64,000 bases of DNA. Source: Alloprevotella sp. (lineage in GTDB: Bacteria > Bacteroidota > Bacteroidia > Bacteroidales > Bacteroidaceae). This document shows, in pieces, positions 1 through 64,000 of the stretch. Both the position numbers and the translations under genes were made by a program. The notes under the pieces are model-generated. The model was not told where the DNA came from. It saw only the letters and a program-made list of their open reading frames with translations, and searched no databases. How positions within the stretch are numbered: position 1 is the stretch's first letter; each line of letters opens with the position of its first letter. The stretch is taken from the NCBI GenBank assembly GCA_017471505.1, contig JAFUTC010000007.1, positions 1-64,000 on the forward strand, read 5' to 3'.

Positions 1-60
1 GGAATAGTAGATGACATAGATGACTGTCAGAACTAATACGAATATGGCAAATGCACTCAT
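1..60 (-). CDS. N-terminus of a small membrane protein (partial, cut by window edge)
   Basis: On the minus strand an ATG at 58-60 opens a frame that stays open to the window edge. It encodes 20 residues, MSAFAIFVLVLTVIYVIYYS, a strongly hydrophobic start that would be a membrane anchor or signal anchor. It belongs to the mobile element or, if the element ends just here, to the chromosome. I do not recognise the family from so few residues. The preceding AT-rich sequence (61-226) is compatible with a promoter region but shows no clean TAnnTTTG box. Confidence 0.4.
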   Translation of the reverse strand, partial: MSAFAIFVLVLTVIYVIYYS

Positions 61-178
61 TTTGATACTTGAATTTTTGGTTCGACTTAAAATTTGCGAG
101 TGCAAAGGAACATAGATAAATCAATATAAAATGAAGAAAATATGAATTACAATCGAATATTAACAGGAGTTTAGTTTT

Positions 179-208
179 GAGTATAATATTGCAGAAAATA
201 TCATACTC
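179..208. repeat. Imperfect inverted repeat, about 12 bp arms
   Basis: The arms GAGTATAATATT (179-190) and AAATATCATACTC (196-208) pair with one mismatch around a short GCAGA spacer. It lies between the leftward gene at the window edge and the terminator of the primase-like gene. It could be an operator for the edge gene or a weak extra terminator. There is no long T run. Confidence 0.45.
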
Positions 209-226
209 GAAAACATGAAAACACAT

Positions 227-256
227 AAAAAAAGGAGCCTCGGTTGAGACTCCTTA
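227..256 (-). terminator. Rho-independent terminator of the primase-like gene
   Basis: On the minus strand AAGGAGTCTC pairs with GAGGCTCCTT (one mismatch) across a 4-nt AACC loop and is followed by a run of seven T. It sits 24 bp after the stop of the leftward gene ending at 280 and closes the element's replication gene run. Confidence 0.8.
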
Positions 257-279
257 ATATACATGACAGTACAAACTGG

Positions 280-1179
280 CTACAGTTCGGAATTAGACTG
301 TTTAACCAGATAGTCATTCAAGTCATTGTAGGGATTGAATCTGTGTGTCTCATCAATGACAATATCACCAAGGATTTCTTTCATAGACTGAAATGTGCGC
401 TTGCCGCCATCGTCATTGTCGAGATATGAGTGTACATATTTATATGATGGAAGCTCACTCAAAGCCTTATCAAGGCAGTTGATGGAGTTCAATATCATAT
501 AATCACATTGATAGGGCAGGCAAATACGGCTGCTCTTTATGTCTGTGAGCATCATGTATGAAAGGAAATCCATAAAACCTTCGAAAACAATGATGTGCTC
601 CTGGATCTCCTCATTACTCTTCCGAATAAGTGTTATATCTTTATGCCCTATACATCCTTTATAATATTGGTTCCTGATTTCGTACCCTCCAATTCTATTA
701 CGAAAAGCGATACCGAAATAGTGCTTGTCGCGCAGGTCATAATGGACTTCGCAACAATACACACGGCTTAGGTTCACATCAATCTTCCGCTTCAGCATAT
801 ACGATAAAAGGGCTTGATGTGTAAGCGGATGGTACGCTACATTGTGCATCTGCCCGGATTCCTGTCTTTTTGGAGGGGCATCTTTCCGATGATAAATAGC
901 GTTAATGAATGAATTGCTTTTAGGCGCGAGTATGGTAAGGGCTTCACTGGTGGTCTTCACATTGTATAGCCCTTTTATTAAGTCGAGGATGTCACCACCT
1001 TCCCCTAAACCATAGTCATACCATTCATTTCGGCTGGAGTCAACCTTGAAAGAAGGTGAGCTCTCACTACGGATTGGGGAGTTGTACCAATAAATATGTC
1101 CCCTCTGCTTTACTGCCTTGTGTCCTTCCTGTTCAAGAAAGTCCACTAAATTGATGAGTTTGGCTTGTGATATGTTCAT
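280..1179 (-). CDS. Toprim / DNA primase-like protein of mobile element
   Basis: The 299-aa product resembles the small toprim proteins of Bacteroidales integrative elements, which carry a DnaG-like N-terminus and a Toprim fold. Residues 40-70 (SPSF, WYDYGLGEGGDILDLI) match the primase N-terminal region, but the cysteine and histidine ligands of a CHC2 zinc finger are not in the usual places. The Toprim signature is visible as the glutamate in IIVFEGF (E200) and the acidic SYLDNDDGG (D254-D256). The likely role is primer synthesis during replication or transfer of the excised element, working with the ATPase encoded just upstream. The gap to that gene is 45 bp, so the two are probably co-transcribed. 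Confidence 0.75.
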   Translation of the reverse strand: MNISQAKLINLVDFLEQEGHKAVKQRGHIYWYNSPIRSESSPSFKVDSSRNEWYDYGLGEGGDILDLIKGLYNVKTTSEALTILAPKSNSFINAIYHRKDAPPKRQESGQMHNVAYHPLTHQALLSYMLKRKIDVNLSRVYCCEVHYDLRDKHYFGIAFRNRIGGYEIRNQYYKGCIGHKDITLIRKSNEEIQEHIIVFEGFMDFLSYMMLTDIKSSRICLPYQCDYMILNSINCLDKALSELPSYKYVHSYLDNDDGGKRTFQSMKEILGDIVIDETHRFNPYNDLNDYLVKQSNSEL

Positions 1180-1224
1180 AGTTTACATTGTAAGTATGCC
1201 AGTACATATATATAAACAGTCAAA

Positions 1225-2331
1225 CTAAACTAAACCGTCTTCATCAGTGTCTTCTGACTGTTTTTCCGATTCTGGTTTCTGTGGGACATACTGGTAAGCC
1301 TTATCAGTCTTTAGTATCAGTCCCATCTCAATCAGGTATCGGAGCAAGCTGATGATGGTGTTTCGACCTCGTGAATAACCAATGTTTGAATAACCATCCA
1401 TCAGGAGATTGATCATCTTTGAATAACCCAGTGGAACATTATCGCCAACAACGCTTTCAATAGCCTCTCGATGCTGTTCTTCCGTTAATCTGGAGAAGTG
1501 CATCTTCTTGTCACGTCTGGCAAGTTCAGCCTTGTAGCCTTCCACATAGTCTGGAAGACCGTTGTTGTCGATACGAAACGCAAAAGGGGCAAATTCCTTG
1601 TCTCTAATAAACATGGCTTTCACCTCGCTCATGTTGCTGTCATCAATATTCTTGGTAATCTGGAGCACAGTCTCAGCCTTGTTGTTCAACTCGGAACCAA
1701 TATGGCCACGGGTGTTGTCATCGCCTTTGTTCAAGTGAAGCACTGTGTGAATGTGAAGGTCATAGAAACTTGACCATCGCATCAGATCATTGATAATGTC
1801 AAGAGCCTCACTTGGATTGTTAATGTCCCTGAGCAGGTCACGGACACCATCGATGACAACCAAGCCATATCGTGAATCACCACGTAATGCCAGGGAGATG
1901 ATGTCGCGTCTCTGTTCTGGGGTGTACTCACGCAAGACAAAGAAGTCGATGAGTCCGCTTTCCTTGTTCAATGGAAGATTAGCCAGCTTCAGTATTCGCT
2001 CCAGAACCTTATGACAGTGGTACTTGCTCTGTTCCGTATCAATATAAAGAATCTTTTTCTTGTCTTCAGGCAAGTGTGCCTTATATCCAAGAATCTCTTT
2101 ACCTGATATGGCAGCAGCAACAATAGCAGAGACGTTGAACGTCTTCTTACTCTTTGGTTTACCCACCGAAGCACTGAAGTTGCCCAGAGTTGCTATAGTT
2201 GCTCCTCCGCATGTGATGATTTCTGGGGGAAAAGCGTATTCCTCAGTAACCTTCAGCTTAATGTGCTTTAATAATTGTTCAAATGTCTTCTGGTCAATTC
2301 TCTGATTGCCTAATGTTGTTATGTCCATCAT
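1225..2331 (-). CDS. RepA/RecA-like AAA ATPase (putative element helicase)
   Basis: The 368-aa protein has the layout of the RepA/RecA-fold ATPases (AAA_25 type) found in plasmids and integrative elements. A Walker A-like stretch, GKPKSKKT, lies at residues 57-64 with the classical glycine-rich loop altered. ILYIDTEQ follows near residue 97, and a Walker B strand, YGLVVIDG, lies at 155-162. A C-terminal winged-helix-like tail is possible. The expected role is a replicative helicase or loader for the excised circle. It starts 2 bp before the end of the upstream HTH gene, and the primase-like gene follows, giving an HTH-ATPase-primase unit. Confidence 0.75.
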   Translation of the reverse strand: MMDITTLGNQRIDQKTFEQLLKHIKLKVTEEYAFPPEIITCGGATIATLGNFSASVGKPKSKKTFNVSAIVAAAISGKEILGYKAHLPEDKKKILYIDTEQSKYHCHKVLERILKLANLPLNKESGLIDFFVLREYTPEQRRDIISLALRGDSRYGLVVIDGVRDLLRDINNPSEALDIINDLMRWSSFYDLHIHTVLHLNKGDDNTRGHIGSELNNKAETVLQITKNIDDSNMSEVKAMFIRDKEFAPFAFRIDNNGLPDYVEGYKAELARRDKKMHFSRLTEEQHREAIESVVGDNVPLGYSKMINLLMDGYSNIGYSRGRNTIISLLRYLIEMGLILKTDKAYQYVPQKPESEKQSEDTDEDGLV

Positions 2332-2333
2332 CT

Positions 2334-2801
2334 TTATTTGTTTTTAGTGTACAATCCTTTTAATACTTTATCCATATGGGTGGCAGCATATTCTTCTATC
2401 TCTTCGTCAGATAGTACTTTATGCTTAGCTATCCATCTGTTAAGGTCATCCCTTCGAATATAAACAGTCTTACCATTGGGCTTGTATATAGGTAATTCGT
2501 GTTTACTCGTCAACTTATATACAAGGCTTGATGAAAGCCCAAGATAGTCAGCTGCCTCATTAACAGAGAGGTATTCCTTTAAGATGTACATCTTCCTTTC
2601 TATGAAAAGCAAGTGTGATGTAAGCTCTTTAAGAGTTCCAAACCTTCTGAGGAAATATTCAAGATTGTTAAGTTTGTTAACAGCTTCTTCTATCTCAGCA
2701 GTTTGATCGAGAATACTTTTGGCTTGTTCGAGCCTATCAAGTAAACTCATAATCTGAACATTTTCATTCGGATTCTCGGTCATTGCATCTGTTTTGCTCA
2801 T
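2334..2801 (-). CDS. Excisionase-family HTH protein (second of a tandem pair)
   Basis: The 155-aa product has an N-terminal helical, probably coiled-coil segment (residues 15-75) and a MerR/excisionase-type HTH_17 domain at about 77-135, with SVNEAADYLGLSSSLVYKL followed by the wing IYKPNGKTVYIRRDDLNRWI. Such proteins act as recombination directionality factors or regulators of excision. Its first 38 bp overlap the end of the paralogous gene upstream, which argues for translational coupling and joint action. The DNA-binding domain is at the C-terminal half, with the helical part probably used for oligomerisation. Confidence 0.8.
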   Translation of the reverse strand: MSKTDAMTENPNENVQIMSLLDRLEQAKSILDQTAEIEEAVNKLNNLEYFLRRFGTLKELTSHLLFIERKMYILKEYLSVNEAADYLGLSSSLVYKLTSKHELPIYKPNGKTVYIRRDDLNRWIAKHKVLSDEEIEEYAATHMDKVLKGLYTKNK

Positions 2802-3174
2802 TGTCTTGGTCTATTTCGTTAAACACTCTATTATGTAACAACCAATCGTCAAGTTCGCTTCTACTGAAGTATATAAGCTTGCCTGTTGGCTTATAGTGAG
2901 GTATCTTTCCTCCGCTGGTAAGTTTATACATGTGAGATTCTGTAATTCCCATATACTCGCATGCTTCAGCAACTGATAAAACGGTCTTGACCTCACTGTA
3001 GAACCTGTCAACATGCTCAATCGTTAGCAATCTTGGATTGATATAATCCAGCTTTTCTTCAATACAATGAAGTCGCTTGGGTATGTCACTGGCAATAAGT
3101 TCGGTTAGACGTTGGTCTATGGAAACAATCATTTCCAGAGTACTGTCTGATATTGAAGTCTTACGTCTGCCCAT
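2764..3174 (-). CDS. Excisionase-family HTH protein (first of a tandem pair)
   Basis: The 136-aa product is a paralogue of the next gene: a helical N-terminus, then an HTH_17 domain from about residue 67 (SVAEACEYMGITESHMYKL, then HYKPTGKLIYFSRSELDDWL). Tandem HTH_17 genes next to integrases in Bacteroidales elements usually encode excisionase or regulatory factors; which one is the directionality factor cannot be told from sequence. A -7 box (3247-3254) and a 13-bp imperfect palindrome lie just upstream, so autoregulation is plausible. Confidence 0.8.
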   Translation of the reverse strand: MGRRKTSISDSTLEMIVSIDQRLTELIASDIPKRLHCIEEKLDYINPRLLTIEHVDRFYSEVKTVLSVAEACEYMGITESHMYKLTSGGKIPHYKPTGKLIYFSRSELDDWLLHNRVFNEIDQDNEQNRCNDRESE

Positions 3175-3211
3175 TAAAATCTCTATTTAAGTTAAACAAA
3201 AATGAAGGAAA

Positions 3212-3254
3212 GCCCTCCGTTACCATTGTGAACCGGTTACGGAGGGCAAAAGTA
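3212..3254 (-). promoter_or_regulatory. Promoter with abutting palindrome before the HTH pair; also possible terminator
   Basis: The minus-strand TACTTTTG (3254 to 3247) fits the Bacteroidetes -7 consensus TAnnTTTG. Its last base is the first base of an imperfect palindrome, GCCCTCCGTAACC pairing with GGTAACGGAGGGC (3212-3247, one mismatch, 10-nt loop). The palindrome may be an operator for the HTH proteins, a leader hairpin, or the terminator of the upstream gene ending at 3337. The following T-rich TTTCCTTCATTTTT is only a weak terminator tail. Confidence 0.6.
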
Positions 3255-3336
3255 CATGTAATACTGTTGATGGGGAAGAGAGAATAATGAGAACCAAGGT
3301 GATTCTCTCGTTTACTCCCTGACCATATCTTTGCAG

Positions 3337-4053
3337 TTATTTGTTCGTGTTTCTTTTTCTTTGATATTTCTGACCGACAGACTTAACTGCATCATCAATG
3401 ATCTTCTCTTGTGCAGACATCTCCAAATCTACAATAGAGTATAACGCAGATGACAAGGACTTTTGTGTTAATGTCCCTTTGCCAGTTGAGCTTACAATGC
3501 TGCAATGATGGGCAATGACATTCTGCCAGTTACGAATAATGAGGTTGTAGATGGATAATTGATCGAAGAAGAACGCAACAAGTCTATTGTTGCGCGAATG
3601 CAGTGGCATCGTCATTTTGCCATCCAAAAGAGAATGAAGGTCGTCAGCGTCGATAATTTCACTGAATACTCTTGCTTCGTTACAGCAGCGAGCAAGAAGA
3701 ACCAAATCGGATTGCTCCAAACAAGCGCATAGATTATAATCTGTGGCTTCCCTTACTTTGGTTGGTGCCACATAGTTGCGAGAAGATGGAAGAGTAGTGT
3801 TGAAAAGATGTAGCAATTCCATCAAATCAGCATCGCTTACGTTGTCCTTACCGAAAAATTGCTCAACAAGGTCTCGACGCTTGGTAAGCAAAGAATAAAG
3901 GATGTGATAGTTCTTCTGATGCTCATTCTTGCTCCAGGCATCAATGGCATCATGGAACTCGTGGCTATAGACAAAATCATCAGCGTAACGCTGATAAAGT
4001 TTGCCCTGGTTAACAACTTCGACCTGATAGAGGTCATAGGCTTCGTGGAGCAT
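3337..4053 (-). CDS. Unknown mobile-element protein
   Basis: I do not recognise the family. The 238-aa product from the ATG at 4051-4053 is mostly helical, soluble and has no signal peptide. It has a hydrophobic stretch near residues 160-172 (RLVAFFFDQLSIYNLIIRN) and a basic tail. The frame is open a further 31 codons upstream (to about 4146), with plausible coding sequence such as LTAAKSGNSGLLE just before the Met. The real start may therefore be a non-ATG codon, for example CTG at 4090-4092. It sits alone between a 419-bp leader-like gap and the HTH pair. Confidence 0.55.
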   Translation of the reverse strand: MLHEAYDLYQVEVVNQGKLYQRYADDFVYSHEFHDAIDAWSKNEHQKNYHILYSLLTKRRDLVEQFFGKDNVSDADLMELLHLFNTTLPSSRNYVAPTKVREATDYNLCACLEQSDLVLLARCCNEARVFSEIIDADDLHSLLDGKMTMPLHSRNNRLVAFFFDQLSIYNLIIRNWQNVIAHHCSIVSSTGKGTLTQKSLSSALYSIVDLEMSAQEKIIDDAVKSVGQKYQRKRNTNK

Positions 4054-4472
4054 TTCGAGTAACCCCGAATTACCACTCTTGGCAGCGGTCAGATGACCTG
4101 ACCACGTAAGTCTCTCGAAAAAGAGAGAGAGAGAAATTTTCTTTTCTCATTGCTTTTGATGTTTATTAAAGTGAATAAAAATATGAATTGAAGGCTTTCG
4201 CCAATATGTATTTTCATCGTCTGATAGCAATAAATGAAGTCTCTCTCTGTACATATACATAGAGAACGCATAGGCTGTCTTGCTCTATGCTTAGACAGCC
4301 TTATCGGAATGTTTATATTGACCATTTCTACGCACATATTAAGTCAATTTGAAGGGCAAAGGTACGAATTGACTGTGCAGTCATTCTTCATAGGTGTATA
4401 AAAAACAACAAAAGTGAACAAATATCAAATTTGTCCACCCTTGTTGTAGATTGAATATACCACAAATAGTGG
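4054..4472 (-). promoter_or_regulatory. 419-bp gap: leftward promoter and hairpin leader
   Basis: The minus strand has a -7 box TACCTTTG (4364 to 4357) pointing at the 238-aa gene, giving a leader of about 300 nt. Within it is a perfect 9-bp hairpin, AGGCTGTCT / AGACAGCCT (4272-4301, 12-nt loop), and a CTCTC...GAGAG stem at about 4112-4130. A short frame of 82 codons starts at 4337, only about 15 nt after the expected transcript start, and runs through the hairpin. The layout resembles leader-controlled genes of Bacteroides conjugative elements, but nothing here proves attenuation. No conserved RNA family is recognised. Confidence 0.45.
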
Positions 4473-5525
4473 CTATTCATTATTATATTCTGAGGCGATG
4501 CGTTTAAGAACTAAATCGTATGTTTCATATGTAGGCTTCCTTTGTAACGAAACAATTCCGCTCTTCATAGTTCCTAAATTAGGTGGTGCACCATTGATAG
4601 TGAAACATGCATGCGCCTTGACCCAGCAGTTTTTATTTGTCTTTGTAAACGTGTGATGTATGAAATAGGCAAGGTGACGCTGGTCACTTATCCATTCAAC
4701 AGGACGCACGAATTTACTATTACCGAGATTGAAAATACTAAGGAAATTGTCGTAATCGGTTTCCTTGCTTATATATCCATAAGCCACAAGCTCTTTGTAC
4801 AAAGTGCGAATCTTTCTATTGCCGTATGCCGCCGTAAAGAAAGAATCTTCTTTGGGTTTAATAAGCAAGTTGAAGTCAACTTCTGGGTATAATTCCATAA
4901 GAGTCTTTGCTCTTTGAAATTGCTTGGCACTGATAGGAACGGAGGAGAGCTTATTTGCGTAATCAATATTCCATAGCTCCTCGAAGTGTGACCATTTATG
5001 TCTTGGTGCCAATTTTAATTCTTCTCCAATAGCAAAGCCAAGGATTTTGAGAGTATATAAATCTGTATCTCCTTTGGGCTGGAAATCAGAGGTCAGATAA
5101 CCTGCTTTCACAGCTCTCAGAAATAGATTTTCTGCATCTTGGAAGGCAAATGCCTCAGGTAGGCTGGTAAATTTGCCTTTAGATGTTTCAATGCTTTCGT
5201 TTACCAGTGACAGCAGCTTTGCCGTAGAATCAATAACTTTGGACAAAGCATCATAGGTGCTGGCTTCTAAAACTGCTTTCCCTTCTTCTGCATAGTTCTT
5301 GATGATCTCTGACGAACCTAAGGCACTGATTAAATCAATGATTTTTGGATCTGGATTGAACAGAACGTATTCTATAACGTTGTCAACCCATTGCTCAAAT
5401 TCCATTAACTCGTCAGCATATTGGGATAGATGAACCTTACCCGTAACACCTATATCATAATTAAGCTGCTTGAAGAACTTGTTGAACTTCACAAAGCTTA
5501 GTACTGCTTCTTGTCTGCTTACCAT
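4473..5525 (-). CDS. RteC-like protein of unknown function
   Basis: The 350-aa soluble protein follows the integrase by 25 bp and is probably in its operon. The N-terminal 250 residues are helical. The last 110 (LYKELVAYGYI, then D-x-F-x-x-IF, W-x-x-x, LAYFIHH) resemble the C-terminal domain seen in RteC and other Bacteroidales mobile-element proteins. RteC controls excision of the CTnDOT family of tetracycline elements. A regulatory or accessory role in integration or excision is an inference from this resemblance and the position. Confidence 0.5.
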   Translation of the reverse strand: MVSRQEAVLSFVKFNKFFKQLNYDIGVTGKVHLSQYADELMEFEQWVDNVIEYVLFNPDPKIIDLISALGSSEIIKNYAEEGKAVLEASTYDALSKVIDSTAKLLSLVNESIETSKGKFTSLPEAFAFQDAENLFLRAVKAGYLTSDFQPKGDTDLYTLKILGFAIGEELKLAPRHKWSHFEELWNIDYANKLSSVPISAKQFQRAKTLMELYPEVDFNLLIKPKEDSFFTAAYGNRKIRTLYKELVAYGYISKETDYDNFLSIFNLGNSKFVRPVEWISDQRHLAYFIHHTFTKTNKNCWVKAHACFTINGAPPNLGTMKSGIVSLQRKPTYETYDLVLKRIASEYNNE

Positions 5526-5550
5526 ATTATAATAATGTATTAAGGGTTAC

Positions 5551-6717
5551 TTAATCAGATATCTTAGGAATCAAGCTTACAGCTGCCTGTTTGTTCTTAT
5601 CAAGCACCTTCGCATATATTTGAGTGGTGGAAAGTTCACGATGACCAAGTAATTTTGATACTGTGTATATATCAGCACCAAGGTCAAGCATCATTACGGC
5701 AAAGGTGTGACGAGCACAATGGAACGTGATATTCTTAGTTATACCAGCAGCAAGAGCCCAACGTTTTAGTTCAAGAGATATCCAAGTTCCGTAGGTGAAT
5801 CCTTCAAATACACGGTCAACATCATTCCGTCGAGTACCAAGATAAGCAACTGCTTCTTCTGATATGTCCAGATATTCCTGACCACCAGTCTTCTTCTGCT
5901 TGAAAATAATACGTGTGAAATTCCCTTGTTTATGGATTTCTCCCCAAGTTAGTTTCTCTATATCACTCTTGCGCAATCCAGTAAGACATGAAAAGAGGAA
6001 TGTAGCCTTCAAGATAGGGTAGTTGCATGGTGTGGCTGCAAGCTTCTTGACCTCTTCAATCGTTAGGTACTCGCGCTCAACCTCTTCTTGCTTGAACCCC
6101 TCGATACCTCTAATAGGATTCTTAGTGATAATACCTTTCTCAAAAGCCTCATTGATACATGCACGGAGCTTGTTGAAGTAGGAAACTTTAGAGTTTTGTG
6201 ATAATCCCTCGAAAGCGTAAACACGCTTAGAACCTCCACGCTTTCTGGTATCTTTCTCTGCTGTGTTCAAATAATCTTTGAATCCTTGAATCCATGCAGC
6301 GTCAATATCATCAAAAGTGGTAAACTCATCGCAATATATTTCGAGGTGTTTAAGACAACTGTGCCAGTTGCCCCAATTACCCAAAGTGTCAGGAGTTTTC
6401 AACCGTTCTTCGCACATCTGGCGATAAAAATCAAGGAAACGAACTCCTTCCTGTTTGGGCTGTCCTATTTCATATTTACCACTAAATAGGTCAAGCTCAC
6501 GTTTGGCTCGCATAGAATTAGCTACTGCTAAGGTCTGGCGGTTTTGCTCCTTCTCAATAGCAGTATTGGGAACAACAAGGTAGAGCTTCAGATATTCTTT
6601 CACTCGCTTGCCATTAGAGTAGATGTCAAGATAGAGACTGGAACTTCCATCTGCCAGTTTCTTTTCACGAAGCTTGACTTGTCCTCGTTGAGTTGTTGAT
6701 GTTTGTTTCTTTGCCAT
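5551..6717 (-). CDS. Tyrosine recombinase / integrase
   Basis: The 388-aa product is a phage-type integrase of the Bacteroidetes family with a SAM-like N-terminal domain (about 90-210) and a catalytic domain (about 215-385). Catalytic residues are visible: R249 in TGLRKSD, H333 and R336 in HCARHTFA, H359 in LLGHRELS and the nucleophile Y368 in TTQIYAKV. It should integrate and excise the element at the mnmE 3' end. It is the gene closest to mnmE and reads in the same direction, so mnmE read-through could also drive it. Its own promoter lies at 6830-6860. Confidence 0.95.
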   Translation of the reverse strand: MAKKQTSTTQRGQVKLREKKLADGSSSLYLDIYSNGKRVKEYLKLYLVVPNTAIEKEQNRQTLAVANSMRAKRELDLFSGKYEIGQPKQEGVRFLDFYRQMCEERLKTPDTLGNWGNWHSCLKHLEIYCDEFTTFDDIDAAWIQGFKDYLNTAEKDTRKRGGSKRVYAFEGLSQNSKVSYFNKLRACINEAFEKGIITKNPIRGIEGFKQEEVEREYLTIEEVKKLAATPCNYPILKATFLFSCLTGLRKSDIEKLTWGEIHKQGNFTRIIFKQKKTGGQEYLDISEEAVAYLGTRRNDVDRVFEGFTYGTWISLELKRWALAAGITKNITFHCARHTFAVMMLDLGADIYTVSKLLGHRELSTTQIYAKVLDKNKQAAVSLIPKISD

Positions 6718-6758
6718 TGCCTTTATAGTTTTAACGAGTTACTACCAAATGTCGCCAC

Positions 6759-6833
6759 GGGGGACAAAAAACCATCTTTCGGGGGACAAAAAATGGGGGT
6801 GCGTCACTCTTTGGGGGACATCTGGGGGACAAA
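6759..6833. repeat. Four direct repeats of GGGGGACA at helical spacing
   Basis: Copies of GGGGGACA (three of them extended to GGGGGACAAA) start at 6759, 6781, 6813 and 6824. The start-to-start distances of 22, 32 and 11 bp are close to two, three and one helical turns, which puts the copies on one face of the DNA. They lie between the integrase promoter and its start codon. They may bind the integrase, an excisionase or a repressor. Confidence 0.7.
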
Positions 6834-6860
6834 GTTAGGCAAAAATCTGCAAACAAACAA
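6830..6860 (-). promoter_or_regulatory. Integrase promoter
   Basis: On the minus strand TAACTTTG (6837 to 6830) matches TAnnTTTG, and a TTG at 6860-6858 lies 20 bp further upstream, fitting the Bacteroidetes TTTG / N19-21 / TAnnTTTG promoter. The expected leader to the integrase ATG is about 105 nt and contains the GGGGGACA repeats. Confidence 0.6.
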
Positions 6861-6945
6861 TACCTAAATCAAAAATCTGCAAAAACCCGAACAATCTTTA
6901 ACACTTGAAAACAAGGCATTTATGGGCTTATTTTTGCAGATTTTA
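6841..6945. repeat. AAAATCTGCAAA repeats, two direct and one inverted
   Basis: The sequence AAAAATCTGCAAA occurs at 6841-6853 and 6871-6883. An inverted copy (TTTTTGCAGATTTT) is at 6931-6944. The set lies between the integrase and the mnmE stop codon, the usual place for integrase arm-type sites next to the recombination core. The inverted arrangement fits arm sites but binding is unproven. Confidence 0.55.
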
Positions 6946-6965
6946 TGTGTTTCTTTGCAATCGGA

Positions 6966-6990
6966 CTATTTTCCCACGCAGAAGTGGGAG
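6966..6990 (-). other. Candidate attachment site at the mnmE 3' end
   Basis: The last codons of mnmE read TTCTGCGTGGGAAAATAG, encoding the conserved FC(I/V)GK tail. The same end of mnmE (thdF/trmE) is the attB of Salmonella genomic island 1, so it is a known hotspot. Here it is the first chromosomal sequence next to the integrase gene. The duplicated copy that would prove it must lie left of the window. Confidence 0.5.
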
Positions 6991-8357
6991 AAGATGTTGT
7001 TGAGGGTTTCCTGGGGGGTGATTTGGCCGCCGGTGATTTCGGCTAGGTCTTGTAGTACGATGCGCAGGTCCTCGGCGATGAGGTCGTTGGTTACGATGGG
7101 GTTGGGGTTGGCAAGGCCGTTGACGACTCGTTGCAGACTGTCTTGCGCATGGACGAGTGCGTGGTAGTGGCGTGCGCTGCTTATGATGGTCTGGTCGGGG
7201 GCCAGGTCTGGTATCTGTGCAGCCTGACAGATAGCGTGTTCCAGTGCTTCGATGCCTTCGCCGGTCTTGGCGCTTATGAAGTGCATCGGGCATGTCCATG
7301 CCTCGGGCTTCTGGCATGCCGGAAGGCTGTTGTCTTTTAGCAGGTCGGTTTTGTTTTGTACGACGATGAGCGTTTTGTCGGCTGTCAGTGTGTACATTTC
7401 GTCGATTTGCCGGTTTGCGGGACGTTCGTCGGTAAGCCAGATGACGATGGATGCGCGTCGGATGGCCTCATGTGTGCGTTGTATGCCGATTTGTTCGATG
7501 GCGTCGTCGGTCTGTCGGAGTCCGGCGGTGTCGATGAAGCGGAAGGTGAGTCCGCCAATCTGCGTGGTGTCTTCGATGGTGTCGCGTGTGGTGCCGTGAA
7601 TATCGCTGACAATGGCACGGTTTTCCTTCAGCAGTCGGTTGAGTAGGGTAGACTTGCCCACGTTTGTTTCGCCGACGATGGCTACGGCTATGCCTTCCTT
7701 GATGGCCTGTCCGGCTTTGTAGCTCATGGCGAGTCGGCTGATGTGGCGGTCGATGGCAGTGGCCAGTTGCAACAGGTCGTTGCGGTCGGCGAACTCCAGG
7801 TCTTCGTGGTCGGAGAAGTCCAGTTCGAGTTCCAAAAGTGACGTCAGTCGGAGCAGCTGTTCGCGGAGTTGTTGCAACTCACTGCTGAAGCGGCCGCGCA
7901 GTTGGTTCATGGCCATGCGGTGGGCGGCTTTCGACTTCGAGGCAATCAGGTCGGCCACGGCTTCGGCTTGCGACAGGTCGAGCTTGCCGTTGAGGAAGGC
8001 TCTTTGTGTAAACTCGCCGGGCTGTGCCATGGTGGCTCCGTTGTCTGCGAGCACCTGTAGCAGGCGGTGGGCAATGTAGGTGGAGCCGTGGCAACTGATT
8101 TCGCAACAGTCCTCACCCGTGTAGCTGTGTGGTGCTTTGTAGCAGGAGACTACCACTTCGTCGAGCACATGCCCGTGGTCGAGGACGTGGGCATAGTGTA
8201 GCGAGTTAGGCTGCCAACGGTCGGTTGGCTTGTCGATGATTTTCCCGACAATCTCCAGCGATTGGGGACCGGACATTCTTATGATATGAAGTGCTCCGCC
8301 CGGTGCCGTGGCAAGGGCGCAGATGGTGGTAGTAAACGCAAAATCTTGTGTGCTCAT
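6966..8357 (-). CDS. mnmE: tRNA modification GTPase MnmE
   Basis: MnmE works with MnmG to make the 5-carboxymethylaminomethyl group on wobble uridine 34 of some tRNAs. The start is placed at the ATG at 8357 (MSTQDFAFTTTICALATAPG). This gives 463 aa, close to the usual 450-460, and lies 24 bp after a TATCTTTG -7 box; the frame continues upstream but is not conserved. Visible features are the N-terminal tetrahydrofolate-binding domain, G1 GETNVGKST, G3 DTAG, G4 NKTD and the C-terminal FCVGK with the catalytic cysteine. The 3' end is intact despite the adjoining mobile element. Confidence 0.96.
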   Translation of the reverse strand: MSTQDFAFTTTICALATAPGGALHIIRMSGPQSLEIVGKIIDKPTDRWQPNSLHYAHVLDHGHVLDEVVVSCYKAPHSYTGEDCCEISCHGSTYIAHRLLQVLADNGATMAQPGEFTQRAFLNGKLDLSQAEAVADLIASKSKAAHRMAMNQLRGRFSSELQQLREQLLRLTSLLELELDFSDHEDLEFADRNDLLQLATAIDRHISRLAMSYKAGQAIKEGIAVAIVGETNVGKSTLLNRLLKENRAIVSDIHGTTRDTIEDTTQIGGLTFRFIDTAGLRQTDDAIEQIGIQRTHEAIRRASIVIWLTDERPANRQIDEMYTLTADKTLIVVQNKTDLLKDNSLPACQKPEAWTCPMHFISAKTGEGIEALEHAICQAAQIPDLAPDQTIISSARHYHALVHAQDSLQRVVNGLANPNPIVTNDLIAEDLRIVLQDLAEITGGQITPQETLNNIFSHFCVGK

Positions 8358-8381
8358 GGCGCAATATATGGTTCGTTGAAG

Positions 8382-8389
8382 CAAAGATA
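8382..8389 (-). promoter_or_regulatory. mnmE promoter -7 box
   Basis: Minus-strand TATCTTTG, a perfect TAnnTTTG, 24 bp upstream of the chosen ATG. No clear -33 TTTG is seen. Confidence 0.65.
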
Positions 8390-8448
8390 CGAAATTCGGA
8401 TGGGATTGTTTTCTTTGTCGCTTTCTTTCGTGTTTACGCGAATTGTTA

Positions 8449-8456
8449 TACTTTTG
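8449..8456 (+). promoter_or_regulatory. tRNA-Arg promoter -7 box
   Basis: TACTTTTG fits the -7 consensus and ends 13 bp before the first base of the tRNA. Confidence 0.6.
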
Positions 8457-8469
8457 CACGCGAAATGAT

Positions 8470-8543
8470 GGTTCCGTAGCTCAGCTGGATAGAGCAACAG
8501 CCTTCTAAGCTGTGGGTCTTGGGTTCGAATCCCAACGGAATCA
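8470..8543 (+). tRNA. tRNA-Arg (anticodon UCU)
   Basis: A full cloverleaf can be drawn by hand. The acceptor arm is GGTTCCG with CGGAATC (one G-U pair), with U8, a GCTC/GAGC D stem and anticodon stem ACAGC/GCTGT enclosing the loop CTTCTAA (anticodon TCT, reading AGA). The T arm is TTGGG-TTCGAAT-CCCAA. The CCA end is not encoded. Confidence 0.95.
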
Positions 8544-8549
8544 CGAAAG

Positions 8550-8578
8550 AAAAGAGGCTCAAGGCCTCTTTTCTTTTT
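8550..8578 (+). terminator. Terminator after tRNA-Arg
   Basis: AAAGAGGC and GCCTCTTT form an 8-bp stem with a 5-nt loop followed by TTCTTTTT. Confidence 0.8.
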
Positions 8579-8615
8579 GTCACCTTTTCTTTCTTGTCAC
8601 GTAAATACAAAGGGG

Positions 8616-8670
8616 CGATAATACTTTCGGGCATTATCGTTGCAGATAGAAGTTTTTTCGTAACTTCGCA
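8616..8670 (+). promoter_or_regulatory. ettA upstream region: inverted repeat and -7-like box
   Basis: CGATAAT and ATTATCG (8616-8639) form a 7-bp inverted repeat. It is followed by TTG (8640-8642) and TAACTTCG (8661-8668), a near-consensus promoter with an 18-bp spacer. The repeat overlaps the -33 region and could be an operator; no regulator is suggested. Confidence 0.4.
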
Positions 8671-8690
8671 TAAAATTATCCGAAAGTTAT

Positions 8691-10388
<1,698 letters not shown>

Positions 10389-10438
10389 TCGCACCTGCTC
10401 GTTCACATTGCAAAACCATTCAAACATAGCATAGCATT

Positions 10439-11650
10439 ATGCAAGAAGATTTTCACTTGGCAACAGTTGATGAAGCCCTTGAGGAATTCCGCAAAGGCAA
10501 CTTTGTGGTAGTGGTTGACGACGAAGACCGTGAGAACGAGGGCGACCTTGTCATGGCAGCCGAGTTTGCCACCACCGACAGCGTTAATTTCATGCTCCAC
10601 TGCGGGCGTGGCGTGCTTTGTGCGCCGTTGACCATCGAGCGCTGCAACGAACTGAACTTGCCGCATCAGGTCAGTCAGAACACCAGCATGCTTGGCACTC
10701 CGTTCACGGTTACGGTCGACAAACTCGAAGGCTGTACGACGGGCGTGAGCGCTGCCGACCGCGCTGCCACCATCCGTGCCTTGGCCGACCCCGATAGTCG
10801 CCCCGAGACGTTCGGCCGTCCGGGACACATCAATCCGCTCTATGCGCAGGACCGCGGCGTGCTTGCCCGTGCCGGCCATACGGAGGCTGCCGTCGACCTG
10901 GCTCGCCTGGCCGGACTGCAACCCGTGGCCTGTTTGATAGAGATTCTGAACGACGACGGCACCATGGCTCGCATGCCGCAACTCATTGAGTTCGCCAAGC
11001 AGCACAATCTGTGCATACTGACCATCAAGGACCTCATCGCCTACCGCCTTGCCACCGAATGCCTGGTGGAGCAGGGCGAGGAGGTGGACCTTCCTACCGA
11101 ATACGGTCACTTTCACCTGATTCCGTTTCGCCAGAAATCGAACCGGATGGAGCATATCGCCCTGATAAAAGGGACTTGGGAGCCCGACGAGCCCATACTG
11201 GTGCGCGTACACTCCTCGTGTATGACCGGCGACATCTTTGGCAGTCAGCGGTGCGACTGTGGCGACCAGTTGCATTTGGCCATGAAGATGGTCGAGAACG
11301 AAGGCAAGGGCGTCGTGCTCTATCTGAACCAGGAGGGCCGCGGCATTGGGCTCATGGCCAAGATTGCCGCCTATAAACTGCAGGAACAAGGGCTCGACAC
11401 CATCGAGGCAAACGTGCATCTGGGCTACGACCCCGACGAGCGCGACTATGGTGTCGGCGCACAAATCCTGCAACTGCTCGGCGTACACCGCATGCGCCTA
11501 ATGACAAACAATCCGGTGAAGCGCGTGGGACTGGAAGCCTACGGGCTGGAGATTGTTGAAAACGTGCCGCTCGAGGTTTCGCCCAATCCGTATAACGAGA
11601 AATACATGCGCACCAAGAAAGAGCGCATGGGCCATAATCTGCACTTATAA
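10439..11650 (+). CDS. ribBA: Bifunctional DHBP synthase / GTP cyclohydrolase II
   Basis: This fused riboflavin enzyme makes both starting materials of the pathway. The N-terminal RibB domain (about 1-205) makes 3,4-dihydroxy-2-butanone 4-phosphate from ribulose 5-phosphate; [10 protein letters not shown] is its acidic active-site loop. The C-terminal RibA domain (about 206-403) opens GTP; the zinc cysteines are in [18 protein letters not shown] and the catalytic region is NQEGRGIGL. The 403-aa length is normal for RibBA. It follows ettA by 50 bp. No FMN riboswitch fits in that short gap. Confidence 0.96.
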
Positions 11651-11687
11651 TTATTAGGATATTTTCCATCTAATTGCTATTACAACT

Positions 11688-12398
11688 ATGGATTTCGAAG
11701 AAAAGTATTTGCAGGAAAGACCCATTGAAATGGATCTGACCTATGCCAAGTTAATGAGAAACGTATATCTCTGGATGACTTTAGGCCTGGCCATCACCGC
11801 CGGCGCAGCCTACTTCGTGGCCGGACGCCCCGACTGGGTTGCTGTGCTGGGCACCAATCCCGTCTTATTGTTCGGAATGATGATTGCCGAGGTCGGACTG
11901 GTCATACTGCTTAGCATGCGCATCAACAAGATGTCGTTCAAGACGGCGTCGCTCATGTTTGCGCTCTATTCGCTGGTCAACGGCGTCACCTTGTCGTTCG
12001 TGTTGCTGTCCTACACAAGGGAAAGCATCGTCACCACCTTCTTGGTTACGGCCGGCACCTTTGGCGTCATGTCGTGTGTGGGATATTTCACCAAGCGCGA
12101 CCTTTCCACGCTCGGACGCATACTCTACATGCTGCTCATAGGTACGATTATTGCCTCGCTGGTTAACCTGTTCTTCCACAACTCGACGTTCGAACTCATC
12201 CTGTCGATAATCGGCGTAGTCATGTTCACGGGTCTGACGGCCTACGACACCCAGAAAATCAAGCAGAATCTTATCGACTCCGACAGCTACGACAACGAAA
12301 CCGTGCTAAAGATAGCCCTCATGGGTGCCTTGCAACTCTATCTCGACTTCATCAACCTGTTCCTCTATCTGCTGCGCTTCCTGGGCAAGAACAGATAA
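11688..12398 (+). CDS. Bax inhibitor-1 / YccA family membrane protein
   Basis: The 236-aa protein has about seven hydrophobic segments beginning at residue 25 (VYLWMTLGLAITAGAAYFVA), a match to the BI-1/YccA/YbhL family of putative calcium-leak or protease-modulating inner membrane proteins. The family's acidic C-terminal pore motif is suggested by TAYDTQKIK and LYLDFINLFLYLLRFLG. It is co-directional with ribBA and the aminotransferase with short gaps (37 and 49 bp). Function in bacteria is poorly known. Confidence 0.88.
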   Translation: MDFEEKYLQERPIEMDLTYAKLMRNVYLWMTLGLAITAGAAYFVAGRPDWVAVLGTNPVLLFGMMIAEVGLVILLSMRINKMSFKTASLMFALYSLVNGVTLSFVLLSYTRESIVTTFLVTAGTFGVMSCVGYFTKRDLSTLGRILYMLLIGTIIASLVNLFFHNSTFELILSIIGVVMFTGLTAYDTQKIKQNLIDSDSYDNETVLKIALMGALQLYLDFINLFLYLLRFLGKNR

Positions 12399-12447
12399 GC
12401 ATAGCCCCTTCATCGAAACCAACAACCTAAACTACAACTAATAGACA

Positions 12448-13641
12448 ATGAATCCGTTATCAGACAATGTGAATCGGCTGCAGCCGTCCGCCACGCTTGC
12501 AATGACTGCAAAGAGCATGGAACTGCAGGCCCAAGGCATCGACGTAATCACCCTGTCGGTGGGTGAGCCCGACTTTCCGACCCCCACGCATATCAAGGAG
12601 GCTGGCAAGAAGGCCATCGACGACGGTTGGACACGCTATTCGCCCGGCATGGGCTACATGGACCTCCGCCAGGCTATCGTGCGCAAGTTGCAGCGCGAGA
12701 ACGGACTAGACTACAAGCCCGAGCAAATCGTGGTGTCGAATGGTGCCAAGCAAAGTGTCTGCAATGCCATCATGGCGCTGGCTGGTGCCGGCGACGAGGT
12801 GCTCATTCCCGCGCCCTATTGGGTGAGTTATCCGCAGATGGTATTGTTGAGCGGCGCCACTCCCGTGGTCATCCCGACCACCTTTGAGTCGGGCTTCAAG
12901 GTGACCCCTGAGCAACTCGAGGCTGCCATTACGCCGCGCACCAAGGCCATCGTCTTCTGCTCGCCGTCGAACCCCACGGGAGCCGTCTATACGCAGGCTG
13001 AGTTCAACGCGCTGGCTCAGGTTCTGCAGCGCCATACGCAGGTGTTTGTCATTGCCGACGAAATCTACGAGCACATCAACTATCTGGGCACGCACGCCTC
13101 GATGGCCAAGTCGCCCGATATGCTCGAGCGCACGGTCATCATCAACGGCGTGTCGAAGGCCTATGCCATGACCGGATGGCGCATTGGGTTCATGGCCGGT
13201 CCCGTTTGGCTGGCCAAGGCCTGCAATAAGTTGCAGGGACAATATACGAGCGGCCCGTGCTCCGTCAGTCAGAAGGCAGCCTTGGTGGCATTCGACGGTC
13301 CGCAGGAATGTGTTGAGACCATGCGTCAGGCATTTCAGCGCCGGCGCGACCTCATTGTGTCGCTGGCCAAGCAAGTGCCCGGCTTCGAAGTCAATGTGCC
13401 CGACGGCGCATTCTATATCTTCCCGAAGTGCAACGCACTCTTTGGCAAGAAAAACGGACGATGGACCATCGCCAACAGTACCGACCTGGCGATGTACCTG
13501 CTTGAATACGCGCATGTCTCGACTGTGGGCGGCGATGCCTTTGGCGACCCCGACTGCATCCGCTTGAGCTACGCCACCAGCGAGGCCAACATCGAGGAAG
13601 CCATGCGTCGCATAAAGAAAGTCATAGAGGAACTGGCGTAG
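12448..13641 (+). CDS. Class I aspartate aminotransferase
   Basis: The 397-aa PLP enzyme is of the AspB (subgroup Ib) type that transfers amino groups between aspartate and 2-oxoglutarate and may also act on prephenate. The PLP lysine is in NGVSKAYAMTGWRIGF, the substrate arginine region is CIRLSYATS, and CSPSNPTGAVY is the conserved cofactor loop. The N-terminus LSVGEPDFPTP is characteristic of this subgroup. The gene ends just before the first intergenic palindrome cluster. Confidence 0.92.
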   Translation: MNPLSDNVNRLQPSATLAMTAKSMELQAQGIDVITLSVGEPDFPTPTHIKEAGKKAIDDGWTRYSPGMGYMDLRQAIVRKLQRENGLDYKPEQIVVSNGAKQSVCNAIMALAGAGDEVLIPAPYWVSYPQMVLLSGATPVVIPTTFESGFKVTPEQLEAAITPRTKAIVFCSPSNPTGAVYTQAEFNALAQVLQRHTQVFVIADEIYEHINYLGTHASMAKSPDMLERTVIINGVSKAYAMTGWRIGFMAGPVWLAKACNKLQGQYTSGPCSVSQKAALVAFDGPQECVETMRQAFQRRRDLIVSLAKQVPGFEVNVPDGAFYIFPKCNALFGKKNGRWTIANSTDLAMYLLEYAHVSTVGGDAFGDPDCIRLSYATSEANIEEAMRRIKKVIEELA

Positions 13642-13659
13642 GCAACCCCTGGCGCCGGA

Positions 13660-13755
13660 ATTACATAATGCGACGGCAAAACGGCATTATGTAACGGAGA
13701 AACGGCATTATGCAATCTGCGAATTGTACTATACAATTTCGGAATTGCATAATGC
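13660..13755. repeat. Intergenic palindrome cluster A
   Basis: Four copies of a box close to ATTNCATAATNC occur in alternating orientation: 13660-13671, 13684-13695 (inverted), 13705-13716 (inverted) and 13744-13755. The first two form an 11-bp perfect inverted pair (TTACATAATGC / GCATTATGTAA). The last two form a 12-bp perfect pair (GCATTATGCAAT / ATTGCATAATGC) that encloses a third stem, AATTGTA / TACAATT (13722-13738). The cluster fills the gap behind the aminotransferase. Closely similar boxes occur at about 32,725, 51,000 and 63,054. Confidence 0.8.
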
Positions 13756-13821
13756 TTTTTTGTGGGGTGGGGTTTGGAAATTGGCAGATGCGTGCTACAA
13801 GAGGATTCTTGCAGTTTTTTG

Positions 13822-13829
13822 TATCTTTG
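13822..13829 (+). promoter_or_regulatory. Promoter -7 box of the SMR exporter gene
   Basis: A perfect TATCTTTG about 60 bp before the ATG at 13892. The short leader shows no guanidine riboswitch-like structure. Confidence 0.65.
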
Positions 13830-13891
13830 CAGAGCCTTAGAAGGAGTCGCCGAGATAGTCTTGCAGCCCTCAATAGGTAGCAAGATTGCAA

Positions 13892-14215
13892 ATGGCTTGG
13901 ATTATCTTGATTTTAGCAGGTCTTTGCGAGGTGGGTTTCACCTACTGCCTGGGCCGTGCAAAAGCCGCTGCCGGCCTGGAATGGTGGGCCTGGATGGGCG
14001 GCTTCGTTTTCATTTCCGTCACGAGCATGGCGCTACTGGCAAAGGCCACGCAGACGCTTCCGCTTGGCACAGCCTATTCCGTCTGGACGGGCATAGGAAC
14101 TGTGGGCACCGTACTTGTGGGCATCCTTATCTTCCACGAGCCGGCCACGTTTTGGCGGTTGTTCTTCATCACTACGCTCCTCGTGTCGGTCGTAGGGCTC
14201 AAGATGTTGTCGTGA
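13892..14215 (+). CDS. SMR-family exporter, SugE/Gdx-like
   Basis: The 107-aa protein has four membrane helices. The ATG at 13892 (MAWIILILAGLCEVGF) is preferred over a TTG two codons upstream. The conserved glutamate E11 in the first helix and the phrase GTAYSVWTGIGTVG point to the SugE/Gdx subgroup, which exports guanidinium or quaternary ammonium cations as an antiparallel dimer. It stands alone and converges with the following phosphodiesterase-like gene. Confidence 0.88.
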   Translation: MAWIILILAGLCEVGFTYCLGRAKAAAGLEWWAWMGGFVFISVTSMALLAKATQTLPLGTAYSVWTGIGTVGTVLVGILIFHEPATFWRLFFITTLLVSVVGLKMLS

Positions 14216-14241
14216 GTGCATCGCAGTCGGCGGCACGGGGT

Positions 14242-15294
14242 TCATTCCTCGCCGACGGGCTTGCAGACGAAGTCGAGTAGGAGAGGCAGGTGGTCGGAAT
14301 AGCCGCCGTGGTAGTGCGTGCCCAGATAGTTGCGGCGCGGCTTGTATCGCTGCATGCGGTCGTGTTCGAGCAGAAAGTCGAAGGCACCGATGCGGCAGTT
14401 CTCAGGGCGCGTATGGAAACGGGCCGATGGGTCGAGCAGACTTCCTGCGACCACGATGTTGTCCAACTGCGACCATTGCCGCTGAAAATAGTAGGTGCCG
14501 CGAATGCCATGGGCTGCTTTCATGCGGGCCGTAAGCACATAGTTTGCCTCGCGGTCGATGTCGCCCTTGGGGCGTATGGCCTTGAGCGTCTTGCGTATGC
14601 AGTTGTTGTGCCACTCGTCGTTGAAGTCGCCCAGCACGATGTGGTTGGGCCGTCGGCCGCGTTGCCGCTCCCGGTCGATGTGGGCTGCCACCACGGAGAC
14701 CGCCTCGGTGCGGCGTTTGTCGGTGGCAGTCTGTCCGCCCGACCGACTGGGCAGGTGGACGCAGTATAGGTCGAGCGTGTCGAGCGTGGGCACGAGTCCC
14801 GACACATAGAGAATGTCGCGTGTGGAACCGAGCGGATTGTGAGGCGTATTCACTTGTAGGCGTTCCACACGGAGCGGTTTGAACTGTATGGGCTGGTAGA
14901 GCAGGGCTACATTGATGCCTCGCGGGTCGGAACCCTGCGTGGCTACGAACTCATAGCCGAGCATGGCCAGGCGGGTATGGCGCGTGAGGTCGGCAAGCAC
15001 CGAGTCGTTCTCTACTTCGCACATCACGACGATAGCCGGGGGCTCTATGCCTCCGCAGGCCACAATCGTGCGCAGCAGCCGGTCCTGCTTGCTCCAATAG
15101 CGCCTGCTGTCCCAGCGGTGGCTACCCGTGGGCGTGAATTCCTGGTCGTTCAAGCCCTCCTGGTGGATGGTGTCGAACAGGTTCTCTACGTTGTATTCGA
15201 CAATCCTAAACAGTTTGTCTTGCGCGTGTAAGTTTGCGGAAACACAAAAGGTTACGACGAATACAAAAAGCAATACTTTAAAGTTTTTTTGCAT
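14242..15294 (-). CDS. Secreted endonuclease/exonuclease/phosphatase-family protein
   Basis: The 350-aa product has a signal peptide (residues 1-25, cleavage after LHA). A DNase I-like fold follows, starting at RIVEYNVENLFD, with the metal glutamate in VMCEVEND, a GDFNDEW loop and a C-terminal YSDHLPLLLDF. Members cleave phosphodiesters in nucleic acids, phosphoinositides or sphingomyelin; the substrate here is unknown. It is encoded 31 bp after the MlaF-like gene on the same strand, so the lipid-transport genes and this periplasmic enzyme may share a transcript. Confidence 0.85.
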   Translation of the reverse strand: MQKNFKVLLFVFVVTFCVSANLHAQDKLFRIVEYNVENLFDTIHQEGLNDQEFTPTGSHRWDSRRYWSKQDRLLRTIVACGGIEPPAIVVMCEVENDSVLADLTRHTRLAMLGYEFVATQGSDPRGINVALLYQPIQFKPLRVERLQVNTPHNPLGSTRDILYVSGLVPTLDTLDLYCVHLPSRSGGQTATDKRRTEAVSVVAAHIDRERQRGRRPNHIVLGDFNDEWHNNCIRKTLKAIRPKGDIDREANYVLTARMKAAHGIRGTYYFQRQWSQLDNIVVAGSLLDPSARFHTRPENCRIGAFDFLLEHDRMQRYKPRRNYLGTHYHGGYSDHLPLLLDFVCKPVGEE

Positions 15295-15325
15295 AGTCGT
15301 AACCTATTTCGATAAGGTGGTCGGC

Positions 15326-16087
15326 CTACGGCCTCAGTGCATCTTCGTGCAGTTTCTTCAGGAGGTCGGATGCGAAGATGAAGTCGTCGAGCGTATGGTT
15401 GCCGGAGTCCATCACCTCGTGCTTGGTGCCTTCCCACTCATTGTGTCCGTCGGAGATGAAGAGGATGTGCTCGCCGATGCCCAGCACGGAGTTCATGTCG
15501 TGGGTGTTGATGATGGTGGTGATATTGAGGTCGTGGGTGATGCCCGAGATGAGTTCGTCGATGACGAGAGATGTCTGCGGATCGAGACCAGAGTTGGGCT
15601 CGTCGCAGAACAGATAGCGTGGCTCAAGTGCGATGGCGCGGGCTATGGCCACGCGCTTCTGCATGCCGCCCGATATCTCGTCGGGGCGCAGGTGGGCCGC
15701 ATCGGCCAGGTTCACACGGCTCAGGCACTCCATGGCTCGCTTTTCGCGACGGGCATAGGTGAAGTCGGAGAACATGTCGAGGGGGAACATGACGTTCTCG
15801 ATGACACTGAGCGAGTCGAACAGGGCTGCCGACTGAAATATCATGCCCATCTCGCGACGCATCATGGCCAGTTCGTACTTGTCCATATTCACGAAACTGC
15901 GCCCGTCGTAGAGCACGTCGCCTTCTGTGGGTCTCAGCAATCCTACGATGGTCTTAAGCAGCACCGTCTTGCCCGCACCGCTGCGACCGATGATGAGGTT
16001 GGTCTTGCCATCGGGGAATATGGTGGAAATGTCTTTGAGGACCGTCTTGCCCTCAAACTGCTTGGTGACGTGGCTTACTTCTATCAT
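15326..16087 (-). CDS. mlaF: ABC transporter ATPase, MlaF-like
   Basis: The 253-aa ATPase has Walker A GRSGAGKTV, signature EISGGMQKR, Walker B YLFCDEPNSGLDP and the switch histidine in TIINTHDM. ISGGMQKRVAIARAI and DEPNSGLDP are characteristic of the MlaF family that powers retrograde phospholipid transport to the inner membrane. It overlaps the MlaE permease gene by 4 bp. The MCE-domain partner (MlaD) is not adjacent. Confidence 0.9.
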   Translation of the reverse strand: MIEVSHVTKQFEGKTVLKDISTIFPDGKTNLIIGRSGAGKTVLLKTIVGLLRPTEGDVLYDGRSFVNMDKYELAMMRREMGMIFQSAALFDSLSVIENVMFPLDMFSDFTYARREKRAMECLSRVNLADAAHLRPDEISGGMQKRVAIARAIALEPRYLFCDEPNSGLDPQTSLVIDELISGITHDLNITTIINTHDMNSVLGIGEHILFISDGHNEWEGTKHEVMDSGNHTLDDFIFASDLLKKLHEDALRP

Positions 16088-16830
16088 GACAGTAGGTTGG
16101 TGAGGAAGAGGTCGGAAAAGAGAATGAGCATCGACGAAGAGACCACGGCGTTGGTAGATGCTTTGCCCACGCTAATGGAACCGCCGTTGACGGTGTATCC
16201 GAAGAACGACGATACGCTGGCGATGATGAAGGCGAAGAACAGGCTCTTGATGATGCCCATCCAGAAGAACCACGACACGAAGTCGTGCTGCATGCCGGCC
16301 GTGAGGTCGCTTGCGGTGATGATGCGTCCTATCCACGCCGTGGCGTAGGCACCCAGTATGCCGCAGGCCGTGGAGAAGATGACCAGAATGGGTATCATGG
16401 TGACCAGTCCGGCAATCTTCGGCAGTATGAGGTAGTTGGCCGAGTTGACGCCCATCACGTCGAGCGCGTCAATCTGCTGGGAAGTGCGCATGGTGCCTAT
16501 TTCCGAGGCGATGTTCGAACCCACCTTGCCCGAAAGAATTAGACACATGATGGACGAGGAGAACTCGAGTAGCATGATTTCGCGGGTCACATAGCCCGAA
16601 ACCCAGTGGGGCATCCATGCGCTCTGTATGTTCAGTTTGATTTGGATGCAGATGACGGCACCGATGAAGAACGAAATGAGCAGGACGATGGGGATGGAGT
16701 CGACGCCCAACTGTGCCATTTCGCGAAGGTATTGCTTGAAGAACATACGCCACGAATCAGGACGGCGGAAGGTGCGACCCATCAATTGCAGGTATTTTCC
16801 AAACGATTCGAGAAACGAGAATACAAACAC
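16084..16830 (-). CDS. mlaE: MlaE-family lipid ABC permease
   Basis: The 248-aa inner-membrane protein has an amphipathic N-terminus and five or so hydrophobic segments. It carries the family's conserved coupling motif in SEIGTMRTSQQIDALDVMGV (residues 116-135 approx.). With the overlapping MlaF gene it forms the core of a phospholipid or sterol-type ABC transporter; the periplasmic MCE ring must be encoded elsewhere. The order is mlaE, mlaF, then a secreted phosphodiesterase-like protein. Confidence 0.9.
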   Translation of the reverse strand: MFVFSFLESFGKYLQLMGRTFRRPDSWRMFFKQYLREMAQLGVDSIPIVLLISFFIGAVICIQIKLNIQSAWMPHWVSGYVTREIMLLEFSSSIMCLILSGKVGSNIASEIGTMRTSQQIDALDVMGVNSANYLILPKIAGLVTMIPILVIFSTACGILGAYATAWIGRIITASDLTAGMQHDFVSWFFWMGIIKSLFFAFIIASVSSFFGYTVNGGSISVGKASTNAVVSSSMLILFSDLFLTNLLS

Positions 16831-16930
16831 GGCCGATAGGGGGTTGAGTTGAATTTGAAGGTAAAATTATGGAAAAAATTATGAACCGCAACGTTTGCGC
16901 CGTACAATTAAGGCTCGTACAAAACAAAAG

Positions 16931-16969
16931 CGGTGGACGAATAGGGGATTGCTCCCACATCGTCCACCG
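16931..16969 (-). terminator. Terminator of rpmE2
   Basis: CGGTGGACG (16931-16939) and CGTCCACCG (16961-16969) pair. On the minus strand the stem is followed by CTTTTGTTTTG. It could also stop rightward transcripts since the plus side has GTTTTAGTTT. Confidence 0.75.
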
Positions 16970-17005
16970 TTTTAGTTTCTAAACGCGTGTTGTGTCTTGA
17001 AACGC

Positions 17006-17260
17006 TTACTTCTTGCGAGCCTGTCCGTAGCGGGTGAAGAACTTATCTACGCGACCAGCGGTATCGACAAGTTTCGATTTACCCGTGTAGAAGGGGTGAG
17101 AAGTGTTAGAGATTTCAAGTTTGAAGACAGGATAGGTTTCTCCTTCAAATTCTACGGTTTCAGTGGTCTTCGCAGTAGAGCGCGACAAAAACATATCGCC
17201 ATTACTCATATCTTTGAATACTACAGGACGATAGTTCTCAGGATGAATGCCTTTTTTCAT
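17006..17260 (-). CDS. rpmE2: Ribosomal protein bL31, type B
   Basis: The 84-aa protein starts [18 protein letters not shown] and lacks the zinc-binding CxxC of type A, as expected for the zinc-independent type B of L31. [13 protein letters not shown] and the tail KFFTRYG are diagnostic. It is monocistronic between a strong promoter and a terminator. Confidence 0.96.
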
Positions 17261-17330
17261 ATCAGTTTTATTTTGTTTGTTTCAATGCTGGTAACACTGA
17301 AGGGGTGTAATGGGCTAAATAAATCGGATG

Positions 17331-17362
17331 CAAAATTATATTATTGCATTTAATAGAGCAAA
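17331..17362 (-). promoter_or_regulatory. rpmE2 promoter
   Basis: Minus-strand TTTG (17362-17359), a 20-bp spacer, then TAATTTTG (17338-17331). This is the best complete Bacteroidetes promoter in the window. Confidence 0.75.
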
Positions 17363-17381
17363 TCGTAAGGGAGTTTTTTTA

Positions 17382-17389
17382 TATTTTTG
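17382..17389 (+). promoter_or_regulatory. Promoter -7 box of the DUF3256 gene
   Basis: TATTTTTG, 16 bp before the ATG at 17406, giving a leader of only a few nucleotides. Confidence 0.5.
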
Positions 17390-17405
17390 TGGCAAGAATT
17401 CGCTT

Positions 17406-18020
17406 ATGAAGAGGTTTTTAGCAGTTTTATTGCTTCTGGTGGCCTGTGTAAATGGCTTTTGCGTAGAAGTTGATTCGCTTTTCCTGCAGTTGCCGTCGGA
17501 GGTGTTGCCGCAACTGGACAGGACGGCGCGGTTGAACTTGCTCGACTACTACCGGGCCGGCATTGCGTCGAACGTGACGGACAACCTGGGCGGCAAGTGC
17601 GAGATAAGTCACTGCGACTCGGTGTTGCTGACTCTCAACCAAGGCGAGACGACTCGCCTGCAACTTCGTCTGTATGCGGACGAGGGTGTCGTGGCGGTGG
17701 TGGAAACCTATCGGTCGCTGTTTGCCTACAGCCGGCTTTCGTTCTATAGGTACTCCGATTGGAGTCCGGCAAATGTGGCCTGGCCGAATCTGCAGGTGAG
17801 CGAGTTTGTGCGGCCGTCGGAAGAGGGCGATAAGGCTGAGTGGCAGATTGTCTGTCGGAAGTTGGAGCAGGCGCCGTTCTTCTGCTATGAGTTCCGTCCG
17901 GGGCTGCCGAATCTCTTTTGCAGTCTGTCGGTGGGCTTGCTGTCAATTGACGAGCAGGAATTCATCGAACCGTATGTCACACAGTGGAAGTCGTACACCG
18001 TTCGTTTCGACGTCCCATGA
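17406..18020 (+). CDS. DUF3256 family exported protein
   Basis: The 204-aa product starts at the ATG at 17406 (MKRFLAVLLLLVACVNGFC). This gives a proper signal peptide, whereas the upstream frame start would lie before the promoter box. The mature part begins DSLFLQLPSEVLPQLDRTARLNLLDYYRAG, which fits DUF3256, a Bacteroidetes family of unknown function in the periplasm. There are no catalytic motifs that I can identify. It stands alone between rpmE2 (divergent) and the aldolase. Confidence 0.75.
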   Translation: MKRFLAVLLLLVACVNGFCVEVDSLFLQLPSEVLPQLDRTARLNLLDYYRAGIASNVTDNLGGKCEISHCDSVLLTLNQGETTRLQLRLYADEGVVAVVETYRSLFAYSRLSFYRYSDWSPANVAWPNLQVSEFVRPSEEGDKAEWQIVCRKLEQAPFFCYEFRPGLPNLFCSLSVGLLSIDEQEFIEPYVTQWKSYTVRFDVP

Positions 18021-18094
18021 AGTCCGACATGCTAATTTGACAGAAGTACGAAAAGAAACACGGCTTACTTGAAAAAATTATCAGTATAATTTTC

Positions 18095-18102
18095 TAACTT
18101 TG
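18095..18102 (+). promoter_or_regulatory. fba promoter -7 box
   Basis: TAACTTTG, 51 bp before the aldolase ATG. A TTG lies 23 bp further upstream, slightly too far for an ideal -33. Confidence 0.6.
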
Positions 18103-18153
18103 CAAGCCTAATCAAAAAATCGCAACATCTTTTTTTATAAAATTCAAAAAACT

Positions 18154-19164
18154 ATGGTTAGTTACAAAGAATTGGGCCTTGTGAACACGCGTGAAATGTT
18201 CAAGAAGGCTATCAACGGTGGCTATGCTATTCCTGCGTTCAACTTCAACAATATGGAACAGCTTCAGGCCATTATCAAAGCAAGTAGTGAGCTGAAGAGC
18301 CCGGTTATCCTGCAGGTATCTAAGGGTGCCCGCAACTATGCCAACCAGACTCTGCTGCGCTACATGGCTCAGGGTGCCGTAGAATATGCCAAGGAACTTG
18401 GCTGCAAGCACCCCGAAATCGTGCTTCACCTGGACCACGGTGATAGTTTCGAGGTATGTAAGAGTTGTGTAGATTTCGGTTTTTCTTCCGTTATGATTGA
18501 CGGTTCTGCGCTTCCCTATGAAGAGAACGTGGCCCTGACTCGCAAGGTGGTTGAGTATGCTCACCAGTTTGACGTAACGGTTGAAGGCGAACTCGGCGTG
18601 CTGGCCGGCGTAGAAGACGAGGTACAGGCCGAAGAGTCGCACTACACGAAGCCCGAGGAAGTAATTGACTTCGTAAGCAAGACGGGTGTGGACAGCCTGG
18701 CCATTTCGATTGGTACGAGCCACGGCGCATACAAGTTTACTCCCGACCAGTGCACCCGCGACCCGCAGACCGGTCGTCTGGTTCCTCCTCCTCTTGCCTT
18801 TGACATCCTGGATGCCATCATGGAGAAACTGCCCGGATTCCCAATCGTATTGCACGGTTCGAGCTCCGTTCCTCAGGAATACGTGGACATCATCAATGCC
18901 AACGGTGGCAAACTGCCCGATGCAGTTGGTAGTCCCGAAGAGCAGCTTCGCAAGGCTTCGAAGAGCGCCGTTTGCAAAATCAACATCGACTCCGACTCTC
19001 GTCTGGCCTTTACGGCTGCTGTCCGTAAGGTCTTCAACGACAAGCCCGGCGAATTTGACCCGCGCAAATACTGCGGTCCCGCACGAGATTTGATGACGGA
19101 ACTCTACGAACACAAGATTAAAGAAGTGCTCGGTTCCGACAACAAACTCACGCAGCTCGACTAA
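18154..19164 (+). CDS. fba: Class II fructose-bisphosphate aldolase
   Basis: The 336-aa zinc enzyme cleaves fructose 1,6-bisphosphate in glycolysis and forms it in gluconeogenesis. Visible are the zinc and catalytic regions LHLDHGDSFEVCK, EGELGVLAGVED, ISIGTSHGAYKF and VLHGSSSVP, with NINIDSD-like KINIDSDSRLAF near the C-terminus. It has its own promoter and terminator. It probably works with the PPi-dependent phosphofructokinase at 36187. Confidence 0.95.
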   Translation: MVSYKELGLVNTREMFKKAINGGYAIPAFNFNNMEQLQAIIKASSELKSPVILQVSKGARNYANQTLLRYMAQGAVEYAKELGCKHPEIVLHLDHGDSFEVCKSCVDFGFSSVMIDGSALPYEENVALTRKVVEYAHQFDVTVEGELGVLAGVEDEVQAEESHYTKPEEVIDFVSKTGVDSLAISIGTSHGAYKFTPDQCTRDPQTGRLVPPPLAFDILDAIMEKLPGFPIVLHGSSSVPQEYVDIINANGGKLPDAVGSPEEQLRKASKSAVCKINIDSDSRLAFTAAVRKVFNDKPGEFDPRKYCGPARDLMTELYEHKIKEVLGSDNKLTQLD

Positions 19165-19185
19165 ACCGACAGCCATAAGTTACGA

Positions 19186-19228
19186 AAAGTGGCACATCAG
19201 CATCCGGCCGGTGTGCCGCTTTCTTTTA
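19186..19228 (+). terminator. fba terminator
   Basis: AAAGTGGCACA (19186-19196) pairs with TGTGCCGCTTT (19212-19222) with one G-U, followed by CTTTT. Confidence 0.75.
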
Positions 19229-19240
19229 TGCGCAAAAATA

Positions 19241-19273
19241 AACGAGGAGCCGCGGTGGGGCAGGCTCCTCGTT
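19241..19273 (-). terminator. nqr operon terminator
   Basis: On the minus strand AACGAGGAGCC and GGCTCCTCGTT form an 11-bp perfect stem followed by TATTTTTG, 29 bp beyond the nqrF stop. Confidence 0.85.
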
Positions 19274-19302
19274 GGTAAGGTATGAGAGATATCGTCCGGA
19301 AA

Positions 19303-20577
19303 CTATCCTCCGAAATCGTCGAAGGCAATGTTCTCGGGCGGGACACCCAGACTGTCGAGCAGTCCGGTAACGGCCTTTGACATCGGGCCGGGGCCGCACA
19401 TGTAGAACTCGATATCTTCCGGTGCCTCGTGGTTCTTCAGGTATTTCTCCCACATGACTTGGTGCACAAAACCGGGCGTGTAGGCAACGCCAGCCGCATC
19501 GGCTGCGGGGTCGGGACGGTCGAGTGCCAGATAGAACTTGAAGTTCGGGAAATCTTTCTCCAGTTGCAGGAAGTCTTTCAGGTAGAACACTTCACTCAGT
19601 GAGCGGGCTCCGTAGAAAAAACTCATCTTTCGGTCGGTCGTGTGCAAGGTGCGCGTCATGTGCATAATCTGCGCACGTAGCGGGGCCATGCCGGCGCCAC
19701 CGCCGACCCATATCATTTCGTTCTTCGTCTCGAAGTGGGGGTGGAAGTCTCCGTAAGGACCGCTCATGATTACCTTGTCGCCGGGTTTGAGCGAGAAGAT
19801 GTAGGAAGAGGCAATGCCGGGCATTACGTCCATCATGCCGCCGCCTTGCTCCTTCGGGCGGAACGGCGGAGTGGCAATGCGGACGGTCAGCATGAAGCGG
19901 TCGCCCTCGGCCGGGTAGTTGGCCATGGAGTAGGCCCTAATGGTCGGCTCCTTGTTGACGCACTTCAGACCGAAGATGCCAAAGCGCTTCCACGACTCGA
20001 TATATTCCGGACCGATGCTGTCCTTGTCGATATCCTTGTCGTAGTCCATCGTGTATTCAGGGATGCGTATCTGGGCATAGGAACCCGGGATGAAATCCAT
20101 GTGTTCTCCTTCGGGCAGGGCCACGATAAACTCCTTGATGAACGAAGCCACGTTCTTGTTGGAGATAACCGTGCATTCGTATTCCTTTACGCCCAGCACC
20201 GACTCGGCCACCTTGATGTCCATGTCGCTCTTGACCTTCACCTGGCAGCCAAGACGATAGTTCGACTTGATTTCCTTACGGGTGAAGTGTCCTTTTTCTA
20301 CATCGAGGATTTCTCCGCCGCCGGCAGTCACCTGGCACTTACACTGTCCGCACGACCCCTTACCGCCACAGGCTGAAGGCAGGTGGACGCCGGCATTGTT
20401 AAGAGTGGTCAGCAGGCTTTCTCCTTGCGGCACGCTCAACGATTCTTTGTCATTGACGGTTATGTTCACCTCGCCACTGGGAAGCAGGTAGGCTTTTGCT
20501 ATCAGCAGAATGACTACCAACAGCAAGATAACCGTGAGAAATACGCCAATACTTATAAGGATGAAATTGATATCCAT
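19303..20577 (-). CDS. nqrF: Na+-translocating NADH:quinone reductase subunit F
   Basis: The 424-aa input subunit takes electrons from NADH. It has an N-terminal membrane helix (residues 4-27), a 2Fe-2S ferredoxin domain with cysteines in ACGGKGSCGQCKC and LGCQV, and an FAD domain (RAYSMANYP). The NADH domain has WVGGGAGMAPLRAQI and, near the C-terminus, YMCGPGPMSKAV. It is the last gene of the six-gene nqrABCDEF operon. Confidence 0.97.
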   Translation of the reverse strand: MDINFILISIGVFLTVILLLVVILLIAKAYLLPSGEVNITVNDKESLSVPQGESLLTTLNNAGVHLPSACGGKGSCGQCKCQVTAGGGEILDVEKGHFTRKEIKSNYRLGCQVKVKSDMDIKVAESVLGVKEYECTVISNKNVASFIKEFIVALPEGEHMDFIPGSYAQIRIPEYTMDYDKDIDKDSIGPEYIESWKRFGIFGLKCVNKEPTIRAYSMANYPAEGDRFMLTVRIATPPFRPKEQGGGMMDVMPGIASSYIFSLKPGDKVIMSGPYGDFHPHFETKNEMIWVGGGAGMAPLRAQIMHMTRTLHTTDRKMSFFYGARSLSEVFYLKDFLQLEKDFPNFKFYLALDRPDPAADAAGVAYTPGFVHQVMWEKYLKNHEAPEDIEFYMCGPGPMSKAVTGLLDSLGVPPENIAFDDFGG

Positions 20578-20583
20578 ATCGAA

Positions 20584-21207
20584 TTATAAATTTAGTCCAG
20601 AAAAACACATGAAAGCCATAGCCATCAGGCCGACTGTGATAAACGTGATGCCAAGTCCGCGAAGGGGTCGGGGCACATTCGTGTAGGCCATCTTCTCGCG
20701 GATGGCTGCCAACAGCACAATGGCCATGAGCCAGCCGATGCCCGAGGAGAATGCGTAGACAAACGTGTCGCCCAGGCTGCCTATGTACTGCGACGACGTG
20801 GAGTCGAGACCGATGCGTTGCTGCATGAACAGGCTGCCACCCATGATGGCACAGTTCACGGCGATTAGCGGCAGGAATATGCCCAGTGCCGAATAGAGTG
20901 CCGGGAAGAACCGCTCGACCAGCATCTCAACCAACTGCGTGATGCCGGCTATGACAGCAATGAACAGGATAAAGGCTAAATAGGTCAGGTCGATGCCGAA
21001 GATGCCGTCCTCGGACAGAACCTTCGTCTGCAACAAGTAGTTGACAGGCATCGTAACGACCAGCACAAATGTCACGGCAATGCCCAGGCCGAAGGAGGTC
21101 TTGACATTTTTGCTGACGGCAAGGTAGGAGCACATCCCGAGGAAGGATGCAAATATCATATTGTCCACAAAGATGGACCTTAGGAAAAGACTGAATTCGT
21201 GTACCAT
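20584..21207 (-). CDS. nqrE: Na+-NQR subunit E
   Basis: The 207-aa integral membrane subunit has six helices and conserved half-repeats ([15 protein letters not shown]). It is one of the paired NqrD/NqrE subunits that hold an intramembrane iron centre between their cysteines. It is 6 bp upstream of nqrF. Confidence 0.95.
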
Positions 21208-21220
21208 GTCAATCTATTTG

Positions 21221-21838
21221 TTATTCGACAATGTCTTTGTTGATAATACGGTGTACCCACACGATGCAGCCCACGATAATCAGGGCCATGGCGGGCATCA
21301 TCATCATGCCGTTGTTTTCGTATCCGAATTGGTAGAACGACTCGGGGATGATGCGATAGTCAAGCAGCGTGCCGCTACCGAACAGTTCACGGATGGCACC
21401 GACGACGACCAGTATCCACGCGTAGCCAAGACCGTTGCCAATACCGTCGAGCAAACTTGGAACCATCTTGTTGGACATGGCAAACGCCTCCAGACGTCCC
21501 ATCAGGATGCAGTTGGTAATGATAAGGCCGATATACACGCTAAGTTGCACGCTGACGTCATACATGAATGCTTTCAGCAAGAGGCTTACGATGGTCACGA
21601 GAGTAGCCACGACAACCAGCTGCACAATGATGCGCACACGCTTGGGTATGGACTTGCGGATGATTGAGATGATGGCATTGCTAAAGGCCAGGATGATGGT
21701 TACGGACAAGCCCATAACGATGGCTGGCTCTAACTTGGCGGTCACTGCCAAAGCCGAACAGATGCCCAGCACCTGCATCAGAATCGGATTGTTCTGACTC
21801 AGCGGGGTGACAAAGGCTTCTTTATTATTTGTAGCCAT
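21221..21838 (-). CDS. nqrD: Na+-NQR subunit D
   Basis: The 205-aa partner of NqrE has six helices. QVLGICSALAVTAKLEPA and TNCILMGRLEAFAM are the conserved half-repeat motifs. It is followed 13 bp later by nqrE. Confidence 0.95.
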   Translation of the reverse strand: MATNNKEAFVTPLSQNNPILMQVLGICSALAVTAKLEPAIVMGLSVTIILAFSNAIISIIRKSIPKRVRIIVQLVVVATLVTIVSLLLKAFMYDVSVQLSVYIGLIITNCILMGRLEAFAMSNKMVPSLLDGIGNGLGYAWILVVVGAIRELFGSGTLLDYRIIPESFYQFGYENNGMMMMPAMALIIVGCIVWVHRIINKDIVE

Positions 21839-21868
21839 AATGGTTTATATATATAAATAGGAGTGTTT

Positions 21869-22579
21869 CTATTGGGGATTGTTGAGGGAGTTGAGGTAGG
21901 GGAGATAGTAGTTCAGATAGGTATGTATCATCATGTTTACCCCATTCGACGTGAGCGTGGCACCGGTGACACCGTCGCACTTGGTAGGCTCGTTGTTGGC
22001 TGCGCCGCTCTTGACAACCTGGAGCGTGTCGCCCTCAGCCGTCGCGATAAGTTTACCCTGAAATTGGTTCTGGAACGACGGCTCGTTGATAATGGCTCCT
22101 AGTCCGGCCGTTTCGCTTTCGTGGGCGAAGTAGGCTCCATAGACGGTCTTGCCGTCTGCGTTGACGGAAATAAAACCCCATATCGAACCCCAAAGTCCCT
22201 TGCCGACCATTGGGAGTACATACTTTGTGTCGCCGTCTATCTGGCAGATGTAGAGGGGAAGGTTGTCCTTGCTGAAAGCCTTGCGCTCAATCTGGAAACC
22301 GTCTTGGTCTTGCTTCTCACCTTTCTTGACGACCTGTCCGTCGGCGGAAATCACCAAGTCGGATACGACGACTTGCTTATAAACAGCATCGACACTGTCC
22401 TTGGGCAGGTTGCGCAGGTTGAGGGCAGCCAGGATTTGCTCCTTCTTATTGATTCGTTCGTTGGCATCCGAACGCGATTTTAGTCCGGAATAGCTGAAGG
22501 CCAATAGAAAAGCCACAACTATCACCACAACTACGATATATAGAATCGTGTATAGGTTGTTTTCTGTATTTAGTTTCAT
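21869..22579 (-). CDS. nqrC: Na+-NQR subunit C
   Basis: The start is placed at the ATG at 22579 (MKLNTENNLYTILYIVVVV), which puts the membrane anchor at the N-terminus and gives 236 aa; the open frame extends 33 codons further into nqrB without conservation. The periplasmic FMN-binding domain shows the flavinylation motif DGVTGATLTSNGV, in which the second Thr of GATLT is the FMN-linked residue. ApbE is needed for the attachment and is not in this window. Confidence 0.95.
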   Translation of the reverse strand: MKLNTENNLYTILYIVVVVIVVAFLLAFSYSGLKSRSDANERINKKEQILAALNLRNLPKDSVDAVYKQVVVSDLVISADGQVVKKGEKQDQDGFQIERKAFSKDNLPLYICQIDGDTKYVLPMVGKGLWGSIWGFISVNADGKTVYGAYFAHESETAGLGAIINEPSFQNQFQGKLIATAEGDTLQVVKSGAANNEPTKCDGVTGATLTSNGVNMMIHTYLNYYLPYLNSLNNPQ

Positions 22580-22599
22580 GTTCCTAAATTTTGAAATGA

Positions 22600-23769
22600 C
22601 TATTGGTTGGCCTTGAGGCGCTTGGCTCTCCGCTTGATGTTTCTGTCGACCACGATGTAGTCGATGAGCGGTGCCCACATATTCATAAACAAGATGGCGA
22701 GCATCATGCCCTCAGGATAGCCCGGGTTGAGCACGCGGATGCAAATGGCAAGCACGCCGATGAAGAATCCGTAGAAGTACTTGCCGGTTTCGGTACGGGC
22801 GCTGGTCACTGGGTCGGTGGCCATAAATACGGCACCGAAGCAGAAGCCGCCGAGCAGCAGATGTTCGTACCAGGGAAGTTGGGCAATGCCCGTATTCAAT
22901 CCGCCGATATTGAACAGCCATGCCGTCAGGGCACCACCGGCAAACACGCTTACCATGGTCTTCCACGAGGCAATGCCGGTCCATAGGAGAATGGCAGCAC
23001 CAATTGCGATGGCAATGACGCTTGTTTCACCCACGCTACCGGGTATCAGTCCGACAACCATGTCCGACAGGCTGGTCTGTGCATCGAGATTGGCACTGAG
23101 TTGGCCCAACGGAGTGGCCATCGTGGTGCCTTCGGGGAGAGCATGGCCCCACTGGCCGATTGCATCTTGTGCCACCCAAACCTTGTCGCCCGACATCTTG
23201 GTGGGATAGGAGAAGAAAAGGAATGCACGGGCAATCAGTGCGGGATTGAAGATGTTCATTCCCGTGCCACCGAATATCTCTTTGGCCAGAATGACGCTGA
23301 AAGCCACTGCAAGGGCGAGCATCCACAGCGGAGTGCCGACCGGCAGAATCATCGGGATGAGCAGACCCGTAACCAGATAGCCCTCGTTGATTTCTTCCTT
23401 GCGCCACTGAGCCACGGTGAACTCGATGCCCAAGCCAACCAGATAGCTGACAATAATTTTAGGCAGCATGACCAGGCAGCCGAACAGCCAGAGCGAGAAC
23501 CAAGTGCTTCCTTCAAGCGCGTTGGCGGCCAAGGCGTTTTGATAGCCGATGTTATACATGCCAAAGAGCAGGGCTGGCATAAGTGCTATGACCACAAACG
23601 ACATGATACGCTTCGAGTCGATGCAGTCGTGGATATTTACACCACACTTTGAGGTCTCGTTGGAAACCAGCGCGAAACTCTCAAATCCTTCGAACACGGA
23701 GTAGAAACAGTGAAGTTTTCCGCCTTCGGAGAAATGTGGCCTTAGTCTGTCGAATAGTTTCTTAATCAT
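22600..23769 (-). CDS. nqrB: Na+-NQR subunit B
   Basis: The 389-aa membrane subunit carries covalent FMN, riboflavin and the quinone site. Nine or so helices are visible; EIFGGTGMNIFNPALIARAF and FATDPVTSA-like MATDPVTSARTETGK are conserved. The usual FMN attachment motif SGAT-P-L is altered to TMATPL (T219 is the expected FMN threonine). It follows nqrA by 10 bp. Confidence 0.95.
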   Translation of the reverse strand: MIKKLFDRLRPHFSEGGKLHCFYSVFEGFESFALVSNETSKCGVNIHDCIDSKRIMSFVVIALMPALLFGMYNIGYQNALAANALEGSTWFSLWLFGCLVMLPKIIVSYLVGLGIEFTVAQWRKEEINEGYLVTGLLIPMILPVGTPLWMLALAVAFSVILAKEIFGGTGMNIFNPALIARAFLFFSYPTKMSGDKVWVAQDAIGQWGHALPEGTTMATPLGQLSANLDAQTSLSDMVVGLIPGSVGETSVIAIAIGAAILLWTGIASWKTMVSVFAGGALTAWLFNIGGLNTGIAQLPWYEHLLLGGFCFGAVFMATDPVTSARTETGKYFYGFFIGVLAICIRVLNPGYPEGMMLAILFMNMWAPLIDYIVVDRNIKRRAKRLKANQ

Positions 23770-23779
23770 ATTCGTAATT

Positions 23780-25129
23780 TTATTCGTTTTCTTTTCTTAG
23801 GATGTCAAGTCCTTCTCTTACGATTCGCTGCAATTCAAGTTTGCTCGAATCAACAAACTCTGCTACGGCAAAGTCCTCGGGAGCCACTTCGTAGATGCCC
23901 AGCGCCTCCTGGCGGTCGATATCTCCGGTCAGGATGGCCTTGATAAGGAACTCGCCCATGATATCCATAGGAAGCACCCTGTCATATTCGCCGCTCATAA
24001 TCATGTGCCTATGGGCGCCCTTGATGCGACAGTCAAGACTGCGGGCTTTGCCCTTCTGAAGCCACGAGAAATAAGAGCGCGACACGGAGAAGTCCTTGAA
24101 GCGCGGACGAATCCAGCCTAACACCTCGTTGGTCTCATTGCCCTCGGCGATTGCACATACCGACGTCGTCGTCAGCGAGGTGAAACCATCGGCCGCCACG
24201 CGCGAACCGACGAGCGGATTGCCGTCGATAAGGCGAACCGTGTGGCCGTCCTTCAGGGCATAGTTGGCGAGAATGTCTTTCACGGGGCATCCGGCCAGCA
24301 CTTCAAGATAGCCGTTCTTTTCAAACTGGTCGCCACCGATAGCCATACGGCGCGTCCAGTTTAGTTTGGCGGTCAGCGCGTAGGCACCAATCAGGCACAC
24401 ACTTTCCGGGTCGAGGGTCCACACCTCGTCGTTCTTTCCAACGGGCGAAACGTGGTGTATCTGAACTCCCACGTTGCCGGAGGGGTTGGGACCGTCGAAA
24501 ATGTGGATGGATGCATCTTCTTCCGAAATCCATTCGGCAGTTGTCTGCTCGGGATTGATACCAAGATGCACCGGAGCAATGTTTTTCAGAATGCGAATAC
24601 CGGTTTCAAATTCATTCTCTCGTTTCGAGACCACGAAATTGAAGTCGGCAGCCAAAGGCATCTTGTTGAAGCAACTTACAAAGATGTCCCGAGGCAAAGT
24701 CGTTCCGTCGATGCAGATGTCGTAAGGCCTTTTGCGGATGGTCAGCGCCAAGCCGGTCTGGCAAAGCGAGGCAACCGTCGATTTGGGGCTTGCATCCACC
24801 GAAAGGGTAGGCAGACCTTCCAAATGTGTCTGTTTGCCATCGGTTTCAACTACGACAGCCAAAAGTTTACGCCGGTCGCCACGGACAATCTCTTTCACCT
24901 TGCCGCTGACTGCCGACGTGCCTACAACCAGGCCGTTCTTCTTGTCTGCGACTAAGGGGGAACCTACGCATACCTCGTCGCCTTCGTGTACCAGCAACTT
25001 GGGCCGCAATCCATACCAGCAGTTTTCCTTGAGTGCCCATAGGGCAGGCAACGGAGCCGATATTAGATTTTGAGGGGCTTCACCTGTCAGTTTCAGATTT
25101 AGTCCCCGTTTTGTCTTGAAAACTTTCAT
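23780..25129 (-). CDS. nqrA: Na+-NQR subunit A
   Basis: The start at 25129 (MKVFKTKRGLNLKLTGEAP) gives the normal length of 449 aa; an in-frame Met 15 codons earlier is not conserved. NqrA is the peripheral cytoplasmic subunit with Rnf-C-like and sandwich domains (KLLVHEGDEVCVGSPL). It is the first gene of the operon, which pumps Na+ while oxidising NADH with menaquinone and probably makes the main ion gradient of this organism. Confidence 0.95.
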   Translation of the reverse strand: MKVFKTKRGLNLKLTGEAPQNLISAPLPALWALKENCWYGLRPKLLVHEGDEVCVGSPLVADKKNGLVVGTSAVSGKVKEIVRGDRRKLLAVVVETDGKQTHLEGLPTLSVDASPKSTVASLCQTGLALTIRKRPYDICIDGTTLPRDIFVSCFNKMPLAADFNFVVSKRENEFETGIRILKNIAPVHLGINPEQTTAEWISEEDASIHIFDGPNPSGNVGVQIHHVSPVGKNDEVWTLDPESVCLIGAYALTAKLNWTRRMAIGGDQFEKNGYLEVLAGCPVKDILANYALKDGHTVRLIDGNPLVGSRVAADGFTSLTTTSVCAIAEGNETNEVLGWIRPRFKDFSVSRSYFSWLQKGKARSLDCRIKGAHRHMIMSGEYDRVLPMDIMGEFLIKAILTGDIDRQEALGIYEVAPEDFAVAEFVDSSKLELQRIVREGLDILRKENE

Positions 25130-25182
25130 GAAGAAGTTTGTTGGATGATTATAGAATAGTTTAGAATTTTTCAATTTAGATG

Positions 25183-25190
25183 CAAAAATA
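25183..25190 (-). promoter_or_regulatory. nqr operon promoter -7 box
   Basis: Minus-strand TATTTTTG, 54 bp upstream of the nqrA ATG. The AT-rich divergent gap 25130-25346 also holds the glycogen synthase promoter. Confidence 0.55.
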
Positions 25191-25302
25191 ATAAATTACA
25201 TAATAGCATCGTGCCTCCGTCATATTTTATATTATAAAAAATAAAATAGGTGTATTTTGCGTGGTGTAAAATATGTAGATACAATTATGGAATAATTTGG
25301 AG

Positions 25303-25318
25303 TATTTTTGTAATTTTG
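25303..25318 (+). promoter_or_regulatory. Glycogen synthase promoter, two possible -7 boxes
   Basis: TATTTTTG (25303-25310) and TAATTTTG (25311-25318) lie back to back before the ATG at 25347. Which one is used cannot be told. Confidence 0.5.
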
Positions 25319-25346
25319 CGACTCAAACAATAAAAGGCACAGATTG

Positions 25347-26993
25347 ATGCAGAAAAATAGGGTTCGTCCGGATTACATCTTCGAAGTCAGTTGGGAGGTA
25401 TGCCACAAGGTCGGTGGAATATACACCGTGCTTTCGTCGCATGCTAACGTATTGGGCGAGCAGTTTCCTGGCCGGTTGTTTTTTATTGGTCCGGATTTGA
25501 AAGTCAATGATTCGGATGATTTCATCGAGGACGACAGCCTGTTCCCCGAGTGGACGGCAGCCTTCCATAAGGCAGGTCTCTCGGTGCGTATGGGACGATG
25601 GGAGTCGGCAGGTAATGCAAATGCGTTGCTCGTCGATTTTTCTTCATTTTATAGCCAGCGCAATCAAATCTATACGGATGCGTGGAACCTGTTCCGCGTA
25701 GATTCGCTGCATGCCTATGGCGACTACGACGAGGCAAGTCTTTTTGCCTATGCCGCAGGTCGGGTAGTGGAAGTGCTCGTCAAAGAATGTCTGCCCGAGA
25801 AGGCCAACGTCGTATATCAGGCACACGAGTGGATGTCGGGCTTGGGAATGCTGTTCCTGAAGAATGCCTGCCCGCAAGTGGCTACTGTTTTCACGACGCA
25901 TGCCACGAGCATAGGTCGTTCCATCACGAGTAACGGCAAGGAACTCTATCGCTATTTCAAGGGCTATAACGGCGACCAAATGGCTTCCGAATTGAATATG
26001 GAGGCAAAGCATAGCGTCGAGAAGCAAAGTGCTTGGCACGCCGACTGCTTTACTACGGTCAGCGAGTTTACGAATATTGAATGTGAGCAGTTGCTCGGCA
26101 AGCGTGCCGATTGCGTACTGCCCAACGGATTCGACTCCGCCATCGTTCCCAGTGGCATAGTCTATACACAGGGACGAAACCGGGCACGGGCCAAGGTCAT
26201 TGAGGTGGCAGAAGCCCTGACGGGACACGCCTTTGCCAAGGATACGCTTATCGTGTCGACCAGCGGACGCAACGATTTCCGCTGTAAGGGGATGGATGCC
26301 TATGTGGCTTCTCTCCGCAAGGCCGCCGACTTGTTGAAACCGAAAGAAGGGCACGAGGTGATTGCTCTGATAGAGGTGCCGTGCTGGACCAAGCAGGTGC
26401 GTACGGATTTGACTGACCGCCTGGCTCGCCGGACACCGGAAGCCGGTCCGCTTCCCGCGCCGTTCATCACCCATGAACTCTTTAATCCGGATTCCGACCA
26501 GATTGTTTCCACCTTGCGTTATTATGGCATGACAAACGAGGGCGACACGAAGGTGTATGTCATTCTTGTTCCGTGCTATCTCGATGGCAAGGATGGCGTG
26601 TTCAATCTTCCGTACTACGAACTGCTTCTTGCCAACGACCTGACGCTTTATCCGTCGTACTACGAACCCTGGGGCTACACGCCGCTCGAATCTTGCGCGT
26701 TCCGTGTGCCTACGATAACGACCGACCTGTCGGGTTTCGGCCAGTGGGTTAAGGAGGTGACCGTCCACACGGCATCCTTGGAGAATGGGGTCATAGTGGT
26801 TGAACGAGACGACGATAATTTTGAGGAACTGACTAACCGCTTGGCGAAATATGTCGTTGAGATGTCGGCCATGTCGTCGGCCTCGCGGCAGAAATGCCGT
26901 CGCAATGCTTCTAGAATTGCCCAGTTGGCCCATTGGAACCATTTCATACAGCACTATCTTACAGCCTATTCAATAGCCTTGTCTAAAAACTGA
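25347..26993 (+). CDS. Glycogen synthase, eukaryote-like GT3 family
   Basis: The 548-aa enzyme elongates alpha-1,4-glucan. FEVSWEVCHKVGGIYTVLSSHA near the N-terminus and HEWMSGLGMLFLKN, VFTTHATSIGR and YPSYYEPWGYTPLESCAF (donor-site E-x7-E region) match GT3 glycogen synthases of fungi and animals, not the ADP-glucose GT5 GlgA. GT3 enzymes normally use UDP-glucose. ATG at 25347 is chosen over a TTG one codon earlier. It is followed 33 bp later by glycogen phosphorylase; glgC and glgB are not nearby. Confidence 0.88.
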   Translation: MQKNRVRPDYIFEVSWEVCHKVGGIYTVLSSHANVLGEQFPGRLFFIGPDLKVNDSDDFIEDDSLFPEWTAAFHKAGLSVRMGRWESAGNANALLVDFSSFYSQRNQIYTDAWNLFRVDSLHAYGDYDEASLFAYAAGRVVEVLVKECLPEKANVVYQAHEWMSGLGMLFLKNACPQVATVFTTHATSIGRSITSNGKELYRYFKGYNGDQMASELNMEAKHSVEKQSAWHADCFTTVSEFTNIECEQLLGKRADCVLPNGFDSAIVPSGIVYTQGRNRARAKVIEVAEALTGHAFAKDTLIVSTSGRNDFRCKGMDAYVASLRKAADLLKPKEGHEVIALIEVPCWTKQVRTDLTDRLARRTPEAGPLPAPFITHELFNPDSDQIVSTLRYYGMTNEGDTKVYVILVPCYLDGKDGVFNLPYYELLLANDLTLYPSYYEPWGYTPLESCAFRVPTITTDLSGFGQWVKEVTVHTASLENGVIVVERDDDNFEELTNRLAKYVVEMSAMSSASRQKCRRNASRIAQLAHWNHFIQHYLTAYSIALSKN

Positions 26994-27026
26994 ACAATAA
27001 TTAGCCATCTATAAATATCAAGAATA

Positions 27027-29585
27027 ATGAAAATGAAAATCAGTAATGTCAATGAGCCCGCATGGAGGCAGTTGAATGTGACCACCTTTATACCGGAAGA
27101 ATTGCAGAAATTGCAAGAGTTGGCTCACAATATATGGTGGACGTGGAACGCCGAGGCACGCGACCTTTTTCGTGCCGTTGACAAGAATTTGTTTAACGAG
27201 GTCGACCAGAACCCTGTAGAATTGCTTTGCCGTCTTGGTTCGCACAAAATCAAGGAACTCAAGAACGACCCGGTGTTCATTGCAAAGATGAACAAGGTCT
27301 ATGACGATTTCCGTGCCTATATGGATGTCAAACCCGACAGCAATCGTGCCAGCGTGGCCTACTTCTGCATGGAATATGGTCTCTTTCATGTACTCAAAAT
27401 CTATTCGGGAGGTCTTGGCATTCTTGCTGGCGACTACCTGAAGCAGGCTTCCGACAGCAATGTGAACCTTTGCGCCGTCGGCTTCCTCTATCGCTACGGC
27501 TACTTTACCCAAAGCCTTTCGATGGATGGACAGCAGGTGGCCAACTACGAGGCACAAGACTTCGACCATCTTCCTATCGAGCATGTCCTCGACGAGAATG
27601 GCAACCAGTTGCGCATCACGGTTCCGTTCCCCGACCATAATGTCTTTGCCGCCGTTTGGCGAGTAAACGTGGGCCGCGTGCCCTTGTATCTGTTGGATAC
27701 CGATTTGCAAGAGAATGCAGAATACGACCGTTCCATCACGCATACGTTGTATGGTGGCGATTGGGAGAACCGTCTGAAGCAGGAATACTTGCTTGGTATC
27801 GGCGGAATGCTTGCCTTGAACAAACTGGGCATCAAGAAAGACATTTATCATTGCAACGAGGGACATGCCGCACTCTGCAACGTGCAGCGTCTGATTGATT
27901 TTGTGGAGTCGGGATTGAGTTTCAACGAAGCCCTCGAACTCGTTCGCGCTTCTTCGTTGTACACCGTACATACTCCGGTTCCTGCCGGCCACGACTACTT
28001 CGACGAATCGCTCTTCGGCAAGTATCTCGGCTTTGTACCGCAGAAGCTGGGCATTTCATGGGATGACTTCATGGGGCTCGGTCGCACGAATCCCGAAGAT
28101 CATGGCGAGAAATTCTGCATGTCTACGTTCTTGTGCAAGACCTGTCAGGAAGTGAACGGCGTAAGTTGGTTGCACGGCAAGGTGAGCCAGCGCATGTTCA
28201 GCCAGATATGGAAAGGCTACTATCCGGAGGAGAACCACGTGAACTATGTTACCAATGGCGTGCACTATCCTACGTGGAGTGCCAAGGAATGGAAGGATGT
28301 TTACAACAAATACTTCGATTCGACGTTCTTCGACGACCAGAGCAACGAGAAAATCTGGGAAAAGATTTACGAAGTGCCTGACAACGTCATTTGGGAGACT
28401 CGCGTCAAACTGAAGAATAAACTTATCGAATACATCCGCCTGCGTTTCCGTGAGATGTGGCTGAAGAACCAGGGCGATCCCTCGCGTGTGGTTTCGTTGC
28501 TCGATAAGATTAACCCCAACGCGCTCCTTATTGGCTTCGCACGTCGCTTTGCCACCTACAAGCGTGCTCATCTTCTGTTCTCCGACATCGATCGTCTGGC
28601 CAAGATTGTCAATAACCCCAATTATCCCGTACAGTTTATTTTCGCCGGAAAGGCTCACCCCGCCGACGGTGCAGGACAGGGATTGATTAAGCGCATATTC
28701 GAGATTTCACAGCGTCCAGAGTTTATCGGTAAGATTCTGTTCCTCGAGAACTACGACATGCAGTTGGCCCGCCGCCTGGTATCGGGCGTCGACATCTGGA
28801 TGAACACGCCGACACGTCCGCTTGAGGCATCTGGCACGTCGGGCGAGAAAGCGCTGATGAATGGCGTTGTAAACTTGTCGGTGCTTGACGGATGGTGGTA
28901 TGAAGGCTATCGCGAAGGTGCCGGATGGGCACTTACCGACAAGCGCACCTATCAGAATCAGGAACACCAAGATAAACTCGACGCGTCGACCATCTATTCG
29001 CTGCTCGAGCAAGAGATTATCCCGCTCTACTACGCAAGGAATGCACGCGGCTACAGCGAGAACTGGGTTCGCACCGTTAAGAACTCCATCGCTCAGATTG
29101 CCCCACACTACACGATGAAGCGCCAGCTCGACGACTACTATACGAAATTCTACCAGCCGCAGGCTGAGCGCTACCATCTCATATCTGCCGACCACAACCA
29201 AAAGGCCAAAGAGATTGCTGCCTGGAAGGAAATGGTGGCCGAGAAGTGGAATGACATCAAGGTGCTCAATACGGAGGCCAGCGAAAACGTGCTTACGGGC
29301 CATGTGGTCAGTGGCGACGAGATTTTTGTACGTCACACCATCGACGAGGCCGGACTTGACAACGCAGTAGGCATCGACATGGTGCTTGTCAATACGGTTG
29401 ACGGCCAGGACCGCCTCTACAAGTCGCTACCGCTTAATGTGACGAAGCGCGAGGGCAACATCTATCAGTTTGAACTGAAGGCCAGTGTCGACCTGGCAGG
29501 CTCCTACAAGGTCGCTTTTCGCATGTATCCGAAACATGCCCTGATGCCCCACAAGCAGGACTTCTGCTACGTGCGCTGGTTCTAA
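27027..29585 (+). CDS. glgP: Alpha-glucan (glycogen) phosphorylase
   Basis: The 852-aa GT35 enzyme releases glucose 1-phosphate from glycogen. It is the long AgpL-like type beginning with a DUF3417-type N-terminal domain ([14 protein letters not shown]). YCNEGHAAL-like [33 protein letters not shown] and [10 protein letters not shown]-like [13 protein letters not shown] mark the PLP and substrate region. The residue before the PLP lysine is Glu (GEK) where GMK is usual. Pairing with glycogen synthase means synthesis and breakdown genes are co-transcribed. Confidence 0.93.
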
Positions 29586-29617
29586 TCCGGTTTGCGCCGC
29601 AGATATACATATCGGAC

Positions 29618-29658
29618 GGGAGTGAGATGCTTCGAAATCTCACTTCCGTTTTTTTTAT
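29618..29658 (+). terminator. Terminator after glgP
   Basis: CGGGAGTGAGAT pairs with ATCTCACTTCCG (one G-U) and is followed by eight T. Confidence 0.88.
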
Positions 29659-29673
29659 TGCGGAATGGTGGTT

Positions 29674-29681
29674 ATTTTTGC
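29674..29681 (+). promoter_or_regulatory. smpB promoter -7 box
   Basis: TATTTTTG, 21 bp before the smpB ATG. Confidence 0.5.
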
Positions 29682-29701
29682 AATAAATAAAGCAATTACC
29701 G

Positions 29702-30187
29702 ATGAAGGCAAATAAAAAGGCAAATTCAAGTCGCATAAATATAAAAAACCGTCGTGCTACGTTCGATTATTTTGTCCTCGACACCTACACGGCAGGCATG
29801 GTGCTGTGCGGCACCGAGATGAAGAGTATCAGGGCCGGCAAGGCAGGTCTGAGTGATACGTTCTGCTTCATTAGCAACGACGAAATTTGGGTAAAGAATA
29901 TGTATGTGGCCGACTACGAGCGCGGTTCGTTCGGTCGTCATGCCTTGCGCCGCGACCGCAAACTCTTGCTGAACCGCCGCGAGATTATGCACCTGAAGAA
30001 CGAAACGAAATCGCCCGGCCTAACCATTGTGCCACTGCGACTCTTTATTAACGAAAACGGCCTGGCCAAACTCGAAATCGGGCTTTGTAAGGGTAAGAAA
30101 CAATACGACAAGCGTGCCACGATGAAGGAAAAGGAGGGTAGGGCCGAAATCGATAAAATCATCAAGGGCCACCGCTATGGAGCATAG
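29702..30187 (+). CDS. smpB: SsrA-binding protein SmpB
   Basis: The 161-aa partner of tmRNA in trans-translation rescues stalled ribosomes. [20 protein letters not shown] and the basic [18 protein letters not shown]-terminal region are conserved; the last residues overlap the next gene by 11 bp. The tmRNA gene itself is not in this window. Confidence 0.96.
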
Positions 30188-31484
30188 TTTCCGCATTTTT
30201 TTCCGATGCTTGATAGTATGTGCGTTTTTCAGCATAGGCCTTTCGATGAATAGTCAATCGTTTGTGCAAGTGCAGAACGGCCGTTTCTCGCTGAACGGCG
30301 AGCCCTATTACTATATAGGTGCGAACCTCTGGTATGCACCTATATTAGGTAGCCGTGCGGAAGGTGGAAACAGAGATAGATTAAGACTTGAACTTGACAG
30401 TCTTAAATCACTTGGAGTCAATAATCTAAGAATTTTAGTCGGAGCGGAGTGGGGGAGTTCCAACGCACCTTTTGTCGAGCCCGTGCTACTACGTAAGGAC
30501 GGCACATGCGACGAGTCGGTGTTCGAAGGTCTCGACTATCTGCTCAATGAAATGGCCGACCGGGGCATGGTAGGGGTTTTCTACCTTACAAATGCCTGGG
30601 ATTGGAGTGGCGGCTATGGCCACTATCTGAGCCGTATGGGACTTGGAGACTCGCCGAATGCCGACGGCGACGGATGGAACGCATACTGCCGCTATGCCTC
30701 GCAATTCTACACGGTGAAAGGTGCTCAGAAAATCTACCATCGCTATGTGCGTAGCATCGTAAGTCGCCGCAATGCGCTCACCGGACGTCTTTATGCCGAC
30801 GAACCGGCTATCATGGCGTGGCAGATTGCCAACGAGCCGCGCCCGTTTCTTATGGAGCGTGCGCAGGACATGGCAAAGTTTCTGCGCAAGACATCCAGAC
30901 TGATTAAGTCGATTGACAAAAACCACCTGGTTTCTATAGGCGGCGAGGGAATCATAGGCTGCCAATACGACTCGCTTCTGTTCCGTCAGATTTCATCGGA
31001 CAAACACATCGACTATATTACGATTCACATCTGGCCGAAGAACTGGAGCTGGGTGCGCAACGACAATCTTTCCGAAGGACTCGGCGACGTTTTTCTGCAG
31101 ACCCGCCGCTATATTGACCAACATAAGGATGTGGCCCACTTGCTGGCGAAACCTATTGTAATTGAGGAGTTTGGTTATCCGCGCGACGGGGCTTCGTACG
31201 CGGCAGATGCGTCGGTTTTGGCGCGAAATAAGTTCTACGAGTTCATTTTCGCTGAAATCGAGCAAAACGCACAGTCGGGCGGACTGGTGGCCGGTTGCAA
31301 TTTCTGGGGATGGGGCGGCAGCGGACGCGCCAATGCTTTGCGATGGCAGAAAGGCGACGACTTTTTGTGCGACCCTCCGCACGAGCCGCAGGGATGGTAC
31401 TCGGTGTTTGATTCCGACCAATCGACCTGTGATCTCATTCGCCGATATGCGCATATAGTCCAATCGAATGGCCGGAACCCATAA
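30177..31484 (+). CDS. GH5-family beta-mannanase-like secreted glycosidase
   Basis: The 435-aa product has an N-terminal signal peptide (about residues 6-27) and a TIM-barrel of GH5 subfamily 7 type, which cuts beta-1,4-mannan. The acid/base glutamate is in WQIANEPRP and the nucleophile in [26 protein letters not shown] and [10 protein letters not shown] fit mannanases. The ATG at 30177 is supported because later Mets would remove the signal peptide; it overlaps smpB by 11 bp. Codons in 30330-30450 are unusually AT-rich (AGA, TTA, CTA), unlike the rest of the gene. Confidence 0.85.
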
Positions 31485-31519
31485 TAACGTCATTTTTTCA
31501 TCACATTAAACGAATAAGA

Positions 31520-32674
31520 ATGAAACACTTTCCATTTGCAGCAACTTTTCAGCGAGGTTGGATGTCGGCAATGTTTTTGACCTTTGCAGGTCTGTTGACC
31601 GTAATGGTTGCTTGCGACGACGCCGATAAGGCAGGCAACGAGCCGATGATTAAAGGAAAAATTGTATCGTACAATGAGTTTGGGGCCGCGATGCTGGACT
31701 TCACGGCGGCAGATATGTCGGCGGCTGGATTTACACTCGGCGACGTCATCAGCATCACGGTCGATGACCACGAGGTCATTATGCCTTACTACGACGGCTA
31801 CTATACCCGCAATGGAGAATACCTTTGCGTGGCCTATCCCTCTTATCCCAGCATTTGTTTTACTGCCAACAACATCGGCCTTCCTCCCGAACTCAGCGGA
31901 TTGGAAGGGCACGAAGTGGTTGTCAGGATGAAGGAAAAGGGCGGAAAGTTGGATGTGCAACAGGCGCTGAGTATGACCTACTCCAACGACCGCAGCAAAT
32001 ACGACATCTCCGACGATGAATTTGCCAATGCACGCGCCGTGTGTGCCGGAAACATCGCAAGCGGCCGGCTGCATCGTAGTTCGTCGCCGTTCAGCAACGA
32101 AATCAACCGTTCCTCCTATGTTTCGGCCTATCTGGAGCGCGTGCAGGTGAAGACGGTGCTCAATCTGGCCGACACTGAGGAGAAAATTCTGTCCTACGAC
32201 CTTCCGCCTTACAGCCGTTTGCTCTGGGAAGGAGGAAACGTCATACTCTGTCCGCTGAAGTCCGACCCTACGGCCGACGACTACAACAACCGGCTGATTG
32301 AGGCACTGAAGCAACTGCCATCGCGCCCGGCACCTTATCATGTACATTGCGTAGAAGGGAAGGACCGCACCGGATATGTGTGCGCATTGCTCGAGGGCTT
32401 GTGCGGCGCAACCTATGACGAGATTGTGGCCGACTATCTGAAAACCTACGACAATTATTATCAGATTAACCCCGATAATAACCCCGATGTTTGCAACACG
32501 TTGGTATCGCTGCGCCTCAATCCCTGCCTGATGTATTACGCCGGCGTCAGCGACGAAGCATTGCTTCCCGATGTAGACTACGCAAGCGCATTCGCCAACT
32601 ATCTGCTGACTCACGGCATGACACAGCAGCAAGTGGACGCTCTCGTAGATGCCCTGACCGGTTCCGGCATCTGA
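31520..32674 (+). CDS. Tyrosine-protein phosphatase lipoprotein (Y_phosphatase3) with N-terminal extra domain
   Basis: The 384-aa product has a signal sequence ending in a lipobox-like MVAC, so it is probably a lipoprotein. The C-terminal half (about 180-380) is a tyrosine or lipid phosphatase with P-loop HCVEGKDRTG (CX5R) and a preceding conserved SGRLHRSSSP. The N-terminal part (about 45-150) has GKIVSYNEFGAAMLDF, GFTLGDVISITV, a DGYY and a GEYLCVAYPSYPS segment resembling the C-terminal beta-barrel of SAM hydroxide adenosyltransferases. The substrate is unknown; a periplasmic or surface phosphatase role is inferred. Confidence 0.8.
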   Translation: MKHFPFAATFQRGWMSAMFLTFAGLLTVMVACDDADKAGNEPMIKGKIVSYNEFGAAMLDFTAADMSAAGFTLGDVISITVDDHEVIMPYYDGYYTRNGEYLCVAYPSYPSICFTANNIGLPPELSGLEGHEVVVRMKEKGGKLDVQQALSMTYSNDRSKYDISDDEFANARAVCAGNIASGRLHRSSSPFSNEINRSSYVSAYLERVQVKTVLNLADTEEKILSYDLPPYSRLLWEGGNVILCPLKSDPTADDYNNRLIEALKQLPSRPAPYHVHCVEGKDRTGYVCALLEGLCGATYDEIVADYLKTYDNYYQINPDNNPDVCNTLVSLRLNPCLMYYAGVSDEALLPDVDYASAFANYLLTHGMTQQQVDALVDALTGSGI

Positions 32675-32722
32675 CGCAATCCGTTAACAATCAAGTTAAG
32701 CACAACGTATTTAATTTGCGAC

Positions 32723-32804
32723 TTATTGCATAATACCATTGAAAAATTCCATAATCCGATAGGCAAATTCAATTATGGGATTTCAAAATAGTATTATGCA
32801 ATAA
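32723..32804. repeat. Intergenic palindrome cluster B
   Basis: An outer perfect 14-bp inverted pair, TTATTGCATAATAC (32723-32736) and GTATTATGCAATAA (32791-32804), encloses an inner pair CCATAAT / ATTATGG within ATTCCATAATCC (32746-32757) and AATTATGGGATT (about 32771-32782). The boxes match those of cluster A. It occupies the 304-bp gap behind the phosphatase gene; the remainder of the gap is AT-rich and holds the promoter of the next small gene. Confidence 0.8.
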
Positions 32805-32948
32805 TTTTGCTTCATACTGCGATAAATGCTTGTAGTAATGGAATTTTCACAAATCTCTATATGAATTTCGCAGAATATAGATTATGTTTAATAGCAAATT
32901 GTTTTGCACAAAATTATCGCATTGTTTTCGTTTTCCATAAATATACCC

Positions 32949-32956
32949 TATTTTTG
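32949..32956 (+). promoter_or_regulatory. Promoter -7 box of small membrane protein gene
   Basis: TATTTTTG. Transcription would begin near 32962, after the first in-frame ATG (32958), which supports the ATG at 32979 as start. Confidence 0.5.
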
Positions 32957-32978
32957 AATGATTATTTACGCGAACGAA

Positions 32979-33176
32979 ATGTGGCTTAAAATTTTCATGA
33001 TATCTGTGTCGATTCTGCTCGTCGCCTTTGCGTTTTTGGCAATACGGGTCTGGTTTGGCAAGGATTTTGTGAAAACGCACATTGAAGACAACAAGTCGCT
33101 ACGCTCAAAAGGCATCACTTGCTACATGCAGATGGAACGCAAGGAACGCCGTAAGCAATCGTCGGTTCGCGAATAG
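32979..33176 (+). CDS. Small single-pass membrane protein, unknown
   Basis: The 65-aa product (MWLKIFMISVSILLVAFAF...) has one N-terminal membrane helix followed by a short charged cytoplasmic tail with GKDFVKTHIEDNKSLRSKGI. Such short proteins with a conserved (S)xLRxKGI tail recur in Bacteroidales, but I know no function. It lies just upstream of the OmpH-like lipoprotein gene. Confidence 0.65.
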   Translation: MWLKIFMISVSILLVAFAFLAIRVWFGKDFVKTHIEDNKSLRSKGITCYMQMERKERRKQSSVRE

Positions 33177-33242
33177 ATTTCGCCGCAAATTCAATCAAAT
33201 TTCAACACATAGAATACTCAATTCAAAACCACACTCATTAAA

Positions 33243-33899
33243 ATGAAGAAAATAGTTTTAACCCTTAGCATCGTTGGTATGCTTTTCGGCAGTTGCCAAA
33301 ATAGTAACACTCAGAAGAACGCCGTTGCAGGAAATGACAGCATCAATGGCGGCCTGGCTCCTATTGCCTATGTCGACATGGACTCTGTAGCTGAAAAATT
33401 CCAGTTCTGCATCGACCAGAAGAATATTATCAACCAGAAACAGGCCAGTTACGACCAAAAACTGCAGGCTGAAGGCCGTCAGCTTCAGAACTACGCACAG
33501 CAGGTGCAGCAGAAGATTCAGAACAACGGCTATAGCAGCCAGCAGCAGTACGAGGCCGCCGTGCAGGAAGGCCAGCGCAAGGAAGCCACATTCAACCAAC
33601 ATCAGCAGGAATATCAGGCCGATTTGATGCAGGCTACCGAGAACTATATCAGCGAGGTATACAAGCGCATCCGCGAGTACCTGAAAGACTACAACAAAGA
33701 CGGTCGCTATTCGCTGATTCTTACGAACAGCGGCAACGACGTAAACGTATTGGTCGGCAGCGACAACCTGAACATCACCGACGAAGTGATAGAAGGTCTC
33801 AACAAAGCCTACAAGAAATCCGACAATAGCAAGGAAGAAGCAAAGGAAGCCCCCAAGGCCGACGCCAAAGAGGCAGCCCCCGCTTCCGCTAAGAAATAG
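33243..33899 (+). CDS. OmpH/Skp-family lipoprotein
   Basis: The 218-aa product has a lipoprotein signal (lipobox FGSC, Cys18) and a Skp-like domain: IAYVDMDSVAEKF, then a long glutamine-rich coiled coil (60-130) and a VNVLVGSDNLNITDEVIEGLNKAY C-terminal strand-helix. Skp chaperones outer-membrane proteins in the periplasm; the lipid anchor and the Ala/Lys/Glu-rich tail are additions. Role as a membrane-tethered periplasmic chaperone is inferred. Confidence 0.82.
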   Translation: MKKIVLTLSIVGMLFGSCQNSNTQKNAVAGNDSINGGLAPIAYVDMDSVAEKFQFCIDQKNIINQKQASYDQKLQAEGRQLQNYAQQVQQKIQNNGYSSQQQYEAAVQEGQRKEATFNQHQQEYQADLMQATENYISEVYKRIREYLKDYNKDGRYSLILTNSGNDVNVLVGSDNLNITDEVIEGLNKAYKKSDNSKEEAKEAPKADAKEAAPASAKK

Positions 33900-33914
33900 T
33901 CAAACCCGATAGCC

Positions 33915-34208
33915 ATGAAAGACAATCATCTGGCAGACCTGGCCGCATTGGAATATGCAGTCAACCAATTGCTTGAGCAACTGCAAGCGCTGAAGGCTGA
34001 AAACCTGCAACTCAAGGAGCAACTTGTCAGTTCGCAGGCAAAGTCTGAATCGTTGCATGCTGAAAAACAACACTTGCAGGAGGATTATGAGCGTCTGAAA
34101 CTGGCTAAGATGTTGGATTTGGGCACCGACGAGGTGAAAGATGCCCGCCAGCGTGTCGATTCACTGATACGCAAGGTCGACCGATGCATCTCGTTGATCA
34201 AAGCCTAA
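33915..34208 (+). CDS. Coiled-coil protein, ZapB-like
   Basis: The 97-aa protein is almost entirely a heptad coiled coil (EYAVNQLLEQLQALKAENLQ). It sits 44 bp before zapA and 15 bp after the OmpH-like gene. Size, coiled coil and place suggest a ZapB-like partner of ZapA at the division ring; the assignment is by context. Confidence 0.6.
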   Translation: MKDNHLADLAALEYAVNQLLEQLQALKAENLQLKEQLVSSQAKSESLHAEKQHLQEDYERLKLAKMLDLGTDEVKDARQRVDSLIRKVDRCISLIKA

Positions 34209-34252
34209 CCCCCTACCCTTTTCGTAACTAAAAAATTCACAGTCGAAGCAAT

Positions 34253-34549
34253 ATGGCAAACGGAGACAAACTACCCATTCACCTGATGATTGGTCGTCAG
34301 GACTTGGCGCTTACGGTTAATCGTTCCGACGAAGAAGCCTTCCGCAAGGCTGCCCGTCAAATCAACGAGCGACTGGCCAAGTATGAGCAAACTTATCCGG
34401 GACAGGCCTACGAAAAATACCTGGCTTTCACCCTACTCGACTTTGCCGTGTTCAACCTACGATTGGAAGATAACAAAGACATAGACCCCGTGATGGAAAG
34501 CATCAGGCGGCTAACCAGCGAAATCCACGACCAGATGAAAACCCTTTAG
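34253..34549 (+). CDS. zapA: Cell division protein ZapA
   Basis: The 98-aa ZapA-family protein begins with the beta-hairpin IHLMIGRQDLALTVNRSDEEAFRKAA, followed by a helix that dimerises. It bundles FtsZ filaments at midcell. Followed by RNase Y after a 63-bp gap in which I see no 6S RNA. Confidence 0.85.
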   Translation: MANGDKLPIHLMIGRQDLALTVNRSDEEAFRKAARQINERLAKYEQTYPGQAYEKYLAFTLLDFAVFNLRLEDNKDIDPVMESIRRLTSEIHDQMKTL

Positions 34550-34612
34550 GTCGTGGGTTTTCGCATGTGCCTGCCCTTGCCGTTGCAATGGGTCCGTAAA
34601 AACTGAATATTT

Positions 34613-36157
34613 ATGCCCGAAACAATAACCTTGTTGTTAGTATGTATCGTTGCCCTGCTGTTGGGCATTTTGGGAGGATATGCCCTTTTCCGCTACATAC
34701 TGACAAAAAACTATAAAGAATCCATCGAAAGCGCCGAGCGCGAAGCCGAGACCATCAAGAAAAAGAAACTGCTCGAAGTAAAGGAGACGTTCCTCACCAA
34801 GAAATCGGAACTGGAAAAAGAGGTGCAGCAGCGCAACTCACGCATCCAGCAGGTTGAAAATAAACTGAAGCAGCGCGAGATTGCCCTGAACCACAAGCAC
34901 GAAGAGCAAGTACGCACCCGCAAGGAACTGGAGCAGAACCAGCAGAATCTGAACAAAGAACAGGAACAACTTGCACGTCGCCAAGAGGAACTCACGCAAC
35001 TGCAGAAGCAAGAACAGCAGAAACTGGAAGAACTCAGCGGTCTGTCCGCCGAGCAAGCCAAGGAGCGCCTCATCGACTCACTCAAGGAAGAGGCTCGCCT
35101 CAACGCCCAACAATACATCAACGACATTGTTGATGATGCCAAGCTGACCGCCAATAAAGAGGCCAAGCGAATCGTCATCCAGACCATCCAGCGCGTGGCT
35201 ACCGAAACGGCCATTGAAAATAGCGTGACGGTCTTCCATATAGACAACGAAGAAATCAAGGGTCGCATCATTGGTCGCGAAGGCAGAAACATCCGTGCAC
35301 TCGAGGCCGCTACCGGTGTAGAACTGGTGGTTGACGACACGCCCGAGGCCATAGTCATCTCAGCCTTCGACCCCGTGCGTCGAGAAGTATGCCGCCTGGC
35401 ATTGCACCAACTGATTGCCGACGGCCGCATACACCCCGCTCGCATTGAAGAAGTGGTGGCCAAGGTACAGAAGCAGGTGGACGAGGAAATCATCGAGACC
35501 GGTAAGCGCACCGCTATCGACCTCGGCATCCACGGGCTTCACCCCGAACTTATCCGTATCGTGGGTAAAATGAAGTATCGTTCTTCCTACGGACAAAATC
35601 TGCTTCAGCACGCACGCGAGACGGCAAATCTCTGCGCCGTCATGGCTTCTGAACTGGGTCTTAATCCGAAGAAGGCTAAACGCGCCGGCTTGCTCCACGA
35701 CATCGGTAAGGTGCCCGACGAGGAAAGCGAACTGCCCCACGCACTTTATGGCGCCAAGATAGCCGAACTCTACAAAGAGCCGGCCGATGTGGTAAATGCC
35801 ATCGGAGCCCATCACGACGAGATGGAAATGGAGTCGCTGATTGCGCCCATCGTTCAAGTCTGTGATGCCATTAGTGGCGCACGTCCCGGTGCTCGTCGTG
35901 AGATTATCGAAGCCTATATCAAGCGTCTGAAGGACCTGGAGAACATAGCAATGAGCTATCCCGGCGTCACGAAGACCTATGCCATTCAGGCCGGACGCGA
36001 ATTGCGCGTAATCGTAGGTGCCGACAAGATTGACGACAAGCAGATTGAAACCCTCTCTGCCAATATCGCCCTCCAGATTCAGAATGAGATGACCTATCCC
36101 GGACAGGTGAAGATCACTGTAATCCGTGAGACCCGTTCAATCAGTTATGCCAAATAA
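34613..36157 (+). CDS. rny: Ribonuclease Y
   Basis: The 514-aa membrane-anchored endoribonuclease starts mRNA decay. It has an N-terminal membrane helix (3-27), a long coiled coil (30-190), a KH domain ([15 protein letters not shown], at about 223) and an HD domain with the metal pair in LLHDIGK and the NAIGAHHDE region. Length and layout match B. subtilis Rny (about 520 aa). Confidence 0.96.
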
Positions 36158-36186
36158 ATTTTTTAATCCATATAAAACGACAAGAA

Positions 36187-37833
36187 ATGAAGATTAGTTC
36201 TTTGCAAAAGGCCAGAGCAGCCTATCAGCCCAAACTGCCGCTCGGACTACGGAACAATGTTGAGATAAAAGCCGGGGAACCCACCCAGAGCGTGGGCAAT
36301 CAGGAAGAAATCAAGGCTTTGTTTCCTAACACCTATGGTTTGCCCCTCGTTGAATTCGTACCGACGGAAGAGGTTAAGCACTACGACACGCTCAATGTAG
36401 GTGTAATTCTTTCCGGAGGACAGGCTCCCGGCGGTCATAATGTAATATGTGGATTGCTTGATGAATTGAAAAAGCAAAACCCGAATAACAAACTCTATGG
36501 CTTCCTGATGGGTCCTGGCGGTTTGGTTGACCATAATTATAAGGAACTCACTACCGAACTCATTGACGAATATCGCAACACGGGCGGTTTCGATATGATT
36601 GGTTCGGGACGTACGAAGTTGGAAACCGTAGAACAGTTTGATGCCGGCTACGAAATATGCAAGAAACTGGGCATAAAGGCGCTTGTCATCATTGGTGGCG
36701 ACGACTCGAACACCAACGCTTGCATGTTGGCTGAATACTATGCTCAGAAGCAGGCTGGCATAGCCGTAATCGGTTGCCCGAAAACCATCGACGGCGACCT
36801 GAAGAACTCGCAGATTGAGACCAGTTTCGGATTCGACACCGCTTGTAAGACCTACAGCGAACTGATTGGCAACATTCAGCGCGATGCCAATTCCGCCCGC
36901 AAATACTGGCATTTTATCAAGTTGATGGGTCGTTCGGCAAGTCACATTGCCCTTGAATGTGCCCTGCAGACCCGTCCAAACGTGGCCATTGTCAGCGAAG
37001 AGGTAGAAGCCAAGCAACTTACCCTCGACCACATCGTTGATTCCATCGTCGACGTGGTTGCAAATCGCGCAAACGACGGCAATAATTTCGGAACCGTACT
37101 TATTCCCGAAGGACTTATCGAATTTGTTCCTTCCATTAAGAGCCTTATCAGCGAACTGAACGACCTCCTCTCCACCGACGAGGCTCGTGCTATCTCGACG
37201 CTCAGTGCCGACGAGCAACTTGACTGGACCTTGCAGCATGTTTCCGAGGCTAACAAGCAGACGCTTGAGAGTCTTCCGCGTGCTGTTGCCAAGCAGTTGG
37301 CTCTCGAGAGAGACCCGCACGGCAACGTACAGGTTTCGCTGATTGAAACCGAGAAGTTGCTGAGCGAGATGGTAGCAGGCAAATTGGCCAAGCTCAAGGC
37401 TGCCGGCTCCTACAAAGGCAAGTTCTCTCCCCTACACCATTTCTTCGGCTACGAAGGCCGTTGCGCTGCTCCCTCGAACTTCGATGCCGACTACTGCTAT
37501 GCGTTGGGTACCAGCGCTGCACAGTTGGTTCTGAATGGAAAGACCGGCTACATGGCCATTGTCAAGAACACCACGGCTCCTGCTGCCGAGTGGATTGCCG
37601 GTGGCGTGCCCATTACAATGATGATGAATATGGAACGCCGCAACGGCAAGATGAAACCCGTCATCAAGAAGGCACTTGTTGAGTTGGATGGCGCTCCCTT
37701 CAAAGAGTTTGCCAAGAACCGCGAGACGTGGGCCAAGGAAACCTGCTATCTCTATCCTGGTCCCATTCAGTATTGGGGACCGACAGAGGTGTGCGACACG
37801 ACTACCAAGACGTTAGCTTTGGAACAGCAATAG
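36187..37833 (+). CDS. pfp: PPi-dependent 6-phosphofructokinase
   Basis: The 548-aa enzyme phosphorylates fructose 6-phosphate with pyrophosphate, reversibly. [11 protein letters not shown] is the N-terminal loop, [11 protein letters not shown] carries the Asp that favours PPi over ATP (GGDGS in ATP enzymes), and [10 protein letters not shown] is the catalytic loop. The length fits the long plant-beta-like PFP group common in Bacteroidetes. A terminator follows directly. Confidence 0.94.
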
Positions 37834-37854
37834 TTTCATAACCCTATAGATAAG

Positions 37855-37890
37855 AAGGTCCGGAATATTATCCATATTTCGGGCCTTTTT
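37855..37890 (+). terminator. pfp terminator
   Basis: AAGGTCCGGAATA pairs with TATTTCGGGCCTT (G-U pairs allowed), followed by TTT. Confidence 0.75.
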
Positions 37891-37892
37891 CG

Positions 37893-37900
37893 TATCTTTG
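37893..37900 (+). promoter_or_regulatory. Promoter -7 box of GH25 gene
   Basis: A perfect TATCTTTG ending only 7 bp before the ATG at 37908, implying a leaderless or nearly leaderless mRNA. Confidence 0.65.
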
Positions 37901-37907
37901 CCATATT

Positions 37908-38684
37908 ATGAAAAGGCGCAAACATACCCGTCGGCGATATTGGCCAATCGCGTTAGGCATCTTCCTTGCCATATTGGTCTATGTCTATTTGTTTGCGACC
38001 TATGCCGTATTTCCTTTTTCCAACAGATGGCGTGCTTACTTCGGGAATGTCCAAAATCCTAAGGGATATTCTATATACGGCATCGATATATCCCATCACC
38101 AGGGCGACATCGAATGGGACAAACTGGAGCATGCTACTATCGATGGTGCCTCGGTATGCTTTGTGTTCATAAAAGCCACAGAGGGTACGACCTATTTGGA
38201 CGAGAATTTCAATGAGAATTTTTATCAGACAAGCCGGCACGGCTTCATTCGTGGCGCCTACCACTATTATCTCCCCCAGTTTTCTGCCAAAGAACAGGCG
38301 GCGCATTTTCTGCATCAGGTGCACCTCGAGGAAGGCGACCTGCCCCCTGTGCTTGACATTGAGGAAATCGGAAACAAATCGAAAGAGGACATTCGGCGCG
38401 ACGTGCTGACCTGGCTAACCATCGTGGGCAAGGCATACGACACCAAACCAATCATTTATACGGGCTTTAAGTTCAAGACTGACTATCTGAATACGGAAGA
38501 ATTTCAGGACTACCCTTACTGGATTGCCCACTACTATGTTAGCAAGCTCGGATATAAGGGAGACTGGAGGTTTTGGCAGTATTCCGACATGGGACAACTG
38601 GATGGAATCGGACACAAAGTCGACTTGAATGTGTATAACGGTTCGCTGTACGACTTGAACCAACTGACATTAAAATCGGAATAG
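37908..38684 (+). CDS. GH25 lysozyme-like muramidase, membrane anchored
   Basis: The 258-aa product has a basic N-terminus, a membrane helix (about 12-32) and a GH25 domain from residue 55: IYGIDISHHQGDI, FIKATEGTTY, GAYHYY, and the catalytic DxE in PPVLDIEEIG. GH25 enzymes cleave the muramic acid-glucosamine bond of peptidoglycan. It stands alone, so remodelling of own wall or lysis of others are both possible. Confidence 0.92.
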   Translation: MKRRKHTRRRYWPIALGIFLAILVYVYLFATYAVFPFSNRWRAYFGNVQNPKGYSIYGIDISHHQGDIEWDKLEHATIDGASVCFVFIKATEGTTYLDENFNENFYQTSRHGFIRGAYHYYLPQFSAKEQAAHFLHQVHLEEGDLPPVLDIEEIGNKSKEDIRRDVLTWLTIVGKAYDTKPIIYTGFKFKTDYLNTEEFQDYPYWIAHYYVSKLGYKGDWRFWQYSDMGQLDGIGHKVDLNVYNGSLYDLNQLTLKSE

Positions 38685-38753
38685 TTGTCGAACAAACCGC
38701 AGGCATAAGAGAATCAATGTGCTTCAACCGCTGATATATACGCGCTTATTTCG

Positions 38754-38761
38754 TAAATTTG
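38754..38761 (+). promoter_or_regulatory. tsaB operon promoter -7 box
   Basis: TAAATTTG, 32 bp before the tsaB ATG. Likely drives tsaB through the LptF/G permease gene. Confidence 0.55.
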
Positions 38762-38793
38762 CAGAATCATATCAAATTTGAAAATTATAAGGA

Positions 38794-39486
38794 ATGGCTT
38801 GCATTCTAAACATAGATACCTCCACCGATATTTGTTCCATTTGCGTGTCTGAAAATGGAGCTAATATCTACGATCGCGAGAACCGCGAAAAGAACAATCA
38901 CTCGACTGCGCTGGCTCCGATGATTCACGACGCACTCTTATACATGCGCCATTTTGGTTCGGAGATTGAGGCCGTAGCTGTCAGTTTCGGCCCCGGTTCA
39001 TATACGGGCTTGCGCATTGGCGTATCCGAGGCAAAGGGACTTGCCTACGGGCTGAACGTGCCAATGATTAGCGTTCCCACATTAGAGATACTTGCCGTGC
39101 CGTTGTTGCTTTATAGGGAGCTGCCCGATAATGCCCTGCTCTGCCCAATGGTTGACGCACGCCGGATGGAGGTATATGATGCCGTCTACGACAAGGCCTT
39201 GCGTCAGGTGCGTAAAACTTCCGCCGACGTGGTTACGGAGGACACCTTTGCCGAATTGTTGGACAATCATCCCGTCTATTTCTTTGGAAACGGAGCCATG
39301 AAATGCCAGTCGGTTATCAGCCACCCGAATGCCAATTTCATAGAGGACATCGTTCCGTTGGCCTCTAATATGTATCCGTTGTCCGAGAAGAAATTTGCAT
39401 ACGGCGACTTCGTGGACACGGCCTATAGCGAACCATTCTATCTGAAAGATTTTGTGGCTACCACCCCTAAGAAAAACATACTATAG
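38794..39486 (+). CDS. tsaB: tRNA t6A biosynthesis protein TsaB
   Basis: The 230-aa ASKHA-fold protein is the scaffold partner of TsaD in threonylcarbamoyl-A37 formation. ILNIDTSTDICSICV, FGPGSYTGLRIG and the helix after it are diagnostic. First gene of a long run towards murA, rimM and dxr. Confidence 0.93.
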   Translation: MACILNIDTSTDICSICVSENGANIYDRENREKNNHSTALAPMIHDALLYMRHFGSEIEAVAVSFGPGSYTGLRIGVSEAKGLAYGLNVPMISVPTLEILAVPLLLYRELPDNALLCPMVDARRMEVYDAVYDKALRQVRKTSADVVTEDTFAELLDNHPVYFFGNGAMKCQSVISHPNANFIEDIVPLASNMYPLSEKKFAYGDFVDTAYSEPFYLKDFVATTPKKNIL

Positions 39487-39490
39487 AAAT

Positions 39491-40003
39491 ATGATGGACA
39501 ACCAGTCAAATAATAAAGACAAGATTAAACTACACGAATACGGACGCATCCTGCAGCAACTGTGCGAAATGGCCAGTCGAAGGGATTCGGACGAATATCA
39601 GTCGTTGCTGTCCGACCGCCTTATTCAGGTGATGAACAGTTTGGGCGTTTCCGACAAGAAAACAGGCAACAACGAGGCTAAGTTGATGGCCGATTTGGCC
39701 CGTCTTACCGACAACAAGTGGGGAGATGCCAGTGCCGTCAATTGGGACGAAATCATAGCCGAGTCTGCCAAGCAGCCCCTTCCCTATCCTCAGCACTCAA
39801 TCAAGATGCGCCACCATGGATTTGTTTTGGAAAAACTGGTACAGCAACTGGCCATGCTGTCCGATGAGGCCGATAAGGAACAGGTTGCCCAAAGCCTTAA
39901 GTCGGTTCTGCGAAAGAACATACGGACAACCATTGCGAATGGCGACATAGATGAGCGCATCGCCCACGAACTCAATATTCTCTCAATCGATAACAAAGAA
40001 TAA
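39491..40003 (+). CDS. DUF4290 family protein
   Basis: The 170-aa product starts at the double ATG (39491/39494) 4 bp after tsaB. The early KLHEYGRILQQLCEMA and a helical, charged composition fit DUF4290, a cytoplasmic Bacteroidetes family of unknown function regularly encoded before murA. I see no catalytic motif. Confidence 0.7.
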   Translation: MMDNQSNNKDKIKLHEYGRILQQLCEMASRRDSDEYQSLLSDRLIQVMNSLGVSDKKTGNNEAKLMADLARLTDNKWGDASAVNWDEIIAESAKQPLPYPQHSIKMRHHGFVLEKLVQQLAMLSDEADKEQVAQSLKSVLRKNIRTTIANGDIDERIAHELNILSIDNKE

Positions 40004-40016
40004 CCAATATAAATCT

Positions 40017-41324
40017 ATGGCATCGCTACACATAGAAGGAGGTCATCCGCTGCAAGGCGAGATTACCCCACAAGGCGCAAAGAACGAGGCGTTGGAAATC
40101 ATAGCGGCAACTTTGCTGACCAAAGACAAGGTTCGCGTCAAGAACATTCCAGAGATTCTTGACATAAAGAACTTGATAAAATTGTTGGAATATATCGGCG
40201 TAAAGGTTACGAAACTTGACAAGGGCGACTATGTGTTCCAGGCAGACGATATTCAGGAAGAGAAATTCGATACGGAAGAGTATCTGAAAGCCTGTTCGCG
40301 TCTTCGCGGAACCGTATTGTTGCTGGGGCCGATACTGTCGCGTTTTGGTCGGGCAGTGATGTCTAAGCCCGGAGGCGATAAGATTGGCCGCCGTCGATTA
40401 GACACCCACTTTTTCGGATTCAGGAAACTGGGGGCGCAGTTGTCGTACGATGAAGAGAATGCAGTATTCTGCGTTCGTGCCGATAAGTTGGTGGGCACTT
40501 CCATGCTGCTCGACGAAGCCAGTATTACGGGTACCGCCAACATCATTATGGCTGCCGTAATGGCCGAGGGGACTACACAGATTTACAATGCTGCCTGCGA
40601 ACCGTATATCCAGCAACTGTGCAAATTGCTCAACAATATGGGCGCAAAGATTTCGGGAATTTCCTCGAACCTGTTGACCATCGAAGGCGTTTCATCGTTG
40701 CATGGCGCGGAACATACGGTGTTGTCCGACATGATTGAGGTCGGGTCGTTCATCGGTATGGCAGCACTGGCCGGAAAAGGCATTACAATCAAGAATGCTC
40801 AGTATGAAAATCTTGGAATCATCCCCTATTCCTTTGAGCGACTCGGCGTAAAGATTGAAAAGCGAGGCAACGACATTTTCATTCCAGAGCAGAAATGCTA
40901 CGAGATTGAGACATTTATCGACGGAGGTTTTTTGCATATCGCCGACGCACCTTGGCCCGGACTGACTCCCGACTTGCTCAGCGTGTTTATCGTAGTGGCT
41001 ACGCAGGCAAAAGGTTCGGTATTGATTCATCAGAAGATGTTTGAGAGCCGTTTGTTCTTTGTCGACAATCTTATCGATATGGGAGCGCAGATTTTGCTAT
41101 GCGACCCCCACCGTGCGGTAGTGATTGGACACAACCGGATGTTCCCCTTGCACGGCCGCCGTATGTCGAGTCCCGATATTCGTGCAGGTATCGCCTTGCT
41201 ACTGGCTGCACTGACCGCAGAAGGCGTTAGCATCATCGACAATGTCGAACAAATCGATCGCGGCTATGAGAGCATCGAAACACGACTGAATGCCCTTGGC
41301 GCGCGGATTACGCGTATACAGTAG
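40017..41324 (+). CDS. murA: UDP-N-acetylglucosamine enolpyruvyl transferase MurA, Asp-type
   Basis: The 435-aa enzyme makes the first committed step of peptidoglycan synthesis, using PEP. The start at 40017 (MASLHIEGGHPLQGEI) is set by homology. QGAKNEALEII carries the conserved KN pair. The active-site loop reads KPGGDKIGRRRLDTH: the catalytic Cys115 of E. coli is replaced by Asp (residue 121), the form that fosfomycin cannot alkylate. It is followed 12 bp later by rimM. Confidence 0.96.
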   Translation: MASLHIEGGHPLQGEITPQGAKNEALEIIAATLLTKDKVRVKNIPEILDIKNLIKLLEYIGVKVTKLDKGDYVFQADDIQEEKFDTEEYLKACSRLRGTVLLLGPILSRFGRAVMSKPGGDKIGRRRLDTHFFGFRKLGAQLSYDEENAVFCVRADKLVGTSMLLDEASITGTANIIMAAVMAEGTTQIYNAACEPYIQQLCKLLNNMGAKISGISSNLLTIEGVSSLHGAEHTVLSDMIEVGSFIGMAALAGKGITIKNAQYENLGIIPYSFERLGVKIEKRGNDIFIPEQKCYEIETFIDGGFLHIADAPWPGLTPDLLSVFIVVATQAKGSVLIHQKMFESRLFFVDNLIDMGAQILLCDPHRAVVIGHNRMFPLHGRRMSSPDIRAGIALLLAALTAEGVSIIDNVEQIDRGYESIETRLNALGARITRIQ

Positions 41325-41336
41325 AACAAGTGTGCT

Positions 41337-41852
41337 ATGCAGGACAATCTCATACATATAGGCAAGATAACCAAGTGCAACGAATTCAACAATTGTGTTG
41401 AAATTTTGGTGCTTGATGATTTTCTGATGGACGTCGAACCCGATTTCTTGTTTGTTGAGGTTGACAATTACTTTGTGCCGTTAAAGATTCAGGAGGCTAA
41501 GAAGAAAAGTGCGCGGGTCGTTTGCGTCGAGCCCCAATCCCCTATGACCGACGTCAAGAGAGGTCTGCTGACAGGATGCCACGTATATGTGGACAAAGAA
41601 CACCTTGAAAACGTGGGGTCCGACGAACTTGAGAATTACCAGACCCTATTCATTGGTTGCCAACTATATGACCGCGACGGAAAACCAATCGGCAATATCG
41701 TGAATATCGATACTTCAACGATTAACTTCCTGCTTGAACTGGACAATGGAATACTCCTCCCCTTCCACGAAGATATTATCTTGGATATGGACTTAAAGAA
41801 CCAGAAAATTCGTCTGGACGTGGGGGATGAAATCATAAATCTGAATAAATAG
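41337..41852 (+). CDS. rimM: 16S rRNA processing protein RimM
   Basis: The 171-aa protein has an N-terminal RimM domain (IHIGKITKC) and a C-terminal PRC barrel with IGNIVNI and LPFHEDIILDMDLKNQKI. It helps maturation of the 30S head. It is 1 bp from dxr. Confidence 0.9.
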   Translation: MQDNLIHIGKITKCNEFNNCVEILVLDDFLMDVEPDFLFVEVDNYFVPLKIQEAKKKSARVVCVEPQSPMTDVKRGLLTGCHVYVDKEHLENVGSDELENYQTLFIGCQLYDRDGKPIGNIVNIDTSTINFLLELDNGILLPFHEDIILDMDLKNQKIRLDVGDEIINLNK

Positions 41853-41853
41853 A

Positions 41854-43002
41854 ATGAGTTTGAAAATAGCGATATTAGGTTCTACCGGTTCCATAGGTAC
41901 GCAGACGTTGGACATTGTCAGGCAACATCCGGACAAATTGGAAGTGCTTGCCCTTACCGCTAATAATAATTGGCAGTTACTGGTGACGCAGGCAAAGGAA
42001 TTCCTGCCCGATGCCGTGGTCATTGCCAATGACACCTATTACCCGGAAGTTTCCACCGCTTTGCAGGACTACCCGATAAAGGTTTATGCCGGCTATTCAT
42101 CGGTATCTGATATTGTGGAAAACAGTCAGGTGGATGTAGTCGTTTCGGCCCTTGTGGGTTTTGCCGGCCTTGCACCGACCATTCGTGCGGCAAAAGCGTC
42201 CAAGCGGATTGCCTTAGCCAACAAGGAGTCGCTTGTCGTAGCCGGAGAACTCGTCACACGCCTTGTCAATGAAAACAAATCGGTATTGCTGCCCCTCGAC
42301 AGCGAACATTCCGCCATTTTCCAATGCCTGTGGGGAAACTCCATGCGTGCAGTCACTCGGTTGCTGCTTACTGCCAGCGGAGGACCATTCAGAAAAGTTC
42401 CGACAGACCAGTTGGCCACGGTCACGGCACAGCAGGCACTGGCTCATCCCACTTGGAACATGGGCGCCAAGATTACGATAGACTCTGCCACCATGATGAA
42501 CAAGGGCTTTGAGATGATTGAAGCGAAGTGGCTCTTTGGCGTGTCGCCCGACAATATAGACATCGTCGTCCATCCCGAGAGCATCGTGCACTCGGCCGTT
42601 GAGTTTCATGACGGTGTTATTATGGCGCAGATGGGATGCCCCGACATGAAAATGCCCATTCAGTTGGCCCTCTCCTATCCCGAGCGGTGGAATTTGGAGA
42701 CAAAACGATTGAATCTGACCGAACTGGCCGGACTATCGTTCGAAGCACCCGACCTGCAGAAGTTCCCCTGCATCGGATTGGCCTACGAGGCGGTCCGTCG
42801 AGGCGGAAGCATGCCGTGTGTGCTGAATGCGGCGAACGAAGTAGTCAACTACGCATTCCGGCAAGGTGAAATCTCATTCACGCAGATTCCTGTCATCGTC
42901 GAACAAACCATGAATCATATCGCGCCGACAAAACCGGCTTCTCTTGACGATTACATCGAGGTGGACCGTGAGGCTCGTGCCTTTGCGTCGTCGCTTATTT
43001 GA
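41854..43002 (+). CDS. dxr: 1-deoxy-D-xylulose 5-phosphate reductoisomerase
   Basis: The 382-aa enzyme makes MEP, the second step of the non-mevalonate isoprenoid route. LGSTGSIGTQTLDI binds NADPH. The metal and substrate loops are LPLDSEHSAIFQCL and LTASGGPFR, and MNKGFEMIEA is conserved. The target of fosmidomycin. Confidence 0.97.
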   Translation: MSLKIAILGSTGSIGTQTLDIVRQHPDKLEVLALTANNNWQLLVTQAKEFLPDAVVIANDTYYPEVSTALQDYPIKVYAGYSSVSDIVENSQVDVVVSALVGFAGLAPTIRAAKASKRIALANKESLVVAGELVTRLVNENKSVLLPLDSEHSAIFQCLWGNSMRAVTRLLLTASGGPFRKVPTDQLATVTAQQALAHPTWNMGAKITIDSATMMNKGFEMIEAKWLFGVSPDNIDIVVHPESIVHSAVEFHDGVIMAQMGCPDMKMPIQLALSYPERWNLETKRLNLTELAGLSFEAPDLQKFPCIGLAYEAVRRGGSMPCVLNAANEVVNYAFRQGEISFTQIPVIVEQTMNHIAPTKPASLDDYIEVDREARAFASSLI

Positions 43003-43035
43003 ATGAATTTTTATAACAACTGATTTGAATATATA

Positions 43036-44418
43036 ATGGAAGTATTTGCTATACGCGCTCTGCAACTGATATTGTGTCTGTCGCTCCTTGTCCTGCTCCA
43101 CGAGGGCGGACATTTCCTTGCGGCCAAACTGTTTAAGATTCGGGTTGAGAAGTTTGCCCTGTTCTTCGACCCTTGGTTCCGTCTGTTCAAATGGAAACCG
43201 AAGAAGAGCCATACGGAATATGTGCTCGGCTGGCTTCCTTTGGGAGGATACGTGAAGATTTCCGGAATGATAGACGAGTCGATGGACACGGAACAACTAA
43301 AGCAGCCGGTGCAGCCGTGGGAGTTTCGGGCCAAACCGACATGGCAGCGGCTCATCGTCATGCTTGCCGGTGTGTTTGTGAACTTTGTGCTGGCACTTTT
43401 CATATACTCCATGATTCTCTTTACATGGGGAGAAACGTATGTGCCTATTGAAAACATCTCCACGGGCTTCAAATTCAGCGAGCAGGCAAAGGAACTCGGA
43501 TTTAGGGACGGCGATGTTGTGGTGGGCACAGAGCAAAAGACATTCACCCGTTTCGATTCAAACCAAAGCATAAGCGACGTCTATCGTTCCATTAGCAAGG
43601 CAAGTGCTTGTACGGTGCTTCGCGACGGAAAGAAAGTGCAGGTACCTCTGCCGGGCGACCTAAACCTGCTCGACATGATGAAGCAGGTGCCTCCCTTTAT
43701 GACCTTGCTTTCGCCCAGTGTCATCGACAGCGTTGTGGCTGGGTCGCCGGCCGACTCGATAGGCCTGACAGCCGGAGACCAGATTGTCGGAGTCAACGAG
43801 AAGACGATTGTTTCGTGGAATGAATATCTCGACGAAGTATCGCGCCTTAACGATGGCCTGGCCGATGCCGAAACTGCGGCCGACTCTATGGCCCTTCGTT
43901 CGCTTGCCTTGGCTGTCAAACATGCCGATGGTTCCGTCGATTCAGCCCATGTTGTTCTTGACAGCCAGATGATGCTTGGCACGTCGTGGCATTCGCCTCT
44001 TGCCAATGCCGAGGTAGTAACGAAGTCTTACTCCTTTTGGGAAGCCATACCGGCCGGTGCTGTCTATGGATGGAATGTGTTGAAAGGCTACATTAGCGAC
44101 TTGAAATATATCTTTACAAAAGAAGGTGCGAAGAGCGTAGGGTCGTTTGGAACGATTGGTGCCCTCTTTCCCACAGCATGGGACTGGCATCGTTTCTGGG
44201 AACTTACGGCGTTCATCTCGCTCATATTGGCCTTCATGAACGTTTTGCCTATTCCGGCCCTCGACGGCGGACACGCTTTCTTCTTGCTTTACGAAGTGAT
44301 TACCCGTCGTAAGCCTTCCGACAAATTCATGGCTCGTGCCGAGACCATAGGCATTTCACTTTTGATACTGCTTATGGTTGTCGCCCTGTTCAACGATTTC
44401 TTGCGATTCGTATTCTAA
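43036..44418 (+). CDS. rseP: Site-2 protease RseP
   Basis: The 460-aa intramembrane metalloprotease has H22-E23-G-G-H26 in the first membrane helix, two periplasmic PDZ-like regions (about 135-330) and the second zinc motif in NVLPIPALDGGH near the C-terminus. It would cleave anti-sigma factors or signal-peptide remnants. It is 33 bp after dxr. Confidence 0.95.
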   Translation: MEVFAIRALQLILCLSLLVLLHEGGHFLAAKLFKIRVEKFALFFDPWFRLFKWKPKKSHTEYVLGWLPLGGYVKISGMIDESMDTEQLKQPVQPWEFRAKPTWQRLIVMLAGVFVNFVLALFIYSMILFTWGETYVPIENISTGFKFSEQAKELGFRDGDVVVGTEQKTFTRFDSNQSISDVYRSISKASACTVLRDGKKVQVPLPGDLNLLDMMKQVPPFMTLLSPSVIDSVVAGSPADSIGLTAGDQIVGVNEKTIVSWNEYLDEVSRLNDGLADAETAADSMALRSLALAVKHADGSVDSAHVVLDSQMMLGTSWHSPLANAEVVTKSYSFWEAIPAGAVYGWNVLKGYISDLKYIFTKEGAKSVGSFGTIGALFPTAWDWHRFWELTAFISLILAFMNVLPIPALDGGHAFFLLYEVITRRKPSDKFMARAETIGISLLILLMVVALFNDFLRFVF

Positions 44419-44437
44419 TCTGCCATCCGTTGCCGTC

Positions 44438-46360
44438 ATGAAATTAATCAAGAAACTGGACGTATTCATCCTCAAGAAGTTCTTGCTGCTCTTCTTGGGT
44501 TCGTTCTTTATAACCTTGTTTGTCTTCATGATGCAGTTCACTTGGCGATATGTGAACATCCTTGTCGGCAAGGGACTTACCCTTGACATCTTGGGCGAAT
44601 TCTTCTGGTACATGGCTCTTTCGCTTGTGCCGATGTCGCTTCCGCTTGCCATTCTGTTGGCTTCACTGATTTCGTTCGGCAATATGGGCGAGCAGTTGGA
44701 ACTGCTGGCTATGAAAAGCGCAGGAGTCTCGTTGCTTCGCATCATGCGGCCTGTGTTTTTCTTTGTGCTACTGCTGACTTTCGGCTCGTTCTATTTTCAG
44801 AACCGCACAGCCCCTAATGCGCAACTTCAACTGCGCACCATGCTTTTCAGTCTTCGACAGACCTCTCCGGCTCTTGAGATACCCGAGGGAGTATTCTACA
44901 ATGGCATTCCAGGCTTCAGTCTATATACATCGCACAAAGATGTTAATACGGGCAAACTGTACGAACTGATGGTCTATCGGACCGACCAGGGTTTTGACAA
45001 GGCACAGATACTTGTGGCTGACTCCGGGCGTATGGTTATGACCGACGATAAGTTGCACCTCTTGCTCGACGTTTGGAACGGCGAACAGTTTGAGAATCTG
45101 CGTCAGGAGAATGTGTCTCTGCAAAACAACAATAAGTCTGGCACCCCATACGACCGCGAGACGTTCCTATACAAGCGATTTATTATTGACTTTAATAGTA
45201 ATTTCGAAAAAATGGACGAGGAGCAGATGCGCAGTCTCGCCAATACCAAGAATCTTAAACAGTTGACGGAGGCTGTTGACTCAATGGACTTGCAGTTGGA
45301 CAGTATCGGACACACCTATTATACGGAGTCGAAGACACGCTACTATAACCTTCACGAAATCACGGTGCCGAATCCGAAGCGGGCGAAACCCGAAGTCGCA
45401 CATGGTCCCAAGCCGGCCAAGTTCGACGACCTGGTGGCAGCCCTGTCGGTCGATGATAGGCAGCGCGCCGAGCAGGAAGCACGTGGAGAGATATCGATGT
45501 TGGCGTCCGAAAACGAATGGCGCAGCATTGTAACAGAGAACGGCGACTTGTTTATACGCCAGCATCAAATTCAGATGCACGAAAAGTTCACGCTGTCCCT
45601 AGCTTGTCTGTTCTTCTTCCTTATCGGTGCGCCGCTCGGCTCAATTATCCGTAAGGGCGGACTAGGCTTGCCGACGGTCGTATCCGTGCTAATCTTCATC
45701 TTCTATTACATCATCAACACCTCAGGCATGAAGATGGCCCGCGACGGTGCTTGGAACATGACCTACGGCATGTGGATTTCGTCGTTTGTCTTGGCGCCAG
45801 TAGGATTGTACCTGACTTATAAGTCGAACAACGATAGTGTCGTTTTCAATCTAGATACATATGTAAAACTCTTCAATCGAATATTCGGATTGAAGCAGAG
45901 TCGCCATTTGGCGGTCAAGGAAATCATTCTGCACGACCCCGACTATGGCAAGATGAACCAGGAAGCGTCCGAATTGCTGCACATGACGTCGATGTTCGAC
46001 CGTCAGAACCTCCTCTATTTTACTCCGAGTTATAAGAAGATGTTCTTCTCCGATGAAAAGTCGCCGCTTCTCCGCAACATCGAAAAACGTTCGGAGCGAA
46101 TTGTCGATGAACTGGCCAATTCCAATGATTATCAGGTCATACATCTGCTCAATCAGATTCCCTTGCTCTACATTCGCCCAACGGAACGTCCGTTTACCGA
46201 CCGGCGCCTTAATCTGGCCTGTGGCGTTCTCTTCCCCATCGGCTTGTTCTTCTGGTGTCGCACGTGGCGGTTCCGCATTCGCCTGAAGAAAGACCTTTCC
46301 AAACTGTCGTATGCATTGAGAAACCTACAGCCGCTTATGGCTAAACACCTTGAAGAATAA
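44438..46360 (+). CDS. LptF/LptG-family permease with long C-terminal extension
   Basis: The start at 44438 (MKLIKKLDVFILKKFLLLFLG) gives 640 aa. The N-terminal membrane block, periplasmic beta-jellyroll (about 130-380) and C-terminal helices (LSLACLFFFLIGAPLGSIIRKGGLG) are those of YjgP/YjgQ permeases that feed LPS to the Lpt bridge. Typical proteobacterial members have about 360 aa. The extra 170 aa after the last family helix are soluble, helical and end in a further hydrophobic segment. Confidence 0.88.
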   Translation: MKLIKKLDVFILKKFLLLFLGSFFITLFVFMMQFTWRYVNILVGKGLTLDILGEFFWYMALSLVPMSLPLAILLASLISFGNMGEQLELLAMKSAGVSLLRIMRPVFFFVLLLTFGSFYFQNRTAPNAQLQLRTMLFSLRQTSPALEIPEGVFYNGIPGFSLYTSHKDVNTGKLYELMVYRTDQGFDKAQILVADSGRMVMTDDKLHLLLDVWNGEQFENLRQENVSLQNNNKSGTPYDRETFLYKRFIIDFNSNFEKMDEEQMRSLANTKNLKQLTEAVDSMDLQLDSIGHTYYTESKTRYYNLHEITVPNPKRAKPEVAHGPKPAKFDDLVAALSVDDRQRAEQEARGEISMLASENEWRSIVTENGDLFIRQHQIQMHEKFTLSLACLFFFLIGAPLGSIIRKGGLGLPTVVSVLIFIFYYIINTSGMKMARDGAWNMTYGMWISSFVLAPVGLYLTYKSNNDSVVFNLDTYVKLFNRIFGLKQSRHLAVKEIILHDPDYGKMNQEASELLHMTSMFDRQNLLYFTPSYKKMFFSDEKSPLLRNIEKRSERIVDELANSNDYQVIHLLNQIPLLYIRPTERPFTDRRLNLACGVLFPIGLFFWCRTWRFRIRLKKDLSKLSYALRNLQPLMAKHLEE

Positions 46361-46406
46361 CCTGTTTCTGCACAACCATACCTCCGTCAACTAAAAGGAT
46401 AGGAAT

Positions 46407-47309
46407 ATGGACCCATGGCTAAATCTTTCCGAAAACACCAAGCGAGGCTATGTGGCGTTGCTTGTGGTTCTGTTTATGATACTTATTGGCATTATGGTGG
46501 TGTCTAATGTCAATCGCAAACAGGAACCGGCCTTCCAACCGGAGGCCATCGACAGCACTCAGTTGATGCATTTTCGCGACGCCTTGAAGGATAAGCCCTA
46601 CTCTTCCGACTACGCTGCAGACAATTCATTCTATTCGTCGGAACCTGCCACATTCTATTTCAATCCGAACACCTGCGACTCTGCCACGTTTGTCCGTCTT
46701 GGGCTGAAACCGTGGATGGCAAGAAATGCAATGAAGTATCGCAAGGCCGGAGGCTATTGGAAGAGTGCCGACGATTTCCGTCGCCTCTACGGATTGAGCG
46801 ATGCCGATTTTGAGCGGTTGCGTCCGTTCATCCAGATTGATGCTCCCGGCAAAGAACCAGCCGCCGTAGCACAGCCGGACACCTTTACGGCTAAATACCC
46901 GCAGAAATATCTGCCCGGCATGCGTATTGACATCAACACCTGCGATACGCTGGCACTTCGGGGCATTCCTGGCATTGGTGCCTACTATGCCCGTAAAATC
47001 TACGAATATAGGACTCGCCTTGGCGGTTTCCACAGTCTGACACAATTGCACGACATCGAAGGCCTGCCCGACGGCATTTCCGACTACCTGTATATTCAGT
47101 CGGATGCCGTACTGACGCGAATACACATAAACAGCGCTTCGTTCAAGACACTGGTGCGGCATCCATACCTGAACTATGAGCAGACACGCGACATTGTTAA
47201 TTACATCAAAAAATACGGTCCACTCAAGAGTTGGAACGACCTTCAGTTTTCATCCCATTTCACGGAAAAGGATTTTCAGCGCCTTGCTCCTTATTTCGAT
47301 TTCAAATAA
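46407..47309 (+). CDS. ComEA-like helix-hairpin-helix membrane protein
   Basis: The 300-aa product has one N-terminal membrane helix (about 15-33) and at least three HhH modules in its outer part, the clearest being IDINTCDTLALRGIPGIGAYYA and HINSASFKTLVRHPYL. Tandem HhH motifs bind DNA non-specifically, as in ComEA. A role in DNA uptake or envelope DNA binding is inferred. It is followed 9 bp later by tadA. Confidence 0.82.
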   Translation: MDPWLNLSENTKRGYVALLVVLFMILIGIMVVSNVNRKQEPAFQPEAIDSTQLMHFRDALKDKPYSSDYAADNSFYSSEPATFYFNPNTCDSATFVRLGLKPWMARNAMKYRKAGGYWKSADDFRRLYGLSDADFERLRPFIQIDAPGKEPAAVAQPDTFTAKYPQKYLPGMRIDINTCDTLALRGIPGIGAYYARKIYEYRTRLGGFHSLTQLHDIEGLPDGISDYLYIQSDAVLTRIHINSASFKTLVRHPYLNYEQTRDIVNYIKKYGPLKSWNDLQFSSHFTEKDFQRLAPYFDFK

Positions 47310-47318
47310 ACACACGAC

Positions 47319-47753
47319 ATGAATAACGACGAATTCTATATGCGTAAGGCTATTGCCGAAGCCCAGTGTGCCGCCGAGGCAGGCGAAGTGCCTGTGGGCG
47401 CCGTAGTGGTGTGCAACGAGCATATTATTGCTCGCGGCCATAATTTAACCGAGACTTTAACGGATGTGACTGCCCACGCTGAAATGCAAGTAGTTACGTC
47501 GGCCGCAAACACATTGGGCGGCAAGTATCTGAACCAATGCGCGCTCTATGTTACCCTCGAGCCTTGCCCGATGTGTGCGGGGGCTTTGGGATGGGCACAG
47601 TTGGGCCGATTGGTTTATGGAGCATCCGACCCCAAACGTGGCTACACCCTCTTTGCGCCAAAGGTGCTCCATCCCAAAACCGAAGTGGTGTCGGGTGTCT
47701 TGGCCGAGGAATGCCAGGAGTTGGTAACCAAATTTTTCAAATCGAAGCGCTAA
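47319..47753 (+). CDS. tadA: tRNA-specific adenosine deaminase TadA
   Basis: The 144-aa zinc deaminase converts A34 to inosine in tRNA-Arg(ACG). The active site HAEM and PCPMCAGALGWAQLGR are visible. It overlaps the next gene by 1-3 bp at TAATG. Confidence 0.93.
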   Translation: MNNDEFYMRKAIAEAQCAAEAGEVPVGAVVVCNEHIIARGHNLTETLTDVTAHAEMQVVTSAANTLGGKYLNQCALYVTLEPCPMCAGALGWAQLGRLVYGASDPKRGYTLFAPKVLHPKTEVVSGVLAEECQELVTKFFKSKR

Positions 47754-48145
47754 TGGCTCTGCACAACGAATTTGGAACCTGGGGCGAAGAACAAGCCTGT
47801 TTCTATCTCTTACGTAACGGCTACCGGCTCGTGGACAAGAATTTGAAAATTGGCCACCTGGAAGTTGATTTGATTATGGAGGATGCTGGCGAGTTGGTTT
47901 TTGTCGAGGTGAAGACGCGTTCCCGGGAATGGCTGCATACGGCTTTCGAGGCAGTTGATGCCGAAAAGAAACGCCACGTCTTGAACGCCGCCCGCTCCTA
48001 TAAGGCAATGAACTACGTCGATGCTCCTTTTCGTTTCGATATCATTACAATCGTGGGAAGTCGCGAGTCCTACGAACTCACTCACTATGTCGATGCGTTC
48101 AAACCACGTGTGCGGCACCACTATTCACAAGACGAACTATGGTGA
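47753..48145 (+). CDS. YraN/UPF0102 family nuclease-like protein
   Basis: The 130-aa product starts at the ATG overlapping the tadA stop (MALHNEFGTWGEEQA). GEEQAxxYLxxxGYR, D-L-I and FVEVKTRS are the restriction-endonuclease-like fold motifs of UPF0102. Role in DNA uptake or repair is unclear. It overlaps birA by 7 bp. Confidence 0.9.
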   Translation: MALHNEFGTWGEEQACFYLLRNGYRLVDKNLKIGHLEVDLIMEDAGELVFVEVKTRSREWLHTAFEAVDAEKKRHVLNAARSYKAMNYVDAPFRFDIITIVGSRESYELTHYVDAFKPRVRHHYSQDELW

Positions 48146-48927
48146 ACGAAAGCGAAAATTGGGCACAATTCAAGGCCGATTGGCAATCGGACTTCTACGT
48201 GGTGCGATACGACCGTGTGGCTTCTACCATGCAAGCCGTTCGCGACCCGGCGGTCATTGCGGCCGCAAACGGGGGTAATTGCCTTGTGGTGGCCGACTAT
48301 CAAACCGACGGACACGGACAGGTTGGTAACCATTGGGAAAGCGAAGCCGGCCAAAACCTCTTGTTTTCCTTTTCACTCCATCCATCCTTGCTGCAAGCCG
48401 ACCGTCAGTTTCTGTTGTCGGAAATCGTTTCGCTCGCGTTAGTCGATGCGCTGAAGCCCTATCTCACGGCTACCGTCAAGTGGCCTAACGACATCTATGT
48501 AGGCGATAAGAAAATCTGCGGCATGCTATTGGAGCATCGGGTGATGGGTGCCCGCCTGCAAGAAACGGTCATAGGCATCGGACTGAATGTCAATCAGGTT
48601 TTGTTTTGCAGCAATGCGCCCAATCCGGTTTCCATACGCAGTATAGTCGGTCACGAGGTTGAGCGCTTTCAGTTGCTCAATCGGTTCTTTCGGCTTTTCA
48701 TGGACTATTACGCCGAACTCCAGGCCGACCACGACCTCGCCCTGCACCAGCGCTACCTGCAACAGTTGTATCGCCGCGAAGGCTTCCACCTCTATCGCGA
48801 CGAAAGCGGCCATACGGTACGGGCGCGTATGGTGACGGTCGGCACCAATGGCGAACTCGTACTTGAGCATACTGACGGCCGCCGGCAGTCCTATTGTTTC
48901 AAGCAGATTTCCTATCTTATTGACTGA
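48139..48927 (+). CDS. birA: Biotin--[acetyl-CoA-carboxylase] ligase
   Basis: The 262-aa enzyme attaches biotin. GQVGNHWESEAGQNLLFS and KWPNDIYVGDKKICGML are the conserved biotinyl-AMP and lysine loops. There is no N-terminal helix-turn-helix, so it is a ligase only and not a repressor of biotin genes. Confidence 0.93.
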   Translation: MVNESENWAQFKADWQSDFYVVRYDRVASTMQAVRDPAVIAAANGGNCLVVADYQTDGHGQVGNHWESEAGQNLLFSFSLHPSLLQADRQFLLSEIVSLALVDALKPYLTATVKWPNDIYVGDKKICGMLLEHRVMGARLQETVIGIGLNVNQVLFCSNAPNPVSIRSIVGHEVERFQLLNRFFRLFMDYYAELQADHDLALHQRYLQQLYRREGFHLYRDESGHTVRARMVTVGTNGELVLEHTDGRRQSYCFKQISYLID

Positions 48928-48934
48928 CACTCGT

Positions 48935-50230
48935 ATGAATCGAAAAATCCTGCACATTGCCCTGCCGAGCATCATAAGCACTCTTACTGTGCCCATGCTC
49001 GGGTTGGTCGATTTGGGACTCTCCGGGCACCTGAACTCAAGCACGGAGATGGGAGCCATAGCCGTGGGAGCCATGATATTTAACCTGGTGTATTGGCTCT
49101 TTGGCTTCTTGCGCATGAGTACGGGCAGTCTGACGGCGCAGGCTTATGGCAGCCACGACGCGGCCATGACTTTCGAGGTGGGAGCCCGTTCAGTGGCCAT
49201 CGCCCTGCTCTGTTCCCTGTTTATTATCCTATTCCAGCGACCTGTCGAATGGTTGTCGCTATGGCTTATAGGGCCTTCGGCGGAGGTTGGTGCCGTGGTG
49301 CAGACTTATTTCCGCATCCTCGTCTATGGTGCCCCTGCCGTGCTGCTGTCCTTCTGCTTTGCCGGATGGTTTCTGGGCATGCAGAATGCGCGTGTGCCAA
49401 TGTGGGTGTCTATCATCCAGAACATTGTGAACATGTGCATAAGCACATTCTTCGTGGTGCGTTGCCAATGGGGCGTCGTCGGTATTGCGTGGGGCACGTT
49501 CATAGCGCAGTATGTGGCACTGATTATGTATGTGGCGGCCTGGATGGTCCGCTATACGCATCTGCGTAAGTATTGGATAAATATCAAGGTTTTTAGTCGG
49601 CAGAAGTTGCGCGAGTTTGCCCGCATGAATAGCGATTTGTTTCTGCGCACGCTGTGCATGATTAGTGTCCAACTGTTCTTCACCTCGTTTGGTGCCCGTC
49701 AAGGCAACGACATCTTGGCCGCCAATGCCGTGTTGCTCCAGTTCTTCATACTATTCTCCTACTTCCTTGACGGTTTCGCCTATGCCGGCGAGGCTTTGGG
49801 CGGCTATTTCGTGGGAGCGAACGAGAGAGATTCCTACACCCTGCTGAAAACGATGCTCTTCCGTTGGGGATGGGGCATCGTCGCTATGGCTACGTTCTGC
49901 TTTGCCATCGGCGGCAGTTGGGTCATAGGGTTGCTGACCGACAAGTCCGAGGTAGCTAGTCTGGCCAACTATTATTTGCCGTATGTATGCCTGGTGCCCG
50001 TATGCGGATTTGCCGCTTTTCTCTACGACGGACTCTTCCTTGGCGCCACGGCTACACGCTACATGCTCGTCACCCTGATATGGGCCGTGGCGGGCTTCTT
50101 CGGCACCATTCTGTGCCTGTCGGCCGTGGCCGGCAACCACGCACTTTGGGTGGCCTTCCTGGCATTTCTGCTCATACGTTCGCTATGTCAGATGGCTTAC
50201 TACCGCAAAATTCTTTCGCGCTTCACATAA
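48935..50230 (+). CDS. MATE-family efflux transporter (DinF-like)
   Basis: The start at 48935 (MNRKILHIALPSIISTLTVPML) gives 431 aa with 12 membrane helices. GLVDLGLSGHLNSSTEMGAIAVG and the second-half GNDILAANAVLLQFF are the family repeats. Cation-coupled export of toxic compounds is expected; the substrate is unknown. It is 7 bp after birA. Confidence 0.92.
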   Translation: MNRKILHIALPSIISTLTVPMLGLVDLGLSGHLNSSTEMGAIAVGAMIFNLVYWLFGFLRMSTGSLTAQAYGSHDAAMTFEVGARSVAIALLCSLFIILFQRPVEWLSLWLIGPSAEVGAVVQTYFRILVYGAPAVLLSFCFAGWFLGMQNARVPMWVSIIQNIVNMCISTFFVVRCQWGVVGIAWGTFIAQYVALIMYVAAWMVRYTHLRKYWINIKVFSRQKLREFARMNSDLFLRTLCMISVQLFFTSFGARQGNDILAANAVLLQFFILFSYFLDGFAYAGEALGGYFVGANERDSYTLLKTMLFRWGWGIVAMATFCFAIGGSWVIGLLTDKSEVASLANYYLPYVCLVPVCGFAAFLYDGLFLGATATRYMLVTLIWAVAGFFGTILCLSAVAGNHALWVAFLAFLLIRSLCQMAYYRKILSRFT

Positions 50231-50275
50231 AAAATTATACTTTAGCATTATAAATTGAAAAAAACTATCAGACTT

Positions 50276-50986
50276 ATGGCAAAATATAAGCGCATCTTGC
50301 TCAAATTGAGCGGTGAAAGCCTGGCCGGTTCCAACGGAACAGGAATTGATACTACCCGGCTGGCAGAATATGTTCAGCAAGTGAAAGAAATACGCGACAT
50401 GGGCGTGGAAGTGGCCATCGTGATTGGCGGCGGCAACATCTTCCGCGGCTTGAGCGGTGCGTCGAAAGGTTTCGACCGCGTGAAGGGCGACCAGATGGGC
50501 ATGTGTGCCACGGTCATAAACGCCCTGGCGCTCAGCAGTGCGTTCGACAGCATCGGCGTAAGCAACAAGGTGTTTACGGCTATCCGGATGGAGCCCATCG
50601 GTGAGTTCTACACGAAATGGAAAGCCATCGACGCCCTCAAGGCAGGACAAGTGGTCATCTTCGGTGCAGGAACCGGCAGCCCCTACTTCACTACCGATAC
50701 GGGCTCGTCGTTGCGCGGTGTGGAAATAGAGGCCGATGTGATGCTGAAAGGCACCCGCGTGGACGGTGTATATACGGCTGACCCGGAAAAAGACCAGAAC
50801 GCCACCAAGTTCAGCGAGATTTCCTACGACGAGGTGTTGCAGCGCAACCTGCGCGTTATGGACACCTCGGCCATTGCTATGTGCCGCGACAACAAACTGC
50901 CCATCTACGTGTTCAACATGGATGTGGTGGGCAACTTGAAGCGTGTGATGGACGGCGAGGATATTGGCACGCTCGTTCATCCGTAG
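50276..50986 (+). CDS. pyrH: UMP kinase
   Basis: The 236-aa hexameric kinase makes UDP. The start at 50276 (MAKYKRILLKLSGESLAG) is the conserved one. IVIGGGNIFRG, GTGSPYFTTDT and KGTRVDGVYTADPEKD are diagnostic. The gene ends right before palindrome cluster C. Confidence 0.97.
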   Translation: MAKYKRILLKLSGESLAGSNGTGIDTTRLAEYVQQVKEIRDMGVEVAIVIGGGNIFRGLSGASKGFDRVKGDQMGMCATVINALALSSAFDSIGVSNKVFTAIRMEPIGEFYTKWKAIDALKAGQVVIFGAGTGSPYFTTDTGSSLRGVEIEADVMLKGTRVDGVYTADPEKDQNATKFSEISYDEVLQRNLRVMDTSAIAMCRDNKLPIYVFNMDVVGNLKRVMDGEDIGTLVHP

Positions 50987-50997
50987 GCATTGCCGCA

Positions 50998-51096
50998 ATT
51001 ACATAATGGCGCAAAGAAATTGGATTATGGAATTTTGAAATTCCATAATCCAATTTTCGTATGGCATAATGCAATTTTTGAGTCGCATTATGCAAT
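50998..51096. repeat. Intergenic palindrome cluster C
   Basis: The core is a perfect 19-bp inverted repeat with a 2-nt centre, AAATTGGATTATGGAATTT (51017-51035) and its complement (51038-51056). It is flanked by ATTACATAATGG (50998-51009), ATGGCATAATGC (51061-51072) and GCATTATGCAAT (51085-51096); the last two pair over 9 bp. It fills the gap between the converging pyrH and HAD genes, so a bidirectional terminator is one possible role, but there are no T runs. Confidence 0.85.
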
Positions 51097-51114
51097 CGGG
51101 ACGTTCGGACGGAC

Positions 51115-51843
51115 CTATGCGTTATTTTCGATATCGGCCAGTGCGTCTTCCAGGTCGAGGAAATCGGTTATAATCTTGTCGGGTACGGTTTCATCGACGG
51201 ATTCCTGCTTCCATGGCTCACCTTTCATCCAGACCGTATGGCATCCGATGGCGGCTGCAGGGATGATGTCCTTTGTATAACTGTCGCCTACCACGATGGT
51301 TTCCTCCGGCCGTACACCACAGGCTTTTGCCCCGAGTGCAAAGATTTGCGGGTCGGGCTTGCGGACTCCCACGACGGCGCTCTCCACTATTTGCTTGAAA
51401 CACGACTTGATGCCGTAGGTTTCGACCACCTTCGGCAAATTGCCATAGAAGTTGGAAACCAGTGCCAGGGGCAGCCGGCCGGCAAGTCGTTGCAGCGTGG
51501 GTTTGGTTCGGTCAATGTGGCGCTGTGCATAGCGGTCGCAATACTCGGCAAGTGCCTGCACGAGCCAAGGCCACTCCTCTTCGTTGATTTCGTAATACTC
51601 CTTAAACTCAAGCCAGGCCAACTCTTGCTTAATCTTCTTGAACAGCAGTGTGTAGAAGTCGTCGTGTGGTTTTACGATAGGCGCCTTGGCCAATGCCCGC
51701 TCGCCGAAGACGTAAGCCTCGCGAAACTGCTCCTCGCTAACAGGGAGTTGGTGGGCGTCGTAGGCTTCGCGGATGACATGTGCCCAGTGGCGGGCGTTGG
51801 TGTCGAGTGTTCCACCGTAGTCGAATAGGATTGCTTTTATCAT
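51115..51843 (-). CDS. HAD-superfamily hydrolase, atypical motif I
   Basis: The 242-aa Rossmann-type protein has motif I FDYGGTLD (nucleophile D8), a helical cap (15-110), motif II VSNF, motif III K in GVRKPDP and motif IV VVGDSYTKD. The general acid Asp expected two residues after the nucleophile is Gly10. It may be a slow phosphatase or use another acid. It is the last gene of the five-gene lipid-type run, so dephosphorylation of a lipid or sugar intermediate is a natural guess. Confidence 0.82.
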   Translation of the reverse strand: MIKAILFDYGGTLDTNARHWAHVIREAYDAHQLPVSEEQFREAYVFGERALAKAPIVKPHDDFYTLLFKKIKQELAWLEFKEYYEINEEEWPWLVQALAEYCDRYAQRHIDRTKPTLQRLAGRLPLALVSNFYGNLPKVVETYGIKSCFKQIVESAVVGVRKPDPQIFALGAKACGVRPEETIVVGDSYTKDIIPAAAIGCHTVWMKGEPWKQESVDETVPDKIITDFLDLEDALADIENNA

Positions 51844-51853
51844 AGTCGGGGTT

Positions 51854-52855
51854 TTATTTCATGATGTGCTTCGTGCCAATCTTTACCAGTAAGATACCCA
51901 CGATAATCCAAAAGATTTCACGTATGCGCGTATAGAAACTGGAGAACAGGCCGACGGCCTCGGTGCCGATGCCAAGCAGGCTGACAATGACGGCAAGGCT
52001 GCCTTCGCGGGCACCAAGTTGCATGGGGAAAAAGAATAGCATATTGCCGATGAGCGAGGAGAAAGCCAGTATGATGACAGAGTCGGCAAACGACACGGGC
52101 TCTCCCAGCGCGTGAAGGATAAAGAAGAACTCAAAGGAATTTATCACTCGCCCTACATACTCCATGGCCAATGCCGAGTAGAACGCACGGGGCTGGCTGT
52201 GAAGATAGGCAATGTTGGTGTCAACCTGCTCCATGGCGCTCATGTTTTTATCGTAGAACTTGCGAGCATACCGGTTTACGAACGGAATATAGAACAGCAG
52301 TTTGTAGAGTTTGACTATCAAACCGTTGCGATAACCGTAGGAGAAGAAATAAAGCACGCAGAAGAATACGGCAAAGAACAGCAGGCAGAGAACCCAGTAG
52401 AAGCCGTTCATCAGGTCGAAGTGGATGATGAGGAAGATAATGGCACCCGTCGCCCACAGATAGAAATGCGACAGGATGTGCATCATCGAATAGAGAACGG
52501 TAGAGGACATGGCCCGCGGCGTACCGATGTAGCTGCTCAACTCCATGACCCGGTAAGGTGCACCGCCGAAACCGAACGGCGTTGTATAACTGAATGCAAA
52601 TCCGCTTACGGTCAGCTTGTAGGCCTGCTTGTAGGGAAGATGCTTGTCGTGGGGGCCGCTGTTCACAATCTGGTAAAACGCACCGGCATTAAAGGCATAG
52701 ACAATCACCCATATGCCGATGACGGCCGGAAGGTACATGCCGGCGGTGGCGATACGCTCGTTCAGGTCGGAAAAGTCCACGCCAAACTTGTAGAGCATAT
52801 AAACGATGCATACAATACCGAACAGCAGGAAAAGGTTCCTATAGAGTGGTCGCAT
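51854..52855 (-). CDS. LPG-synthase transmembrane-domain (UPF0104) flippase-like protein
   Basis: The 333-aa membrane protein has eight or so helices and the PF03706 pattern: TPFGFGGAPYRVMELSSYIG in the middle and FSSLIGNMLFFFPMQLGAREG near the end. In MprF this domain moves aminoacyl-lipids across the membrane; stand-alone members are thought to be lipid flippases. It follows the CDP-alcohol transferase gene by 36 bp, which suggests it handles that enzyme's product. Confidence 0.82.
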   Translation of the reverse strand: MRPLYRNLFLLFGIVCIVYMLYKFGVDFSDLNERIATAGMYLPAVIGIWVIVYAFNAGAFYQIVNSGPHDKHLPYKQAYKLTVSGFAFSYTTPFGFGGAPYRVMELSSYIGTPRAMSSTVLYSMMHILSHFYLWATGAIIFLIIHFDLMNGFYWVLCLLFFAVFFCVLYFFSYGYRNGLIVKLYKLLFYIPFVNRYARKFYDKNMSAMEQVDTNIAYLHSQPRAFYSALAMEYVGRVINSFEFFFILHALGEPVSFADSVIILAFSSLIGNMLFFFPMQLGAREGSLAVIVSLLGIGTEAVGLFSSFYTRIREIFWIIVGILLVKIGTKHIMK

Positions 52856-52891
52856 GATAAGTGTGTTTGAAGGGGAATGAAGGAAAGCGGA

Positions 52892-53812
52892 CTAAAGCGA
52901 GTCGATGGTCTGCTGGCAGAGCGACTCGTGCTTGTGGTGCATATAGAAGACGATGATGTTGAGCACAGTGATTTCAAACAGGGGGTAAATCCAGGGATGG
53001 CCGATAAGTGCGCCGATGTAGAGCACGATTGCACGTGTGTTGAAGGTAAGGATGTTCGTCCACTTCATAAGCGGCCTGCTGCCTTCGCAGAACTTTTCGC
53101 GCTTGTCCTCGGGCAAAGTGTCGTCGTTGTACTTTTCGGCAATTTGACGCCTCAGTTGCTGGAACTTCGGGGTCAAGGACTCCTGCGAGCGTGTATAGTT
53201 GCGATAGAAGTAGAGAAAGAGTTTCCAGATGAAATCGTCTTTCCACGAAATCGATTCATATTCCTGCGTGAGTTTTACGCTGTTGTCGAGTTCGCTGCCA
53301 CTCTTTCCCTTGAGAAAGAACAAGTGGATGTTGCGATAGTAGTCGGCCAACTGAGCCTGTTTGCCGTGGAAAATGAAACCGGCCAACGAGCAGAGAATCC
53401 AAATCCATATTCCCCACGTCGATGTCAGGCGTAGCGCAATGGCCACGTATATGAATAAAAACCACACGTCGCCGGCAAATCCGTCGAGCACACGGCCCAG
53501 TCGCGTCTTTTTGCCGGTCATCCGAGCCAATTGTCCGTCGCAACTGTCGTAGATATTAGCCCACACGAGCAGAAGTACGCCGAGCAGGTTAATCCAAATG
53601 CTTTCAAAATAGAAACATACACCCGCTGCAGCACCGAGAAATATGCTGATAATCGTCACTACATTAGGATGGACGTTCAACTTGTTGAACAGCAGGGCCC
53701 ACGCATATCCGAGCGGCCGGGTGAAGTGCAGGTCGAGCCACTCTTCCGTATCCAGCGATTTCAAAGTAGACTGCAATGAGGTGGTTTTAACTTTGTTCTC
53801 TTCGTTTATCAT
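52892..53812 (-). CDS. CDP-alcohol phosphatidyltransferase
   Basis: The start at 53812 (MINEENKVKTTSLQS) gives 306 aa and clears the upstream gene; the frame runs 28 codons further into it. The membrane enzyme shows the family motif D89-x2-D92-G-x2-A-R-x8-G106-x3-D110, but the last catalytic Asp is D115, one position later than the usual D-x3-D. Members join a CDP-activated alcohol and a second alcohol to make phospholipids or phosphodiesters. The nucleotidyltransferase and flippase-like genes alongside suggest a CDP-sugar or CDP-polyol donor. Confidence 0.85.
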   Translation of the reverse strand: MINEENKVKTTSLQSTLKSLDTEEWLDLHFTRPLGYAWALLFNKLNVHPNVVTIISIFLGAAAGVCFYFESIWINLLGVLLLVWANIYDSCDGQLARMTGKKTRLGRVLDGFAGDVWFLFIYVAIALRLTSTWGIWIWILCSLAGFIFHGKQAQLADYYRNIHLFFLKGKSGSELDNSVKLTQEYESISWKDDFIWKLFLYFYRNYTRSQESLTPKFQQLRRQIAEKYNDDTLPEDKREKFCEGSRPLMKWTNILTFNTRAIVLYIGALIGHPWIYPLFEITVLNIIVFYMHHKHESLCQQTIDSL

Positions 53813-53838
53813 ATTGATTTCGTGAGTTTTATTGATGT

Positions 53839-54672
53839 TTATATGATTTTCTGCATTAAGTAGTTTGCTATGGAGGTTGTAGCCTCTTGCAAGCACGGTG
53901 AAAAACTGGGCCAGTCGTTAAAGTCTATCAGGAAGACGGTGCCGTCGGGTGCTACTACGGCATCGCCGCCGTAAATGTAGAAGCGAGACAGTGTGGCGGC
54001 CAGTTCTGCCGTTTCGTGCAACAGTGTGGCGTCGAACGAAACGTATGCGGGAGCCCCGTTGTACTGCTCCAGTCCGAATTTGCTGAAACCCTTTCCGGAG
54101 GTCGGATAATAGTAGTGGAAGAAAGGTTGGCCGTACACTCCGTAGAACTTAAGCAGGTCGCCCTGAATATGGTTCTCCATAATCACCGACATAATGCCAT
54201 TTTCGCGGAAGGCAGACAAGGCGCTCTCCACATCCTCATCGTCGTGGCAAAAGACTACGTCCGATTTTGTCTGGGCACTGGCATCAAAGCGCTTGAGCCA
54301 GCATCCCGACGGAGGGCATAGCGGTGCCGGTTCGGATGTCTGCAGTTGGCGTGTGAGAGGCATGTGTATGCCGTGGGCCGAAAAGAGTTGTGAGAGCACC
54401 AGGCGGTTGTTTGACTCGATGGCATAGGCCGAGTTGACTACGGGCACTCCTTTGTCCTCGCATTGTTTTAAGAAACGGATAGCCTGTGTACTGCGGGCCA
54501 TCGAAAATATAAGGTCGGCAGCCATTTCGGCAGGGAGTAGCCCCTCGTCGTATAGTTCGACTTCGTGGCCGCACTCTGCCAGTCGGCTTGCCACCCCGTT
54601 GAAGATGGCAGCATCACGGTCTTCCGACTGTGGTGAATATTGCTTTGCGCGGCTAACTCCTACAAGTTTCAT
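53839..54672 (-). CDS. ATP-grasp family protein
   Basis: The 277-aa product begins MKLVGVSRAKQYSPQSEDRD (a Met two codons earlier is possible). It ends with an ATP-grasp metal site, VFLIDFNDWPSF, after a CWLKRFDAS lysine loop. ATP-grasp enzymes activate a carboxylate, or in the inositol-phosphate kinase branch phosphorylate an inositol. The DFNDWP tail recalls the DINxFPG of inositol 1,3,4-trisphosphate 5/6-kinases. No close relative recognised. Its neighbours suggest lipid head-group chemistry. Confidence 0.65.
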   Translation of the reverse strand: MKLVGVSRAKQYSPQSEDRDAAIFNGVASRLAECGHEVELYDEGLLPAEMAADLIFSMARSTQAIRFLKQCEDKGVPVVNSAYAIESNNRLVLSQLFSAHGIHMPLTRQLQTSEPAPLCPPSGCWLKRFDASAQTKSDVVFCHDDEDVESALSAFRENGIMSVIMENHIQGDLLKFYGVYGQPFFHYYYPTSGKGFSKFGLEQYNGAPAYVSFDATLLHETAELAATLSRFYIYGGDAVVAPDGTVFLIDFNDWPSFSPCLQEATTSIANYLMQKII

Positions 54673-54720
54673 AGGCACTTTGGGGTGATGGCGGACTTCC
54701 TTGGATTGTATGCGGGTTGC

Positions 54721-55428
54721 CTATTCGGACAAAAAGGCTTCTGCCTTCTCGATGTCGCCGGCATGGTCGATGTCGAGTATTTTGCTAAAGACAAAGGCAC
54801 GCAGGTCTCTGCCGTCCTCCACCAATCCACGCTGAAAATTGCGCATCCTACTGATGTTTTCACGCATACAGCGTCGGAGCGTCTCAATGCATTGGGGTTT
54901 GAGCGCATAGATGCCGCCCGACACATATTTCGTAGTATCCCACGGCTTGTCGAGAAAGGCGGTTATCTTGAGCGCATCGTCCGTGTGGACATAAAGTGGC
55001 TTCTCGTCGTCGATATAGTCCGTGACGGCCATCAGTCCGTCAATGTCGTCGGCCGACTGGAAGGCATCTATAAACTGCTTAAACTCTTCTTCCTTGAAAA
55101 TGGTATCGACGGTAGTCAGACAGAACGGTGCGTCGGTCAGGTGCGACGATAGTTCGAAGAAACTGTGCATGGAACTGGGCGTCGATTTCACCAACAAGTG
55201 AATGGCTACCCTATTCTCCTTGGCTATGAGTTGCTCAAGAAACGATTGAGTCTGCGGATTGTGGTCGTTGATAATGATATAGATGTCATCGGCATCGTTT
55301 TGTATGAAGATGTCAATGAGGCGTTCGACAATCGGACGGTTGGCAATGTTAGTAATAGCCTTGGGCGTGGAAATTCCTTCTTGCGTCAGACGCGAACCTT
55401 CGCCGGCTGCTATGATGGCATATTTCAT
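54721..55428 (-). CDS. Nucleotidyltransferase (sugar/polyol-phosphate type)
   Basis: The 235-aa GT-A-like protein has the NTP loop AIIAAGEGSRLTQEG and PKAITNIANRPIVERLIDIF at the N-terminus, CLTTVDTIF (metal Asp) near residue 105 and YVSGGIYALKP later. It should condense a sugar or polyol phosphate with CTP or another NTP. With the CDP-alcohol phosphatidyltransferase two genes on, a CDP-activated head group is the likely product. It starts 12 bp after pdxA. Confidence 0.82.
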   Translation of the reverse strand: MKYAIIAAGEGSRLTQEGISTPKAITNIANRPIVERLIDIFIQNDADDIYIIINDHNPQTQSFLEQLIAKENRVAIHLLVKSTPSSMHSFFELSSHLTDAPFCLTTVDTIFKEEEFKQFIDAFQSADDIDGLMAVTDYIDDEKPLYVHTDDALKITAFLDKPWDTTKYVSGGIYALKPQCIETLRRCMRENISRMRNFQRGLVEDGRDLRAFVFSKILDIDHAGDIEKAEAFLSE

Positions 55429-55440
55429 TCGTTCGAGAGA

Positions 55441-56517
55441 TTATTTTTCGTTGTGTTCCCGATAGTCTATTCTAGTCTGATATGACTTTGGCAGAGGGTT
55501 GGCATACGACTCGGCATCGAAAGCCCTGTTCCGCAGAATGTCTATTGCCGTGAGAATGGCCTGCTGTGTAGAGTTGACGGAGGCCAGGCCTTTTCCGGCA
55601 ATATCGTAGGCCGTTCCGTGGGCCGGCGACGTACGTACATAGGGCATTCCGGCTGTGAAGTTGACAGCGTTGTCCTGAGATAGCGCCTTGAAGGCCGTTA
55701 GTCCCTGGTCGTGGTACATGGCAAGCACCGCATCGAATTGAGTGTAGAGTCCGTTGCCAAAGAATCCGTCGGCAGAGAACGGTCCGAAGACATGCTTGCC
55801 CTCCTCTGTCAGTTTGTTTATCACGGGCTTGATGATGGTTTCCTCTTCGTTGCCGAGCAAACCATTGTCGCCGTTGTGCGGATTAAGTCCCAATACCGCT
55901 ACGCGAGGCATCGGGATGAGGAAATCGTGGCGCAACGAATACTGAAGCAGGCGCAATTTGAGTTCTACTTGCTCTGGCGTGATGTTTTCCGCAATCTTTG
56001 CAACCGGAAGATGGGTCGTGACAAGTGCCACCTTTAGGAAATCGTTCATCAGAATCATGAGCGAATGACCGGCTTGCAGACTAAGTTGCTGCTCCAAGTA
56101 TTCAGTGTGTCCGGTAAACGCTATTCCAGCCTGCTGCACGTTACCTTTGTTGACGGGCATCGTGACCATTGCATCGATGCGATTGTTCTTCAGGTCGTCA
56201 GTAGCACGCTCGAGGCATTTATATGAGGCCAAGCCGGCTTCGGCACTGTTCTGCCCGAAGTCAACCTTGGTTTCTTCGTCGTAGCAATTGATGAAGTTGA
56301 TTTTACCTGGCTTCGCTTCGCTGGCTTGATTGACCAACTGGAACGGACTATTAAGTCCGAGCGCCTTTTTATGGTAGCTTGCCACTTTTGCAGAGCCATA
56401 TACAACGGGAATAAAGAGGGAGAACAGTTCAGCACGCTCGAACAACTTGAATATAATTTCATATCCGACGCCATTCGTATCGCCGTGTGTCAGACCAATC
56501 TTATATAGTTGAGACAT
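55441..56517 (-). CDS. pdxA: 4-hydroxythreonine-4-phosphate dehydrogenase PdxA
   Basis: The 358-aa enzyme of pyridoxal phosphate synthesis shows THGDTNGVGYEII, FTGHTEYLEQQL (zinc His), GLNPHNGDNGLLGNEEE and the late MYHDQGLTAFKAL, TSPAHGTAYDIAGKG. The motif positions are standard. Confidence 0.96.
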   Translation of the reverse strand: MSQLYKIGLTHGDTNGVGYEIIFKLFERAELFSLFIPVVYGSAKVASYHKKALGLNSPFQLVNQASEAKPGKINFINCYDEETKVDFGQNSAEAGLASYKCLERATDDLKNNRIDAMVTMPVNKGNVQQAGIAFTGHTEYLEQQLSLQAGHSLMILMNDFLKVALVTTHLPVAKIAENITPEQVELKLRLLQYSLRHDFLIPMPRVAVLGLNPHNGDNGLLGNEEETIIKPVINKLTEEGKHVFGPFSADGFFGNGLYTQFDAVLAMYHDQGLTAFKALSQDNAVNFTAGMPYVRTSPAHGTAYDIAGKGLASVNSTQQAILTAIDILRNRAFDAESYANPLPKSYQTRIDYREHNEK

Positions 56518-56559
56518 AGTATGATTGTTTGATAGATTATGGATTTGTTGATTCGTTTC

Positions 56560-57654
56560 CTATTGGTTTGCTCCGGCTTGCCGCTGCTGCTCCTTGGTGG
56601 AAAGCATGCCGCAGGCTGCAAGAATATCTTCTCCACGACTGGCACGGATTGTCGTGAAGACGCCATGGTGGGTCAGATAGTCGCGAAAGTGTTCCATTTT
56701 GGTTAGGTCTGTGCCGTGGAACGGTGAGTCGGGGATTTCGTGGAAGCGGATAAGGTTCACGCGGCAGTCGAGTCCTTTGACGAGCTCCACGATAGCGTTT
56801 GCATGCTGCAGGCTGTCGTTTTGGTCGCGGAACATAATGTATTCAAACGACAGGCGGCGTTGCTTGGTTGCCTCTTCACTATGCGGCGTTTTCAGGCAAA
56901 AGTCGTATTGGTGCAACAGACTGATGACCTGCGTGATGCTATATGCCTTTTCGATGGGCATGATGTCTTTCCGTTCGTCGGGAAAGGGATTGTGAAGACT
57001 GATAGCCAGATGGCACCGACTTTCATTAAGGAACCGCTGCAGACCGGGGAGTATTCCGACGGTGCTAACGGTGATTCGCTTCGGACTCCATGCCATTTCT
57101 TTCGGGTCGGTAAGGATATGAAGCGACTTGAGTATGTGGTCGGTATTGTCGAAGGGTTCTCCCTGCCCCATGAATACGAGGTTTGAAAGGTTGTCGTATT
57201 CCGGTAGTGCAAAGATTTGATTCAGAATGTCGGCCGTAGTCAGCGATTCGTTCCAGGTCTGTCGTCCGGTCATGCAAAACTGGCAGTTCATCTTGCATCC
57301 TACTTGGCAGGACACGCACAATGTGGCGCGTTCGCTGGTTGGAATATAGACGGTTTCCACATAATTACCGCGCAGGGTGCGATAAAGGTATTTGACCGTA
57401 CCGTCCTTAGAGCGTTGGCTGACTTCGGGAGCGTGCAGGCCCACGATAGCCACTTCGTCAAGTTTTCGGCGGTTGGCTTCAGAAATGTTCTTCATTTCCG
57501 AAAACGAAACGACCCGGTGCTGATAAATCCAGTTATGGAGTTGCTTGCCAACAAACTTGGGCATGCCAAGTGTCAAGGCAAACGCACACATTTCTTCTTC
57601 GGTCAGACCGAGGAGAATCGTCTTCTCCGCTATGGAACTGTTTTGCTGATTCAT
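56560..57654 (-). CDS. rlmN: Dual-specificity RNA methyltransferase RlmN
   Basis: The 364-aa radical SAM enzyme methylates A2503 of 23S rRNA and A37 of tRNAs. The cluster motif is CKMNCQFC, preceded by CVSCQVG; NLVFMGQGEPFDN is the SAM loop, and the C-terminal catalytic Cys is in ILAACGML. First gene of the leftward run to the lipid-type genes. Confidence 0.95.
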   Translation of the reverse strand: MNQQNSSIAEKTILLGLTEEEMCAFALTLGMPKFVGKQLHNWIYQHRVVSFSEMKNISEANRRKLDEVAIVGLHAPEVSQRSKDGTVKYLYRTLRGNYVETVYIPTSERATLCVSCQVGCKMNCQFCMTGRQTWNESLTTADILNQIFALPEYDNLSNLVFMGQGEPFDNTDHILKSLHILTDPKEMAWSPKRITVSTVGILPGLQRFLNESRCHLAISLHNPFPDERKDIMPIEKAYSITQVISLLHQYDFCLKTPHSEEATKQRRLSFEYIMFRDQNDSLQHANAIVELVKGLDCRVNLIRFHEIPDSPFHGTDLTKMEHFRDYLTHHGVFTTIRASRGEDILAACGMLSTKEQQRQAGANQ

Positions 57655-57694
57655 TCGACTGCCAGACGAATCCGTATGTCTTATAAAAAAAAGA

Positions 57695-57748
57695 AAAATC
57701 GAGGTGGATTGCTCTGATTTATACCGAACAACACATCACCTCGATTTT
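57695..57748 (-). terminator. Terminator of the SPOR lipoprotein gene
   Basis: AAAATCGAGGTG and CACCTCGATTTT form a 12-bp perfect stem with a 30-nt loop. On the minus strand it is followed by TCTTTTTTTT. Confidence 0.8.
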
Positions 57749-57783
57749 GTTTTTAAGGAATTATCTATGTGTATGGAAAAGTT

Positions 57784-58299
57784 CTATTTTACATACAGAA
57801 GCCAAGCGCCTGCATAGGTTGACTTCAACGTTTCTTTAGAAGCGATGGCGCTTGCTTTGTCGGCAAACGACGATGCAACCACGCGATACCATCCGGTGTG
57901 TCCGTTGATAGTCTCTTGTGTTTTTACTACGCGAGCGTCATATCCGTTTTCGGCAAGGCGTTCTCTAACGCTCTCTGCATTGGTCTGATTGACAAAACTG
58001 CCCACAACTACGCTATAAGTATTGAGCGGCTTGCCGCTAACTACCTGCAGTTCGCCGGCAATGGTGCGCACGTCGCTGTCAATAGCGGCTACGGCGGCGG
58101 TGTTATTGTTCTGCGGGGTTACGGGGGTTACCTTGGCCACGTCTTCCTGCACTTGAGGTACCTGAACCACCTGCTGATCTTCTACGGTGTTTTCTGTAGC
58201 CTTGTTATAAGCCTGCTGCCAGGCATCTTCCTTTGCTTTGCAAGAACTCATAGCGAAGGCAAGTAATGCTACGCTTGAAAATAGAAAAACTTTCTTCAT
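57784..58299 (-). CDS. SPOR-domain lipoprotein
   Basis: The 171-aa product has a lipobox (SSC, Cys20), a low-complexity linker rich in Val, Gln, Asn and a C-terminal SPOR domain (about 90-171: YSVVVGSFVNQTNAESVRE, GWYRVVASSF). SPOR domains bind denuded peptidoglycan, often at the division site. Confidence 0.88.
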   Translation of the reverse strand: MKKVFLFSSVALLAFAMSSCKAKEDAWQQAYNKATENTVEDQQVVQVPQVQEDVAKVTPVTPQNNNTAAVAAIDSDVRTIAGELQVVSGKPLNTYSVVVGSFVNQTNAESVRERLAENGYDARVVKTQETINGHTGWYRVVASSFADKASAIASKETLKSTYAGAWLLYVK

Positions 58300-58349
58300 T
58301 TCTTGTGTGATATTAAGAGTGTTAATTTATTGGTTCGTGTTGTATAGTG

Positions 58350-58357
58350 CGAAGATA
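58350..58357 (-). promoter_or_regulatory. Promoter -7-like box of the SPOR gene
   Basis: Minus-strand TATCTTCG, one change from TAnnTTTG, about 50 bp before the ATG. Confidence 0.45.
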
Positions 58358-58460
58358 ATACATTATTTCATTATGATAGTCGGACCGGTCGGAAAAATAA
58401 GCATCTGACCATCTTGTTTTAACTTTATTTAGGTTTACACGGTGGTTTTTGCAAAATAAG

Positions 58461-58497
58461 TTGGGCGAGAATAATCTTGAATGATTATCTCGCCCAA
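58461..58497 (-). terminator. rpoD terminator
   Basis: TTGGGCGAGAATAATC pairs with GATTATCTCGCCCAA (one bulge). On the minus strand it is followed by CTTATTTTG. Confidence 0.8.
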
Positions 58498-58525
58498 CTG
58501 TCAGGTTGTGTGGGTTCGTGCGATA

Positions 58526-59386
58526 CTATCCCAGATATTTTGTAAGTATCTTAATGTTGTCGGCTTCGCGCAATCGACGCAGCGCACGCTCCTTGATCTG
58601 GCGAACACGCTCGCGTGTCAGGCTTAGGGAGTTGGCCACTTCTTCTGCAGTCATCTCCGTGCGTCCGATACCGAACAGCATCTTCAGAACCTGGGCCTCG
58701 CGGTCGGAAAGCATAGCCAATGCAGCATTTAAATCGGAGGACAGCGATTCTTTCTCCATCCGGTCGTCTGTGCCAGGGGCATTCTCGTCGGTCATAATAT
58801 CAATCAGACTATTAGACTCGTCGTCCTGGAACGGAGCATCTACCGATATTTTCTTTCCATTAGTGCCCAGCGCGTCTTGTACCTTCGAGACGTCGGTTTC
58901 GAGTATCTCGGCAAGTTCCTGTACGGATGGTCTGCGTTCAAACTCCTGTTCAAAGTTTACGATGGCCTTGGTAAGTTTGCTCTGGAAACCTACTTGGTTC
59001 AGCGGCATCCTTACAATGCGGCTCTGTTCCGATATGGCCTGCAGAATGCTTTGGCGAATCCACCAAACGGCATAGCTGATGAACTTAAATCCGCGTGTTT
59101 CATCAAATTTCTGTGCGGCGCGTATTAAACCCAGATTGCCTTCGTCAATGAGGTCATTAAGGGCCAGGCCCTGATTCTGGTACTGTTTGGCCACGCTGAC
59201 CACAAATCGCAGGTTGGCACGGGTCAATTTTTCCAAAGCCTCGCGATCGCCCTTGTGAATACGCTGGGCCAACTCTACTTCTTCGTCGGTCGAAATAAGT
59301 TCTTCGCGGCCTATTTCAACCAGATATTTGTCGAGAGCGGCACTCGAGCGATTCGTAATGCTTTTGCTGATTTTTAGTTGACGCAT
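58526..59386 (-). CDS. rpoD: Primary sigma factor RpoD/SigA (Bacteroidetes type)
   Basis: The 286-aa protein lacks region 1.1 and starts MRQLKISKSITNRSSAALDKYL. Regions 1.2 to 2.4 are visible (LRFVVSVAKQYQNQGLALNDLIDEGNLGLI... AVWWIRQSI), as are 3 and the 4.2 helix-turn-helix (LTRERVRQIKERALRRLR). This factor reads the -33 TTTG / -7 TAnnTTTG promoters noted elsewhere in the window. Confidence 0.95.
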   Translation of the reverse strand: MRQLKISKSITNRSSAALDKYLVEIGREELISTDEEVELAQRIHKGDREALEKLTRANLRFVVSVAKQYQNQGLALNDLIDEGNLGLIRAAQKFDETRGFKFISYAVWWIRQSILQAISEQSRIVRMPLNQVGFQSKLTKAIVNFEQEFERRPSVQELAEILETDVSKVQDALGTNGKKISVDAPFQDDESNSLIDIMTDENAPGTDDRMEKESLSSDLNAALAMLSDREAQVLKMLFGIGRTEMTAEEVANSLSLTRERVRQIKERALRRLREADNIKILTKYLG

Positions 59387-59537
59387 ATTATTTGTCGGGT
59401 TTATTTGTCGATGAAATTTGGCACAAAGTGCGTTTTGCCGAATTAACTTGCAATATTACTTTATTATTGCTGAATTTCAAAATTTAATTCCAATAAGTTT
59501 CAAATTGATTTTTCCTTATGGAAAAAACATTGTATAA

Positions 59538-59569
59538 TTGAATTTGCCGAAAATAAAGTTTTAACTTCG
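59538..59569 (+). promoter_or_regulatory. serC operon promoter
   Basis: TTG (59538-59540), 21-bp spacer, TAACTTCG (59562-59569), 43 bp before the ATG. Confidence 0.5.
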
Positions 59570-59612
59570 CATTATATAATTGAATAATCTAACCTATTAA
59601 TATCCCCTACTT

Positions 59613-60677
59613 ATGAAAAAAGTGAATTTTGGTGCCGGTCCTTCCATTCTGCCCCAAGAAGTGATGAAGGCAACGGCTGAAGCATGCGTCGATTTTGAAG
59701 GACTGGGTCTTTCGTTGATGGAAATAAGCCATCGCTCAAAAGAGTTCCAGAAAGTAATGGACGATGCACAGGCTTTGTTCAAAGAGCTCCTGCAGATTCC
59801 CGAGGGCTATAGTGTGCTCTTCCTGGGCGGTGGTGCAAGCCTCGAGTTTGCCATGGTTCCCTACAACTATCTGGAGCATAAGGTTGCCTATCTTAATACG
59901 GGTGTCTGGGCCACTAAGGCACAGAAGGAAGCCCGCCTGTTCGGCGAAGTGGTTGAAGTGGCTTCTTCTGCTGACAAGAACTTCACCTACGTTCCCAAGA
60001 ACTTTGAAGTTCCCGCCGATGCCGACTACCTGCACATCACCACTAACAATACAATCTACGGCACGGAGTTGCTGCGCGACATCGATAGTCCGGTGCCTCT
60101 GATTGCCGACATGTCGTCCGATATCCTTTCGCGTCCGGTCGATGTAAGCAAGTACACGATGATTTACGGCGGTGCACAGAAGAACCTTTCTATGGCCGGT
60201 GTCACCTTTGTTATCGTGAAGGACGATTCGCTTGGCAAAGTGTCGCGTCAGATACCGACCATGCTCGACTATCGTACCCACATCAAGAAAGGTTCTATGT
60301 TCAACACTCCCCCGGTAGTCCCCATCTACAGCGCCCTTCAGACATTGAAGTGGATTAAGTCACAAGGTGGCGTCGAGGCTATGGACAAGCGTGCGGCCGA
60401 GCGTGCAGAAATTCTCTACAACGAGATTGACCGCAACAAACTCTTCCGTGGCACCGCAGAAGCCGCCGACAGAAGCCGCATGAATATTTGCTTCGTGATG
60501 AACGACGAATACAGGGAACTAGAACAAGAGTTCTTGGCCTTCGCATTAGAGCGCGGCATGTGGGGAATCAAGGGACACCGCGACGTAGGTGGTTTCCGCG
60601 CTTCCTGCTACAACGCCATGCCGGTGGAAGGCGTTAAGGCTTTGGTGGAGACCATGAAGGCCTTTGAGAATCGCTAA
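59613..60677 (+). CDS. serC: Phosphoserine aminotransferase SerC
   Basis: The 354-aa PLP enzyme makes 3-phosphoserine. [13 protein letters not shown] is the N-terminal signature, the PLP lysine is in [15 protein letters not shown], and the C-terminus [15 protein letters not shown] is conserved. The first gene of a serine operon. Confidence 0.97.
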
Positions 60678-60727
60678 GTTGTCTCTAATGACGGACAAGT
60701 ATTACACAAACGAATAATTATCAAGTT

Positions 60728-61645
60728 ATGAGAGTTCTTGTTGCAACCGAAAAACCCTTCTCTCCCATTGCGGTAGAAGGTATCAAGAAGATTGTGCTCG
60801 AGGCAGGTTTCGAATTTGCCCTGCTTGAAAAATATGAGTCGAAGGCAGTGCTGCTTGAAGCAGTATCTGAAGTCAATGCCCTCATCGTGCGTTCCGACAA
60901 GATAGATGCCGAGGTCTTTGCCCACGCGCCTGAGTTGAAGATTGTGGTGCGAGCCGGAGCAGGCTACGACAATATTGACCTCGAAGCCGCCACTAAGGCC
61001 GGCGTCGTGGTGATGAATACTCCCGGACAGAATGCCAATGCCGTGGCCGAACTGGTCTTTGGCATGCTCCTATATGCCGTTCGCAACCAGTTCAATGGTA
61101 AGGCTGGCACCGAACTGGGCGGTAAGACGCTCGGACTGCATGCCTTTGGCAACGTGGCTCGTAATGTAGCCCGCATAGCCAAGGGATTTGGCATGAACAT
61201 TGTGGCTTACGATGCCTATTGCCCCGCTGAACTGTTCGAGACCAACGGAGTTAAGCAGGTGTTGTCGCCCGAAGAACTGTTCAAGGAAGCCGATGTCATC
61301 AGCCTTCACGTTCCTTCGACTCCGGAGACCCGTGGCAGCATCGGTAAAGCCCTTGTTGGCAGTATGCGCACGAATGCCATCCTTGTGAACACCGCTCGCC
61401 AGGACATCATCAACGAACCTGAACTGCTCGAGGTGCTTGAGGCACGTACCGACCTTCGCTATCTGACCGACATTGCCCTTGCCGCCGACGCAGAGGCTCG
61501 CGAAAAACTCGGCCAGCGCTATTTTGCCACTCCGAAGAAGATGGGTGCACAGACGGCCGAGGCAAACGTAAATGCCGGACTGGCTGCTGCCCGCCAGATT
61601 GTGGCTTATATCAACGACGGAGTTACTCGTTTCAAAGTAAACTGA
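60728..61645 (+). CDS. serA: D-3-phosphoglycerate dehydrogenase, short type
   Basis: The 305-aa enzyme oxidises 3-phosphoglycerate. It has no ACT domain, so there is no allosteric serine site. VRAGAGYDNIDLEAA and NTPGQNANAVAE are conserved. The NAD loop is LGLHAFGNVARNVA, and Arg224 in VNTARQDIIN is the catalytic arginine. The usual catalytic His (TPHIG) is replaced by Lys (TPKKMGAQT, K270). Confidence 0.93.
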   Translation: MRVLVATEKPFSPIAVEGIKKIVLEAGFEFALLEKYESKAVLLEAVSEVNALIVRSDKIDAEVFAHAPELKIVVRAGAGYDNIDLEAATKAGVVVMNTPGQNANAVAELVFGMLLYAVRNQFNGKAGTELGGKTLGLHAFGNVARNVARIAKGFGMNIVAYDAYCPAELFETNGVKQVLSPEELFKEADVISLHVPSTPETRGSIGKALVGSMRTNAILVNTARQDIINEPELLEVLEARTDLRYLTDIALAADAEAREKLGQRYFATPKKMGAQTAEANVNAGLAAARQIVAYINDGVTRFKVN

Positions 61646-61653
61646 TAGGAACC

Positions 61654-62901
61654 ATGGTAAGAATTAAGCCTTTTAAGGGCGTTCGCCCGCCGAAAGACCT
61701 GGTAGAACTGGTGGAATGTCGTCCCTACGACGTGCTAAGTTCGGAAGAGGCACGTATAGAAGCCGGAAGCAACGAGAAATCGCTCTATCACATCATCAAG
61801 CCGGAAATCAACTTTGCGGAAGGCATCGACGAGTACGACCCACGCGTCTACCAGAGTGCCACCGAGCAGTTTGCCAAGTTCCAGCAGAACGGCTGGCTGG
61901 TGCAGGATGAAGCCGAGAACTACTACATCTACGCACAGACCATGAACGGCAAGACGCAGTACGGACTTGTGGTTTGCTGCCATATTGACGACTACTTCAA
62001 CCAAGTTATCAAGAAGCACGAACTCACTCGCCGCGACAAAGAAGAGGACCGCATGAAGCACGTGTTCGCTACAAATGCCAACATGGAGCCAGTTTTCCTG
62101 GCCTACAAGGACAACTCCACGCTCGAGGCATTGATGGACAAATACGTTGCACAGCAGCCCGAATACGATTTCATAGCCCCCATCGACGGTTTCCGCCACC
62201 AGTTCTGGGTTATCTCCGATGCACAGGACAAGGCCGTTATAACCGACGAGTTCAAGGCTATGGACGCGCTCTACATTGCCGATGGTCACCACCGCTCGGC
62301 CGCTGCCGCGCTCGTGGGAGCCGCTAAGGCAAAGGAAAATGCCGCCAATACGGGCAACGAGGAGTATAACTTCTACATGGCCGTCTGCTTCCCGATGCAA
62401 CAACTCACTATTCTCGACTACAACCGCGTAGTGCGCGACCTGAACGGCTATACGCCCAATTCGTTCATCGAGGCACTCGGCAAAAACTTCAAGGTAGCGA
62501 AGAAAGGCAAGGATGAATATCGTCCTCAGGCCTGTCACGAGTTTTCGCTCTATCTGGAAGGCGAATGGTACAGCCTGGTAGCCAAGGAAGGCACCTATGA
62601 CCCCGCCGACCCCATCGGATGTCTCGACGTCGATATCTCTTCGCGTCTCATTCTCGACGAACTTCTCGGCATTACCGACCTTCGTTCCGACAAGCGCATC
62701 GACTTTATAGGCGGACTGCGCGGACTTGGCGAACTGAAAGCCCGTGTGGACAGCGGCGAGATGAAACTTGCGCTCGCGCTCTATCCTGTCAGCATGCAGC
62801 AGATAGTCAACATCGCCGACGCCGGTAAGATAATGCCGCCCAAGGCCACTTGGTTCGAGCCGAAACTGCGCAGCGGGCTCGTCGTGCACAAACTTGACTA
62901 A
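61654..62901 (+). CDS. DUF1015 protein, linked to serine synthesis
   Basis: The 415-aa cytoplasmic protein starts MVRIKPFKGVRPPKDLVELV and carries the conserved YIADGHHRSAAA (about 207-218) and CHIDDYFNQVI-type regions of DUF1015. The DGHHR loop resembles that of ParB-fold serine kinases (SerK, SbnI). It is 8 bp after serA, and the serC-serA-DUF1015 order recurs in Bacteroidetes, which suggests a part in serine metabolism; this is inference. Confidence 0.85.
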   Translation: MVRIKPFKGVRPPKDLVELVECRPYDVLSSEEARIEAGSNEKSLYHIIKPEINFAEGIDEYDPRVYQSATEQFAKFQQNGWLVQDEAENYYIYAQTMNGKTQYGLVVCCHIDDYFNQVIKKHELTRRDKEEDRMKHVFATNANMEPVFLAYKDNSTLEALMDKYVAQQPEYDFIAPIDGFRHQFWVISDAQDKAVITDEFKAMDALYIADGHHRSAAAALVGAAKAKENAANTGNEEYNFYMAVCFPMQQLTILDYNRVVRDLNGYTPNSFIEALGKNFKVAKKGKDEYRPQACHEFSLYLEGEWYSLVAKEGTYDPADPIGCLDVDISSRLILDELLGITDLRSDKRIDFIGGLRGLGELKARVDSGEMKLALALYPVSMQQIVNIADAGKIMPPKATWFEPKLRSGLVVHKLD

Positions 62902-62925
62902 CGACTCCACTCGCCCACCCTCATG

Positions 62926-62966
62926 CAGGTCAGTTGTACGTTCGCGTTCAACTGACCTGGTTTTTT
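62926..62966 (+). terminator. serC-serA-DUF1015 terminator
   Basis: CAGGTCAGTT (62926-62935) and AACTGACCTG (62950-62959) form a 10-bp perfect stem, followed by GTTTTTT. Confidence 0.88.
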
Positions 62967-62986
62967 CTTCCCGTATGTCTCGTCCC

Positions 62987-63065
62987 GTTTCAAGCCCTGA
63001 AACGCACATTTCAAGGCTTGAAATGCGCATTCCAAGCCTTGGAATGGAATACGGCATTATGTATC
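62987..63065. repeat. Intergenic palindrome cluster D: three 17-bp palindromes at 21-bp period
   Basis: GTTTCAAGCCCTGAAAC (62987-63003), ATTTCAAGGCTTGAAAT (63008-63024) and ATTCCAAGCCTTGGAAT (63029-63045) are each palindromic, 17 bp long and separated by GCAC and GCGC. They repeat every 21 bp with changed arm sequence but kept symmetry. A copy of the box of clusters A to C, GCATTATGTATC, follows at 63054-63065. The cluster lies between two terminators of converging genes. Confidence 0.85.
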
Positions 63066-63071
63066 GAAAAA

Positions 63072-63103
63072 GCGGCACCTTGCTTTCGAAAGCAAGATGC
63101 CGC
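63072..63103 (-). terminator. rng terminator
   Basis: GCGGCACCTTGCTTT and AAAGCAAGATGCCGC pair with one mismatch around CG. On the minus strand TTTTTCG follows. Confidence 0.85.
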
Positions 63104-63127
63104 AGTGTGAATGTTTCGCCTTACACG

Positions 63128-64000
63128 CTAATTCATTTCCTTCGTCTCGCGCATGTCTATCTCCTCGCCTTTCTCGTCATAGAACTGATATTGGAGGAAA
63201 CTCAACTGTTGGTTAGGCATGAGCGACAGGCGTACGTGGTGACGGAATTGCCATTTCTGCCGGAGCGATATGATTCCCTGCGTCAGATAGGCGGCTACAT
63301 ACGGATGCACGTGCAGGCTGAGCCGACGGTGCTTTTGTTTGGACAGAAGAGCTACCTTCGATTCGAGCAGGTCAGTAAAGAGCAGACTCGGACGAATCTT
63401 GCCTGTGCCGCCACAAGTGGGGCATTCTTCGGCAACTACGGGCTCTTCGACAGGACGAACGCGCTGGCGGGTAATCTGCATGAGGCCGAACTTGGAAAGC
63501 GGCAGGATGTTGTGGCGGGCACGGTCGGACTTCATGTCTTCCACCATGCGCTCGTATAGTTTCTGCCGGTTCTCGGGCTTGTTCATATCGATGAAGTCCA
63601 CCACGATTATTCCTCCCATGTCGCGGAGTCGCAACTGGCGTGCCAACTCATCGGCTGCGCCCAGATTGACCTCGAGTGCGTTCTCTTCTTGATTATCGGC
63701 GTTTTTCGACCGATTACCGCTGTTGACGTCAACGACGTGCAATGCTTCCGTATGTTCAATGATTAAATAAGCGCCGTGCTTGTAGGTCACGATTCGCCCA
63801 AAGTTTGACTTGATTTGCTTGGTTACCGAGAAATTGTCAAAGATGGGCACCTTGCCGGTGTAGTGTTTTACGATGGCGGCTTGTTCTGGTGCAATGAGCG
63901 AGATATAGTCCTTTATTTCGGCAAAGACCTTCTCGTCGTTGATATAAATGCTTTCGTAGGACGGATTGAACAGGTCGCGCAGAAGTACCACAGCCCTGCT
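63128..64000 (-). CDS. rng: Ribonuclease E/G (partial, start beyond window)
   Basis: The frame is open to the window edge; about 290 C-terminal residues are visible. The DNase I-like subdomain metal site is in HVVDVNSGN and GGIIVVDFIDM, and the zinc-link is CPTCGGTG. The S1 domain part is outside. RNase G matures 16S rRNA 5' ends and degrades mRNA. It converges with the serine operon. Confidence 0.95.
   Translation of the reverse strand, partial: SRAVVLLRDLFNPSYESIYINDEKVFAEIKDYISLIAPEQAAIVKHYTGKVPIFDNFSVTKQIKSNFGRIVTYKHGAYLIIEHTEALHVVDVNSGNRSKNADNQEENALEVNLGAADELARQLRLRDMGGIIVVDFIDMNKPENRQKLYERMVEDMKSDRARHNILPLSKFGLMQITRQRVRPVEEPVVAEECPTCGGTGKIRPSLLFTDLLESKVALLSKQKHRRLSLHVHPYVAAYLTQGIISLRQKWQFRHHVRLSLMPNQQLSFLQYQFYDEKGEEIDMRETKEMN

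Follow-up and report, generated by a model that had tools for sequence, protein, structure and literature searches.

Phased palindrome arrays evenly spaced along an Alloprevotella chromosome, with different motifs at shared loci in a sister species

The intergenic regions of a rumen bacterium, Alloprevotella sp., were found to contain arrays of short palindromes, typically five per array, repeated with a period of exactly 21 bp. About 90 arrays lie in 1.065 Mb, that is about one per 10 kb, on all 7 contigs examined, and they avoid one another. A sister species has arrays at about half of the comparable sites, often built from a different palindrome. The geometry of the arrays is firm. The between-species results rest on incomplete metagenome bins and a home-made gene caller, and what is said here of function is a proposal that stands at about even odds.

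Materials and methods

The source genome (G000) is a 1.44 Mb metagenome bin of Alloprevotella sp., 77% complete. Its analyses span 1.065 of 1.441 Mb (7 of the 15 contigs, one in part). Group statistics (72 in-register groups) were taken from 791.5 kb of it. The sister species (G002) is Alloprevotella sp. RGIG5064 (record JAFVDF010000009.1), a 58% complete bin from a roe deer rumen metagenome, of which 0.760 Mb of about 1.3 Mb was analysed. Genes were called with a script of our own, on which the gene-placement and gap figures depend. The consensus alignment used 58 of the 72 groups, those with four to six units. The spacing analysis used groups with at least four units and left out five groups of two to three units; its set of 13 TTCAAG arrays and 77 TTGCAT arrays, the latter with at least four units each, defined 83 intervals. 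The sequence-blind scan required four strong odd-centred dyads in phase, at periods of 14 to 32, and missed an array found in congener G030 by pattern search.

Results

Anatomy of the arrays

In the window, the 64,000-nucleotide stretch of DNA that was analysed, the initial annotation had recognised four clusters (A to D) sharing a 12-bp box. All four were present where it had placed them. When at most one mismatch was allowed, the box ATTNCATAATNC had 19 matches in the window as against 4.25 expected, and no shuffled sequence reached 19. Genome-wide, 186 exact matches were counted in 1.44 Mb, compared with 3 for the reversed control. Enrichment and further members in the genome, whose absence would have spoken against the annotation, were thus both found. 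The box is real but it is not the whole unit: read as a profile, it makes up one half of the odd-centred palindrome AATTGCATWATGCAATT, which lies within a 21-bp repeating unit.

The centres of neighbouring palindromes were separated by exact multiples of 21 bp irrespective of the orientation of the box. Contig C1 and the window together yielded 129, 94, 58, 28 and 5 pairs of centres at 21, 42, 63, 84 and 105 bp, respectively, and 15 pairs at all remaining distances up to 170 bp. In the 1.065 Mb the corresponding numbers were 291, 215, 140 and 65 at 21, 42, 63 and 84 bp, with 0 to 2 pairs at the off-phase distances of 19, 20, 22, 23, 41 and 43 bp. Five units were present in 36 of the 72 in-register groups and four in 17, and groups of 3, 2, 6 and 7 units were rarer (6, 6, 5 and 2 groups, respectively). 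All 58 groups that have between four and six units fell into a single ungapped register, in which the inner units outscored units 1 and 5 and the central unit was among the strongest. A/T runs are located at the unit centres and between the units, hence every 10.5 bp, and G/C at positions ±3 and ±4. Strong polarity of the arrays was considered and rejected; the signal was weak (z 2.5), and the arrays were therefore handled as near-symmetric.

Units 1 and 5 of the five-unit TTGCAT arrays (one of the three motif families described below) had a common central base in 35 of 43 cases. The match was seen again in 10/12 cases on held-out contigs and in 4/5 sister arrays. Altogether, the same central A or T was present in both terminal units of 49 of 60 five-unit TTGCAT arrays, a regularity that units 2-4 do not show. 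It was missing in the other two families (8/27 and 7/13). No repeat was seen in the sequence flanking units 1 and 5, the outer flanks had no consistent inverted or direct repeat, and terminal inverted repeats outside the units were discarded as a candidate feature for lack of a consistent signal.

Cluster A (13657..13761) is a five-unit array of the TTGCAT family with centres at 13667, 13688, 13709, 13730 and 13751. Cluster B (32722..32826) has centres at 32732, 32753, 32774 and 32795 and a weak fifth unit at 32816. Cluster C (50995..51099; centres 51005, 51026, 51047, 51068 and 51089) is a five-unit array of the TTGCAT family in a convergent gap, and the orthologous gap of the sister contains a TTCACA array together with TTGCAT-type units. 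Cluster D had been counted with the same family on account of one copy of the box. The copy is there, but the core of the cluster (62989..63043) consists of three TTCAAGSCTTGAA-type units (centres 62995, 63016 and 63037) and represents a second family. The core has an in-register CATWATG-type unit on either side: a degenerate one (CCCGTATGTC) at the left terminal position (62964..62984, centre 62974), and CGGCATTATGTAT on the right (63048..63068, centre 63058), which is the copy noticed earlier. In the sister, the orthologous gap of cluster D carries a TTCACA array. Terminator-like hairpins flank cluster D on both sides, apart from the array (62925-62965, by eye, and 63072-63103, where there is an adjoining but separate terminator call on the minus strand). 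Two lone box-like matches without in-phase neighbours were noticed elsewhere in the window, at 25195-25206 and 25282-25293.

Placement relative to genes

None of the 72 group midpoints fell in a predicted gene, and in the extended set a single one of 397 unit centres did so. The clusters had been described as lying directly behind genes. Their intergenic location was confirmed, but the orientation of the neighbouring genes varied: in the 791.5 kb, tandem gaps held 37 of the groups, convergent gaps 17 and divergent gaps 15, the other 3 being at ends of the examined sequence.

Placement bears on the reading that the arrays are RNA structures at transcript ends, i.e. terminators, 3' stabilisers or processing sites, which we consider improbable. 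Strong stems are indeed predicted, in agreement with the initial annotation (RNA folding z -10.0 for A, -7.1 for B, -5.3 and -7.3 for the two strands of C, -3.6 for D), and the 17 groups in convergent gaps would suit transcript ends. However, divergent gaps hold not only 15 of the 72 groups but also 12 of the 25 three-unit TTCACA arrays, there was no terminator call at clusters A, B and C, and the one beside D is separate from the array. The suggestion of an mRNA 3' stabiliser was weakened by the same observations. The absence of a call at A, B and C also sets these clusters apart from intrinsic terminators, in which a hairpin of 3 or more G-C pairs precedes a T run and lies behind a gene.

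The convergent groups weigh likewise against the arrays being the ordinary operators of one large regulon, governed for example by an Lrp-type regulator, and mutual avoidance (see below) is not predicted by regulons either. This explanation, to which we also assign little probability, can draw on Lrp-type regulators with multi-site palindromic operators, examples of which are described in two papers (PMC2995911, PMC10201364). It is difficult to reconcile with the core Lrp protein, whose recognition helix is almost the same in the two species although their TTCA motifs differ.

Three motif families

A motif-free search for pairs returned three families, each consisting of a 13-bp odd palindrome with a 21-bp step. 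Besides the TTGCAT family (TTGCATWATGCAA), there was a TTCAAG family (TTCAAGSCTTGAA) in the source genome and a TTCACA family (TTCACANTGTGAA) in the sister. Matching TTCAAG units stood in threes in 10 clusters and in twos in 3, which gave 22 pairs spaced by 21 bp and 11 spaced by 42 bp. For TTCACA there were 25 three-unit and 2 two-unit clusters, with 52 and 25 pairs at these two distances. Phased copies of the other species' TTCA motif were found in neither species in the stretches examined. A degenerate CATWATG-type unit was often located one step beyond the three-unit arrays, which gives these arrays, too, about five positions. In the sequence-blind scan, the period of 21 was detected at 44 places in the source genome and at 23 in the sister, and each of the 18 other periods between 14 and 32 at one place at most.

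Shared loci and switched motifs in the sister species

Between the source genome and the sister, 288 adjacent gene pairs were matched (median protein identity 78%). Among the 262 pairs with non-negative gaps in both species, 15 had an array in both, 14 only in the source genome and 2 only in the sister, and the remaining 231 had none (Fisher p 1e-14). When the larger gap was required to be at least 150 bp, the numbers were 14, 13, 2 and 49 (p 1.5e-6). The motif was frequently different. Seven of the 8 TTCAAG loci carry a TTCACA array in the sister, as do 8 of the 21 TTGCAT loci, two of them along with a TTGCAT array; at the remaining 13 there was none. To explain this, an ancestral array common to both species and rewritten later is a simpler assumption than insertions that hit the same places independently.

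Sister gaps whose source ortholog has an array contained a strong solo unit (>17 bits) in 6 of 18 cases, compared with 13 of 136 where the source has none (p 0.011). When the gaps were limited to 80-600 bp, the figures were 6/17 and 11/90 (p 0.028). Two of the sister solo units were at closely matching places. No loss accompanied by nearby replacement was seen, nor any compensation between the species within a domain: where the source genome alone had an array, the gap was, if anything, further from sister arrays than other gaps were. In one region of the source genome (gaps C3:88330 and C3:91165) an intact array lies in one gap, with a two-unit remnant about 3 kb further; in the corresponding pair of gaps of the sister, the second contains a six-unit array (G002 C15:309289) and the first none.

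Spacing along the chromosome

The mean interval between arrays was 10.8 kb, with a coefficient of variation (CV) of 0.54 as against 0.90-0.93 for random placement in the gaps of the same contigs. This evenness was matched by none of 2000 randomisations under each of three placement rules. No interval of the 83 was shorter than 3 kb, whereas 15-18 were expected. With the five groups of two to three units included, 2 of 88 intervals were below 3 kb (17.3 expected) and the CV was 0.57 versus 0.91. Avoidance extended across families: none of the 13 TTCAAG arrays was within 5 kb of a TTGCAT array, where 6.3 were expected. Arrays collected without reference to a motif were also even (CV 0.51 versus 0.92 for 73 arrays, 0.63 versus 0.93 for 54); in the strictest motif-free set (44 arrays) the evenness was not significant (CV 0.76, P 0.11). 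In the sister, TTCACA arrays avoid one another, the shortest interval being 8.2 kb (P 0.001). Its 14 TTGCAT arrays showed no significant avoidance of each other or of TTCACA arrays, and one pair was 84 bp apart.

The main rival to a chromosomal role is a mobile repeat with target immunity. The arrays would then be non-autonomous, MITE-like elements that start from a solo palindrome, either by inserting there or by expanding it, their units being read by a recombinase or transposase acting in trans, and immunity would create the exclusion zone. We hold this to be possible but rather unlikely. It accounts for the copy number and the exclusion zone, and it is consistent with high copy number in only 2 of 58 congeners, with the enrichment of strong solo units in the sister gaps orthologous to source arrays (6/18 versus 13/136) and with the common central base of units 1 and 5 in 35 of 43 five-unit TTGCAT arrays. 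That base match is, however, missing in the other families and no repeat flanks units 1 and 5. As regards the target-site duplications and terminal inverted repeats of MITEs, units 1 and 5 have just this central base in common. Mobility also fits less well with loci common to both species at which the motif is switched (7 of the 8 TTCAAG loci), and with avoidance that spans two motif families. Recent copying left little trace: identity between arrays averaged 70.4%, compared with 69.8% for shuffled columns, so that near-identical members of the kind that mark recently copied MITEs are absent and the arrays diverge in a star-like manner, without a recent burst. One point in favour of mobility is the best pair, 86.7% identical where the shuffled maximum was 80.7%; flanks were at most 54% identical. 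Among transposases the search was limited to Y1_Tnp/RAYT genes, which had matches in 28 of 58 congeners and none in the incomplete source (77%) and sister (58%) bins. If the arrays did prove to be mobile with target immunity, they would be elements of very small size that have shaped a chromosome through their immunity.

Nature of the constraint on the units

The halves of an operator, read by two subunits, can vary separately, whereas the halves of a stem must change together. Within the units, the half-sites were nearly independent (overall r 0.08; -0.38 to 0.30 for individual units), and in this the arrays resemble protein operators rather than stems. Pairing within units was at or below the level of shuffles at ±3 and ±4 and above it at ±1 (z 5.7). 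The initial annotation had argued that pairing is kept while the arms vary, which would point to selection on structure. This mostly fails: complementarity between units, measured in 58 arrays, did not exceed shuffles except for units 4-5 (z 2.3). RNA or cruciform stems were rejected as the main constraint on the basis of this complementarity and of the pairing at ±3 and ±4.

On the other side, rare changes in the unit core were matched by a complementary change in the adjacent unit in 6 of 45 cases (0.6 expected), in the unit two apart in 2 of 34 (0.3 expected) and three apart in 4 of 32 (0.6 expected). With 12 sister arrays added, the number for adjacent units was 12 of 67 versus 1.2. These matched changes could come from fold-back copying, a mechanism that operates at imperfect palindromes, or from weak structural selection. 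They favour the transcript-end reading; against it stand the near-independence of the half-sites and the kilobase-scale avoidance, which transcript ends do not predict.

A possible chromosome-organising role

We propose that the arrays are binding platforms for a putative multimeric, sequence-specific protein that organises the chromosome, and consider this proposal equally likely to be right or wrong. Its observed components are the palindromes with their phasing, intergenic placement and avoidance, and the shared loci at which the motif is switched. The binder, its wrapping of the DNA and its topological role are presumed. Dimers of such a protein would occupy consecutive palindromes exactly two helical turns apart, and so lie on one face of the DNA; the approximately 105 bp, in which an A/T run recurs every 10.5 bp, may be bent or wrapped around the oligomer. 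The resulting complexes, one in roughly 10 kb of sequence, each at a gene boundary and several kilobases from the next, would be chromosome-organising nodes that might anchor or bar supercoiled loops. The node role is suggested by the spacing, the placement and the cross-family avoidance. Distinct sequence families would serve one role, and a change in the recognition of the binder may have caused the motif to be rewritten in concert between the sister species. Of the options offered by the initial annotation, the target of a nucleoid protein fits best with the 21-bp phase, the nearly independent half-sites, the avoidance and the concerted motif change. Its observation was partly confirmed and its interpretation partly supported.

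Several results count against the proposal. The recognition helix of the core Lrp is nearly the same in both species and Lrp was therefore rejected as the switching factor, so that the motif switch is unexplained by it. The TTGCAT pattern was detected in only 2 of the 58 congeners, which would be unusual for a core function. The matched core changes and strong predicted folds leave room for a stem. The lack of significant evenness in the strictest motif-free set (P 0.11) and of significant avoidance of TTCACA arrays by sister TTGCAT arrays are further points, as are lost arrays with no sign of replacement nearby. An Lrp-type gene match was present in 55 of the 58 congeners, one each in the source and the sister. 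In both species the core Lrp gene (G000:C5:50618-51106; G002:C15:150170-150682) is located about 3.5 kb from an array and, by sequence reading, downstream of nrdD/nrdG-like genes.

It is debated whether the supercoiled domains of bacterial chromosomes, roughly 10 kb in size, are marked by fixed sites in the DNA, and the arrays offer a candidate set of such sites with measurable geometry. In the concerted switching of the motif at shared loci one would have an example, rare among bacteria, of sites co-evolving with their binder, and the rewriting of the array code at the same loci may be likened to the turnover of centromere sequences. More tentatively, and with the chances leaning somewhat against it, the helically phased platforms, usually with five sites and one to each ~10-kb domain, might together be a new kind of chromosome element, a lattice across the genome whose code is rewritten between sisters, implying a rapidly evolving organising protein that co-evolves with its sites.

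Comparison with known systems

The matS sites of MatP, a chromosome-organising protein, are 13-bp odd palindromes as well, but occur as single sites in one chromosomal region; the arrays differ by their phased multi-unit form and by their presence on all 7 contigs examined (of 15). The ends of Tn7 and Mu carry multiple binding sites at a distance of about 22 bp, and target immunity provides these elements with an exclusion zone. The arrays, in contrast, contain no element-borne gene and their motif is switched at shared loci.

The label REP-like applies only in a loose sense, that of dispersed extragenic palindromes. A REP is a short stem-loop with a GTAG or CGTC tag at one end (PMC3733652). 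As in REP/BIME systems with their RAYT, the palindromes are extragenic, high in copy number and present in both orientations; no conserved tag of this kind was found in the consensus of the 58 arrays and their flanks, and the exact 21-bp phase, the usual five units and the even spacing are further differences. A paper on DNA gyrase (PMC6379681) describes BIME-2 elements as gyrase sites that do not depend on transcription and might play a part in organising the genome. The arrays share with the gyrase motif a size of about 105-130 bp, helix-phased AT/GC and a possible organising role. As described there (PMC6379681), the gyrase motif, of about 130 bp, is degenerate with a non-periodic centre, whereas the central unit of the arrays is among the strongest and sequence-specific.

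The nearest precedent is the Lrp/AsnC (feast-famine) family. Its dimers read 13-17 bp imperfect palindromes, and DNA wraps on the oligomers (PMC2995911). For BarR, 4 to 5 sites were predicted in one intergenic region, spaced by two helical turns and wrapped around an octamer (PMC10201364). By analogy with these systems, which the arrays match in 13-bp palindromes and several sites two turns apart, the arrays may work like Lrp multi-site operators, without Lrp itself being claimed as the binder. Lrp/AsnC operators of this type are local control regions, whereas the arrays number about 90 in 1.065 Mb, avoid one another and switch motif without a matching change in the core Lrp.

Distribution among relatives

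The TTGCAT two-unit pattern was detected in 2 of 58 genomes of the genus, with 147 matches in the source genome and 6 in the sister. In 326 kb of congener G015 the units were not in excess (9 versus 9 in the reversed control). The sequence-blind scan detected no phased array in the same 326 kb, in 40 kb each of G007 and G017, or in 27 short loci (136 kb) from other congeners. A full-text literature search with six core sequences returned unrelated work only, and searches on intergenic palindromes, phasing and Bacteroidales or Prevotella brought up no description of such arrays.

One array of four TTCAC-type units was present in congener G030 and one phased TTCACA array in G124, which belongs to a different genus; thus the array design reaches beyond the source and sister pair. 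A scan for TTCACA pairs had a match in 1 of 301 genomes of the family (G124), the sample excluding the sister and G030. The triple TTCA-N5-TGAA pattern was found in 2 of 58 congeners (the sister and G030) and in 2 of 393 genomes of the order: G619, with one match, and G640, with a 21-bp tandem repeat. In a scan of named genomes, among the matches listed, multiple stretches occurred only on the contig of the sister species and the others look like chance. Contig C1 of G015 contains CAATTGT-type heptamer repeats with dyads at 14, 21, 28 and 35 bp, apparently another tandem repeat. In G640, from a distant family of the order, the 21-bp tandem repeats consist of TTCAC-type palindromes and are located on contigs C245 and C462.
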